This document shows, one piece after another, positions 1 through 64,000 of a DNA stretch of 64,000 bases. The DNA lies in NCBI GenBank assembly GCA_948470475.1, contig OX419337.1, positions 27,806,372 to 27,870,371 of the forward strand, read 5' to 3'. The position numbers and the translations under genes are program-made. The notes below the pieces were generated by a model, which had not been told where the DNA came from, ran no database searches, and saw only the letters and a program-made list of their open reading frames with translations. Every line of letters starts with the position of its first letter. Within the stretch, counting starts at the first letter, position 1. This DNA comes from Galaxea fascicularis (Eukaryota > Cnidaria > Anthozoa > Scleractinia > Euphylliidae).

Positions 1-662
1 TGACAATCAAAGGCCTAACGTTTGTTTGCCAAGTCTACAATGTAAACACCTTTCTCCAACTTAGATATCCAAATGGATTCTTTGTCACCATAAACACTGT
101 CCAATCAAAAACCATTACCAACTAAATAATACCAAGTTACACAAAATTAATGATGATGTACAGTTCACAAAATATCCATACCCCAAACAGGAGGGATTGG
201 AAATTCTGAGGAAAAGGGAAGGGGGGGGGGGGGAGAGTGGAGGGTGAAGGTAAATTGGAATTTTAGGGGTTTCATTAAAGATTTTGCACAGTTGGGTAAG
301 AGGCAAGTGGATCTGGTCAGGATAATTAACTTGGCTGTGGTCTTCTATTGAAAAACTTGGTGGGGATTTTAAAAGCTGTGTTCACAGATGGTCAATTTGC
401 CCATAAACGGGCCCTTACTGAAACTCCTGGAATTTCCAAAGGGTGGGGGGAGAGAAAATCCCATCTGTGGAGGAGGTACACTGCATGGATCTCTTCTGGA
501 ACTACACTTTCACAGTCCTGATAATTATTGTTGTTAGCCAAGTCTACTAAAAATCAAAATACTTTACTCCAACTTAGATATTCATGTTTCAAGTTTGCTT
601 ATACCAGGCACAAATTCCATCATTGCTAACATGACACCAGGTATACATAACATTTAACATAC
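1..662. other. intron / distal part of the MIPOL1-like gene, repeat-bearing
   Basis: No exon is recognised here. The stretch should be an intron of the minus-strand coiled-coil gene to its right, because the last visible exon ends in a good donor at 662. Around 180-480 there is a G-rich dispersed repeat with a run of 13 G near 221-233. Related G-rich copies occur near 3350-3550 and, in the other orientation, near 40160-40510. All share the phrases 'GGTCAATTTGCCC' or 'GGGTTTCATTAA'. Confidence 0.45.
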
Positions 663-3600
663 CCTGTGTGTTCTCGTTCAGTTCTCCTTAGTTTGTCCAG
701 TAATTCTTCACGTTCACTGTAAGCTAGCTGAAGTCTTGCATTCACTGCAGCATCACGTTCTTTTTGTGCCTGGTAGATTTTTTCAACAAGTGCTGAAAGC
801 GGCAAAACAGTTATGTCACACAATGAAGCTAACTAATTAGATGTCAGCTGGTCAAACATCTCCACAAAATGACAAATTAATTTGTCCACAAATCAGCCTC
901 ATACACACTCTCACAACAATGTGAGACATGTGCACCATAAAGAAAATAATAATGACGTTATTATTGATTGTTACATGCATTTATCCTGTAGACATGACAA
1001 ACACTGTACATGTATTACTCAAATCAAAACAAAATTATCTTTAATGTGAGAGGAAAATATCCTTTGCTAGCGCATAAAGGCCCAGAACAACTAAATGGTT
1101 AAATGACTGTACATATATGTTGTGGTTCACATTTTTCTTTGGTTCAAAAATTTTCAAACCAGTTTAATTTTCCTTGGTCTTAGATTATGGTAATGAATCT
1201 GAGACAAAGGAAAATTAAAATTAAACTGGTTTGAAAATTTTTAAACTAAAGAAAAATGTGAACCACAACATATACACCATATTTACTAGGATTAACTAAT
1301 TGTTTATACTGATGCTAAATAATACAATTATCATTATTTTATCACTGATGAAAAAAGTAAAATTAATGTAATGTACATTCATTTTACTTGTTTTAACAGT
1401 TTCCACATTTGCTTACTAAGATTCAACATTGGTCAAATGTTGAACGTGTTTTTAAAACTGTCTTAAGCCTAAGACTCAAGAGTGAGTTCTTGAATTATAC
1501 CAGAGCTGGGAACAGGAAGTTAGATCCCCAGCTACTCTGAAACAGCAAAACAACAGATAAACTATACCACAATACACATGTAGCTGGATTCCCTGACTGC
1601 TGTTTTACGCATTCCCATCTCCTTATAATAAGTTATTTACAACGTAAGTGACAGCCCTGTAGCAAAATAATATTGTGAGTGATGATGGCAAATACAAGTT
1701 AAAATTTGGTGGCCTAGGTAATATTAATACAGTTAATGATTTGATTTGGAGTTCACTTGATTTACAGTCTCTCTAATAAGTAGAACACCTGTGTTCCGCT
1801 AGAACGATTTAAGACTTAAATAAAGTTGTTGTTATTATTAATTATTTTATTATTATTATTAGCCATCCCATGCTGGTGTAATTAAATTGGTAAGTAGACA
1901 GGAATAATATTGGTACATTGATCTGATACAAAAACATTGTATATACAAAATTTCAACAGTAGTATTATATTTCTACATGTAATTTTTGCTAAAACGGTAA
2001 TATCTCTATGTAAGTAGCTAATCAATATTCGGTTTTGGGTTTATTTTGTTGATTTGACTGACTTTTAGAAGTGACCACCTCCCACAAGCGAGCACTAGCT
2101 TTGTTGTGCACCAAGGGTGGTCTCTTACAAGAGACTTGCCTCAAGTAATTGTGACACTCTTGTAAAACTTGACAATGGTTGTAGTGGCTGGGTGCCCTGT
2201 TATTTGTCTTTGAGCCCTTGTCACACGTTCTGATTGCTAGCCATGAGTGTCAGTAGTTTGAAGGCGATTCACTCTGAGTTATGAAGCGTCATTTTGCGAG
2301 TGTTTTTGGTCATTTGTCATTGTGGTAGGTCGCATTTCCCTTTTTGTTGATTGTCAAGTGGAAGTGGTGTAATAATAAACACAAAGGCTTCGTCAACCAA
2401 GTGAGTTTGTTCCTTGCACTGGTCTACATGTGTTTGACTTATATGATGATGGTGACTGCCAGGAATGGACAGGGGAAGGGTTGTTATGCCTTAATCACAG
2501 GATGTCTTGAATTACAGTCATCTTGATTCCTCATTTTTTTTTTCAAGATGATTTAATTTGAAGAAAAACATGTCCATACCTGCTCCCCTGGTAGCAACTT
2601 TAGACTCTGTCTGAGCTAATAATTCGTCACGACTCATCTTGGATGCTTGAATTTCAGCTTCAGCCTTTGTTAATTTATCTGTAAGCTAAACAATTAATAC
2701 AAACTGTGAATTTCTGGACACAACAGAACATTGTTAGATGAATAAACCAGGTAAGTTAGTTTATAATTTAACTACTTACATGTACAATGTATTTAAGCCA
2801 AGAGCAAGGTCTTCATGGGAAAATCTCAAACTGAGGCCTTGCCATATTAGAAAGAATAACTTAAAGGTGTTTTGTGATCTCACCATTCCAATCAAGGACA
2901 TACATGTATTTTAAGGGAGAACTCACAATTCCCCTATAGTGACTTTTATTGTCCTCGTTTCAGGCATGACCCACAAATCATTCAAGATAACCACACATCA
3001 TTTTCCCACAAGTTTTAAAATTACTGTTTTATTTAAATTAGTGCAAAAAAATCACCTAAAAATTGCTTTGCAAAGCTTACAGTGTAGTTACGCCCTGGTT
3101 GCAAAGCCTTCCAGTTCATAAGGGCAACCAGGAAATATTAGTTCTTGCACCAAAGTCAGGGTTGTAGGTAAGAAATTACTCAGCTGGTTTAGGTAGCAGT
3201 TGAGCCAGCTAAAGCCAACATGGGGGTGGGTTACCGTGTGTTTGCCGGCCAAAATCCAGCCAGTGATCACTTCTTTCTCAGCTGGCAAATTTTGCCGGCA
3301 GCTGGTGCTTAGCGACGACCATGCAAAGTTATATGTTGGGCGCCCTGGGATTTTAAGGGTTTAAAGATTTTGGGTACCCAACTACTTTCTTTGAGTTACT
3401 GCCTTGCAAAGTATGGAGCCTATTAAAAATAATTGGAATTTCTGGAGGATTGGGGTGGGCGTTACAAATCAAAATAGCCCTTTGTAGGGAGAGGGGGGGT
3501 GGGGGGGGGGAGGTAGAATATGGATATTTTCTGGAACCACACAATCTGGTTATGAGTATCATTATTATAAGACGTGAATGAAGAGCTGAGAAATTACCTG

Positions 3601-5291
3601 TAGATTCAAACGTTGGGCTACTGATAACTCTTCTCTGAATGAAGTATCATTCCCCAGGGTGCTTGATGTCAAGTTCATACTTGGTGAATACCTCCCATTT
3701 TCTCCAGGTATAACTCTTTCCTTATACAACTGTTCAGTTTTTTCTGCTAATTCAGCCTCAAGTTGCTGTCTTAGAGACTTTTCTGAGCTGAGCAGTTTTT
3801 CCCTTAAGAAAAAGATTAAATTAAAAGACAATTTTCCTGTTAAATTTGGTTGATATTTTCTTGATGGAATGAATATCTTTAACATTTCAACAAGTCAAAC
3901 ATTTTAAAGTTACATGGATGTGTTACTTCTTGAACAGAGTAAATCAATAACATGATAAGCATGGATACATAGTATGGAATATTTACGTAATCACCCTTTA
4001 AATCGTCACCATGAAGAAACCAGTGTTCATGAGAGAAATATTAAAGCACCTGCTGAAGTCTCCATTGATGTTTATTGTGTAGCAAAAATACCAAGAACTA
4101 CAGTGCAGCTTAAAGATGACAACTGAGAAAATTACCTAACGGCAATATTTTTTAATTCTTTCCTACAATTACAATTCCATATAAAGATGTAGGAACTCAT
4201 GTTCACAAAGTTTCAGTTAATATTGTGAGTGTACAGTGTATGTTTTTGATATGGATCCTTCCAGAAATAACTTTTTTGGACAAAGAAATGTTATTTTAGC
4301 AATTTGCCTGAACTTAAAATAGCATTTATTTTTCATTACTATTAATTTTGCTATAGCAAAAACGAAACAAACTCTGAACTTAGAAATATTTGATAACTAA
4401 AAAAATTAAATGTCCTGTCGTGCCTTGGCAAACACGGATTAAAAAATTCAATTCTATAATACCACCCGTCAGAACACATCTCTGGGCATTTTTGTTCCGC
4501 TGTTCACAGACAGTTGGCCAGAAAACATATTTGGGAAGTTGAAAGAAAAGGGATAAACTTAAAATAGCGTATTACAACGACTATTCTACGAAGCTGTATG
4601 TGATACATAAAGTGTCACTTTAAAACGATTGTTACTGATGATTGCTGTAATGTGTACTTAACGCGTATTGATTTTAAATTGTATCCGCTTCGATGTTACA
4701 ATACCGTATGTACATGTCTCTAACATCGACCTCGTCACTCAAAAGACAACATTCAGCACGAAGCCTTTTGTAAAAACAAGCCCAGTTTGTGTTTCATGGA
4801 CTACTTATCAACAACATTGAAAACAGTTGTTGTAATTCATTTAAACCAAAACTAAAAGAGGAGTAATTATTAACGCACTCAAGAACTGATTCCATATCGG
4901 CGACATTATTTTCTTTGCGCATCGTTGCTACCGTGCAATATTTGCTAACAAGCCTTCAAACACTCGTTACTTCGCAACAAACAATTCCTTGTCACAAGAG
5001 TTAAAAAACTGTTTCACCTCAAAGACTAAACGTAGACTCTGGAAGTGAAAATTCTAAGTAACTAAGCTTAATCACCGCTTTAACTTACTTCTCTTCGAGG
5101 TCTAATCGAAGGTTTGCAATTCTTTGCCTCGCTCCCTTCATTGCCGCTCTCAAGTTGTGTTTAATTTCGTTCGCGTCGTCAAATTCGGGCTTTTGCTCAG
5201 AATATCCATTTACCAAACCACCGTGGCCTCTTGCAAACGAAAAATCCTCACCGTTGTCGAGGTATTCCAAACTTTCATGGAGAGAATGCAT
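663..5291 (-). CDS. MIPOL1: MIPOL1-like coiled-coil protein, 5' part (4 exons, runs off the left edge)
   Basis: Four exons join in phase: 5089-5291, 3598-3802, 2580-2685 and 663-792, encoding the first 214 residues. The downstream part is outside the window. From about residue 50 the protein is a heptad-rich coiled coil (LRLDLEEKEKLLSSEK and AELAEKTEQLYKER are typical). Exon 4 encodes ALVEKIYQAQKERDAAV followed by NARLQLA. This closely matches the AALVEE-YFAQKERDEAV-SRLQLA stretch I recall from vertebrate MIPOL1 (mirror-image polydactyly 1), a coiled-coil protein of poorly known function. I chose the ATG at 5291; the frame is open upstream to 5363 but without ATG. The acceptor of exon 3 is the AG at 2687-2686, because the nearer AG at 2680-2679 would put a stop in frame. 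Another coiled-coil family is possible, so the name is probable, not certain. Confidence 0.62.
1115..1272. repeat. hairpin MITE in MIPOL1-like intron
   Basis: The two ends are near-perfect inverted repeats of about 65 bases (ATATGTTGTGGTTCACATTT at the left, its complement at the right) around a loop of about 30 bases. This is the form of a short non-autonomous TIR element. It contains no coding sequence. Confidence 0.7.
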
Positions 5292-5429
5292 TTTGGACGC
5301 AGCAGGAATATGTTGTTGGGTACGCCAAAATAATTCGATGTTTGACTTTCGGTTCTTAGCCAATTAGAATTTAGGAATCGTCATAGACAATTGAAGAAAA
5401 TTACATGACAGGGAAGACGAGGAATAATC
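5292..5429. promoter_or_regulatory. short divergent promoter between MIPOL1-like and four-RRM gene 1
   Basis: Only 138 bp separate the ATG of the minus-strand MIPOL1-like gene (5291) from the ATG of the plus-strand RRM gene (5430). Both 5' UTRs and both core promoters must fit here or overlap the genes, so this is probably a bidirectional promoter. I see no TATA box placed convincingly for either gene. Confidence 0.5.
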
Positions 5430-6713
5430 ATGGCGGCGCTTGCAGCGTGCAAATCATCTTCTTTCAGATTGTTCAGTGTTTTCCAGGCACGTTTTCTTTC
5501 TAAACTACCCAAACTCGCATTTTCGTTGCATCCTTATGAAAAGGTCGTAAATCGTGAATCATTTACTACACTAAATTTTACAAGAACACTGTTTCAAAGC
5601 CACAGTGTTCTGGCTGGTCACGAAGAGGGTGGGGAAGTTCCCAACGAAGAACCTAACCTTGTTCATCCACTGGAAAGGACAATATTTGTCGGCAAGCTGA
5701 TGCCTACAACCACACAAGAATCAGTTAAGGATTATTTTTCTCAGTTCGGGGTTGTTGAAGAAGTGTACTTGAAAGCTTCAACGAAAAATTACGACTTGAG
5801 GTCTTGTGCCTTTGTACAATTTGAGGACGCATCAAGTTTGGAAAAGGTTTGCAGTACTAACCTAGAACATGTAATCGACAATAGAGGTGTGAATGTACAA
5901 AAGTATGCGGCCTCGAATTTAACAAGGATACACGTCTCTGATGTCCCTCTTGAGCTGGATGAAAGCCACCTTAAAGAGCATTTCTCTCAGTTTGGAACTA
6001 TTAATGAGGTCGAGTTTGTCGCTAACAGCTCCTTGGTTGACAGAGAAAGTTATTGTTTCGTGGAATTCACCACACCAAGTGCAGCACTAAAGGCATTGGC
6101 ATCGCCATGGCAACAGATTGGACACCATCTTGTGGAAGTGAAAAAATTTACAGCAAAGAAGCAAAACTATGTAAAAGGGAAGGCTGTCATACATGAAGTG
6201 CCAGACAACATTACTGTTGAAATTTTAAGAGATTACTTTAGTAAATTTGGAGACCTAGTATCCATAGACATGGTGTTCTATGAAAAGAAAGGCAGAAGAA
6301 AGGAAATGGCATTTCTCATTTTTTCTGATGATAAGAGTGTTGAGAGAATAGCTGAGAAGAATGGCAAACACATAATAGACAACGAGGAAATTATCGTGGA
6401 GCGAGCAAGCTCTAATCTCAAATCTCAAGATCGTGATCTGAAAATCTTTGTGGATAAGATTCCAGGAACAGTATCAGAGCTCAAAGTTAGGAAACACTTT
6501 AGCAACTTTGGCCTTGCATATTTAGTCAAAAAATGGAGAAGTGAAGAAAACATATTGAGTTGCATTGTCAAGTTTAATACCAGGGCTGAAGTTGATCGTG
6601 TTATTGCACAAACACCACATGGTTTGGGTGGAGAAAAATTGATTGTGAAAAGGATTGGGTGGACTGCACCTCCACAGGATACCCAGCTTAAAGCTATGCT
6701 GACTTTGCTGTGA
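5430..6713 (+). CDS. four-RRM protein, predicted mitochondrial, intronless (copy 1)
   Basis: This 427-residue single-exon ORF encodes four RNA-recognition motifs at roughly residues 83-160, 165-240, 251-327 and 337-412. Each has an RNP2-like strand (TIFVGKL, RIHVSDV, AVIHEVP, KIFVDKI), the helix phrase 'LKEHFSQFG' or a variant, and an RNP1-like strand (CAFVQF, YCFVEF, MAFLIF, CIVKF). Residues 1-60 are rich in Ala, Ser, Arg, Lys and Phe with almost no acidic residues, which fits a mitochondrial presequence (inference). The RNP1 strands lack the full K/R-G-x-F/Y consensus, so RNA affinity may differ from classical RRMs. It is paralogous to the genes at 32682 and 40943. I recognise no vertebrate orthologue. 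A likely role is organelle RNA processing or stability. Confidence 0.85.
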   Translation: MAALAACKSSSFRLFSVFQARFLSKLPKLAFSLHPYEKVVNRESFTTLNFTRTLFQSHSVLAGHEEGGEVPNEEPNLVHPLERTIFVGKLMPTTTQESVKDYFSQFGVVEEVYLKASTKNYDLRSCAFVQFEDASSLEKVCSTNLEHVIDNRGVNVQKYAASNLTRIHVSDVPLELDESHLKEHFSQFGTINEVEFVANSSLVDRESYCFVEFTTPSAALKALASPWQQIGHHLVEVKKFTAKKQNYVKGKAVIHEVPDNITVEILRDYFSKFGDLVSIDMVFYEKKGRRKEMAFLIFSDDKSVERIAEKNGKHIIDNEEIIVERASSNLKSQDRDLKIFVDKIPGTVSELKVRKHFSNFGLAYLVKKWRSEENILSCIVKFNTRAEVDRVIAQTPHGLGGEKLIVKRIGWTAPPQDTQLKAMLTLL

Positions 6714-7926
6714 AAGAGAGAAAGGTCTGGTATTACGCCTGGTTCATGAGAAAAACAAAATTCTTCCGGAAATCTGGAGATTTTGCTGGGAATCGGGAGA
6801 CGGCAGTTTTTGTTGGAAAAATGACAGTTCAGGGACATTGAAGAAAAAAAAACAGGACATTGAATGAAATTTGTATTTTGATTTTGATAGGTTAAAAACT
6901 GGGAAGGTTCTTCTAAACCTCTGGGAGGACTTACAGTTACACACAGTGTTGCTCAAACCACATTTGTTATGGTTGTCAGTTGCCATACCATTCAGTCCTA
7001 TGTGTATTGTTAATTAAGCGTTGAAATTTTTGTAATTTTATAACAGGTAAATTGGATAAACACATCTTTGAGTCACATTAAGGGAGTCAGAGTCTGAAAT
7101 GTTTAAGATTTCATACACGTATGTAAATGAAAGTCATTTCAACCTGTATCTTGCCAAAGTTTAACCTTAGATTTAATAAACAACAGAGTGACTTGAACAA
7201 TTTATGTGTAAGTTTTAAACCAAGACATTAAATGAAGGGCTTGGTGCAAAAAGGGTGTAAATGACAATTGGATCTTTTAAAAAAATCCTTCTTTTGGCTT
7301 GTCACTCAGAGATTGTGTGATGAACCAAAAGAAGGTATGCATGGGAGTATATTGACTTGTTTGATTGCAACCTAATTAGCTCTCCATTGGACAACAGGGG
7401 TAATGATGCCGATTGACTTGTCCAACTTTTGATTCATTTGTTTTAATATTCAAGCATGAAAACAATACAAGTTTATTGTTCCTACTCATTCACTGCAACT
7501 ACACCCAGCAAGAAAATGATATAATGATAATGGTAATTATTATTATCGTAGGACCGGGTGAGGAGCGTTGCGTGACTTCAACCCAAGCGGCTGCATGCAA
7601 AGAAGACTACATAGGACCATGCTCTGGACCCAACGCTAGCGAAAACAAGCTCATTATTGAAAGACTGATTTTCTACAACGTTCATTGGCAGGAAAATAAT
7701 TGAGTTATAAAGAAAACTTCGCTAAACTAAATTCTGTTTGGATATAATTACTTGACATTGTCGTCTTTGTTACGGATATTCTCAGCAAAACTCCAGGAAA
7801 AAGTACAACTTAACAAACTAAAACTATTTCTTCGTCCTCCAAACAGAGATGTAAGTGGCTGCTCAGTGCACTCTGTGTAACTTCTTTATGGGTACATGTA
7901 CCCCGACATTTCTACCGGACTGTTGG
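6714..7926. other. 3' UTR and convergent intergenic region
   Basis: An AATAAA at 7175-7180 is a plausible polyadenylation signal for the upstream four-RRM gene. The rest lies between two convergent genes. A short open frame near 7413-7703 shows no family features and I do not call it a gene. Confidence 0.5.
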
Positions 7927-8688
7927 CTAGAACGTGGACTGTGGAACTTCACGAATAAGAATTCCATATGGGCGCACATCATCATTATCTACTCGAGACA
8001 ACCAGTAATCAGCGCCAGTTCCAGTTATCGAAGCCGGGGCTATTTCAAGGCGACCAGCTCCCTGATCCGGATTAACACGATTCTGTAAAGCAATCTTGTA
8101 TCTTTTCCCTTCCAGTTCAAATTCTTTTGCATAGTGCCTTTCAACCATTTCGAGGCTGGGGCTAGAGTAGATGCCTTTACCGTAGAAATGTCTCGGTCCA
8201 GGTTTATACCCCTCTTTCACGATCATGCTGGCCCTGTTCATATAAGTTCCGTGGTAGGCAACAGGCCATTCTCCAGGTGCTTGATCCGTTCGAATTCCAT
8301 CAGGCCCAAGCCACTCATCATCTTCGTATTTGTCCAGAACTCTAACTGCAAATCGTTTCCACCCGTACGGTCGCTTGTATTCGAATTCACCTCTCATGAA
8401 TTTCTTACCCTCATCTTTCATATCAGTCAAGTCATAATCAAATTTGGGATCCAGGTCATTGCCATCAAACGTTTCCGTAATTAGCCGGGAAACGTCTGGG
8501 TCTCCACGCATCACGAGAATCTGGCCTGTGGTCAAACCACTCTGGTGGCTGCTGCCACGCAAAGTTCGGTCATCTGTGGGGACCTTTTTCAAAAGATCAT
8601 GGACAGAATATCTCCCTCCACTCCTAAAAACAACGTTTTTCCCCAGGATGGCCGAAATTCCAGCGACTAATAACTTGGCATTGGACAT
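7927..8688 (-). CDS. ADP-ribosyltransferase-like protein without ubiquitin domain (ART copy 1)
   Basis: This intronless 253-residue protein has a conserved N-terminal motif shared with its paralogues (MSNAKLL-AG-SAILG then YSVHDLL, residues 1-33), then a linker (about 40-75) and a C-terminal fold. The ART-like signatures are YHGT (His146) and YGKGIYSSP (Tyr174). These match the first two members of the H-Y-E triad of PARP-type enzymes. In the expected third position I see the strand [10 protein letters not shown] and no clear catalytic Glu, as in some mono-ADP-ribosyltransferase or Gig2-like proteins. The position where copies at 30119 and 36672 carry a ubiquitin-like domain holds only about 35 unrelated residues here. 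The ATG at 8688 begins the conserved motif; the frame extends to 8700 only with a GTG. It converges with four-RRM gene 1. Enzyme activity is inferred. Confidence 0.78.
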   Translation of the reverse strand: MSNAKLLVAGISAILGKNVVFRSGGRYSVHDLLKKVPTDDRTLRGSSHQSGLTTGQILVMRGDPDVSRLITETFDGNDLDPKFDYDLTDMKDEGKKFMRGEFEYKRPYGWKRFAVRVLDKYEDDEWLGPDGIRTDQAPGEWPVAYHGTYMNRASMIVKEGYKPGPRHFYGKGIYSSPSLEMVERHYAKEFELEGKRYKIALQNRVNPDQGAGRLEIAPASITGTGADYWLSRVDNDDVRPYGILIREVPQSTF

Positions 8689-9200
8689 TTTAACTGCCAC
8701 GATTGCATCAGCTACTAACGACTAGCAAAATTGAGTTTGTTTTTCCTTACAGTTTCAGTAGCGTAAAGATAGGGAGGACTCTAATTACCCTAAGGCCGGG
8801 ATGCCAACCCTTAAGAACTCTGCTGATTGTAGACCAATGCCGTCATTAGAAATTGTCCTATCCGGCTGAAGTTGTCTGTGTGTGCTATTGAGATTTCGTT
8901 TAAATAATATATGTAGTGCAAACTGTTTTCGAGTTACCAACGACGATGTGTTAATAATTAAAAAAAAAAAACAATGTTTCGTACTTAATTACTAAATCTT
9001 TCTTTTGGTGTTCTAGAAATATATTGGTTATCTGATGAGGGAATAAGCTTCATTGAAATTAGTTTTAACTGGACCACAAAAATATCAGAAATCACCATCC
9101 TTTATCTCTTCCTTTGTTGCCAAAACTTAAAACGCAATCAACCTCCAGCTCATCCAAGATAAGGTGTTCCAGGTGATAATTTAACCACTGAACCCTGGTT
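8689..9200. promoter_or_regulatory. 5' flank of ART copy 1, duplicated upstream of ART copy 2
   Basis: Segments at 8700-9120 are recognisable again at 10943-11480. Shared phrases include GTAAAGATAGGGA, ATATTGGTTAT or GTATTGGTTAT, and CATCCTTTATCTCTTCCT. The duplication that made the second ART gene therefore carried its promoter region. No core element is identified with confidence. Confidence 0.55.
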
Positions 9201-10399
9201 TTCTTTCTTTTAATTTTTTCTTGTTTTGTGCTGGTTTTTGTAAATAAAGTATAAAGTATGCCGAATTCAGTATGAAGCCAAGCGCAAAACCTCTATTGTA
9301 AGAATGAGTTTTGTTTGCATGAGAATAAAAATACGCAAAAGGCTTCGTGCTTACCTTTGTCTTAAAGCAAAGGCTTGGGGCAACTCGGAAATGCCGTTTT
9401 CTCAGGGACCATATTTTTTAAAGTTAGATATCTAGATTCTGAAAATGAGGCGAAAACTGATTCAAGAGTGTTCCCTGCGCTAATTTCTAATTTAGATTCC
9501 CACGTAGATCTTCAACTTAGTCTAATTTGAGGCAAACAACCCATTTGATTTCAGCTCAGTCGAAATCCTTTTTAGCAAGTCTCTATTTTGTTTTCAAGGT
9601 AGTTATTGAAGCCTAGTTTGATAAGTTAGCTTTGGTTTTATCGGTGACAATGTTGTATTTAGTTCAACAGCGTAGCCTTGATAGCCCGGTCAACGTTTCG
9701 CAATTTCATGAATAAATGATAAGAAGAAATTCTTCCGTTATTCCTTTTGAGTGAGGAGCTTTATAACTAATAATGATAGTAAAAACATTTAAAGCAAACA
9801 TTCACAATTGAACTTAACAAGTTATGAATCTCAACTGGCAGGTGAGGCGGACAAGTTAGCTGTTAATTATCGTTGCCGAGGAGGTGAACTTGGGACAACC
9901 GAGAAACAACTCCACCAGGCTTTCTGTAAGGAATTTGAAGACAGGACCTCGTGACTTTAATTTTAGTGCCGTGATCACTCGACCTTCATCGATTTCTCAA
10001 ATTATTATCGATTTGATGCAGAAATACCACTTGTGAATACTAAACAAGTAACGAAAGAGAGAATTCCAAGGAAGTGTATTAATTTGCATACATACAGAGA
10101 GATTGGGTCAACTTTCTTTTATTCCTTTAGTTATGTCGTGGAAGAACAACCCAAATATACATTGCGGTTTGTTTTCAGAAAATTACTGGAAAACTTTCTT
10201 TCGGTGTTCTCCTGGGAGAGTTTTATTGTAAGGAAAAGTCTGAGTTAAGGGTGCTTTGTGTAATTTTACAACAACAGACGCAAAAATCCCAATGGCGAAG
10301 TCGCTTTAAGTCTTTACAAAGGCAGCTAATGAAAATGTCGTTCTAGCTTCTATGAGTAAAAAGGTAATGGCTTCTGAATCAGGGATGAGTGGACGATGA
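9201..10399. other. intergenic, no gene recognised
   Basis: AT-rich sequence between the two tandem ART genes. The small open frames (for example 10033-10248) have no recognisable protein features. Confidence 0.4.
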
Positions 10400-10942
10400 C
10401 TACTGCCATGATCCGGGATGACGAGCGGATTGATCAGAACAATCTTGAACTTTTTCCCCTGACACGGGTTCAAACCCTTCTTTCGAAATCATCTCAGCCC
10501 TGCCCGTATCCGATTCCTGGTGGGAGACGGACCACTCGTCATGTGCTTGATCTGCCCTTATCCCAGTAAGATCAATCGAGTAGTCATCTTCACAATGGCC
10601 CAAACCGTTAGCAGCGATTTTTCTCCATCCGTTATGTGGCTTACACTCGAATCCTCCCCTCTTGTATACGACAACATTTTCTTCCAGGCTAGTTAAGTCT
10701 TGGTTCAAGTCCTTTGTAGCAAACTTGTCCGCTGACAGGGCAAAGTCCTGATTTCCATCCTGCTTAGGAATCGGACCTGCGACTGCAACGTTTTGGCCGT
10801 CGCAGCCAGACATAGCTCGATCGTCTTCAAGATGAACCTTTGTCAAAAGATCACCAACAGAATATTTCCCTCCTCTTTTTAACACAACGTTCTTGCGCAG
10901 GATTGCCGAAATTCCAGCGCTCAGTAACTTGGAATTAGACAT
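10400..10942 (-). pseudogene. decayed ART-like paralogue (ART copy 2)
   Basis: The N-terminus is intact (MSNSKLLSAGISAILRKNVV then GGKYSVGDLL), and the middle can be aligned to copy 1 (GGFECKPHNGWRKIA for [34 protein letters not shown] for the ART core). The catalytic YHGT has become SHQESDT. The YGKGIY block and everything after it is lost to a changed frame ending at 10400. A 180-residue product could still be made, but it lacks both recognisable catalytic motifs. It is best read as a pseudogene from tandem duplication of copy 1; a truncated regulatory protein is a weaker alternative. Confidence 0.7.
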
Positions 10943-11374
10943 TTCAATAGCCACGATTACAGCCAGCAAAATTTCGTCTGTTTTTCTTTTCTTAATTAAA
11001 TTACAGTCGCAATTCCAGCAGGGTAAAGATAGGGATGCCCGGATTATGCAAAACCTGACAATTTCTCTGTTGATGAGACCAATGTTTTCTTTTAAATAAT
11101 TGATGTAATGTAACAACGATATGTTACTACTGACTTTGAATAGCTGAGACCAAGATATTGGAACCCCCCAAAAAAGCAAATGTAATGGTTGAGTATTCTT
11201 TAAAATTATTTAAACAGTTTAACAAAGCTATGGATAAGCCTTTTGCAAATTCTTTTTCTTGCGTGTTGTGAAAACGCAGCCAAATATGACCGATCATGGT
11301 TAACTCCAGTCCATCTTTACAGCTCTTTACGGAAACAGCTTCACATGTTTGTTTAGGTATTCTAGAAGTGTATT

Positions 11375-12080
11375 GGTTATGAGGGAATACGCTTCAGTCG
11401 TGTAATTAGTTTTAACTCGACCACAAAAATAAACCGAAAAATGTCATCCTTTATCTCTTCCTCAATGTTTCCAAAAATTAAGCACTTAAGCTCAAAATCA
11501 TTGGCCAGGGCATATGATCATAAATGATCTTCGGTTAATTGACCAAAACCAAAATATCGAGTAAACTGTAACCAAAACATTTTAAGTGTATTTTCCCAAT
11601 AACCTTGGTGCCTATTCATAAGATAGTGACCCACGCGGTGATACTGATTATGTCTCTTTTTTGGCAATCTTCGTTGATTCATCCCTCCGTTTGTGAACAC
11701 TGTACGAAAAATTCATATTCCATATTAATGAAATTTGTGGTTATGAGGGAATATGCTTCAGTGTAATTAGTTTGAACTCGACCACAAAAATAAAAGAAAT
11801 CCCCATCCTTTATCTCTTCCTTTGTTTCCAAAAATTAAGCACTTAGGCACAATCATATGCCAGGGCGTCTTGATTATGAAAGATTTTCAGTTTATTGACC
11901 AAACACAAAATATCGGTAAATTGTAACCAAAACATTTTAAATGTATTTTCTCAATAACCTTGGTGCCTATCCATAAGATAGTGACCCATGTGGTGATACG
12001 CATTATGTCTCTTTTTTTTGGCAAACTTCGTTCATTCTTCCGGCTCCGATTTTGAACAGTGTACAAAAAAATTCCGCTGT
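11375..12080. repeat. 364-bp direct tandem duplication
   Basis: Two diverged copies in the same orientation start with GGTTATGAGGGAATA at 11375 and 11739 (period 364). Both contain CCAAAAATTAAGCACTTA, CATAAGATAGTGACCCA and ATTATGTCTCTTTTTT. The first part also matches the 5' flank of ART copy 1 near 9026-9115, so this is a further tandem duplication of ART upstream sequence. Confidence 0.7.
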
Positions 12081-12879
12081 GCTGTGTATTTATCATTGTT
12101 TTCAGTCTTTCGTTGAGTTAACAGATGTGTTAAGTTGGGCTGTAAGAACCTCGCAACGCCGGCGTGGTTTAAAATATGTAGTTATAGGTTTCAAGTCAAT
12201 TCAGTGTTGGGTACATTAACAAAAGGAAAGGGTCTGCAAAGAAATAACTTGACGGCAGCTAAGCATCGGTGCTCATGAGCCCATCATCCTATTAAATATT
12301 TACGCTTCCGTGGAAACACTAACCAAATATTATTCTGTATTCAAGAAACACTAGCTCTCAAGGAAAAGCATCATTAGCGAATCTTGGGTCGCCCCATGTA
12401 AGGTAATCTAAGAGAGTCTTGGATTCCGGATTCCATGCTGTGGATTCCGGATTCCACAGACCAAAATTACCTGGATTCTGGATTACCTTACATGGGGCGA
12501 CTTGGGAACTCGATAAAATAGACGGAAAAGCTACAGTAGATTTTCTCATCTCAACGCGTTTTTGGGCTTGAACGATCGTTGCACGAGGGTTGCATGTGAC
12601 TTCAGTTAAGTTTTACTGGAGAAGTGTCAGCCAAAACAATGTCTGCTCTACTGTTTCATATCAGTATCATGCCGTGATACCATTTTGGCTGAAATAATTC
12701 TTAAATTTAAGCTAAGTGTGCGGTGGTAAGTCCTTGCCATTTATCAACGAACTGTCTTTGTTTGACTTAACAACTTATTATGAACGCTACCAACGGTCTT
12801 AAAGGCTTTTTCTTAATTTCCAGTCGTATGGAAATCCTCCCAAATTCAAAAGCTGGATTTCCATAGTGATATGACTTAA
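12081..12879. other. intergenic region with one hairpin element
   Basis: No gene recognised. It contains the hairpin at 12389-12500 and AT-rich filler up to the 3' end of the cupin gene. Confidence 0.4.
12389..12500. repeat. hairpin MITE
   Basis: Terminal inverted repeats of about 22 bases (TCGCCCCATGTAAGGTAATC at the left, complement at the right) enclose repeated GGATTCCGGATTCCA phrases. Length is 112 bp. It has no coding capacity. Confidence 0.75.
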
Positions 12880-13474
12880 TTAGGCGGGGTGATATTCAAT
12901 TGCCATCCAGATGCAATCAGAATCACAGTAATATTGGTGCCAGCCATAGAACAGGTCGCCATTTTCTTTGACGCCAGCAAATGGATCATGGGTGAAGCCA
13001 GGAGCCATGTGCACGTCTTCATATATGGTCTTAAAATCCTTGTCATGGAACTTCTGCATCCTTCCTGCTCCATAAATCTGGGTGTGGACCTCCAGCATCT
13101 CTGGGCCGGTTTGGTGATTGTGGATTCCGCAGTTTGTCTTTGCTGGACTGAACCAAACGTTTACCTTGATGTTATACTTCTTGACGTCACTTTTATGACC
13201 TGGCTGCTCAAATCCGGTCACAATGTAGGGATCAAACTCAACTGACCCCACATCAAACTGAGGTGACTTGTACAGCGGGACGTCCCGAGGGTAGGTCGGG
13301 TCCAGAGCTGACAGATGACACCAGCCATCTTCATTCATCATGCCCCCAATGTTGGTTCCCTCTGGGACTTTAATAAGGACGACGGACTGGGCACTAATGA
13401 TGCTCAGACCTGAAAAAGGGAAGTCACTACCACTGACATTTGATAAAACCAAATTCTTTGTACAACTTCCCCAT

Positions 13475-13505
<31 letters not shown>

Positions 13506-15420
13506 CCCCCTTTATTTGTGTTCAAAGAGACCTTTAAACGGTAAAATCTATCACTGGAGATCAAGGAGGAGTATTTAGGGAGCCGAGATAATTACCTTTC
13601 GCAAGGAGACAATTTTCATTCGCACTTGTGTCTTTCGATACTTTCTCATCCTTACAACAAATAAGATAATACTCGTAGTGTAGTCCGCAGAAAATACCAT
13701 CCGACGAAATGAGAGCGTTTATTTTTCTAATTCTGGATCTTTCTTACACCAGTCGGGTTCTCCAAGGAAACTCTCAACACGCTTGGGATTAAAATTTGCC
13801 AAAAGTCTTTACTGAGGTGCGCTACTTGTTTTCAAGGAGAAGAAGGGCTTATCATTTCAGATATTTTTACACTTCAAAGCTGGTTCAACTTGCATTTGGA
13901 AGGGATTTTTGAACCTGATTGAAAATACAAAATGTACCTCACTGCGATAAGCCCGACCAAATGAAACTCTATCCTGCGAGCAAGTAGAGGGAGTGGGAGA
14001 GGGGGAGGGGGAGGGGGGTGGGGAAAAAGGAAACCGAGGGAAGAGATCGAGGCTGTTACACAGATGGGTTGAAAGAATAAACAAGCCATGTTGTCATGAA
14101 ATTAACATTTCTACTGAATAAATTATCAAAAACCGCAAACTGAAACACGCTCTAAACCACAATGTGCTCAGAGGATACTAAGCCGAAAATAAACGCTCTT
14201 CGGAATCTACAGTCAATATAAACTCCAGAGACAGTAAATCCATGTGCGACTAGTTATCCAAAAAGCTATAATAACTTAGTAGAACCTGATCAGCCTACTG
14301 TGCAAATTCTTAGCTAAGGTGCGTTCAAATGGTAATGATCACAAGAAGTTATAAACTAAAATAACAAGTTGTAATGTAATATATTCGCATTCGTAGTGTT
14401 AGTTTACCGAGATGCAACTCGTCACTGTGGCACACGACTTGTCTGCCACATCTGCGAGATTTGAGACAATGAAGGCCGCGTTGGTTGCTATGTTTTGCAT
14501 AACCCAACCTACCGAAGTTTGCACGATAGTCCTGCCGAAATTCGAAGTTTACACCTTTATCTATACAGTTGCGCTTTTTCCACTAAACTCTGTATATATA
14601 GGTCACGCAACACTCCCATAGACCCTGTAAACACTCCGAAAGTTGTCTCATGAGGAGGGTTGTCTCGGATACCCTAGACCACGTAAACGGGCCCTTAGTT
14701 GACTAGCCTGTGTACACAGGCTATCAGTTAACATGACATTCTTCTACTTCAAGGTTTATGCTTATATTGAGAGTATCAACGAAGGCATAAGCTTGCTTTT
14801 GCCTTCAGAGAAGGAAGCACGAAGTCGAGATCAATTTTTTTCTCCCAAGGATCACTGAAGGATAACAGTCCGCACAACATTTACATACTACTGAATACAG
14901 TATTGACGTACAACATTTTCTCTATGGCATGCAGTCAATGAATGCTGCTAAAAGGGATCTAGTTTCGGAAATACCTTTCAACGGTCTAATAAACTTGGTT
15001 GTAACTTCAAACGCTGGACTCGGCCATAGTGTCGTTCAATTCAAGTTAGAGATCTTAGGTCCTGCGATTCTGCGCTCATCGTTCCATAACATTATTAAGA
15101 ATAACCAAAGCCCCTAACTTCATGTGCAAAATCTTGTTTTTAACAGGCAAAAATAGCTTTTGGCTGTCTATTGCGTGTCTAAACTAAGTCTCAAGGCAAA
15201 GAAGACAACGCCAACATTCAACATGAGTATTACCTTGCAAAATGGTCGACTTTCTTGGCTTCAAAACCTTGCGGGGTTGCGGACCTGAAATGATGGCATC
15301 AGAGTTTGAAATATTCACCACAATAGTGGGTTTCTTCAGCTCTTTATCCTTCACGTCGGTAAGCCATTTTGCGTTCAAAAACTTGGAAAACTCAAGACGC
15401 TTTTTGGAATTGGAAGACAT
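12880..15420 (-). CDS. cupin-domain protein (2 exons)
   Basis: Exons 15234-15420 and 12880-13409 join in phase (CAAG|gtaata donor, tttttcag acceptor) to give 238 residues. The intron is about 1.8 kb. The C-terminal half has both cupin metal-binding motifs. Motif 1 is His159-x-His161-x4-Glu166, followed by EVHTQIYGAGRM with the E-x6-G spacing. Motif 2 is APGFTHDPF with P-G-x2-His203. These residues would bind one Fe, Mn, Ni or Zn ion in a single-domain cupin. The phrases NCGIHN and IYGAGRMQKF, and a C-terminal WMAIEYHP, recall uncharacterised microbial and fungal cupins. There is no signal peptide, so it is probably cytosolic. Substrate unknown: a dioxygenase, isomerase or binding protein is possible. 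Confidence 0.78.
13410..15233. other. intron of the cupin gene
   Basis: It is bounded by a GT donor at 15233-15232 and an AG acceptor at 13411-13410 on the minus strand. It holds a purine-rich G-run tract at 13985-14035 and no recognisable exon. Confidence 0.65.
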
Positions 15421-17699
15421 TTTCTCTCTTTGTATGAGATTTGCAAATGCTCAATGAACATGGCAGGCCTAAATTTAACCCCACAAATGACAGATGGTTG
15501 ATGGCATGCCATCAATCATGACGCGTGAGCCACGCACTTAACATGTTGAACAATACCTATTTGCAGGTTTTCCAGTGAGGTTTAGAAACGTTTTACTTCA
15601 CTGTTTAAACCGTCTAAAATTAAAAAAAAAAATGGCCGAGAGTTTAGATAAATAGATCAGATGATTTCTTGAATAAAAAGGACGAGAGGCTTTCAGTCAC
15701 GTCTTTAAACTCGCCTCTTCCTATGCAATATAGTTCTAGTTGAGTAAGCAAAGCGAATTTTAAGCAAAATCTCCCTACTTCACACGTACAAGACAACCGT
15801 GGTTGAATTGGTCAATACTTTTTTCTCTTGGTCTTAATTTTTATGCCGGCTGGGTATATATTAACCTGCTACGTGGCTCCGAGAAAAAAAAAACAGATTC
15901 ATTTTAGCGGTCTGTGGTTTGATTGCAAATTGTGATCGGAAATAGTAAATTGTCTTGGAAACATGTAACGATTTGGCTCCTCTATCATCATTTGCATTGC
16001 TTTTAATCCAACACATTTTCAAAACCATACAAGGAAGCCATCTGACAATTTAGAATACAGAATGAAGAAGGCAAGGCCGAGAATCGAAATCATTGTACAA
16101 ACCAAGTTTTAATTTATTACAAGATTATTAATAGTTACAACACTTCGGCTCTATTGCAGAGTCATAGTCATGTAGATAAACTTTCACAAGAGGCAAATGT
16201 CACAAAGGTGTTACCATTACGTAATATAACATGACAAGAATGAAATCAAAGAAACAGGCAAATTCTCGAGAGGCTTCAAAGTTTAAAATTCTTGATGTAG
16301 AAGGCTTAGTACCATTACGCAAGTCGGATACTATTTCGTAGAACACACTGATGAGGGTGAGACGATCGGACTTCAGTAGGCGCTTCTAATAACTTACGGA
16401 TTTAAGGACAATTGCTGGATATATAGATCTAAGATTGCACTCCACAGTCAATTATGGCCTTTTATTTCTCATTAAACGTTTCAGGTCCTTTTGTATCGAT
16501 TTCGCTAATTTTTCTCTTCCAGAACACATCGCGCTCATACAAATCCTTTGAGCATACAACAAATCTTGACTGAGTCACGTAGGGGGTCGATCTAGTTTTA
16601 GTAATAGTGCACGTCGCTATTCATTGCAATATAGCAAGATGATGATGCATGGGTTGTTCTGACCTGGTGGCATACACCCATGAGCCTCTGGAGAATTAGT
16701 CCTGTTTTTCAGATTACATTCTTGTCATGTTATATTACGTAATCGTACCTTCATCCAATCAGAGATCGTCTTCCATTTATTAATTCAAGACGCAAGTTGT
16801 TTGCAATTTGTCTGAATATTCTTTGGTACTTAAACGTCTGCGGAGTTTCTTTGTGAGGTATTGCTGTCTGGTCCGGTCGTGCAGGTAAGACATCCTCCAC
16901 TGTTTCCAAGCTTTTGTGGCTTTTTCCTTCTTATTTAGCACTCTAGGCTACAATGTTACATGTTGTCGTGCAGCTCTGCAGTTTTGGCGTTGTGATATTG
17001 ACCTCGCGTTCCCACCGAAACCGCCCTGTTTATGTGTTGCTAACCTGACGCTCACTGAGCTTTTTACCAAAAACATAACATTATGACACCGGTCAAACAA
17101 ATTTTCGACCATGAACAGCCGTTTACCTGCTTTACCGAGCGGCTTTTCAAAGCCTGAAATCGGCAAGAGACGAAAAGAGCCACAGTAGAACTCGCTCAGC
17201 TGTACGCTAATTCTTCGTGTCTCCAACAAAGTAGAACATGCACGTTTGCATGCATGAATACATGTGGCGTTCAGAAACAAAGGAGTCCAACCGCTGGTAT
17301 AGAGGAAAGGCTTGGAACGATTTCTGGCTAAATAATTCTCGTCAGATCAAGGTTATGGCGAAAATAGAAGACGACACTGGGTTGACAGTCTTACGGTATA
17401 GAGAATTTTTTCGTGCGGTTTTATTTGGTTACTTTTATCTTGATTTGCGGTATTGCGATACTCTCCAGACATCAGGGATTCTGGACCAATATTGTCAGTA
17501 GCTTTATTCAGTCGTAAAAGAAATATCCTTTGCTGCTATTCGGTTTCTAGTCGTTTCGTAAACAGTCCGGTTCTCGTCTTCACTTCGCAAAGCTTATGTC
17601 AAGCTTGGATAAATTTTGCGCGCGGGGTCAAATACTTAAACGTGACGAAATGATATTGAACAGTTATTGCATGGAGAACCTAAGGTGATTTAGCATGAA
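15421..17699. other. intergenic with a diffuse inverted-repeat element
   Basis: No gene recognised. CATTACGTAATATAACATGA at 16216-16235 recurs as its complement at 16720-16745 (TCATGTTATATTACGTAAT). This suggests the ends of an old TIR element of about 535 bp. The minus-strand open frame at 16948-17280 looks like translated repeat sequence. Confidence 0.4.
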
Positions 17700-17856
17700 A
17701 CCAGTCCTGGTTTACCTTAATGAATGCCAGAATACACCGACTCGTGCCTGCCCGGTACATTATAGTCGTCATAGGAACTACCAACCCTAAAGGCTGCGTT
17801 GCGAATGCTTTTTTGGTGAAATGCTAAATAAATTAATTTCGCATTTGATTTGTAGA

Positions 17857-17952
17857 TAGCCTCCCACGCAGTCGTTTTTTCACCTCCTCCCCACAAACTT
17901 GCGGGGAGGAGGTGAAACACGACTCCCCTAAAAACGACTGCGTGGAAGGCTA
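17857..17952. mobile_element. 96-bp hairpin element with 9-bp target duplication
   Basis: It begins TAGCCTCCCACGCAGTCGTT and ends with the near-complement (AACGACTGCGTGGAAGGCTA). It also has an internal second palindrome (CACCTCCTCCCC / GGGGAGGAGGTG). The flanks are ATTTGTAGA at 17848-17856 and 17953-17961, a 9-bp target-site duplication. Nine-base duplications are typical of Mutator-like transposons. It lies inside copy 1 of the larger duplication and is absent from copy 2, so it inserted later. Confidence 0.75.
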
Positions 17953-20410
17953 ATTTGTAGAATGATTACGGTTTTTCTTATCAAATGCATTTCGCTGGGC
18001 CATGAGTTCTGAAACTAAACTTCTGCTCTCCTGAAGAATACCATTGTTGACCGATTTGACATATTTGTTTTGTTTCAAGTGTAGACGCTGCTTTGTGTTT
18101 TTTTTTTAAAGAGACAAATCGCGTCGGTGGTGCCTATGAAGCCCGGGGCGATGCGGGGAGGGGGGGGGGGGGGGAAGGAGGAGGGGTTACTCCGGATTTC
18201 GAGTGACGGGGGGTGATCGAAGGACTTTCTTCCATTCTGCGATTTGTAGGAAAATTTGGCGAGTATTTTTTTTGGTGGTCTGATTTGAGTAGGAATTCTT
18301 TTGGGTATTCAAACGAATCTAAAGATTCGTGGTAACACGCGCGTATCCCGGTCGCGTAGTTCTGGGAAAAAAGTACAATTCTTTCTGGACACATTTAAGG
18401 CTTGGAGATTCGTCATGGCATTTTTTGGGAGTTTTGTTGGAACCCCAGGGATATTTTGTCGCTTCGAGTTTTGCCCCCATTCAATCATCCTCATCACTTG
18501 AAATTCATAGTACCACCTTCCCCCTCCCCCCGGCTATGAAGATTTTGGCGTCGAGAACAAAGTTAAATAAACATTTTGTTTTTGCTAAAAAACTGTGCAG
18601 ATCTAGTCATTAGATGGACCTTTTGCACTTTTTTCGGAACATTCGCATGCAAATGTGAGGGAATGCGGAGGGTTTCACTGTGCTGAGATGTAACATTGTC
18701 TCCAGGTACTGAATTGTAGCTGTGTTTTGGTTCTAATGCTAAGACCTGTACAAATATATAGATACGATATTGTTTTTTCACGTATCCACTTTCTATTGAA
18801 AACATCACCTGATTATATCGTGATAGTGATAATGGAACCAACTTTATTATTTTGGCATGTTTTATGGCCAGGAGTCAAAGGTTACAGCTTACTGGTGAGA
18901 CCTGTCAAACTCCCAGCACGTCAAAAACAAAATAGACTTACAACAACAGTCTCATACAGTTACTCTGCCTGAAATGGTTCTGATATGATGAAGTACATGG
19001 TGAACAACAAGTTGACATTTGAAAGGAGGTGCATTATCATCGTTGTAGTAACTGACGAGCTCAGAAGGCGGCATTGCGAGTGCTTTTTTTGGTGAAATAA
19101 TAAAACAGAATTCTCTCGCGTTTGATTTGCAGACTGATTATGGTTTTCAGTACAAACCGACGAGTAAACCACGTTAACCTTTTAAACTCCAAGATCAAAA
19201 TTTATATTCTCATTTCTTGCTCTTACACATTTGCTATAGAAGTAGTAGGGAGAAATTGTTATAGAGTATCAAGTAAACTTGTCTTGTGTGACCCTGTCCT
19301 TAATTCTCGTGACCACTCTATTTTATAAATCGTTGGTATTACAAGGTGAAATTGGATGCTGATCACTCTTACGGTTTAAAGGATTTTAAAAAAACGTGCC
19401 AAAGTTGTCACTGCGGAACACTGAGAGCAATATAAAAGGTTGCGTAATACTGCTGAAGATTCCTGAAACCAAGCGGAACTAAATAGACTTGATCAAATTT
19501 CACCCAAATCTTCGAAAACAAATGAAGCCCATGAAGAATGGGTGATATCCGTATGTGAATGAAATGCGACATTGCCTTCGAATTTCGATCAAACGGAAAT
19601 AAACCCGTCGATCCATGCTCAATTAAGTGCATGAAAGCTTCCTTCAAATGGGCCCAACAACGCTAAATTTACACTTAAAAAAGTGGGCGGCCACCAGGGT
19701 CCACAAAACCGTCAAGTTGTTTAAACACATAATGCGAAGAGTTACAATAATGGAAAAGTAGTTTTAAACGCCCGTGAATGAATATTTTAATGTGAGGATT
19801 GCGCTGCTGTAGTCACCTTCGTTCGTCCTTGCTAAAGCTCTCAAAAGAGGACCACAAGAGCTGTTCGGGTGCGGCTCGTTGAACAATGCGTCTCAGTGTG
19901 AATCAGACAATAACAGATTACGGCACCTAATGTGCGCAGTTATCCATGAAGGCTGCTACTGAATGAACATTTCACATGAAAAGTTAATATTAGCACACAT
20001 TTTTTTTTGTTTACTGTCAGCGTGTACGTGCGAGCCCGAACGTTTCATTTTCATTCGGATTAACCGAGGGAGAATTGAATGCCATCTGGAGCATGAAGAA
20101 CCACGTATTACCATAGTGAAGCAAAGATTTTGTTGAAGCTGACAGGAGTAATCAGCAAAGAATCAAAAGAGATGGGGTTATGCCTGCTTCCATTTGGGCA
20201 TGGTTCAAACTCTTGTGACTCCCAAAATATACTTTGGGTTCCCCTGTGAGTATCCCTACCTACGATGATAACGATATGCACTTTGCTGCCCGGGGGAACT
20301 CCCTATAAAATTTGACGGGGTGCTCGGCGGAAATTTCGAAAACAACCCCTAAATTTTTTCCCCCTCGGGCTTTGCTGGACCATGAGTTCTCAGTGAACCT
20401 CCACTTCTGG

Positions 20411-20541
20411 CCCCGCTGGATAGCGCTATCCACCGGGTAAATATCTATCCAGTGGATAGTGCAATTAACATTCCCATTCCTTATCCGCTGGATAGTGATT
20501 TATCCGGTGGATAGCGCTATCCAACGTTTGGACAACTGGGG
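20411..20541. mobile_element. 131-bp MITE with GGATAGCGCTATCC units
   Basis: The element starts CCCC and ends GGGG and carries several copies of the palindrome GGATAGCGCTATCC or TATCCAGTGGATAG. It interrupts copy 2 of the duplicated region exactly where copy 1 is continuous (CTTCTG ... CTGCTTTC versus CTTCTGCTCTC), which fixes its borders. Confidence 0.7.
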
Positions 20542-21687
20542 CCTGCTTTCTTGAAGAATCCTACCACATGAGTCATTGTTGACCGATTTGACACACATTC
20601 GTTTTTTAGCTCCCTGTGGATCTATTTAATACCCGAGGCAAATTGTGTCAATGGTGCCATTGATGATTTAGCGTCATAAACAAAATAAAATAAACATTTT
20701 GTTTTCCCTAAAAACGTGCAGACCTATTTATAAGAGAGACCTAACGCAGTCTGTTTTTTGGAACATTTGCATGCGAATGTAAGGGATTGCGCCAAGGTTT
20801 CACTGAACTGAGATGAAATATTTATACTTCCAAGCGTTGAATTGTAGCTGTATGTCCGTTCTAATTTAGACTCGATTCGTTCACGTGCCCAACCCTTTCT
20901 ATTGAAATGATCACCTGCTTACATAATAGTGATAATGGCACAGGAGTCAAAAAGTTACAGCTCACTGGTTAGACCTGCTGATAGCTCCCAGCACGTCCAA
21001 AAGAAAATATATACTTGTAACAGTCTCTCACAACCTCGTTCCCTTCCGTTTGGGTTGCGTTCTCAAAACGTCGAAGAGTTTTCGGTCCTGCAAAGTATAT
21101 ATCAAATGCAATTCCTTCTGACTGAAGCCATTCCCAGAAAATAGTTCGTTTTCCATCGCCCGACCATAGCAGCCAGTTTTTTTTGTGTCAAATGCAGAAG
21201 ATTGTCGTTTTCACGTTATTCGGATTTTCAAAGATGTTCCAAAACATTCCGAAAAATGCCTCGATTACAGCTGTCGCGAATATTTCCGACCTTTACTGAA
21301 GATTTCTAAAGATGTCACGACGAATTAAGTTTGCAGGTACACTGAAACCCTACCGTTTCTGTCGTTGTACTTTGTTTCTATGTCCCACAATCTGTCCGCA
21401 CTTTATGTCCCTGGCCAATGGCTTCCTGCCCTGGTCCAGGTCCATTTCTGTACCCCGACCTTGATGGTTTTGGCAGAATGCAATTTCGGCACCTTTACTA
21501 TTTATTCTGTGATATAGTATCGCAAGGATGGAGAAGAGATTCCTTGCTTCAGAATGTCGTTCGAATTCACATGCTAGCCATGTAACAATACTCGCTCCAG
21601 TAACAAGGGTCTAACAACGAAGAGAAAAATAAAGAGCACAATAGAAACGCTTTCCTTCGTTTGTAGGTCTCAAAACATCAGAGTACA

Positions 21688-24600
21688 ATGCCGTACGATT
21701 ACGTGCAACCAGACGAGTTCACACCCGAGTCACGAGTAAACTGGGTCTCAGTGGGAAAGGTGACCAAATGGACTCAAGAGGAGGAAGGAATTGTAGATAA
21801 ATTCACCCTTTTTCTTGACGGTGGCCTGAAGCTATACATCTACTTCCTCTCTCACTGTTCGTTTCGCGTTCGTTTCAATCCTGATCCAAACGCGCCTTAC
21901 GTGAAAAGCCGCTCGCCTGCAACGGAGGTGGAACGTATTGAAGCATCCAAGATCAAAGTAAAGGAGGAGGGCGAGTACTTGCATATAAAAACTGACAGGA
22001 TCGAGGTGAGTTGTTTGGGGATGAGAGGATGGGAAGTTTTCAGTTCCAGCGGGATGCCACAGAAATGTTCGGCTCCGTCTTGATTCTCAAGATATTATGC
22101 CGCTCAAGCGGTCGCTGTTTGAGTAATGGAGATTGTTTTTCATACACCTACGAACTACGTTTTTGAAAACAACCGTTTTTATGTTGGTCGCTGGTACCCT
22201 ACATTTTTTCTTGAGATTTTAAGGCGTTGTTAACAAATTTGGGCCCGAACTTCTCTTTAACTAAGGAAAATTAAACTTTCTCATTCTTGCAAAGGGCTCG
22301 CTGGGAACAGAAAAAAGAACTCTCAACTTGTCCCATCTGTACACAATAGAAGTGCTTTGTTTGCTGGGAGAAGGATTTCCGTTAGTTGTCTTGATGCACA
22401 TTATGTACAACTAAGGTCACGGGGGTGGGTTAACGGCGGTGGGGGCAGGAGGGTTCAGCAAAATCACGATTAGAAATTAAAGATCACTTGACAAAATTTG
22501 TTAAATAAACGCGGATAAAAAGCTGACGAGTTTTTCATGCAAACAAATTCAAATGTAATTCATCCATTTGCAAAGATCACCCAATGGAAATAGTGATAAA
22601 TCAATCACGGTTTCCGAAATATCTTCCTCGCAGGTGCGCGTGAATTTGAAGAAGTATGCTCTCTCGGTTTACCGTTCGGGGCAGCTCGTTCATGCCGACC
22701 CTGCGGACTACAATCTCGTCTACGTTGATCGCCAATATGGCGAAGCTGTCGCTCAGTTCAAGATGGCACCAACGAATGCTCAGTACTATGGATTTGGAGA
22801 GAAAGCAGGTGCAACGGTGGATAAGCGCCGTGTTCCCAAGCAACATTTCTATGGTCAGTATGCTGGTGGCAACGAGAAAATTGGCTCTACCATGACGTTC
22901 TTCAACTATGACAACTTTGGCTACACCGCGCCTGATCTCACTCCCGAGGGGGAGGTTCAGGGGCCACTGAATCCCAACTCTCCTTTGTACCAATCTTCAC
23001 CGTTCCTCATCGAATTCAACCCAAGTCCCGACGGAGCTTTCGCCGGGCTCTCGTATGCGAACGGTATCCTGCTCGACAACACTTCCCAGACGTTCATGAA
23101 CTTCCGGCAGGGAGACCAGTACTACATCGGTGCACTGCACGGTGAGCTCGATTACTACTTCTTTGCTGGTAACCACGTGGCCGAAGTGCTCAACGAATTC
23201 ACTCAGCTGACCGGACGCACGCGCATCAAGCCGAAATACATATTTGGATACCATCAGGGTGGGTATGGTCCTAACTACAACGAAAAATGGAAACTGATGG
23301 AAGTGGCACTTAAATATCGCCAGTGGAAGATTCCCATCGATGGACTCCACGTGGATGTAGATTTCCAGGTAAGAGTTCATTAAGGGTCTCATTGGGGAGA
23401 AGGGAGGGGTGGGAGGGGGCTAACTTTAACTGTTAAAAGCCTTTTCATGGCTAACGGTAACTCTTTTTCCGTCACGGTTAACTTAAAATGAAAAACAAAG
23501 AAACGTACATTGTTGAAATGAAACAGAGACTTTTTGCTTTTTCGGGATCTGTGTGTTAGTCTGGTCTTATCAGACAAACCTAGCGAGACGCAGGCTCCGT
23601 CAGAATGTCACGAGCAGAGCAAAGGAGGTAAAACGGTGTCGAGTGTTCTGAAGTCTCTAAATATCTCGAAATTTACCCTCTGTTTCGGGTTGAGAACTGT
23701 CATGTTGGAAATGTTAATTAATACACCTTGAATGCTCATGTTCCTATTTTTGTCAGACGAGGTATAGTCGACATTTTCGTTCTAGCTGTAAGTGATTTGT
23801 TATTTATGTAGAACAATAGAGTACATATTTCTTTGCAGGATAATTACCGCACATTCACGCACAGCAAAACCTTGTTTCCGAACCCAAAAGAAATGTTCGA
23901 TGCTCTGCACGATTGGGGCTTCAAATGCAGTACCAACATCACACCCATCATCAGCTGTAACACCGATGAAAACGGCGAGTACAGTCCGTACAAAGCCTTG
24001 GACACTGGCAAGGCAAATGGCATGTTTGTGATCAACACCCGTGAAGATGGCAGTGGTACTCATGACCCCTACGTCGGTAACGTGAACTATGGGCGTGGTC
24101 ACCTGACCTGGGGGCACTATCCTGACCTTGGAAGGCTGGACGCACAGAAGTGGTGGGGAGAACAGTACCGCGATCTGCTGGACTGGGGGCTGGATTTTGT
24201 CTGGCAAGATATGACTACACCGGCAATGAAAGCCAGCGTTCACCAGCCTGACTGTCCACTCTTGTCGTTTCCTATGGATTTGATGCTCAGTGATAATGAA
24301 GAAACCAGGTTAGTTGTCCTTCAATAACTTCCCTTCCCAAGTCATCTTCGCTCCAAGCATGAAGCCAACAGTCACGTGACTGTACATTTCTGTAACTGAC
24401 TGAAGCTCTTGCGTCCGTTGTGATGTGTCGTTACAATTATTTTAAGCAATTTTGCGTTACTTTTGTGACAGATATTCTACGACCAGTACCCATGAGGACA
24501 AGAAGCCATTTGCAAAAATACGTTGTTTGTTTAACTACAACCTGTGCAAGGCCACGTACCAAGGACTAGAACGTATACAGCCAAAGAAACGTCACTATAT

Positions 24601-27600
24601 TATCGCACGAGGAGGCTTCGTTGGAGTTCATCGCTACGCTGGATTGTGGACAGGTCTGATAAAAAGAACCCTAAACTATATTTTCAAATACACTTAAAAC
24701 CAATACCACCAATGCTTCCTGAAAAAGTTCAATCATTTCAAAAGTCATACATTAGGAAGTTATCAACAGAGTCAAAAGATAGAGCCACCTTAAACATATA
24801 AACTGCAATACCGGAGACAAGTGTTCAGTACCTTAAATTTGAATGATCACGCGTACGTTTCATTCAGTCAGCTTCAATAACTAACATAGACCTCTATACG
24901 TACAGGTGACAGCACGTCAAACTGGGAGTTCGTACAGATGAACATTCCGCTGATCTTGGGTATTGGATTGTCAGCACAGCCTGTCTCTGGGTGCGACATT
25001 GGTGGTTTCTGTGCAGCCTGGCAGGTACAGTTTTACAAATGTCATATAGCCTGTGTATCAGGCTTTTCTCAGTCCCTCTCCCTCAGGACTTGCTGACTTC
25101 TCGCAAATCCTTCTTGCCTTCAATGCGCATGCATTTTCAGGGTGGAAGTTTAGGGTAGCTGGATGATCTAACAACTCATTTTCTCTTGCATTTGCCTCCA
25201 ATACACCATTTTACTAATGATCAGTTCCGAATGAATTGTGGGTAGATCCAGTGCTCTGTGGGGGCAAACGGCCATTTAAAGACGGAATTTGAAATTCTAA
25301 TTTTGATCGTTTGCCCCCACGAAGGACTAGATCTACCCACAATTCACTTGGAACTGATCATTAGCCAAATAGTGTATTCTAACTTACCGGCCTCTTCCTT
25401 TGTCTATGTGCTTATCACACTGCGAAACATCGCTTAGCGGGGCTGGTTATTTCCCATCTCAATATGCTTCCGATTTCATTCTGCACCCTACTTCTGTTAC
25501 TTATTTCTTCACCCTTTGAAATCCCGTTCTTCTTTGTTTATGCTAAAACAACCCTCTTTAATCCTAATAACAGGGACAGATTGTTGACTCGGAGTTGCTT
25601 GCTCGCTGGACCATCATGGGAGCGTTTCTGCCATGGTTCCGTAATCATTATGATAATTATTACAAGCCATACCAGGAGCCTTACAGGTATCCAGAGCCTC
25701 TCCCCACTATCTGCCGCAAGTACATCGAGATCCGTTACAAACTGATCCAGTACATTTATGATGCCATGTACGAAAACACTCTGTGCGGAAAACCTATCTG
25801 CAGGCCATTGTTCATGGATGAGATAATACCAGGTAAATCAAAACATGGCTTGAGAGAATCTTTTACGAAAGTATGGAGCCTGTTTCATGGAAACAGTGGT
25901 GGATCCACACCTACTACAATTCTCTTACACATATATCCAAGCTCCTTCACGAGAATGATTTCTTTTGGTATCTTAACATGAACAAATTGCTAATGAATTT
26001 GGGAACCACCCGTCATTTACGAGCCTAAGAACGAAAGATGCGTTTATCAAGGACTGAACGCTACATACGTGTGCTAACTCTGACGGACAGCCCAAAGGTC
26101 TAATAAACCAAATCTGACTTCCTGGATTTCCACTCCGCTGTCTATGTAAAACAGCTTTCAAAAATGTATTCACCTTATTCCAAAATGGCCGCCATCTCAA
26201 TATTCTTTAGTTTATACTCAAATTAGCCCTCGTTGCCTCGTTCAGAGTAAAATATTCTTTTGAATTTTGCTGTTAAAACGAGGCAACAAGGGCTAATTTG
26301 AATAAAAACAAAAACATACTAGAATGGAAGTTTCGGAATAAAGCGTATTCCGCCATTATATTCTGGTTACAATGACATGAACCGCGCAGGGGGAGGGGCC
26401 GGGGGGCCAAGGCCCCTCCACCTTTTGTAGAAGAAATAATAAATTGAATAAAAGACATTCCAAAAAAGTACTTTTACAGAATAATGGTTGTCGGCTACAG
26501 CTGCCGGACCTTGTGGGGAAAACACCCAAATTTATAATCGTTCTGTTTCGATCCTAACTATAACAGAATAAGCGTCATGAATTAAACTGAGTTAGATGCG
26601 TTTTAACCATTTTAGAGTGAGCCCACTCCCCTCCGTCGAAAAGGCGGAGCACTTCAACTGTGGGAAGTTCAAAAACTGCTCTGCGGACCCTGAATGAGGG
26701 TTCTTTCCGTGTTAAAATGCAAATTATGTTCTATTTAACAGGAGAGTTTCACAATGATCCATACGCTGACGATGATCATGGTTGGGGATACAATGGCTAC
26801 ACCGCTAATCGCCTGGACGATCAGTTCTTCTTGGGAAAAGACATCTTGGTGGCTCCAATTGTTAATCCAGGTTAGCCGTGTCGTGTTGATTAGTGATCGT
26901 AAAATGGCAACCAAACATAAATGAATCGATTCAATGGTCAATTAATCACTCGCTCAGTCGTTTGATTGGTAAATACTACGTCCTGTTAACCTCTCGTCCA
27001 TCCCCTTATCACCGTTGGCTCTCATCCTCCTTCGTGGTTTCTCATATCCATGCGTTCATCCTCCTATCCCATGCATGCAGCTAACCAGTCAGCTCTCCAT
27101 CCATCTGTCCTTAGAGCTATATTTACCCATCCACCAACTCACCCGACCAGCCATCTGTCCCGATTGTTACCTGCGTTTGCACATAAAGCCGTCACGAGAG
27201 AATGCCATCGAGGAAAGGACTATGATCTAGATGAAGGTTTACGTTTGTTATTGACACTGTACTCTTACTTTAGGTCAGAAGAGTCGTGCCGTATACCTCC
27301 CATCTGGAAGCCAGTGGTACCGCTTCACAGACGACGAGATGCCTCTTGATGCTGCTGTGGATGGAGGGGTTGAGTTTGACTTCTACGCCCCATGGGACGA
27401 CCCAAGTAGAGACAACTGTGCCATTTACATCCGAGAGGGAGCAATTATCCCAAAACGTGAACTGGAACAGTACATTGGAGAGCTCTATTCTCAGGGTAAA
27501 ATGAATCCCGTCACCTTCAGCATCTATCCAGGCCGTGACAGCAAATATGTGATCTATCTTGATGACGATGGCGTCACTAACAGCGCTGAGACAGAAGGGA

Positions 27601-28211
27601 AATACAGGCTGACTCAGATCTCTCATGAAGGTAAACTTCTGTAAACATCGTCGGGCAAAACCATGAAACTCCGCGGGAATAAATGCTCGGAGATATTTTT
27701 TTCTGGTTCAACACAGAAAGCGTACAGCTGAAATTTCTGCCTAGATTTTTGATCCTTTGTTTCTTCCTGTCAAAGAAAAAAAAGTCACCTTTAAAGTGGA
27801 TATCTTAAAACCAACGAAGTTGTTCCACATATTTTATTTCTTTCATACCATATATTAAGTCAGCATGCCGGTAGAGACGGTACAATCAAAGTGTGACTTA
27901 CCTTTCTTTGTTATTTCGCGTCAGGAATTCCCGGTGGTCAGATGATTCGCATCAAACGTTTGTACGACAAATTCAAACCACACGAGACGTTCTACTACCT
28001 GGGCATGCCGGGAACTATCTCCCCACAATACGTCAAGGCCGCTGGAAAAACACTACAGCAGAAGTTTGGGGCCACTGACCAGGAAGCTGCGAAAGCTCTA
28101 ACAGATTCCAAGGACACGCCGGGAGCGTATTACTACAACAATTGCCTGAAAACAACCTTTATCAAGATCTTCGACACCTCCAATGATATTACTGTGGAAG
28201 TGATGTTCTAG
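21688..28211 (+). CDS. GH31 enzyme, alpha-1,4-glucan lyase-like (9 exons)
   Basis: Exons 21688-22005, 22634-23368, 23839-24308, 24472-24653, 24906-25024, 25574-25832, 26742-26870, 27274-27630 and 27925-28211 all join in phase to give 951 residues. The catalytic domain shows IFGYHQGGYGPNY, HVDVDFQDNY, and VWQDMTTPA (nucleophile Asp about 475). It also shows YAGLWTGDSTSNWEF (acid/base Asp about 570) and SGCDIGGF. Ordinary GH31 alpha-glucosidases have W-x-DMNEP at the nucleophile. DMTTPA and WTGD-x-SNWEF are what I recall for red-algal and fungal alpha-1,4-glucan lyases (EC 4.2.2.13), which release 1,5-anhydrofructose from starch or glycogen. The length also fits (lyases about 1000-1090). There is no signal peptide, so it is probably cytosolic. 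AATAAA at 28355-28360 is a likely poly(A) signal. A hydrolase is the alternative. Confidence 0.85.
25199..25379. repeat. hairpin MITE in GH31 intron 5
   Basis: Arms of about 70 bases (GAATTGTGGGTAGATC and GTGGGGGCAAACG at the left, their complements at the right) surround a short loop. It lies wholly in the intron between exons 5 and 6. Confidence 0.75.
26211..26306. repeat. hairpin repeat in GH31 intron 6
   Basis: AAATTAGCCCTCGTTGCCTC at the left is matched by GAGGCAACAAGGGCTAATTT at the right, around a loop of about 35 bases. Confidence 0.7.
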
Positions 28212-28360
28212 GCTCCTCCTCATCCTCTGCAGTGAACACAGAAAACGCATCACGAAAGGACTGATGCTTAGCATGGTTCTAAAAGAGATGACTGTTTCCT
28301 GGACTTAATAATCCTAAGTAACAAAGATTGCAAGGCACATTGCTTTGATTGCATAATAAA

Positions 28361-30118
28361 AGTTTGAGTGGTTGTTATTCGCCATGATGTGGCTGTTGCG
28401 TCGGAATGATTAAAGTAAAAAGAAAAAGCATGTATGGTGTCGTAATAATCTCCTTTAATACTGGCTAGTTGGTTGACGAAACGAGGGTATATGGCGTGGA
28501 ATTGCTTGCAACGCCTTGTAGTTTGAACCAAAAAATGCCCCGAAACATGCATTTGTAGGAGAAATTCGTGACCTGTAGTTTGCAGAGAACACAATCTTTT
28601 GTACTAGAATGTTCCCCCCTTTTTTCTCATATCACCTGTGTTTATTCCCTTATCTTATCCCCTGGTATCCCTTCCCCTCCCGGGATGCCCAAATTCCTTG
28701 TGCGCTGGGTACCCCCTCCAATAATTTTCGGAAAGCGTTCAAGCGATGGATTCCCCAGAATACCGAAATCTTTTCCAATGTGAAAAATACGTTTTTTTCG
28801 AACAAAACAATGTAAATTGACCGATGGCACCCTCTTTGTGAGGGTATTGCGTGACAACCACTACCTTTCGCATGCAACACTCTGAGGTAAAGAATACTGA
28901 CTCGTGTTATAAATTTCATGTATAATAATCTCTAGACGCAGTCTTTATCATGAGTTTTTGGTTGGTTATTTTGGTCTTTTCAATCGAGCAATCGTTACCG
29001 CAGTGACCCCGCCGGTATTGTGATATTTCGCGTCCCTTAATAGTTTTAATACGGGTAAGTTTGAAGTGTTTTTTAGCAGTGATGCTGTGCGGTTGCGACG
29101 ATCTCCGTTTTGATCAAGTTTTGGGAGGACTTCTTTTGTTACACAGGGAGTTTTCTAAGAACTGCGCAATATACCAGGCAAACGTGTCGGACGACTTATC
29201 GTGTTTTTTAAGTGTTGAAGCTGATAACGGCGAATTTTAGCGATTTGACGGGTTAATAATTTGCCGTTGTGAGAAAAGGACACCTGCTTCGAGTCTATAG
29301 ACCCTTCTCCAAAATGGCGGCAATGAATTTGAATTAGTTAAAATTGAACTGAATGAAAAACTGGTACCAGAAATAGGAAGAGCACCTTTACTTTAGTAAG
29401 TTTCAGCATATCAGGTGTTGTACCAGCTGAGAAAATGTAAGTTGAAATTTGACAAATTTACAGACGTTTGTATGACTGGGGGTATGGCGTATACCCCAGT
29501 AATACAAACGTCTGTAAATTTTTCATTTTTCAACTTACATTTTCTCAGCTGATATTACACCTAATATGCTGAAACTTTGCAGGGTTACTAAAGTAAAGAT
29601 GCTCTTTCTAGTCTTTCCGAGTCCAGCGTATACGTTTTTAATTTTGACTTATTTGATCATGAATTTTCGGCCGCCATTTTGGAGAAGGGTGACGACAACA
29701 CGACTCTCGCCCCAGTCTGTATTTGAGGAGATGTTGCGAGTAATCAGTTGTTTGGGTAGCTTACCCATACTACTGGTGATTCGGCTGTGGGATACCTTTG
29801 CATGTCACGCAAACTTCCCTATCTTTGCGATCGTCACGCAATAATTGTTTCAGACCTTCTCCCTTCACGAAATTAGCTTTTTGGTGGTTGAATCATCTCT
29901 GTAGCTCATTGGTCTTACCTTTTTGGTGATTGAAACGGTTTCATCAGTGTTTCAGCTCTGGCGTGAAACACAGTAGAAACTGGAAAGTGGAGTTAACGAT
30001 TGACTTGCACTCCCTGCCAAATATGGAAGTTCGCCGTGATACTCTCCCATGAGACAACGCTCTCCGGATTTCCCGCTCTTTGCGAACAAAACATCGAATC
30101 GCTTGAACTCCTCGCAAA
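28361..30118. other. intergenic and 5' flank of Ub-ART gene 1
   Basis: No gene recognised. It contains the long palindrome at 29301-29690. The stretch just before 30119 should hold the promoter and 5' UTR of the ubiquitin-ART gene. Confidence 0.45.
29301..29690. mobile_element. 390-bp palindromic TIR element
   Basis: It begins ACCCTTCTCCAAAATGGCGG and ends with its near-complement (CCGCCATTTTGGAGAAGGGT). Complementarity continues inward through most of the element to a tight centre near 29478-29505 (CTGGGGGTATGGCGTATACCCCAG). It contains no transposase, so it is a non-autonomous full palindrome. Confidence 0.8.
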
Positions 30119-31075
30119 ATGTCCAATTTAGAGCTATTAAGCGCAGGATTCTCCGCGATCCTTGGCACAGATGTTGTACCAAAGCAAAAAGGAGAGGAGA
30201 TTTCCATCCATGATCTTTTTAAGCAAACGTATGTGATGAGGCCACCGTCATCCGTTCGCGCGCCCGGTGAGTTTGATATCAATGTGATAACTTTGACGGG
30301 CGACCAAATCGCTATTCGAGTGACGGAGGAACTCTCTGTTGATAACGTGAAAGCTGCTATTCAAGACCAAACAGAAATACCGGTTGAACAGATTAGACTG
30401 ATATTTGCTGGTAAACAGCTTCTTGACTATCAGACGGTGAAGGACTATGGAATAGCACCCAATGATACTGTACATCTTGTTCTTCGCTTGAGTGGTGGTG
30501 GTGCCCCTTTGCCTCGTGCTTTTAACACAGACGAGCTTGATCCGGATTTCGATTACGACTTCACTAATGTTAAAGATAACGGTGAGAGGTACATGAGAGG
30601 TGGATACGAGTATAAGCGACCGTACGGTTGGAAACGAATTGCAATCAAGGTTGTTGGAAGGTACCAAAACGACGACTGGCTCGGTCCGAATGGCATTCGA
30701 ATGGCTGAAGTACATGGAGAATGGCCGGTTTCTTATCACGGAACGAATATGGGAAGTGCCAAGATGATTTTGAAAGAGGGGTATAAACCTGGGCCGAGAG
30801 CTCTATATGGTAAAGGCATCTACACTAGTCCAAACCTTGAAATGGTTGAACGGCTCTATGCACAAGAATTCACTCATCGGGGGAAAACTTACAAAATGAT
30901 TCTGCAGAATCGCGTTAATCCGGATCGGCGAAATGGCAACCTTGAAATCATCCGCGCCTCGCAAACTGGAGTTGGCGCTGATTACTGGTTGTCACCGGCG
31001 TATAACGATGATGTACGTCCATATGGAATTCTTATCCGTGAAGTTCCAAAATCCACGTCCAACCCAGCAGTCTAG
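30119..31075 (+). CDS. ubiquitin-like domain fused to ADP-ribosyltransferase-like domain (Ub-ART 1)
   Basis: The product is intronless, 318 residues. Residues 1-45 are the family N-terminus ([16 protein letters not shown] then ISIHDLF). Residues 52-127 are ubiquitin-like, about 41 of 76 positions identical to ubiquitin in my gap-free hand alignment, ending HLVLRLSGG followed by a third Gly. The Leu8, Ile44, His68 and Val70 surface is kept, as are Arg42, Arg72, Lys27 and Lys48. Lys6, 11, 29, 33 and 63 and Arg74 are replaced. Residues 165-310 are the ART-like fold with YHGT (His207) and YGKGIYTSP (Tyr235), and end [10 protein letters not shown]. The third triad residue is not obvious. The di-glycine is internal, so the ubiquitin unit could be a cleavable moiety, a targeting module or a substrate in cis. 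Activity is not demonstrated. Confidence 0.85.
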
Positions 31076-32681
31076 GCCATGAATTCTTTTGCAACCTCAC
31101 CAGGCATTTGTTTACAACCTTGCCCACAGCCTGCCAAGAAAGGAAAAAAGAGGAAGAGAAAGAGTAATTAGTTTTCTCGTATAAGCAGATCACAAATAAG
31201 TATACAGCATACAGAGACTACACGTGCATTTCTTTTTTTTTTTTGTGATCTTTGTAATGATCAATGTCGGTCAGGGTACATGGGTATACAGATATCAGGC
31301 TTTTCTTAATCAGCTATACAGTTTCTTGCAGTTGAAATGCAGGTATTTGGTAAACCACTTTTAAAAATGTTGATTGTATTGTACCGGTATACTACTTTCA
31401 GGTATATTATAGGCAGTTTTAAGTATTTTGGCATACTGATTTGCCAATACCATCTCCCCTGGCTTATTTTGAATGATGAAATGCAATAATTCCCAACTAC
31501 TTTCTAACAGAGATGAGAGGAGGGGAGGGTGAGTAGATATTTACTCCAGGAAGATGGTATTTTCAAATCCATAATAGTCCATGAAGTAGAGCTAAAATAG
31601 CATTTTTGGTATTTTTAATAACATAGAGGTGCAGGGTTAAGTGCCATGCATTTTAACGGTAACTCTTGATTATAACAGAAAGACGGATGATTAGATAATT
31701 TGGGATATATTTTAATGCCATTGTTGCAGATGAGTTAAAGTACTCAGTGAAGACGTTCTGAGTTGTTTCATTGGTATTTTTCATAGTTACAAACTATGGT
31801 ATAGTTACTATGGTATTTTTGTATGTAATTGATTGTTTTGTTCTGTTACAACTTTACTGGCATTGCAAGCAAATTTGGATAAAATAACATTTCAAACGAG
31901 AGACACCATCTACTGTTTGTTTTATGTTTTATATGCTTGTTACTTTGTGATTAAATGAGAGACACATCACTTGTTCTGCATTTTGTCTTTGTTCAGTTCA
32001 GGACAGAAAGCTTACAAAGTGGGGAATTTGAAGTAAGAAGTCTGCCCATTTCAGGGGCTTTTGATCATTCGTTGATTCCTGTGGGCAGGGACATTTGATT
32101 TAAACCATTAGTGGTTCTTGGGTTCAATGATGCCATCTAGTTCCCTGGTAGAAGAGGCTCTTTTCCTGGTGTTCGCCCTCTTTTCTCCTGTCAGCATTTT
32201 AGACATTGCGCTGTCTTCGAATTTAATTGCGTCTGAATTAAATTTGACGATAGCGCAAGGTATAAACTAGACCTAAGCTACTTCAAATTTTTTTGGGGGG
32301 CATGCTGCCAGATGCCCAGAAGGGTGACAACTTTAACGTACAAATAGACGATTACGCCATAAAAAATCTCACTCTTTGGCAGGGTAGCAATTCATTTCCT
32401 TTTGGGGGAGGGGGGGGTGCTAGCGTGTTATTTAAGACATTCAGTGAACATTTCATTCAAATCATACAAAAACACTCTAAAAGTGCGATCTGTGGTACCT
32501 GACATTTTTTCTATTTGATCTTTCTATTTCTGTTTGTCGTTTTTGATGAAGAACAATTTTTGAATGGACAGAAATTAAAATATCGTAGGTGGTTCCGAGG
32601 TCGGGTGGAGATACGATTTGTCACTTCGAACGCCTGGTCGAATTGTGTCTTCGCAATTGCAATCTTGAGTTCGTGTAGCAA
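31076..32681. other. 3' flank and intergenic, no gene recognised
   Basis: AT-rich sequence without convincing coding features. A short hairpin around ATTGCGCTGTC / GATAGCGCAA lies at about 32208-32260. A G-run (GGGGGAGGGGGGGG) lies at about 32404-32417. The open frame at 32293-32502 has no family signature. Confidence 0.45.
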
Positions 32682-33950
32682 ATGGTTTTTATGGCTAGTG
32701 TTCGTGGTCCTTTTCTTTTTGGAATACTGAAACATGTCAGGACTTCTACTAAGATCAATCCTTGTCAACCATCAAAGAGTATCTTTTGGACTTTATCCGT
32801 TTCTCCTCGTCCTTATAAGCCAAGGAAACTGGGGCACGAATCGAACTTTTTTCTGAGCAGTGATCACTCATCTCTATTTTCAGACGAAACAGGACGTGAA
32901 TTACACGACGAAAGGGTCATATTTGTTTGTGATGTACCAAGAAAAACTCCTGACATCAAAGGGAAACTACGGAAACATTTTTCTTTGTTTGGAGAGGTTG
33001 AGAAAGTATCGCGCATTAGACAAGATATGATGTTGGTATCTTTCAGAAGTGTGGAGGGCGCAAGCAAGGCCTTAAAAGAAAAGCACCTCTTAGAAGGGCA
33101 ATGGATAACAACCTTACCAAATGTCAAAAAGGGAAATTGGAAAGGAAAGTCTAGCAAGATCAAGGTAGAAAACGTGCCACAAAACATGTCGAAAGAAGAA
33201 CTGGTTAATTATTTCTCAGAGTTTGGATCTGTTACAAGTGTTGACTTTATCATTATAGATCCAGATACTTTGCAAAGGAAAAGCTTTTGCTTTGTAGAAT
33301 TTTCAAGCATGGATGAAGCAAAAAAGGCAGCAATGGTTGAAGATCACAAAGTTGGTGTGAGCTCCTTGAAAGTGTCTTTGTCGACGTCCAAGTTAAGTGC
33401 TGTAAAGAACTCAAAGGAGATAATTGTGCGCTCATTACCACATGATATTACTCTTGATGATTTAAAAGAGCACTTTGCACAGTTTGGTTCCTTAGAGCAA
33501 ATAGACTTGATTTACCAGGCACTTGCTCGTCCCCACACAATATATGCCTTTGTGAAATTTGAATCCCCACATGCTGCAGAACAAGCATCAGCAACTTTAA
33601 TCCATAGGATCTGTGATAAGAAGACTGTGGTCCAAAAATCTGCTTTGCCCTACCTCATCAAAAATGGAGACCGTAAACTCTTTATTGAAGGATTTCAACC
33701 AGGCACTGATCCCGAGAAAGTGAGAGCATACTTTGAAGAATTTGGAAAACTGGAGCATGTGAATAAAACTTCAATCCATCCCACTGGAAAAACTTTTGTT
33801 GTTTTTAAATCAAAAGTAAGTTTGCAGCATGTGTTGCAACAAAAGGAACATGTCTTGGATGGCTGTAATTTAAGGATTCGACCAGTTTTATGGAGAAAAC
33901 CAGAAATTGAAAGTATACAGCTGATGAATATGGATGAGTTAATTGAGTGA
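32682..33950 (+). CDS. four-RRM protein, predicted mitochondrial, intronless (copy 2)
   Basis: The 422-residue product has the same architecture as the gene at 5430: a basic, Ser-rich N-terminus (about 1-65) and then four RRMs at roughly 78-150, 158-232, 243-318 and 334-405. Diagnostic phrases are VIFVCDVP, KLRKHFSLFGEVE, KIKVENVPQNMS, ELVNYFSEFGSV, FCFVEFSSM, IIVRSLPHDIT, LKEHFAQFG and LFIEGFQPGTD. The second RRM keeps the best RNP1 strand (KSFCFVEF). A start at the second Met (32691, MASVRG) is equally possible. It converges with Ub-ART gene 2. Mitochondrial import is inferred from composition only. Confidence 0.85.
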   Translation: MVFMASVRGPFLFGILKHVRTSTKINPCQPSKSIFWTLSVSPRPYKPRKLGHESNFFLSSDHSSLFSDETGRELHDERVIFVCDVPRKTPDIKGKLRKHFSLFGEVEKVSRIRQDMMLVSFRSVEGASKALKEKHLLEGQWITTLPNVKKGNWKGKSSKIKVENVPQNMSKEELVNYFSEFGSVTSVDFIIIDPDTLQRKSFCFVEFSSMDEAKKAAMVEDHKVGVSSLKVSLSTSKLSAVKNSKEIIVRSLPHDITLDDLKEHFAQFGSLEQIDLIYQALARPHTIYAFVKFESPHAAEQASATLIHRICDKKTVVQKSALPYLIKNGDRKLFIEGFQPGTDPEKVRAYFEEFGKLEHVNKTSIHPTGKTFVVFKSKVSLQHVLQQKEHVLDGCNLRIRPVLWRKPEIESIQLMNMDELIE

Positions 33951-33960
33951 TTAGAATTTC

Positions 33961-34188
33961 AAGGTCAGCACACATGATGGGACTAGTCCCTTGAAGAGTT
34001 TACACGAAGGGACTGATCGCAGGGACTAGTCCCACAAATTCAAACCAGTTGAATTCGTGGGACAAGTCATAGGGACCAAAATTTGGTCCCTGTGACTAGA
34101 TTTTTTTGTCAAAAATGGCTAGTTCATGCAATGGGACTTGTTGCAAGGACTAGTCATGGGGACTAGTCCCCTTGTGTGTGCTGACCTT
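33961..34188. mobile_element. MITE immediately after the four-RRM copy 2 stop codon
   Basis: Ends are AAGGTCAGCACACA and its complement TGTGTGCTGACCTT, with further inverted and direct copies of GGGACTAGTCCC inside. The 228-bp element starts 10 bp after the stop, so it probably forms part of the 3' UTR of that gene. Confidence 0.75.
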
Positions 34189-35382
34189 AAAGGTGATGTT
34201 TAAAGATCTGAAGATCTGAAACCCTGGTCATGTGAATAGATACTTACTTTCTACTGTATTCTTTACAGGGTTCAGTTTTGTTTGAAGAGTTTACCTCTGT
34301 GAAAGGTTCAACTTTTCAAAATGCTTTGACACACAAGATTGATACAGCTTAAACTGGAACACTATTACATCACCTTCTAAAGATCATAAGTGTTCCATAA
34401 AGTCATGGTCATTGACTGCCATTTACAGCTTTCAATCTAAAATGTCAATTTCTGTTTATATGTGGGAGAGCAAGATTTTCTAATATGTCTGAAATTCCCA
34501 ATTCAAAATTCAATTTAAGTTTTAGATTATTATTGTGAAAGAATGAATAATTTATTAATTATCAAAAGTTCTTGGTGGGAAAAAGGGCATTGTGATGGAT
34601 GAGTTGGCCTCAAACATACTCTCAACATACTCTACTTTGGAATGCAAGTTGGTTATCACTTTCCAAGTCCTGTCATAAGGTTAATTTCCCAAATTCAGCC
34701 TTAATTAAAATCACAAAATAAACACTGAGACACCTATAATCTGGTACAATAACTACCTGGTCTGTATGCCAAGAAAGAGTGTACTTACAAAAAATTGGAA
34801 ATTGTAAAGCCAAATGTCGGCTGACCTTGCAGTGAAAGGTGCAGAAACCATGGCAAAATAATTTTGCCATGATTATTATTTCTTATTATTTCTTCCTTCT
34901 TTGTTCTCATGTGTGAAATGTATGATGGGTATCATATTTTATAATAACACAACGTCGCAAGTACACTTTAACCTTCTGTAACTACAAAGTAATTTATTAT
35001 TATGTTATGATATTAAGTCAACACAGCATTTGAACTATTTGTTGGAGACTGCTGCTATGGTGATCCAGGGATTGTTAGCATTTCAGAAGTGCAGGAAGTA
35101 CACCCAGATGTTGCATTCTAGAAAAGAAATTGCTTAGATTGTGGGCTTCCATGCATCAGGTTGGAGACATAGTAATGATAGAGTGTTGTGGATTTATAAA
35201 CTACCCCTTTTTTTACCTCAGAGCTGTCAAAAGGCCATATAACCCATTACAACTGTCAAAAGTAAATATCTGCAATGCATTCACTGACGATTTTGACTTT
35301 TGCAGGTTCATTTTGTTCAGGAATGACTATGGGTGTGCAGCTAAATTAACATGTGGATCAAAACTCAATGACAGTCTTGTAT
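34189..35382. other. intergenic, no gene recognised
   Basis: AT-rich. The reading frames present are short and lack family features. Confidence 0.4.
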
Positions 35383-35542
35383 TTATAATAATAATAATAA
35401 TAATAATAATAAATTGTTAATTATTGACCACTCCCACAGAGGGGCTTTTCAGGGAAAATGAAACAAATAAACAAACAAATGAAAACAAAAGAGTTAAGAA
35501 TCCAAACTGGTTGGAGGCAGACCAGTTGGCTATTTAAACATC
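35383..35542 (-). repeat. SINE-like 3' fragment with ATT-type tail
   Basis: On the minus strand this reads CCAACTGGTCTG, GGGAGTGGTCAAT and then an (ATT)n tail (35383-35418 on plus). The same body occurs at about 42970-43110, so it is a dispersed short retroelement, 5'-truncated here. Confidence 0.65.
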
Positions 35543-35733
35543 ACTATGGTGACTAGCATGTTATTTCTCATTACTTTTTGAAACTTTAGTCCAGTTCATG
35601 AAAGGAAAAAATTAACTAAGTTAACAAGTCTTTGCAACGAGTTCTTCCCCGTGACATCTCAAGAAATGTACCAAGAAAAGTGGAGCGACCATGCATCTTG
35701 ATATTCAGGAGTTTCCTTTGAAGCATAACACCT

Positions 35734-36672
35734 TTATGTTTTTGGAACCTCACGGATAAGGATTCCATATGGGCGCACATCAACTGTGCCTTGTGCTGGG
35801 GACAACCAGTAATCTGCTCCCACACCAGTATTTGTAGCTGGGATGATCTGAAGATGACCATTTCTCTGATCCGGGTTAACACGATTTTGGAGAACTATTT
35901 TGAACGTCTTCCCATTGTAAGTGAATTGCTGTGCATACAGCCTCTCAACCATATCAAGACTGGGGCTGGTGTAGATGCCTTTACCAAACATAGCTCTGGG
36001 ACCAGGTTTGTACCCATCTTTTACGATCAGATTGGCGCTGGTCATGTTTGTACCATGATAGGAAACGGGCCATTCTCCAGGGGCTTCTGCTGTGCGAATG
36101 CCATTCGGACCAAGCCATTGGTCATTGTCGTACCGTTGAATAACCTTGATCGCAATTCTCTTCCAACCGTATGGTCGCTTGTACTGGAATCCTCCTCGCA
36201 TGTACGTTTTGCCATCATCTTTGGCATAAGTGAAGTCGTAGTCGTAATTAGGATCCAGATCGGCTGTATTAAACCCATACGACGAGCCTCCTCCGGGCAT
36301 TCGAATCACCAGATAGATAGTGTCTTCTGGTTTAATTCCATAATCGTTGACAGTTCGATTATCTTCCAGTGGTTTAGCACAATATACCAGTCTGATCTGA
36401 GCCATCGGTATATCTCGCTTTCTTTCGATTTCAGCCTTTACTTCCTCAATGGTGAACTTTCCTGTTACTTCAATCCTTGCGGTTTCACCCGTCAAGCCAG
36501 TGACGTTCAGATTGAACTTATCTTCACCCGGAGCTTCCAAAGCCAATGGTCTCATCACATAAGTTTGGCGGAAAAGATCATGGATAGAAAATGTGCCTCC
36601 GGTCGTCTGTGGCACCACCTCTGTGCCTAGAATCGCGGAAAATGCAGCGCTTACTAACTCCAAATTCGACAT
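35734..36672 (-). CDS. ubiquitin-like domain fused to ADP-ribosyltransferase-like domain (Ub-ART 2)
   Basis: The intronless 312-residue product is a clear paralogue of the gene at 30119: N-terminal motif (MSNLELVSAAFSAILG then FSIHDLF), ubiquitin-like domain at about 53-129, and ART-like domain at about 164-310. His206 is in YHGT and Tyr234 is in FGKGIYTSP. The ubiquitin-like part is more diverged than in copy 1 (TIYLVIRMPGGG at its end; AGKQ has become CAKP; Ile44 has become Val) but still ends in Gly-Gly. I placed the start at 36672, where the family N-terminus begins; the frame is open to 36729 upstream. It converges with four-RRM copy 2. Confidence 0.85.
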   Translation of the reverse strand: MSNLELVSAAFSAILGTEVVPQTTGGTFSIHDLFRQTYVMRPLALEAPGEDKFNLNVTGLTGETARIEVTGKFTIEEVKAEIERKRDIPMAQIRLVYCAKPLEDNRTVNDYGIKPEDTIYLVIRMPGGGSSYGFNTADLDPNYDYDFTYAKDDGKTYMRGGFQYKRPYGWKRIAIKVIQRYDNDQWLGPNGIRTAEAPGEWPVSYHGTNMTSANLIVKDGYKPGPRAMFGKGIYTSPSLDMVERLYAQQFTYNGKTFKIVLQNRVNPDQRNGHLQIIPATNTGVGADYWLSPAQGTVDVRPYGILIREVPKT

Positions 36673-36830
36673 TTTCAGGAAACGTTCCTCAAAGGTAAAA
36701 ACTGAGCAACGGTACCGACCACCGACCACTCCTTTGTTTGGCTGTATTCCTTCCGGTCTTTCTTGGAAAGGTAGACCGATTTAAATACAAAGCGGAAGTA
36801 ATTATAACTGTAGGTGAAGCGGAGGACACA

Positions 36831-38138
36831 GAGGGTCCAAAGTAGGTTTGGCGGGATGCGGGATGAGGCTTAAAATCAAGGCGGGATGCGGGATACGAAA
36901 AATTTTAGGGGCGGGATACGGGATGAAACTTCCCTGGCGAGACCGGGATGCTTGTATTTTGGCAGGCGGGATGTGGGATGTTTAAAAACTTAATGGCGGG
37001 ATGCGGGATAAAACACGTGAAAAAAGACCTTCAAAAACGGCCATAAAACCTCTTTCAGCAAGATCTCTGTTGATAAAGGAAGTTTTATTTTGGCACACGG
37101 TGCTCAGTGGCGATCTGTTTACACTAAAATAAATACTTTATGATGCATCTGTCATTACGCGGAGTGCGATTGGTTGGTGCTGGGATCCAATTTGACCCCA
37201 ATTTGGATCAATTTGCGTGTACATCGGTGTTCGTGTTCGTCCATTCGTCCAAGGCGCGCAGATACTGATCTGACGATACCTTGTTTTACAATGTGAAATG
37301 AGTTTGTAGACTCTTAAAACAGCTTGCATTTTTTTACTTTTTTAAAGGTCACTTTAACTCTTAAAATCTTTCAGTTGTTTGAAGTTGAAAGTAGGGTATT
37401 TATTGTACTGCGCGAACAGAATCTTGTTGGTTTGTCTTAGTGAAAACAAGACAGCATGCAAATAGACCAAATAATTACTATCTGCTTGTTAGACCATCGC
37501 TCAAAGATCGGCAATATGAAACGCATGTCACGATAAAACAACAGATAGGAGATAGGACAAAGAGCACGCTATTTCATCAATATATATTTTATTTAGAATT
37601 ATCTCCACGGTTTGACTTGTTTACTTTATAGATTATAGAGGTCGGTTCGAGGTCGTTTCTGGGCATGATGGCGACACCGCCGGTAGCCTCGGGCTCATCG
37701 AAGGCAGAAAAGGAAGAAGGTGATGCGAAGGTTTTGTAGGAGAGGAAAGTGGTTTGGGAAACCAGCAAGTTACCCGAGATGTCGACTTTCTAGTCGGTGT
37801 AACATCCCGATTTGGTCGTCCAGTACGGTTTAACAGTCGATTTGTTTTTTAATTTCTGTATACCTTAAGTGGCCCTAGATGAACCGAAGCTCACGTAAGT
37901 AATTCTCTGAATACGTATTAAAATTAAATTAATTATTAAAATCTGAATTGCCATTGAGCTAATCAGTCACAGTTAGTTAAAATGGGTATAAAATTGACTT
38001 TCTCATTTACTATAACGATGAATACTTACGGAGTTTTATGGCGGGATCGGGATGGAGGCTGTCGATATGGCGGGATGGCGGGATAAGGCCGAAAAGGGTG
38101 GCGGGATGCGGGATTGCAAAACCCTATTTTGGACCCTC
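36831..38138. mobile_element. 1.3-kb non-autonomous TIR element with internal GGCGGGATGCGGGAT repeats
   Basis: The ends GAGGGTCCAAAG and its near-complement TTTTGGACCCTC are flanked by GACACA at 36825-36830 and 38139-38144. The duplication may be up to 9 bp, GACACAGAG, depending on the exact border. Clusters of GGCGGGATGCGGGAT and variants lie just inside both ends (36854-37015 and 38040-38115), as subterminal repeats usually do. No transposase frame is seen. It sits about 160 bp upstream of the Ub-ART 2 start. Confidence 0.8.
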
Positions 38139-38184
38139 GACACAGAGGTGGACCAAAATTTTTAAATTGGGCCACTGGGCCCGA

Positions 38185-39192
38185 AAGTTCTTTTAGTCAA
38201 ATTAAGCTCGTTGGGGTGTCCAGTTCAACACTAGAATGGTTCAGGAGCTACATGCATGATCGCCAGCAGTATATACGAATTGGCTCTGAAATGTCTGGAA
38301 TGTGTAAATGTACATTCGGAGTTGCACAAGGATCCATCCTAGGGCCGGCATTATTTAATGTTTACATGAACGATTTGCCGGGCGTTCCAGATTACTGCTC
38401 CTTAGAATCCTATGTAGATTATTCCAAATTACATCTGTCATTCTTGGTTAAAGATATCGATAGCGCAGCTCGACAAATAACCGAAGACCGACCTGAGGAA
38501 AGTGGCTGCATGGTGCTGCCAAAATAGCCTTCTGATTAACCCAGATAAGACGAAATTGCTTTTAATTGGCACCCGTCAAATGCTTCAAAATACGCCTACA
38601 AATCTGGATTTACATGTTACTTTACTGAGGAAAGAGTTGTGTGTGGTTGTTTCAGCGAAGGACCTTGGGGTGTATATGGACGCTACATTGAGTTTTGATG
38701 AACATATAGCAAGTGTTACACCTTCTTGCTTGTCAAGTTTAATAGGGTGAAACACCTTATTAAACGTTGTCAGTGCACTGGTCTTAAGCAAACCCTTTTA
38801 TTGTTCATCTCTCTGGTCTAGTACGGATAAAAATATCAACAAATACACAATGTCCAAAACTTCGCAGCCAAGATTATAACTCGTTCGCAGAAATTTGATC
38901 ACATTACCCATTCTCAAAGAACTGAAATGATTGTCTGCGAATCCATGCTTTTTTTTTACAGTGTGTTTAAGGAGACTGGCCCCTGACTATCTTGTTAAGA
39001 AGTTCAAAAAGAGGTCTGAAATCCACAATAAAGACACACGGAACAAGCAGAAGATGGACATCCCAGGGTACAGATTTTAATCATTTATTGTTCGGCTATA
39101 GTTTTACATATTTTATTGCCGAAAATTGTAATTACTTTGAATAGCCAGAATTTGGAAAGTAATAAAGTTATTATTATTATTATTATTATTAT
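38185..39192 (+). pseudogene. LINE reverse-transcriptase relic, frameshifted, with ATT tail
   Basis: Two overlapping frames (38185-38527 and 38502-38750) read as the palm of a non-LTR reverse transcriptase: STLEWFRSYMHDRQQYI, then GVAQGSILGPALFNVYMNDLP, then YVDYSKL where an active enzyme would have Y/F-ADD, then LLINPDKTKLLLIGT in another frame. The catalytic Asp pair is lost and the frame is broken. The sequence ends in AATAAAG followed by (TTA)n at 39165-39192, the tail of a target-primed insertion. The 5' end is truncated. It is inactive. Confidence 0.8.
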
Positions 39193-40330
39193 ATCGTCGT
39201 CCTCACTTTTTTTTCTGACCAACTGCTAGAAATGGAGGCCTTGAGAATTGTAATCACCCTTGGTGTTCATTTCGTTCCACGCCATTTTGTTCCAAGTCGG
39301 CTGAATCGCGTCGTTCCAAAGAAACGCCGTTTCCTCCTACGGAATAGCCAGTTCGTTCCACTAAAACACTTACAGTCTGACAATTTCAGTATCAAAATTT
39401 CTGTTTGATTTTCCGTATCAACTTGAAACGTGGTCTCCAAATTCTTCAACCCGACTTCGTAAGATTCCCTTTTTCTTCAAAAGAAGAGTAAGAAGTTTGA
39501 TGGAAAGTTGAAAGGAACTGGGCATCGACGAACAAGAGAACCGAGGACATATTTATAGTAAGCAACGAACGAACGAATCGACTTTCTTTCGGAACGAAGC
39601 CACTTTGACTTGGAACGAAACGCCTTGCAACGAAACGACCGGATGGGTACCACCTCGGTCCTTAGAGGCTGAAGCACAGCCGCAAATGTCACAAACCAGG
39701 TTTGTTCCTCCTCCTCCCCCCATGTGAGCAACCACCAAGGCTTGACACGTTCTTGGTTGCTTACTAGAGGTCCGATTTTGCTTTATCTTCAATCAATTTT
39801 ACTAACCACTGTTTTCCCTTAACATAAATATTGTATAAATAGTAGCAGGATGATTTCAACAAGCGTGTTAGAGCTCTTTCGGGGAAATCACCCAAGTTCT
39901 ACATAAACTTTACAATTGCCATATTCATGTGGCCAACCTTTACAATATTGGAGAACGCAACAAATAAACTAATAAACGCCTGTCATGAAGACTATTTTAT
40001 TTCCCCCCGAACCAGCCCCTGCGAGTTACAATAATGATTTATCTTAAATCAGTATTATTTTTTGTCAGGAGTCCACGGCTTCTGTTTTTGTTTAATAAGG
40101 CCATATATTAAACTAACTACAATCTTGGACAGAATAAAAGAGAAATAAAACACCCTTCCCCCCTCCCCCCCCCCCCCCTCAATGATGAATTTGCGCTTAA
40201 GCCAAACCGCGCCCTTTTTTCCATCATTTATATGCGGGGAAGGGGGCTCAAATTTTTCATTTGAATTGATAGGGTAGGATAGAAAAGTGGGGGTAGTTTC
40301 TAGAGAATCAAAAATTTGGTTTTATCAACG

Positions 40331-40361
<31 letters not shown>

Positions 40362-40942
40362 GGGCTCTAAAAACTGTTTTTTCAGAATGCAGGAGGTCAG
40401 TGGGGATTTTCAGGCGGGCATTTTTAGTTTTTCTTGCAAAAGAAAGTAAGAAGAGAAGATCATAACAGCCTCGTTCACAGCCGGTCAATTTGCCCGGTGT
40501 CCGGCCCTTAATGAAACCCCTGAGAGCAAATCGAGGAATTATGGATTGTGTGTAGTTTATATAGTGGAGGAGAAGCTACGCTATCGGTGGTAAAATGGCA
40601 ACGTGAAAAATAGGAATACATTAATTGAATGAAAAGCGTTTTAAGGATGCCGATTTGGAAGATGATAGGATAGGATAGGATGGGATAGGATTAACTTTAT
40701 TTAGACAGGGTAAACTCATCAGTCACCACTATGAAGACTTAAATATATACCAATTGACCGAGATTCTAGCGCCTTTTGAAATTTACATAAGAAAATCAAT
40801 AGCAACAGATTCAATCACCGAGTGGAGACTGGACACAACGTCCCAGGCATCTCTTTTGTGCGTACTGGCCGCGCGCTGCTGGACCTGGTCGTACAAATCT
40901 CCGAGGGTGTTTTTAGCCGAAGGACCTCAGTAACCAAAAGAA
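39193..40942. other. intergenic, repeat-rich, no gene recognised
   Basis: TCGTTCCA phrases at 39265-39360 and the complementary GGAACGAA phrases at 39570-39620 form a loose inverted repeat. A C-run lies at about 40158-40180. Copies of the G/C-rich dispersed repeat seen at the left edge of the window lie at 40160-40510. GGATAGGATAGGATGG is a short tandem motif at about 40669-40690. Confidence 0.45.
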
Positions 40943-42214
40943 ATGAATGTACGCAGTTCTTTCTTTGTGTATCAGTCATTTTCTAGGCTGTTTTCTAGGT
41001 TTGCCAGGTTGACACAACAGGTTCGACCTCTGATCACAGGAAACCCGTCGCGCAGTCCTCGCCAATATGGCGACTTATCGATGACTGGTACGAGAATTAT
41101 CTCCACTAACGTTCCATTGCTTTCCGCGGAGGAACACCCCAAAAAACTAGAAAAAGTATTGAGAGTTCATGAAAGGACAGTATTTGTTACGAACTTTAGA
41201 AATCCTGTGACTGAGGAAACGCTGCGAGAGTATTTTTCTCAATTTGGTGAAATTGAGAATTTTGAATGGGTACGAACGAAAGTAACGCGGCGAACCAAAG
41301 GTTACGCTTTTGTAACGTACAAAAACAAGGAAGACTACGCAAACGTTCTTCGCCAGTCTCATATACTGAATGGTGGCCAACTGATTGTTAAAACAAGCCG
41401 TCCAATACTACCCGAATCGGATACCACGTGCTTCGTCATAGTCAATAATGTGGATGCAAAAATGCGAAAAGAGGATTTGCTGGAACACTTTTCAAAATAC
41501 GGTACTGTGGTGGCAATTGATTGGCCGATTGACAAAGTGGCACGTTCCAGACTTGACCATTGTTTTTTGCAGTTTTCGTCGGAGGAGGAAGTTGAAGAGG
41601 CGGCAAATGATGAGAGACAGATACTTGGTGACCAGGAAGTTTTGGTGCGGAAGAGTACCTCCAGGATTTCGAAACACTTGACCACTACTAACAGGCTGCT
41701 GGTTTTAGCAGACTCAACTGTGGAATCCATTGCAGCATATTTTGGAAAGTTTGGAGAAGTGGAGGCAGTTTGGGGGAATTTTAAAAGTGTTGGACCCAAT
41801 TCCTCTGTTATTCCAATGTTTTCTGTTGTATTCAAGAAAGCCAGTTCTGTTCAAGAAATTAGCAAGCAATCCCATTTCATTAATGATCAAGAAGTTTTCA
41901 CACTACGTGGTGTAAACAAACCTATATTTCAGTTTGAGAAGAAGATTGTTGTAGATGAGTTGCCTGATCTGGTGTCTGCTGAAAATGTTATTCAGCACTT
42001 TCAACAGTTTGGTCCTATTCAGCATTGTCATTTCGCAGAAGATCCAAGAAATGGTCAAAACCTAAACTGTACCATTAACTTTTGTCACCAGGAGAGTGTG
42101 AGGAAAGCAATGATTAATGAAAACCACAATTTATGTGGCAAGCAAGTAAGAGTCCGACGTGTTGGATACAGACATGTAGATAAAACTTCAATGGAGATCA
42201 TAAACCATTTATGA
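40943..42214 (+). CDS. four-RRM protein, predicted mitochondrial, intronless (copy 3)
   Basis: This 423-residue single-exon protein has an Arg/Ser/Phe-rich, acid-free first 45 residues (MNVRSSFFVYQSFSRLFSRF), which is the most convincing mitochondrial presequence of the three copies. RRM1 (about 78-152) is the best preserved in the window, with TVFVTNFR and KGYAFVTYKN fitting RNP2 and RNP1. RRM2 (about 162-237), a degenerate third unit (about 250-328, RLLVLADS and AAYFGKFGEVEAVW) and RRM4 (about 340-415, KIVVDELP and NCTINF) follow. Spacing matches the copies at 5430 and 32682, so the three are paralogues. AATAAA at 42614-42619 is a possible poly(A) signal. No ART partner is seen on its 3' side. 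Confidence 0.85.
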   Translation: MNVRSSFFVYQSFSRLFSRFARLTQQVRPLITGNPSRSPRQYGDLSMTGTRIISTNVPLLSAEEHPKKLEKVLRVHERTVFVTNFRNPVTEETLREYFSQFGEIENFEWVRTKVTRRTKGYAFVTYKNKEDYANVLRQSHILNGGQLIVKTSRPILPESDTTCFVIVNNVDAKMRKEDLLEHFSKYGTVVAIDWPIDKVARSRLDHCFLQFSSEEEVEEAANDERQILGDQEVLVRKSTSRISKHLTTTNRLLVLADSTVESIAAYFGKFGEVEAVWGNFKSVGPNSSVIPMFSVVFKKASSVQEISKQSHFINDQEVFTLRGVNKPIFQFEKKIVVDELPDLVSAENVIQHFQQFGPIQHCHFAEDPRNGQNLNCTINFCHQESVRKAMINENHNLCGKQVRVRRVGYRHVDKTSMEIINHL

Positions 42215-42964
42215 TCTCCAGTTCATAGTGAGGTTAACATAACTTTTGGTTAACAAAATTTTTGTCATCAAAGGAAAAATAAGTTTGTTTTCCAGGTCAT
42301 ATAACTAGTTAAGTGTCCTTTCCAGACTAAGGATTTATTGAAAAATATTACAAGCATTTTTATGGTACATTCATTTTTGAGCACCAGTCAGTGTGTCATA
42401 AAAGACATACTTATATTGGGTAATTTTTCTTGCAAATTGGATTGCATGTTAGGCTGTGTAATACAACTTTATATTCAAAAATATTTAGACAACTTGTTAA
42501 ACTTATCTCCCAACAAATAATTATGTCAAGGGATAAGTTAGACAAGGTGTGATGTGATTATACTGCAGGTTGTGGAAAAACACACTTTTCTTCCACCTTT
42601 TATGTTACAGCAAAATAAATGTTGTACTGAAGAGTATCCATTCCTTTTATCTTTTACTACAAATACCAGCTTTGCATTTCAGATTAGGAAATGTGCAGGG
42701 GCAACAAATTTGAATTTTGATCTAATGGTTTAAAGGGCTAAAACTCTACTCTTTATAACAGAAATCTTCTATGGCATTTGATCAGGCTGTACAAGCACTT
42801 TATTAGAAATAATCCAATGTGATTACTAATGTCATCTTATGAATTGTCAGTGAAGCAGCTTCAGTCGTTGAAACCCCAGTAAACTTGTTGAGATTTAGAT
42901 CTAACTGTATGGATGTTTCTTTACTAAGCTTTTTAACTGGGGGAAGGGGGTTGGTACTCCCATT
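42215..42964. other. 3' UTR and intergenic
   Basis: It contains the likely 3' UTR of four-RRM copy 3 and AT-rich sequence. No other gene is seen. Confidence 0.45.
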
Positions 42965-43165
42965 AATATATAAATAAATAAATAAGTACTTAATTGACCA
43001 CTCCCCTAGAGAGTTTCAGGGACAATGAAACAAATAATACAAATAAAAACAACAGCGTTAAGAATCCCAACTGGCAGGAGTCAGACCAGTTGGCTATTTA
43101 CAAGGATGACTGAGGAGTTGAACCAGGCACCTAGGCCCAGTTCAGACGCCACTCCACTCATGTGC

Positions 43166-43197
<32 letters not shown>

Positions 43198-43320
43198 ACG
43201 ATGGCTGTGTTGAACCTGATATGTATTTTATATTCAGAGAAGGCATTATACATTTATACATTGTCATAATTAATGCGTTTGGTTCGGCACATGAGAAGAG
43301 TGCTGTATGAATCAGTTTCT

Positions 43321-43352
<32 letters not shown>

Positions 43353-43550
43353 TGAATTTAACAATGTTGCTGCACCGAATTAAAACTGCCATACTTAATT
43401 CATCAGTTAGGTTTGGCACATGAGTGGAGTAGTGTCTCAACCAGGCCTTACCCAGAACAACACCAGTCAGTGGACAGAGCAGGATTTAAACCTGGGTCAC
43501 CGCATTGAAATCCAGCACCCTAAATCACTTGGCCATCCTGCTGAGAGCTT
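42965..43550 (-). mobile_element. tRNA-Leu-derived SINE interrupted by a hairpin element
   Basis: Read on the minus strand from 43550, AGCAGGATGGCCAAGTGATT resembles the 5' half of a tRNA-Leu with an A box. GGTTTAAATCC near 43492-43502 resembles a B box. The body shared with 35383-35542 follows (CCAACTGGTCTG, GGGAGTGGTCAATTAAG) and ends in a TTTATTTATTTA tail. Between head and body lies a hairpin element at about 43132-43450. Confidence 0.65.
43132..43450. repeat. hairpin MITE nested in the SINE
   Basis: GGCCCAGTTCAGACGCCACT and CACTCATGTGC at the left are matched by GGCACATGAGTGGAG and GACACTACTC-type complements at the right (CTCAACCAGGCC). A shorter relative of the same family lies at 57471-57593. 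Confidence 0.6.
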
Positions 43551-45322
43551 ATGATTTATGCAATATTATGATAATAATATTAGATAGCAGTGATAATTAT
43601 AATCATGATAATGTACTCTATGCAGCAGTAAACTCAAGCATTTCCCAACCTCTTCAAGGTACACCCCTCCAAACCAAAATGTATTTCTTGTTTCAAATAT
43701 CACATTAATGAGACCATCTCTTTGTCATTTATGGAAGAGAAATTTGCAAAATTAGGGTCTGTGAAAGTGGAGATGAAAAGCAAAAAGCAACTAGACATAA
43801 AATGGGAAGAAAAACTGATGCAGTAATACAACACCATTCTGAAACTGCAATTGCGGAAGAACCATATTGGGTTATGTAACACAGTTTTATCTTTTTTCTG
43901 GGTTAAATTGAATTGGATGAGCTCATTTCAGTCCAGGTGAAAAAAGCCAGAACTGGCTAGCAAGTGCAATTAACAGAGCATAAAAAGGGCAGAACATAAG
44001 TGTTTGTTAAAGTGCGCAATTTTCTGTTAAATCAACTCGAAAACCAAAAGCAGACCCTATTGTCTAATGCTTTATAACACCCATTTTGAAATCACTGGAT
44101 ATTCTTGCAGTTTGATTGGTTCTCAACAATACTATTTTCATCCTTTTTTTAGCTCATCAAAATTCAAAACTGGGTTTCCTGAAGTGGATATTAAATAGTA
44201 TTAAAATTTGACAAAAAATGTGAGATTTCAAAATAGTTGCAATAAAGTGCTAATTGAACTTCTTGTCGTGCAATTTTGGGCTGAAACCACACTTGGGATT
44301 CAAACCAAATTGCACTCCAGTCAGTATTAATCAGTCACGCTCTACAAAGCAGGCAAAACCATTACGTCACCTTTTTCAAATACTAAAAGACACATTTTTC
44401 TTCAAATATTTTAAGTAAAATGTACCTACCTTTGGTTTAACTGGGTGGTGTTTTCTCGTGAAAAACTGCAGCGAACTTGAAATCACAAAGAACGCGAATG
44501 TTACTTTGGAAACCGAGTTCGATGGAATATCTGGAATATGCTCATATTTTTCGATGGAACAACTGAAACAAGCTCAATATCACCTATTTAAATATCGCAA
44601 TGAATAGCCAACATATCCTTATTGATGAGATGTTCAAATAATGACCTTCACTTATTTAAAATCACTGAAACTACGAGCAATAAATTAAGACTTACGTTTT
44701 GCTCTGGATGATAAAGCAATGACTTGCAACACTGGTAAAATTTTGTTTTACGTATTTTTGTTTGATTTCCAGCGAAGAATTGTCTCAAAACTGGTTATAG
44801 AGTGTTTCGTTTCATCTCCAAGAATCACATTCTTCTGTTGCTTTGAGCTTAAGCAATTTCCTTGAGATAAAAAGCTTAGTTCATGTTTGCAAACGAAACA
44901 TTGTAGGAAGAACTGAAACTTTGTTTCCCGCGCCAACCGAAGAGAGCGCGCGCCAACCGCGTGCATCACGTGACCTCGGGTGTACCCGCATTTGGGTGTT
45001 AGCAAGTCAGTAGCAAACAAAAACCGTTTGTTTCGGCTAACAAAAAGAAAAACAAGTCAACCAATTCTTTAGCTTTTCTTTCCACCAGGGTGACACAGAA
45101 AGCCGAAATCAAAAGCAAAATCAACAAACGTTTTTTATTTCACCTATAACCGTGACGCAGCTTTATTACCCAACATAAAATAAACCACCGTAATTCACTT
45201 TCTAGGGTGCACATATATCTATTGTGACTCTAAAAAATAAGACAGACGGTTTCTACAGTTGTGATCGTTCCAGTTTTCGGATAAAATCAAAACTAGAAGT
45301 GTTAAATCTCTTTTCCACCTTC
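43551..45322. other. intergenic, no gene recognised
   Basis: AT-rich sequence upstream of nothing recognisable. The minus-strand frame at 44748-45020 has no family features. TTTATT at 45134-45139 (minus-strand AATAAA) may end the HEPN-CARD transcript. Confidence 0.4.
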
Positions 45323-47083
45323 TTAGTCATTTCTCAAATATTCTTTCAGGGATGACAACATGAACAAAATTCCATTGTTCTGGGCACTTTTACAAGCAAC
45401 AGCCGCCTTGTCGTACAATGATGATGCTTCGGTTTTACTTTCTTCCACTTCTCCTGCTACCTCAAACAGTTTGCTTTTGTCGAATGCAATTTTGCTCTTA
45501 CAAATCAAGCGAAACGCGTCCGTGTAGGTATCTTCAGACTCAGTTTTCAAGTCCGGCTCCTCCAGCCTTTGAACGCAGCGTTCTGCTTCTTCAAGGTCCG
45601 AAACACAGCTGGGACGGCGATCGAAACCCTTCTTTGAAAACCCAAGATGCAGACGTGCTTTGTCGGCAAAAACAAATCTGAGATAAAAAGAACTTCTAGG
45701 AACGCTGTCCATGTTTCTCTGGCACAATTCGATGATCGAATTCCAGACGGGCGTTAATCTTTCTTTCTTGTTTTCCGGTAAGCCCTCTTCGTACAATAAA
45801 CAGTCAGCAATGCGTTTCAAGCAAACAATCTGCTCTTCTGGGCTCTCCATGGCCGACACCATCATGTATGCTTGCTCCGCCAACGCCATTGACTCGGGAT
45901 ATTTTTCTTCGCACACCAATTTTAATGATTTTCTTGCCAGTGCCCTCGCTATAATTCTCTGACAATTTTCTCCAGCTCTCGAAGCATTCGCAATGGTATC
46001 ATTTAACAAATCCGTGGCTTTTTCACTCTCGCCCTGTATGTTGTAGCCATAGGCGAGTTCAATCTGCACAAAGAGTTTTGTCGCCGGGTCTGGAAAGCAA
46101 TTGAGAAAAAATGCCGATCGCCGTCGTAATTTTTCCCAGTCTTTCTTGTAAATATCGTTTGTAAAAGTCCTCATAACAAGTTTGTAATGTTTTGGATACT
46201 TCGAAGTTGCCCGTTCAATTGTTTCTGGAGAACTAGAATTAAGAATTTCTACCATTTGCTTACTTGGAGCAAGAAAATCGATATAAGATCTTGCTATTTC
46301 GGGTTCCGTCTCACTCAACAAATTCAGAAATGCTGAAATAGCGTTTGTTCCTTTGTAAACAACATAATCTATAAGCATAGCAAGTTTGATCTCTCTGTTA
46401 TGCTGCTTTTTAATATTTTTAACTTCTCTGTTTGATAGAATGCCTAGATCTTTCATCTGACCAAGGTACGGTCTTGGGTTGAAATCCTTTAACGCAGACA
46501 GCTTCTTAGAAAAATACTCTTCGTATTCTCGTATGGCCTCTTGTTCCCTCGCCAGTTCCGCTTTCAGTTTTATAACTTCATCCGTGTCAAAGCTTTTATC
46601 TTTAGCAATTGCTTTCAAGTCTTTCAAGGCAGATCTTGAAAGATTAAGGTTTCTGAAGCAAGCAATAGCTTCAGAGCAAAAGCTTTGAAAGTCACTGTCT
46701 TCCACCTCATCGTTTGGGGCGATGTGGCAAACATCATTTCGGAGCATACGAAGACGATCTATTTCGTCATACTTCGAAGGATTTCTTTTCTTTAGGTCAG
46801 CTCCAACAGAATCAGAGTACAGAATACAGTAAAACAGAATGGAATTATCAAAGTGCGACGAGTCACCATTAACGATTGTTTTCAGCACTTCCCTGTTTCG
46901 TTGCCGATTAAAAAATGATTCATTCAATAAAAACTGCCTTCCATCTTGCCTTCTGTCGCGCCATTTTGAACCATAAAACCTGCGCCACTCTTCCTTAAAC
47001 AGTTTTCTCAAAGCTCTTGAGAAAATGGTTATAACGATGTGTATCATCCGAAAATAGTTAAGCTGTTCAGTTGAATACGGCAT
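45323..47083 (-). CDS. HEPN-CARD-helical-repeat protein (putative innate immune sensor)
   Basis: This intronless product has 586 residues counted from the ATG at 47083. The frame stays open to 47203, but only with GTG, so an upstream exon is possible. Residues about 1-150 form a DZIP3-type HEPN domain (NYFRMIHIVI, LRKLFKEEWRRFYG). RNDVCHI gives the R-x4-H motif (Arg115, His120) of HEPN nucleases. Residues about 160-200 are a charged coiled coil. Residues about 203-270 read as a death-fold domain, best as a CARD (YLGQMKDLGILSNREV, MLIDYVVYKG, AISAFLNLLSET). Residues about 310-580 are paired helices resembling TPRs (LAYGYNIQGESEKATDLLND; ESMALAEQAYMMVSAM). I infer a signalling or sensor protein in which CARD recruits partners and HEPN may act on RNA. 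No NACHT or NB-ARC ATPase is present. Confidence 0.75.
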   Translation of the reverse strand: MPYSTEQLNYFRMIHIVITIFSRALRKLFKEEWRRFYGSKWRDRRQDGRQFLLNESFFNRQRNREVLKTIVNGDSSHFDNSILFYCILYSDSVGADLKKRNPSKYDEIDRLRMLRNDVCHIAPNDEVEDSDFQSFCSEAIACFRNLNLSRSALKDLKAIAKDKSFDTDEVIKLKAELAREQEAIREYEEYFSKKLSALKDFNPRPYLGQMKDLGILSNREVKNIKKQHNREIKLAMLIDYVVYKGTNAISAFLNLLSETEPEIARSYIDFLAPSKQMVEILNSSSPETIERATSKYPKHYKLVMRTFTNDIYKKDWEKLRRRSAFFLNCFPDPATKLFVQIELAYGYNIQGESEKATDLLNDTIANASRAGENCQRIIARALARKSLKLVCEEKYPESMALAEQAYMMVSAMESPEEQIVCLKRIADCLLYEEGLPENKKERLTPVWNSIIELCQRNMDSVPRSSFYLRFVFADKARLHLGFSKKGFDRRPSCVSDLEEAERCVQRLEEPDLKTESEDTYTDAFRLICKSKIAFDKSKLFEVAGEVEESKTEASSLYDKAAVACKSAQNNGILFMLSSLKEYLRND

Positions 47084-49198
47084 GATGAAGTCGTTGGCGA
47101 GTTCCAAATGGTATTTCAAACGGGCTGGTAAATTACAATTGCGTAAAAAATAGTGCACATTAGGGCTTAATATATGCAGTACCCGCTTGTGTACTTGGGT
47201 TTTTCATGAGTTTCTTTAGCACTTTAATTTACACTGCAGAGTTAATTCTCTGTTTCACCACTTGTGTTTTAATGAGTTACGAAGCGAAAAGCAATAATTT
47301 GAAGTGGGCCAGAATTCTCAGCTTTTCGCTTTCAATTTCTGATCTCCTGATTCGATACTCTGAAATTCAAACACAGCCGGAGGCACACATCAACACTGTT
47401 TTCAACGCAAGATCACCGGCGTTCTAGTGAGTCTTGTGATGTAAAAACGTCAGATGCCAAACTGTTGAATTTATATGGAGTTGGGTTGACTAGTCCCTTG
47501 CGGGCGTAACTTCACGCCCGCAAGGAATTATGGGAACGCGACCTCTGGGAACGAGATTGATCTTAGACCAATGTGCGCAAATACAGCAGAATCATAGGAA
47601 TGTCCAAGAGTGATAAACCAGAATAAAATGATTGAATTGAAGCAATACTAAGCAATGTTAAAGTTAACCAGTTCCATTCAGGTATGGTCCGCTTTCTAAC
47701 CGTAACAGTTCTGGTTTTTCACCCGAGGCCGTCTCTAACCTGAGACACTGGCAACCACAAACTTGATGCGTAAGGCAATACAAAGGACATCCAATGGTAT
47801 CTTTAAATATAACTGTATTTCTTTCATAAATTAACACAAGAATAAGATTCACTTTACAAGCAGAACAGTATCCCTACTCATCTTTACAATAAATTAGGAA
47901 TCCAATTTAAAGTTCTATTAATGTTTATAAAGCGCACAAAACAGTTTGAAAAATCAAGGTTGGAAATTTCTTCAATTTGATGCAATGAATGAATGATTGA
48001 TGCAACAATATGAATAAACCACACAAAGCTATCAACATGTAATACCTCCTTTCGATATTAGCCCTTCATGAATAAACAAGCTTGGGGAAGGCTATGGGAT
48101 TAAGGGACATGGTCAGCTAAAGCCACATTGTCTTCAAGGTGTTCACCAAATTCTCCCAACAACTATCACAAAAAATGTACAGAAAAGTGGAGAATCAAGG
48201 ACACAACCCTTTCCCATTTGACCTGGCTTCACTTGACATGTTCTATTTAGTTTTTGACACCTTTTTCACGGCACCTGTATCAAGTAATGTTTACAATATG
48301 AGCGGCAGTTGTATCACTATTCACAAACTCGAGGTAAAGCCAAGAGGTTGTAGATGTGATATACAACAATGACAAAAATATAGTAAACTACTTATTCAAC
48401 ATCAGGATTCTGCAGTCATATTCATCGATTATTTTTGTGATACAAAATATTTAAACGCAGAAAATCCAACCAAACGTTTATGTAGAACATGAGAATGTTG
48501 TATCAGATATACAGCTATTGATTAATAAAACAGTTCCTTTGTTTTTCCTTCATGAATTATTAATGACTTGAATAGTACGTTTTACAACATTCACCAGAAC
48601 CAACACTGGCACAATACTTTTATGATTACATGTACACGTACGATTGTAAGTTCTACATGTAATACAGCCGCACCCCTATTAAGCAGCCACCCCAAGGTAG
48701 CCAGTAATCAAAGTCCCAAAGAGTGTTCTTCTATTGTTTTTACCTCAATAAAGTGGCCAGCCCCTATTAAGTGGCGGCCTCTACCCATTTTCCTGCAAAA
48801 CAGGTATGTATTTAGCCAAGCGCGAAGCACAAGTTATTGCGGGTAAAGTGCAAGACATGTACTCCACACCCTGTTATGCAGGCTATTACCCATCTGCCCA
48901 GGGGGACTGTTAATAAGTAGTTGAAATGCATTTCCTAATGCATTATAAACAAGTCTTGAAAATACAGTAGAAAGTTGACCCTCAAACCCCTAACTCTCAA
49001 ATAACGTGGTATGCAGTTTAATCCAACAACATTGTCATTTACTCCACAACTGTACTCAGAATCCAGCTTCACAGAAGCTGGCTGTGAGTGTTCATGAAGT
49101 GTTCTGTTTGTGAGTTTTTGACTCCACACTTCTGGCGCCATCCACAGATCACTGTGAGGTAATTCAGTTGTATTATGTCAAGGATGGTATGTACTGTA
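47084..49198. other. intergenic with small hairpin and dispersed repeat
   Basis: Lies between two minus-strand genes. A compact hairpin, CCTTGCGGGCGT / ACGCCCGCAAGG, lies at about 47493-47524. At about 48665-48780 is a dispersed repeat with CCCCTATTAAGCAGCC and CCCCTATTAAGTGGCG. No gene is seen. Confidence 0.45.
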
Positions 49199-52100
49199 TT
49201 ACATGTGGATCAATTCTGCCATAACAAAGGAAAACCCAGCTCCAGCTGCCAGCCCAAGGATGAGCATGAAAGCCATCATTGTACCTGCTGTTTCAGCATG
49301 CTTTGGTTCCACCAAGCTAAAATAGAAAAACCAAAATCTCTCATCAAATGACCAATTTCAAGGTCTTGTTGATAGTTTGAAAAGGATAGTGCAAGATGTG
49401 TTCAACATGATGACTAGTGGACAAGAACAAAGGGCTATCTGCATCAACTTGAATAAAAACACTGCAGATTTTGTATATTTTTAAATCAAGAATCTGTTAG
49501 ATGTTATAGACATGCATGTAATTCATTTTAAATATAATTTGGATGAATTTTTTTTTAAATATCTTTTTAACAGGTACATATTCTTAACTATTATTTTTTT
49601 CATTTTATGTCATTGTTAAGGTCCACATCAGCCTGACCTTTTCAAACAAAGTATGTATGTATGCCCACATCTAAAGGAGTCACAGTTTGTGTTGTAGACA
49701 ATGCACGGAGATGGTATTGACTATATATAGGATTTCGTCAAAATATTGAGTGACAAGTCCGCTGCACGGCAGGCCAAGGAGTCATACAAGTTGCAATGGA
49801 GTTACAATAGAGTGAATTGTCAACATAAAGGATGCTTAATTAAAATCTTTAGACGTGATCATCATCTAGTCCTTGTAAATTTATTATGCACTGCAATTTT
49901 ATAACATGCAGAGTTGCAACTACTACCAGAAAGTAGACTCCCTTTTCATGAAATCCAAAACGGAACCCCCAAATTACTGCTCCTCCATTTTTGATTTCTT
50001 AATGAAATTTATAATTAGGTGCAGCAGACTCTGTCAGGACTCAACCACAACAAGATCTAATGTTACTTTGGGCTACCTAGAGCTCTTTCGAGCCTAAATT
50101 TGTAATGCAGCAGAACTGTGGGGATTTTCTAAAAAGTCTTAAAGCACTAGCTTGTTAAAAAACGTCTAACTACCCAGATAAACTATGCCTGCCATTTTTG
50201 TTTCAAATTAATGAAATTGTCCAGCAAGATGGCAATATTTCAGTTAAAATTATTGGCACAAAGAAACACTGTTCTATTACGTTTTACCCTTTAACTCCCA
50301 GACATGATCAGTATTTAACTTCTCCTGATATTATCAATACCATGTCAACCAAACAGTGATGAGAATAGACAAATTTATTAGAGGGTGTTATCTCGATATC
50401 AGCCCAAATTCTCCTAACTGTGAACTGTGGCTAGAGGGGAGAATAATCAGATCTTGGGAGTTAAAGGGACAATAAAATTATACTTAAAAAAAAAACCAAG
50501 TGTTTAACTTACGAGGGTCCATACATCATGCATAAGCTGCCCAGGTAACCATTTGAGATTGCAAACAGTGCCATGAACACAATGGGAAAATAATCTTCAT
50601 GAAAGAAAACAGTAGCTGATCTTGGCTGAGCATTACAAAATGCAAACAGTGGAAGGAAGACAACTCTCAAGATGCACAAAGCAGGCAAAATTACACCACC
50701 TCTACCAGGCTGAAATCAAGGAAAGAAGGTTAGTAAAACAAGACGAACAAATATCCTTTCCAACCTTAAAATGAGTTAACAGTGAAGCAAGTCAAGTAAT
50801 CTTGGGCAGTAAAACTTGGGACTCCTGTTCTAGGCAGATTTAGACTGCTTACAGTCTCTCTTACTAGGTGTGGTAGTGAAAACTGTCAGCTTTGCTCAAC
50901 CTGCAGCTACATTTGCTTGTACTGTCAGGTGTAACCTGAAGGAGTGCCAAAGCTATCAAGAAGACCCCTTGAGTGGGTATCATAAGATGGTGGAAGGGCA
51001 GTCTCTAATCTGTGAGAGTCAAGATCATTTAACTAGCAGTGTAGGACACTTGTCATATGGACCTAGTTAAACGAAACTTCTGCAGCTTAGTGGTAGAGCT
51101 TCCAAACTAGTGATTGGAATGTTACAGGTTTGACTCGGATGAGCTTGGAATTCTTTTTTTCTAAGTTTGTGAATGACAGTATATATCACATCTTTCATTT
51201 ACTTTGCTAGACATTTACCACCTAGTCATCCGGTCGTCCGAGATGACTACAATCTGGCACACACAACTGAGGCAACTTCAAAAGTCATCCTTTGGACCAG
51301 TGAGGTTTTGCTCACCCACAAAATAATTATTTCCACAATTTCCAATTCTATTAATCTATTAATTTATGGTGTACATTTTACCTGTGTCTGGGTACTTCTC
51401 ATCCACTTAAAATGTTAAGAATAACAGATAATAACATACCAGTTTTTGTCTGCGGTGAAATCGTAAGTTTGGGCGCCATCTTTGATAGTGCAGTATTTTC
51501 CATGAAATGATCACAGGCTCATTTTTCATGTTGTTAACCACTTACTCTTTCTTAAAATTCTGCACTTTTCTCTGGACAACCCAAATTGGAACCAGGCAAG
51601 TAGGCCATCATGCTTACTCGCCCGGCTGATGACTCAGAAAAAAAATGAATCTGGATCCCTGCACCTCACTTTCATCAGGTAACAGTAAGTGGTTTATTAG
51701 CACTAAACATACACATACCCATTGTACGAAGGAAGCTAATAGTCTGCCGCTGAAGTCACCGACATTAAACAACAGGAAGCAAGTCACTGGAACAAAATAA
51801 GTACCTTGAAAAGAAAAGAGTAATTAGTTAGTACTGGAATTAAGTCTTACAGTTACCGGTATATCAGAGGGGTCAACAACAGTCAAAACACATGAACAAC
51901 TAACTTGACCACTTGTCATCTCCTTTGACTTTAGGCTGTATTCTTGATGTCAGTGCTGGAAATGCAGCTAATGTCACAAAAAACACCAATGCAACGGACA
52001 CACCGAGTTTTGCAATCTGAAAAAAGGAAAATGCAGAAGAGGATTGATGGTTTTGGTCTTGTTAGCCATGGCAATTGTCCTTTACAAAAGCAAACCAGCT

Positions 52101-55100
52101 GGAGATGCTTTATAGTGGAAGAAATAAAGTCAGTCCCATATGGAAGAGGGCAAAAAGTACACTGATGACTACTAAAATCCATTTCACCCACCTGTTTAAA
52201 AACCAAGAAAAGTGGTGGCTGTTCTTTTGATTGGATTTCTATTTCTTTTGGATGAACATTTACTCCAAGCAGAGCCTCATGATCCAAACCTTAGATTGGA
52301 AAGGAACAGGTTATGATTTCTTTTAATCTAATTTTGAGAATAAGTAGACACACTCAAAGAAAAGGGGGTACTATCATGTGGTGATGTTCCTTTTGATTAT
52401 GAAAAGTGGTGGCTGTTCTTTTGATTGGATTTCTATTTCTTTTGGATGAACATTTACTCCAAGCAGAGCCTCATGATCCAAACCTTAGATTGGAAAGGAA
52501 CAGGTTATGATTTCTTTTAATCTAATTTTGAGAATAAGTAGACACACTCAAAGAAAAGGGGGTACTATCATGTGGTGATGTTCCTTTTGATTATGTGGAT
52601 TTATTCCTAAGGTGTCACTTCCCTGTGGTGGTGTTTATTATGCTATAATGTGGTTCAAACTTTTAGAGTCTGTGGATGAAATCCTAAAGTGGTACCATTC
52701 AAATGAAAGCTCTTCCTGTGGTGGTGTTTATTATGCTATAATGTGGTTCTAACTTTTGAGTCTGTGGATGAAATCCTTCAGTGTGACCATTCAAGTGAAA
52801 GCTGAGCAGCACTTTCCTGTTGTGCTGTTCACTATGCTGTACAACGTGGTTCACATTATTTCAAATGAAAGGTAATGCGTAGTACTGTTCATTACACTCT
52901 CAAAGGGGGTTCTGCATTTTGAGTCATGAAATCCTAAAGTGTGATGATTCAATTAAAAGCAACCAAGCAGTACTTTCCAGTGCTGCTTTTCACTATGCTG
53001 TTGAAGGTTGTTCTAACTGTGACGACTCAAAAGAAACTACTCAATATTATTATATGGCTAGTGTTTGAAAAGGATATAACGCGCGCTCTGATTGGCTAAG
53101 CGAAGCGAAGCGCTAGGGCATTATTCTCCCGTAATGCCCGCGGGCCGATTACGGATGATGCAAATTAGGAACAAAAACAACAAAAAGTCATCCAAAGGCA
53201 AAATTTGTTTTATTTACATTGAAAATTGGTGCCTCTAGAGCAAAAAACTGAAAACAAGACCAGGAAAACTGTTGGTGAAACGTTTGACCTGAGTTTCGAA
53301 AAAAATAATGAATAGATTACCGTGAAGCGACGACTTGGGCTTGAACTATTTTTTCCCCCTTAGAACCGTTGTGTTAGCCATATAATAAACAACTTAATAA
53401 CCTCGACAGTTCGGTCGTTACGGGAAAATCTCAAACCTCGGCCTAGCTGTATTGACCTCGCTATCGCTCGGTCAATACGGCAAGGCCTCAGTTTGAGATT
53501 TTCCCGTAACGACCGAACTGTCGAGGTTATTAAGTAGTTATTACTATCATGTGGTGCTGCTTATTATCATAGCAGCTGCAGGACAATACTATCCTGAGGT
53601 ACTGTTTCTGATGCTGCACAGTGCTGTACCTGAAGGAACTGTATGAAACACTACTGAGTGTTTATTATTCCATGAAAGGTAACTTAATCTGGTGAATGAA
53701 ACCTTAAACTGTGATCACAACTTGTAAAACTGTTTACTCATAATATTCTTACTTAATGTAGAATGTGAGTAGTTTCCAGATTTTTTAGGAGGTATTTGCC
53801 AGTTTGCAAGTCTTTCAATCTGGTCAGCTTGAATACTTGGAAACTCTGGAGAAAAACAAAGTTAAATCAAGAATCAGCAATGCAAACCTTTATATGTACA
53901 CTAACATAAGACTGTTGTGGATTGATTTTGTTGGAAATTGTGTGGTTGTCTTGTTTGATAACATCATATTCTTGATTAAGTTCTGCTGACTTAAAACAGT
54001 GATGATCACACTTATCAAAATTTGGCATCCATTCAAATTGTTATGAAGTTGTGCAATCAACTTCTTTTAAAAAAAAGGCAAGCAAGTAGTGAGGTGTCAT
54101 TGTGAAAAATAAGTACATCATGGGGCTGTCACTACTTTTTTAAGTAGGTGGGGATATATCTCAAAACACAAGGGGAAAATCCCTGGCCACCGGCCCTTAA
54201 CGACAGCCCTGTATCAACAGAGACCAATAACAATATTTGCATGTGGAGCAGTAACCTGGTTCTGAATTTTTTTAAGCATCACTCACTTATTTCTTTTCTT
54301 TCCTCATGTGGTGCTATGTAGTGTCTGGCAAATTTCTGAAAGATACAAAAATGAAGAAAACTCTTCAAAATAGCTATTTTGCGAGCCTCATTAATGCAAT
54401 TCAATCCACTTAAAACAATGTGCCTTTTCAACTTGCTTGATATGCCAATCCGTTTATTACTAACAACTGAAGGGCTCAGGGCAATGAGGGTGTGAGTGAC
54501 AATTTGCCGAAAATTTCAAGTTCCTTGAATTTGCTCTTCTTTGGCTTAAGACCAGTTATCATGTCAGAAACATAGATCTGTATTTATTTCGAAGTTTACA
54601 GCTAGATTTCAATGAATTAGTGTATGAATTTTTCAAAAAACTCAAAAACAGAAACAAAAGGATCTGATTCACAGTCGATTTCCTTTGTTTAGTTTCAGAA
54701 AAAGGATACCTGAATTTTCCAAAATTTAAGCAACAGCAGACCTAAGTTTCTGACACGAAAACCAGTCTGTAGGCCAAAGAGCAAATTTCAGAGAAATTGA
54801 GATTTTGACCAATGTCATCCCTTACACTCTTTTTGCACTGAGTCCTACAATTAGACAGATAAAGATGGCATTTCATGTTGAACAGTCATTTATAACATGT
54901 GACTGAAAGAACCAGAGCTACAAAACAGGGCTACTTACCAGTTTATGTAGCATTATGTACGTTACAAGACAAATGGTTAAAACAACAGTCGCCGACATGA
55001 AATAACCAAAACCAGAGCTTTGTGCATTTTTCCCTCCTAAAAAAAAACAAAAACAAAGCACAGAATAATCAAATGGCTCCTATAAGCCCACTCATGAATT

Positions 55101-55754
55101 CAACACATGTAGATGTTGTGGATTAAATTTGTTTTAGGTTAAAATTTTTTTAACCAAAAAATTTTAAAGTGGTACTATGATCAAATTTTTACCCCTTGAT
55201 TTTTTTAGGTGTATCACTTAGAATTCCAAGAAAGAATAAAAACACTGTTTACCGTTTGCAAATATCTGTATTAGTTTCAGAGATATTTAAGTTTCAAAAA
55301 CATGTAAAATATGGAAATGAGAAGACTGATGACATCCTACAACCCAATATTATATCAAGTATATGAATAAACTAGGTATCTTGACCAATTTGCAGCACAG
55401 ACCATTGAAACTTAGTAGGCTAATAGTTCTACCAGAAACACCTGTGGCTATAAAAAATTCCGTTCCTATGGCAACTCACTCTTTTCCAATCCCCACCCAC
55501 TTGATTTCAATATCTTAGTGATTTTCAACCTGGAAAACTTTAAACAAGGACACAAACTCTAGCGAACGTATTTATATGCTTGCTGGATCATGCATATGAT
55601 GCACCATTGGCAAATATCAAAATGGAATGCCACAGAAGGCCAGAAAAGCCTTTGATATTAAGGAGGTCTGGGACCCAGTATGTTGCCATGGTAACAAAAC
55701 TGTTAAGCTCGTATTGTGGAGCACATTCAGTAGAATCTCACTGCAAAGAATCAA

Positions 55755-55800
<46 letters not shown>

Positions 55801-58800
55801 GATCAAAATTTGCTTGAGTGTATGACAACATCACTTGTCTAATTTGCATATTTTAAAAACTTGAATATCTCTGGAACGAAAAGAGATATTTGAAAAGGGT
55901 AAACAGCATTTTCCTTCTCATACAGACTACTTGTTTATGTTTTAAAATGGCTTTGATAGGAAAGATGTGATTTTCGTCATAGCACCACTTCAACGAAAGG
56001 AACAAATTTTGTTCCTTTGTCTTCTCACTGGAAAGACAAAGGAACTCTTTCCACCATTTGCATAGAATAATATTAATATTGACTACCACCATGTAAAAAA
56101 ATTGTATAAATGACAACTATCACATTGGCGGTTTCATTAAATGAAGAAATAGAAGGGGGACCCAACAAGCTCATGTAGCTTTAATGCTTATCATTTTAAA
56201 ATAAAGGCCATCCATCCAGGGATTCTTAATAGGCAGGTACCCCTGAGATTTCTTTGATTTCCCCACTATAACACCTTGATGGCAAAGGCGGGTACTGCCT
56301 TCTACTATCAATCCTGTCACATTCCTACTTTAGTTTGTTGTTGTTGTTTGTTCAGGGGTTTCAATAAAATTTGAAGTAGGCCGCTGGTTAAAAAAGAGTA
56401 ACCGACTAACTTAATTTCAAAGAATCTTCCTTTAATTACTTCAATTTAGGGGAAAAAGTAGGCAACTTCTTTAAGCGAAGTAGCCGACGCCTTTAGTCGG
56501 CTGTCAGTGCTTATTGAGAGCACTGTTTGTTACAGAAAAAAGATCTCTGTGGTATGAGTCAGGGAAGCTGAGGTTACATAAACATAGATTGAATATGAAT
56601 TAAACTTAGGTACCCTGACTTTTTGACCCTCAAAGTTTCATTTATTGTTAATGACATCACTGACTGTACCCTGAAATCAATATAGCCTTACCAAGAAGAG
56701 AAAAAATACTTGCTAGGGCAGCAAATGTACCTCCAACACCCTGTTTCAGAGAGACAAAAACACCAATTTGATAACATGATAACAATAAAGTTGGACTAAA
56801 ATGTTCAAATTCATTCATTTGGGTGACTCACCAAGATTAACAATACACTGTCATACATCTTTATCTGTTTTCTGACAAGGTCAAAAGAGTGTTCCCAAAA
56901 ACCTGTACATATATCTTTACTCGGATATTACCAAACCAAAACATTAATTTTTCCCCTAAATGAACACAATTATTAAGTCTGTGCTCAATCATTTTAAGAT
57001 TGCTGTAAGAAGTTATTAACTGAGATGCATCACATGATTTTCATTATGTAATTAAGTATTTTTACACATTTTATGCAGTCAGTTTAGTTAGTGTTTTCAT
57101 CCCTTTCAATAATATTGTAAAGTTTTACACCTGAATGGAAATACTGCACTAGTCAAATTCCCTACCTGTCCTGTCATGACAGCTCCAGTGTATTTCTGAG
57201 GCATCATTCCACAAACTCCAAACAAACCACCCTGATATACAGCACTGCCCACTGTAGTGAAAACATACAGATGTCAACACAAAATGCAGTATAATGAGAC
57301 TTGTTACATCTATCCTGAAATATATATTGGGGTGATTTTCTGAAAACAGCTGATACAACATATTTCAGTATTTTCACTAGAAATGCACCAAAACGAAGAT
57401 TTCCTGATTAATTATTCAGATAATCTTAGAGTGTTCCAGAAAGTTCATTCCCATACACTGCCAAGCAAGTAAGGCCTAGTTCATACGTCAAACTTTTCAT
57501 GTGCCGAATCTACTGCAAATGAGTTAGAACAAAAGATTTTCCTAATTAGCATTCGATGCAGCATATGAGAAGTTCAACGTTTGAACTAAGCCTAAAGCAG
57601 CTAAAGTAAGTAAAACACCCCAAGTAACCAAAGCCCCTTAAGAGAATAACAAAGAATTTCAGGATGCCTGATTGAAATAAGAGGAGTGTATGGGAATAAT
57701 CTATAAAGCCAAACATTATAATGTTAGACATGTGGCAAAATGTTGTTTAACATTGCTAAAAGTGGGTCAAAATGTTTGATCAATGGCACTAACATTCATC
57801 CAACAAAAAATCTAAGACAAACGACATGTAATACAGGGTGCTAGATGTTCTACCCTTTGTTGAAAAACAAACTGTTGTATTAACAATGTTCGAAAGCTTT
57901 AGACAGGGCTTTAGGGTACCAGACGTTGTGTTCACAGTTTCAGGGCTAAATATTATTTCACACATTGTGACAATTTAAAGGGATACCAGTAGGTAAAAGG
58001 AGAACTTGAAAAGCTCTTACTGTTGATCACAACAATGGTTCCAATGGTGATATAAAAGAATTCTGCTTTCCCTGTAGTACGAGAAATAGAAGGGTTATCA
58101 TTAAGACAGTGACAATGGCTGGTTATGAAGATATGTTAGTGTGCTAAACTTCAACTGTCTCAAAATAAAGTTGTATGAAAAGAATACTAAACTCCACAAG
58201 AGGAAAATACATGAACCTGTAGTTGGGCAGAGTTTTACAAAAGAGGTTTGTTGACAGACCTTGTTTCTTAAGATAAAGGAGTGACTAAAATCAAACTAAA
58301 CCTCTTTGCATTCTATAGCTCTACTTGCAATATACTCTCCATCTAAACCAGTCTGAAATGTCAGCTGTCTCCTCTCCCTAACCCACAGGAGGCGCGGGTG
58401 AGAGAGACGTCTGAATTCCGAGCGATATAATATCATTCGGTGATGTCACGTACTTGTGCAGATATGGTAGGTAGTTTTTGATTGGTTCTTACACATTTGA
58501 ATTAGATGACTTTTTATCATTGGTTCAACACGCCAACGGTTACATTCGCTAGCAACGTTGGGGAACAAAGAACTTCTTAGTATTGCGTTACATAGTTTAG
58601 ATTTATTTTATCGCGGGCCGACACGGCGATTTCAACACAATATTGGAGGCACGTTTGCAGGGATTTAGTGAGGTTTGGTTTGACAAAGTTGAAGGATGAA
58701 CAGTGGACCGCTTTGCTTTATCTTCTTCCTGGGTGTTTTTGTCAACCTTCACATCGGCTTTTTCCAAAATTTCGCACGAACTCATTCGTTATTGACGTTA

Positions 58801-61800
58801 TTGTAGGCAAATTTTCACTGAAGAACTTTTGCGATGACAGGGAAAACACATATGCGCACTATAACCCTATTGTCAAATGCGAGTTCGATTGAGAAAGAGG
58901 TATGATCTCGTAAATTTACTCCAGAGGCTTCATCGTCAAGCTTAACGGCACACAAAACCCAGACACCTTCATAAATATGCATGCAATCGACACTCGTGGC
59001 CGCCGTCCTGGTAAGAAATAAATTTATGCAACATTGCCTAAATTAAAACGTGACATCACCGGATGACATTATAACGCTCGGAATTCAGACGTCTCTCTCG
59101 CCCGCGCCCCCTGTGGGTTAGGGAGAGGAGACGGCTGACATTTCATACTACATCTAAACTAATTACCAGAAAACCAACAAAATTATACTGTGAAACAGAC
59201 AAGGAAAAAAAAGAAAGGGGAAAAGAAAGGTGATTTGGTAAATCAGTTAGCTAATAAAAAGAGGATCAGGGTGTCTAATGTCTGGAAAAAGAGTATAGTT
59301 TATAAAGTTTTTAGTAGTCATCATACTTACAGTTTGTTGTATCAATGAGCACAAGGACAGTTGTTAAAACAAAGCATAACGTCATGATACAAACTGAGGT
59401 CAGCATTCTAACTTGAATAGAAAACCTGAAAAGACAGGATAATGATACAGTTTGACAGTGGAAACACTTTTGTGCTGCAAAGCTCATTCAACAACATTAA
59501 AACTTAGTTGGTCAAAATTTATGTATATACATAACCTGTCAAATATAACAAAATAGATTGTTTAATGTTAAGTATTAACAAATGAATTCTTACTTGTGTT
59601 TAAAAAGAGTGTTTAACAAGAACATGATCACATTCGGGGCCATAGCAGCTATTGAGAAGTAACTCTCAAAGCTATGAGTCCAACGAGTTTCTTGAAACTT
59701 TTCTTGAAAATACTGAAACAAAGAGCACATACAGACATACAGTTAATTACAATGTGAAAAACTTTACAAAGCATTTCAAGTTAGAAACTGATAACTCTTC
59801 AAGATCTTTATACGAAATAGTATTTTGGTATATATATGTTATTCACCGGTCAGGAGGTCCCTATTGGGAAAAACTGTACTCGCGACAGAGGGCACAGTTT
59901 TTCCCAATACGGACCGACCAAGGCCGGTGAATAACATTTTTATTTATTTCTAATTTTATTTTTAGAAGGTAGGAGAAACTATTAAGAAAAACTGGAAAAG
60001 TCATGTTTTTATTTTGAGTTTCCTCAGCGTTGTTCTCTTTATCCTCTTTGTTTGGGTAATAAAATTCGCTTTCACTGTGATAGCTTTCGTCAGAATCCAT
60101 TGTTTTTTTTATGAGAAAGTTGAACAATAACACTGCTCTATTGCAAAAAACAATTACGACAAACTGAAACTTTGCTCTTTCAATTCGCAACTTCACTCTG
60201 CGCTTAGCTTAGTTGGTTACCATGACCGTGGTCAGGAGATAGGAAAATACTGCCTGCTCCCAGAACCAATCAGATTACAGGATTCTCAGGATACCGCCCG
60301 CTCACGATCAAAGAAATATATAATATGTGGTTATGTCCAAGCACTGAAGCCAAGTATCCTCCCATTCAGACAACAGAGCTAATCAGTCAGTTGTTAATTG
60401 TGGAAGTACTTAACAGCAAGAAAATACTCACAGCGTGTGCAGTAATGAACATGTTCCAGGGTAAAAGCGTCCCTACTCCCTGGATGACCATGACAAAATA
60501 TACTATGTTGAACCTGAGGGAAAATAAATCTACACTGAATCCCAAATTGAGAAAAGTTTTCACATACAAGATGAATGATGCATAAGTTGCCGTTGTAAGT
60601 TAAATTCAAATAAAATTTTTTAACCTAGGTTGAAAAAAATTAATTTCCTTATTAGGCTTTTTCTCCTAATGTGACATTGGAAATATGTAACCCTAATTTT
60701 GAATAATTAGGCTTAGGACAACAAAGACAGATGGAGGAATCGTGTCATGGAACGCCAAGCAAGCTAAACCTGGGGCGCTTTCCATTTACACGGAAAACCT
60801 GGAAATTCTGGTTGGAAAATCAAATGGTACATACCATTCCATTTGGAACGTTTTACAAATAATGGACCATCGGCTTAATCAATGCACTTTTTCTGTTCTT
60901 TCTTAGCTTCCCAACTGATACTAGTATGTTTTGTGGCTTATTCATTTTGTATTTGAACAAGCTGCAGCATTGAATATTCAAACCTAAATCTCCACCCGGA
61001 TGGATCCTGTAAATGGAAAGCACCCTTGATGATGATGATGATAAGGCTTAGGAGACAAAGGGATTTGAGAATCAACCTAGGTTAAAAAGTTTTCACTTGA
61101 ATTTAATTTTTACTTGCAACATATACCGGTACATGTACATGAGGTTTGAAAAAGAAAATATGAATTAAATGTTGATTGAAATAGTTTGCTTACTGGTCAG
61201 AGAAAAGAGATACAAGGCAAAGAGAAAGTGTGCACCTCTTCCTCTGAATACAATTAAAATCTTTTATACAGAAACCGAGAAACAGACTATATAACAATAT
61301 TGATTGAACTCAAACTAACAATAATGTGGGCAATGTCTTCTACTGTGTGTGTTGGGCTATTAAAAAATTCTGACTTTGGAAAGTAAGCTGGGCAAGATTT
61401 TCGCACAGCCCCAACACTATATTATTTTGTTTTTGGAACTGGGTTAGTATGACAGTGATGCATGTATAATAATATTACTGTATGGGGTTGTGTAGAAATC
61501 TTTCCATAAGGCTTTAGTTTTGGCATTTGGCTCTTCCATAACAGGACTATCACATGAGTTCAGATAGTGATCCATACACTATAAATTAAAACTATATTTA
61601 GGTTCTTTCATAATTCGTAGTGGACAGACTGCAAATTGTAGCATTGGATATTGGATTCGATCAAAATTTTCCAATTCAAATGATCAAATTTTTATGATAG
61701 ATCAATACAACCCTTGACTACCGTTAAGCTTAACATAATTTTCTGAAATTGAAGTTCTTAAAATATCCTGCAATGCAAAATTTTTTTTTACTTCATCCAT

Positions 61801-62541
61801 TTAACATAATCTAAAATCTAAACACTGTTGATTGACTTTTCCTTTAGTTCTGTTTCATTTAAGCTTACTTATCTGCTTGACACAAGCTAAACCAAGGATA
61901 AGAAACGAGTCCCCTTTTAAGACAAACAAGACCGTGACAAATTTTCATTTCTTTGATACAGCCGGTCTCCGCCAAAATATTGGAGCGAAAGTAAATTGGA
62001 AAGAAAAACGGCCGCAGAAGAAGGCCTCTAAAGAACAAAGACGATCCTAAACATTTAGAAAATCACTTGAATGTTTACTTAAAATGTCGATGGCGTTGAC
62101 CGCCTAAAGTTAGATAAAATTGCATAAGCTTATCTATTCAGTGAACGCAAAAGCCAACACTTGATGATTTCAAACAGTCAAGAGCTGTTAAAATATCCTC
62201 GCTTATTACACTTTGGGGAAATTGTTAACTGAAATTCGTATTAAGAAAAATAAAGACAATTACGTGCTACAACAATTGCGCAGCAGATCGCAGCAGATCG
62301 CAGCAGATGTGATTGCAGAAGAAGCGAAGGCCCAGATTTGGTTACATCACCAAAGCTATGTAATGTAAAAACAAAATTTGGTCAAAAGGCTCTTGAGCAC
62401 GAAAATAAGCTTTCATATGGATACCTCCCTGACATACCTATCTTTAGGTTCCATGGTCACAAAGAGAGATTTCTTCAAAGAACTATGTTCTCTCCTCTCT
62501 AAAGCCTTAGTCTCAATCTTCACTTCTTTCCCAGCGCCCAT
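49199..62541 (-). CDS. equilibrative nucleoside transporter (SLC29/ENT family), 14 exons
   Basis: Exons: 62438-62541, 60432-60513, 59594-59712, 59331-59425, 58021-58071, 57166-57251, 56692-56740, 54939-55036, 54287-54335, 52192-52289, 51905-52016, 51719-51804, 50513-50709 and 49199-49316. All join in phase with GT-AG ends to give 447 residues, close to human ENT1 (456). ENT signatures in order: PKDRFNIVYF then GVGTLLPWNMF in TM1 (Pro53-Trp54-Asn55), HSFESYFSIAAMAPN in TM2, YQGGLFGVCGMMP and YTGAVMTGQGVGG in TM4-5, and a hydrophilic loop at about 245-277. After the loop come CFLLFNVGDFSGR, LFAFCN, SNGYLGSLCMMYGP and HAETAGTMMAFMLILGLAAGAGFSF. About 11 membrane helices are expected. The protein should carry nucleosides down their gradient across the plasma membrane. 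Which ENT subtype it is cannot be told by eye. Confidence 0.93.
51085..51145 (+). repeat. degenerate tRNA-like SINE head in ENT intron 12
   Basis: TTAGTGGTAGAGC resembles an A box, and GGTTTGACTC 40 bases later resembles a B box. The cloverleaf is not intact, so this is a SINE promoter relic and not a tRNA gene. Confidence 0.35.
52207..52594. repeat. exact 194-bp tandem duplication covering most of ENT exon 10
   Basis: Copy A is 52207-52400 and copy B is 52401-52594. By eye the two are identical. Copy A includes exon 10 bases 52207-52289 with its acceptor. Copy B repeats these and the acceptor (AG equivalent at 52485-52484) but lacks the donor end. Use of the outer acceptor would make an exon 194 nt longer, which breaks the frame. 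Confidence 0.9.
52610..53700. repeat. degenerate tandem repeat of about 95 bp, split by a hairpin element
   Basis: Units share GTGGTGTTTATTATGCTATA, then GTGGTTC, TGAAATCCTAAAGTG and CATTCAAATGAAAGC. Four to five diverged units occupy 52610-53035. Related phrases resume at 53545-53700 after the inserted element. All of this is within ENT intron 9. Confidence 0.65.
53040..53540. mobile_element. TIR/hairpin element inside ENT intron 9
   Basis: The right part (53392-53535) is a strong hairpin: ACTTAATAACCTCGACAGTT and its complement with about 48-base arms. The left part has GCGAAGCGAAGCGC and CGTAATGCCCGCGGGCC. The block interrupts the surrounding 95-bp repeat. The exact left border is uncertain. 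Confidence 0.6.
55167..55993. mobile_element. possible 0.8-kb TIR element in ENT intron 7
   Basis: AAGTGGTACTATGATCAAAT at the left edge and its diverged complement near 55966-55990 (TTCGTCATAGCACCACTT) suggest terminal inverted repeats. Inner inverted matches (TTACCGTTTGCAAATATCT / AGATATTTGAAAAGGGTAA) support this. Confidence 0.5.
57471..57593. repeat. hairpin MITE in ENT intron 5
   Basis: GGCCTAGTTCATACGTCAAA at the left is matched at the right by GTTTGAACTAAGCCT. CATGTGCCGAAT also has an inverted partner. It is related to the element at 43132-43450. Confidence 0.6.
58349..59151. mobile_element. 803-bp TIR element with 8-bp target duplication in ENT intron 4
   Basis: Inverted repeats of about 95 bases (TGAAATGTCAGC, CTCTCCCTAACCCACAGG, GAGAGAGACGTCTGAATTCC at the left; complements at the right). 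Flanking ATCTAAAC occurs at 58341-58348 and 59152-59159, an 8-bp duplication as made by hAT-type transposases. The interior (58460-59050) has no transposase frame, so it is non-autonomous. Confidence 0.8.
59838..59935. repeat. hairpin repeat in ENT intron 2
   Basis: GTTATTCACCGGTC and ATTGGGAAAAACTGT are matched by ACAGTTTTTCCCAAT and GGCCGGTGAATAAC, enclosing a loop of about 20 bases. Confidence 0.75.
60602..61105. mobile_element. nested TIR elements in ENT intron 1
   Basis: An outer pair (AAATTCAAATAAAATTTTTT, AACCTAGGTT at the left; AACCTAGGTTAAAAAGTTTT and TTGAATTT at the right) surrounds an inner element at 60772-61025. The inner element starts GGGGCGCTTTCCATTTAC and ends GTAAATGGAAAGCACCC. 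Confidence 0.65.
62281..62310. repeat. 10-bp tandem repeat (CAGCAGATCG)x3
   Basis: Three consecutive units, the last slightly changed (CAGCAGATGT), in ENT intron 1. Confidence 0.85.
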
Positions 62542-64000
62542 GTTTTCTTTCGCAAATAAAACGTCACCCGTTGTCTCTTCTGTGCTTTGCCAAGCTCAAA
62601 CGTTAACCAAATGTTCAAGGAAAGGATTGAAGTCGGTAGAAGCGAAGCTGTTTCAAGGTTTTGCGATATGCAAGACCAAATACGAAGTTCCAATCTTCAG
62701 CAATTCAAAATCCTCCTTTCGCAAAGAGCGGCTACGCGGCCGGAAAACATATGCAAAGTAAATGCAAAGTACCTTATCGTGGGTTTGTAAAACACCTGTG
62801 GGGGAGGAGCTGAATTCTAAACCTTACAACCAACGCTTTTAGCATTTTCCAGCGCTTATCTTCTTTAATATTCCTCTGAAAAATCACAATAGTTTTTTTC
62901 ATACCCATTCCAATTCCTATAAAAGAGAATCAAGCAATTTCATTTTCTAAAAATATCGTCAAACTATATTGCACAACTACCACCCCAGCGAGTGGACAAA
63001 AATCGTTGAAACTGAAATCACGTGAAGGTCACGCTTTTTACAACGGGAAACAAGAGGCGGATGTGTAATTTCATCATTACGCGCAATTTTTCGCCCTGGA
63101 TATTTTAGCAGAATAAGTTTTCATCATAGGAAAAGCTCCTATTCCAATTTCCCAACATCTTTCAAGCCAATACTTCAAGCCGACGTGTGTTGAAAACGGA
63201 ATTGGCAAGTAAAAATGCACAGTTCTATTGATCTCGTGATCAAATACTGTCAAATGACATTGGAAATATATTTTTCAAATACTGACACATAATTTTGCTA
63301 ATTATCATAATTCAGCGAATAAAAACCAGAAAAGCATCAGTAACAATTAAATTTTAAAAGCAACACATACTGCAAAGTTATGGAAAGAAAAATACCGATA
63401 ATTCATGTCACCTTGACAGGCTGTGGACAGACTCTTTTCCATTTCCGGAGAGCTGACCCATAACTTACTGAAATTTTTTCCAACGACTTCCTTTGATTCC
63501 TTAATTTTCCTTTGACTTCTTCAGTTCAGTTCTGAACTCAGTTCCTTATTTTACCAAAACAAAAACGTGCATACAGTTAACTCTCTCATAGCGACCACTT
63601 CCCGTAAGCGACCACTTTAATGTAAATAACCATTTTGTTTCTCAGTCAAATCATAAATAGTAATCCATGGTCAAATACTGTTTATAAAACTCTCTGTAAG
63701 TGTCCACCACTCAAATTTCTTAAACGACCGCGACCACTCTGCAGGCAAGACATTTGATATATTCTTTTGTTTTCTGTTTCCAGTAAGCGACCACCCAACA
63801 TCATCACGTATCTTCGTTAGAAAATCGTTACTCAAATGTCATAAAACTTCCGTTTTGATAGCACTGACCCGGAGTGCCGACAGATAATAACTGTTTGCAT
63901 GCAAAAAAGATGACTTGAGTTGGTACAGTGATCTCATGATACAAAGTGTTTTCCAAAGGTTTAACAGTAATTTAATAAGATGTTCCAGGCGTTATTCGAT
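62542..64000. other. 5' flank of ENT gene and right edge, with dispersed repeat
   Basis: The first part should contain the ENT promoter and 5' UTR; no core element is clear. From about 63585 to 63800 there are several copies of the phrase AGCGACCAC (for example GTAAGCGACCACTT and GTAAGCGACCACCC). This dispersed repeat is also hinted at 2071-2120. No coding exon is seen. Confidence 0.45.

Follow-up and report, generated by a model that had tools for sequence, protein, structure and literature searches.

What does a ubiquitin-like domain do when it is built into the same polypeptide as a fold of the ADP-ribosyltransferase (ART) type? The question is raised by an intronless gene of the coral Galaxea fascicularis, located at positions 30119..31075 of the plus strand of a window of 64,000 nucleotides (the whole stretch of DNA analysed, to which all coordinates refer) and encoding a protein of 318 amino acids (P0001). 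The initial annotation, made from the letters alone, proposed this fusion and suggested that the ubiquitin unit might be a substrate in cis, an autoinhibitor, a docking module or a releasable modifier. The fusion was borne out, and its architecture is shared by a large eukaryotic family, here termed Ub-ART, the members of which have ubiquitin and ART domains in the same order across distant eukaryotes, a retained Gly-Gly and conserved His and Tyr residues. The explanation that best accounts for the findings as a whole, to which we assign a probability of roughly 0.5, is a three-part eukaryotic family in which the ubiquitin part is processed after Gly-Gly, freeing an NAD+-dependent ART.

Gene and domain layout

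The reading frame of P0001 opens with ATG, closes with TAG and has no internal stops over its 318 codons; the start is occupied by Met in 104 of 115 aligned rows. An overlapping minus-strand ORF (30248-30739) was rejected, as the plus frame is the conserved one. The encoded order is N-terminal segment, ubiquitin, Gly-Gly-Gly and ART, all on the plus strand. The conserved N-terminal segment (residues 1-42; 30119..30244) is modelled as helix, strand, helix. The ubiquitin domain (residues 52-127; 30272..30499) ends in LRLSGG and is identified by PF00240 and by its identity to ubiquitin. A third Gly directly after the Gly-Gly (30500..30502), present in 100 of 122 rows, forms the putative cleavage junction. 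The PARP-type ART domain (residues 135-309; 30521..31045) carries YHGT (residues 206-209; 30734..30745) with the catalytic-type His207, and YGKGIYTSP (residues 230-238; 30806..30832) with the catalytic-type Tyr235; both motifs are conserved and align to YHGT and YGKGVY of PARP10. On the last strand (299-308 in the model) lies Arg300-Pro301-Tyr302 (31016..31024) and, in the register that we infer, Glu is absent from the expected third catalytic position.

Both motifs had been noticed at the outset, together with a spacing of about 35 residues between the Gly-Gly and YHGT. The spacing is in fact 78 residues, much of which is the conserved N-terminal part of the ART domain. Chance resemblance is ruled out by the E-values, the model and the conservation, and the architecture and folds of the chain are near certain: neither a missing ART fold nor a missing ubiquitin match at residues 52-127 was found. 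The initial annotation had overlooked the N-terminal segment and the C-terminal tails, as well as the further copies present in the window.

The ubiquitin part and its Gly-Gly

The HMM search proposed for the ubiquitin part gave a clear match of residues 54-124 to PF00240 (E 5.6e-23; 80.9 bits against a cut-off of 25.4), and a Foldseek comparison with ubiquitin structures gave TMt values of up to 0.98. The alignment of residues 52-127 to ubiquitin 1-76 is free of gaps and has 41/76 identities, exactly the number previously estimated by hand. P0001 retains R42, I44, H68, V70, R72, both glycines, K27 and K48, and has lost K6, K11, K29, K33 and K63; it ends in LRLSGG rather than the canonical LRLRGG, with Ser at position 74. 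The earlier description of this copy (Arg42, Ile44, Arg72 and the di-glycine kept, five of seven lysines lost, an extra Gly after LRLSGG) was therefore correct.

To place these features in the family, we used an anthozoan list (P0001 and the best 120 of its 686 matches, in which all six named rows are anthozoan) and another, non-anthozoan list, gathered with a ubiquitin-bearing query that biases its Gly-Gly, ubiquitin and residue counts upward. The loss of lysines is true of the anthozoan copies and no mark of the whole family: K6 is kept in 23/110 rows of the anthozoan list against 81/103 of the other list, and K11 in 16/109 against 72/104. The mean identity to ubiquitin over positions 3-71 is 0.405 in the anthozoan list and 0.68 in the other. 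Both glycines are present in 93/111 anthozoan-list rows and, with the upward bias just mentioned, in 101/106 rows of the other list. Ranked by ubiquitin identity among the 76 positions, G75 and G76 come sixth and fourth in the anthozoan list and third and sixth in the other. The 18/111 anthozoan-list rows without Gly-Gly have a body identity to ubiquitin of 0.376, only a little below the 0.417 of the remainder; among 26 named rows checked, only one Hydra row and Ambispora lack it.

The residue after the Gly-Gly is Gly in 161/194 rows and otherwise A, D, R, E, S, Y, H, F, N, M or W; Pro was found there in 0/194. In eukaryotes, intact ubiquitin fusions are normally cleaved after Gly76, and the kept Gly-Gly and the pattern of residues that follow it are what would be expected of a processing site, short of proof. 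Arg at position 74, which is used by many deubiquitinases, is present in only 33/110 anthozoan-list rows. Three proteins of the anthozoan list (P0092, P0099 and P0110) have no ubiquitin match yet carry an NRLAGGG or NRLTGGG stub ahead of the ART; in P0092 this ubiquitin-tail-like stub occurs twice, in similar form.

The ART domain and its catalytic residues

The proposed search for a PARP-type domain succeeded for the family and not for the window copy. P0001 has no Pfam ART match even at E 10, whereas in alignment A2, made up of the window piece and 119 relatives, 87/120 rows match PF00644 at E ≤ 0.1 (best, 1.3e-7). Ten relatives were also scanned singly; eight match PF00644, one of them (P0218) above the gathering cut-off (31.8 against 26.7 bits). 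An NCBIfam scan of five proteins returned only Rad23, for four of the five and far below cut-off. Because a fold search with the full-length model showed only ubiquitin rows among the best 50 matches listed, the ART was modelled alone, and this model matches PARP structures. In the rows listed, the mono-ARTs PARP16, PARP10 and PARP12-15 share 11-17% identity with it; Ub-ART differs from them in having its own front part and in sitting behind a ubiquitin domain. A profile of the ART compared with solved chains gave PARP13 as the best match (E 2.5e-5), and exotoxin A and cholix chains as weak ones (E 0.056-1.3), as expected between ART families. In the full-length model, ART residues 211-229 fall below pLDDT 50. 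An ART-like fold had been rightly anticipated; the further suggestion that the Gly-Gly tail might reach the ART cleft is unsupported by the full-length model, in which tail residues 126-130 have pLDDT < 50.

Of the anthozoan-list and other domains, respectively, 115/119 and 156/156 have the His of YHGT, and every one (119/119 and 156/156) has the Tyr of GxGxY. At the last strand we found no Glu, the third catalytic residue of poly-ARTs, in the family, in a register that is inferred, as the PDB alignments end before this strand; RPY stands there instead (R300 in 117/118 and 153/155 of anthozoan and other domains, Y302 in 118/118 and 155/155). The family has its own conserved front part, RG..Y.RP.GW.R...WLG....EWPVSYHGT, and the further motifs QNRVNP and RPYG. 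Among human mono-ARTs that lack the Glu, PARP16 is listed as H-Y-Y, and both PARP10 and PARP12 as H-Y-I; PARP13 is listed as Y-Y-V and inactive (PMC7955679). By analogy, Ub-ART should be a mono-ART family, perhaps of the H-Y-Y type, and its ART is likely to be active as such.

The N-terminal segment

The mean column entropy over the 124 rows of the anthozoan list is 1.35 for residues 1-42, 1.98 for the ubiquitin part and 0.97 for the ART. With the ubiquitin cut off, a profile of 73 anthozoan N-terminal segments aligned to one of 91 other-list segments over 42 columns with an hhalign probability of 96.2, and 43 of these 91 segments are matched at E ≤ 0.01 in single-sequence comparisons. Matches were found in Rotaria (E ~3e-8), in several Glomeromycota (down to 2e-7) and in Hydra (1e-4 and 0.008), and weaker ones in Bryopsis (0.011) and Dictyostelium (0.02-1.6); in the single-sequence scan, Daphnia and four named ascomycetes gave E > 1 or no match. 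These comparisons support a shared N-terminal segment in rotifers, Hydra and Glomeromycota, and make one possible in the remaining lineages.

Distribution and origin of the family

A search with P0001 returned 686 proteins at E ≤ 1e-3. The named anthozoans among the matches listed are Acropora millepora, Porites evermanni, Montipora foliosa, Orbicella faveolata, Oculina patagonica and Actinia tenebrosa, and the nearest named relative among them is that of Acropora (77%). A 121-residue ART query gave 134 proteins at E ≤ 10; it admitted only proteins of about 67-211 residues, such that longer fish proteins could not appear, and the best 120 include seven bony-fish proteins with an ART alone and one match from GEM-RC1, a eukaryote. 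The fish proteins (P0207, P0211, P0217, P0219, P0222, P0233 and P0236) are 155-209 amino acids long. A third search, started from a metagenome relative in which the end of ubiquitin is included, returned ordinary polyubiquitins as well as the named full-length proteins that follow.

Full-length Ub-ART proteins occur in the fungi Hyaloscypha, Cenococcum, Elaphomyces, Cladonia, Glomus, Gigaspora, Racocetra, Dentiscutata, Acaulospora, Ambispora and Rhizophagus, and in Rotaria, Daphnia, Hydra, Dictyostelium and Bryopsis. Among the 355 proteins collected, 348 have an ART match and 275 a nearly complete ART. More than 60 residues precede the ART in 220/275, of which 217/220 have a ubiquitin match; the other 55/275, some of them fragments, are too short in front to be judged for ubiquitin. 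The order ubiquitin, Gly-Gly, ART is general across the family.

No confirmed relatives were found by short exact patterns in three scans of viral contigs or in two scans of prokaryotes (one genome each of 84,980 species), or by tblastn in phage records. Within the limits of these scans, a viral or bacterial origin was set aside. When predicted viral proteins were searched by structure, PARP-like matches were obtained, the best at E 2.4e-4. Ub-ART appears to be a eukaryotic family, either ancient or spread from one eukaryote to another. In a quick, unrooted tree, the Hydra proteins group with the rotifers and one further row (support 99), apart from the anthozoans, possibly owing to transfer or to a long-branch effect.

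C-terminal tails

The ART end is complete in 118 anthozoan-list proteins, and in 50 of them position -4 is Cys (CSLQ, CSLM, CSLL, CSIS and others, including one CSSR, a poor CaaX box). Elsewhere in the last 12 residues of the 118 proteins, Cys occurs only once, and it makes up 0.7% of residues overall. We read the Cys at -4 as a predicted CaaX prenylation box. In two other lists, Cys is found at -4 in 9/155 proteins (7/48 and 2/107; one, CKTS, is a poor box) and often at -5, where it belongs to the last ART strand. A loose basic, nuclear-signal-like pattern was found in ten anthozoan-list proteins. Of 79 anthozoan-list rows placed in a tree, the Cys is seen in 35 and a strict basic tail in 5, with at least 14 changes of Cys state, a count that comes from a quick tree with 61/136 inner branches open and that wrong gene ends would inflate.

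P0001 itself ends in NPAV, with neither a CaaX Cys at -4 nor a basic tail. Beyond its TAG (31073-31075), and outside its ORF, the next 31 codons (31076..31171, plus strand) still read as the basic tail (KKGKKRKRK) of P0002, a 97% identical relative. In many relatives, the chain stops only a few residues past the ART.

Paralogues and neighbouring genes in the window

The window holds four family members: two with ubiquitin, one without and one decayed. The second ubiquitin-bearing copy (35734..36729, minus strand) has 331 amino acids when read from an upstream GTG, with the homologous Met at 36672; it matches PF00240 at E 3.8e-17 and PF00644 at E 0.043, below cut-off. A third copy (7927..8700, minus strand) has the N-terminal segment and the ART but no ubiquitin domain, and the decayed copy (10400..11179, minus strand) retains the N-terminal segment and, in damaged form, the front of the ART. 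Between the copies at 30119 and 35734, dN is 0.21 for the N-terminal segment, 0.42 for ubiquitin and 0.15 for the ART, and dN/dS is 0.13, 0.17 and 0.13, ratios that are rough, as dS is > 1 throughout. All three parts look constrained, with the ubiquitin part apparently drifting fastest. Relatives that apparently lie on common contigs suggest that there are tandem clusters elsewhere too.

Three paralogous RRM genes on the plus strand (5430-6713, 32682-33950 and 40943-42214) encode proteins of 422-427 amino acids with three or four RRM stretches each. They are interspersed with the Ub-ART copies; one or two stretches of each score above the cut-off for the third RRM of PARP14, and RRM_1 scores higher. 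By eye, their N-termini resemble mitochondrial presequences. An immune-type gene near the cluster (45323-47158, minus strand) encodes a CARD protein (E 4.2e-6) with a weak DZIP3-type HEPN match below cut-off. The window also contains an alpha-glucosidase-like gene (~21.7-26 kb, plus strand) and, within the duplicated region, a reverse transcriptase fragment (38114-38527, plus strand; PF00078 E 1.2e-4, below cut-off) that may be the remains of a retroelement.

Relation to known systems

As in the ubiquitin-ribosomal fusions eL40 and eS31, a ubiquitin-type domain ending in Gly-Gly precedes an unrelated C-terminal partner in Ub-ART; FUBI-eS30 has the same arrangement. P0001 differs in that its ubiquitin is not N-terminal, with 51 residues preceding it, and in that the partner is an enzyme fold. 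ZAP contains zinc fingers and WWE domains and is not known to carry a ubiquitin domain. ZAP-L/PARP13, the best solved-chain profile match, resembles the many anthozoan-list members with a predicted CaaX box in having a C-terminal CaaX box of its own, which in ZAP-L is farnesylated, puts the protein on membranes and is required for antiviral activity (PMC8568172), and differs in lacking the catalytic His (PMC7955679). PARP9/DTX3L, SidE and CteC likewise join ubiquitin and ADP-ribose chemistry (PMC11668277), but these act on a separate ubiquitin, whereas that of Ub-ART is in the same chain.

Ubiquitin-related domains are described in two of three PARP4-clade PARPs of Acanthamoeba, as are E2 domains in PARP6/8 (PMC4245714). 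These proteins, too, combine an ART and a ubiquitin-system domain in one chain; they are assigned in that work to other PARP clades. Fish Gig2 proteins are PARP-like, virus-induced and expanded in a lineage-specific manner, are reported as not found in invertebrates, and have a conserved C-terminal domain after the PARP-like part (PMC3617106). Ub-ART has no such domain. Membership of P0001 in Gig2 was rejected: its ART ends at ~309/318, and in the alignment the later columns are poorly filled and variable and the tails mostly short. We recognized no Ub-ART fusion among the titles and abstract starts listed, although a prior description is possible. The theme of joining the ubiquitin system to an ART is known (PMC4245714); this family, which has a conserved front part of its own, does not seem to have been described in the literature searched.

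Proposed mechanism and alternatives

In the mechanism that we favour, the ubiquitin domain would be read by the ubiquitin machinery of the cell, most likely by a deubiquitinase that cuts after the Gly-Gly and so releases a free ART. The ART, apparently lacking Glu at its third catalytic site, would bind NAD+ and transfer single ADP-ribose units. Once freed, the anthozoan enzyme could be directed to membranes by CaaX prenylation or to the nucleus by a basic tail. A role in defence or stress, suggested because of the tandem duplication, divergence and tail switching, would be the least secure step, and an immune role, drawn from the expansion, the CaaX analogy and the neighbouring genes, is a guess. 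The ubiquitin-less paralogue in the window, three anthozoan-list rows and the fish proteins suggest that the ART can do without ubiquitin. Given the conserved Gly-Gly, a releasable modifier fits best of the four roles first proposed. The poorly kept R74, the anthozoan-list rows without Gly-Gly and the absence of either tail from P0001 speak against our explanation. Processing after Gly-Gly has about even odds, ahead of a purely docking role.

In that docking role, which we consider possible though not probable, the ubiquitin domain would never be cut and would serve, as ubiquitin-like domains do in many enzymes, as a built-in regulatory module, recruiting the ART to ubiquitin-binding proteins, to the proteasome or to E3 complexes, with the Gly-Gly-Gly as a hinge. 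The character of the hydrophobic patch is indeed kept in the anthozoan list (I/L/V at position 44 in 96/111, V/A/I/L at 70 in 102/111 and Y/F/H at 68 in 99/111), R74 is not kept, as expected if no cutting is needed, and the tail is modelled at low confidence. A hinge, however, should tolerate Ser, Ala and Asn, whereas in both lists the two glycines rank within the top six positions of the domain for identity to ubiquitin. It is unlikely that the ART is a pseudoenzyme scaffold like ZAP/PARP13, assembling complexes at membranes with partners recruited by the ubiquitin domain: the best profile match is to PARP13, in which the PARP domain is inactive and the CaaX box antiviral (PMC8568172), and the catalytic Glu is not seen, but PARP13 also lacks the His that, with the Tyr, is nearly invariant in Ub-ART, and PARP10, PARP12 and PARP16 are mono-ARTs despite lacking Glu (PMC7955679). 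Equally doubtful is the idea that P0001 is a decaying duplicate. Its TAG precedes a tail that is still readable, and a clearly decayed paralogue lies in the same window, yet all three of its domains are intact, short ends are common among its relatives, and dN/dS for the pair is < 0.2 in each domain, a measure that is blind to recent relaxation.

Least probable is a role of the ubiquitin domain as an inhibitor of the ART or as a target that the ART modifies in cis, at Arg42 or Thr66. Known systems ADP-ribosylate ubiquitin at R42 and T66 or attach ADP-ribose via G76 (PMC11668277); R42 is present in P0001 and in 100/106 rows of the other list, and T66 in 92/111 anthozoan-list and 89/106 other-list rows. 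Ordinary ubiquitin keeps R42 and T66 anyway, however, and G76 has no free carboxylate unless the chain is cut. Position 42 is Arg in only 47/111 anthozoan-list rows, and Asp in 36/111, while the ART there is highly conserved; the SidE-like modification of Arg42 initially suggested is disfavoured there, and is disfavoured as the main role. Autoinhibition by the tail draws no support from the full-length model, but may still occur. Scarcely more probable is a bolder form of processing, in which a deubiquitinase cut after the Gly-Gly would yield at the same time a conjugable modifier (the N-terminal segment with ubiquitin and its free Gly-Gly) and an ART whose targets are this ubiquitin or its conjugates. 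If true, this would make Ub-ART a self-contained unit of ubiquitin/ADP-ribose signalling, the ancestral eukaryotic equivalent of what PARP9/DTX3L and SidE carry out, and one that corals would have expanded for immunity; its two products would be targeted differently by a prenyl or nuclear tail on the ART.

Implications

Ub-ART proteins are found in corals, fungi, amoebae, rotifers and algae, a distribution suggesting that two major protein-tagging systems were linked long ago. In the known examples of ubiquitin and ADP-ribose cross-talk that we examined, the enzymes meet ubiquitin as a separate molecule. A single chain in which the Gly-Gly is kept while the body of ubiquitin drifts makes both an early joining of the two systems and processing at the junction directly testable, and the members in Dictyostelium offer a tractable host. 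In anthozoans, the switching between CaaX-like and basic tails may provide compartment-specific versions of the protein, with possible relevance to invertebrate immunity.
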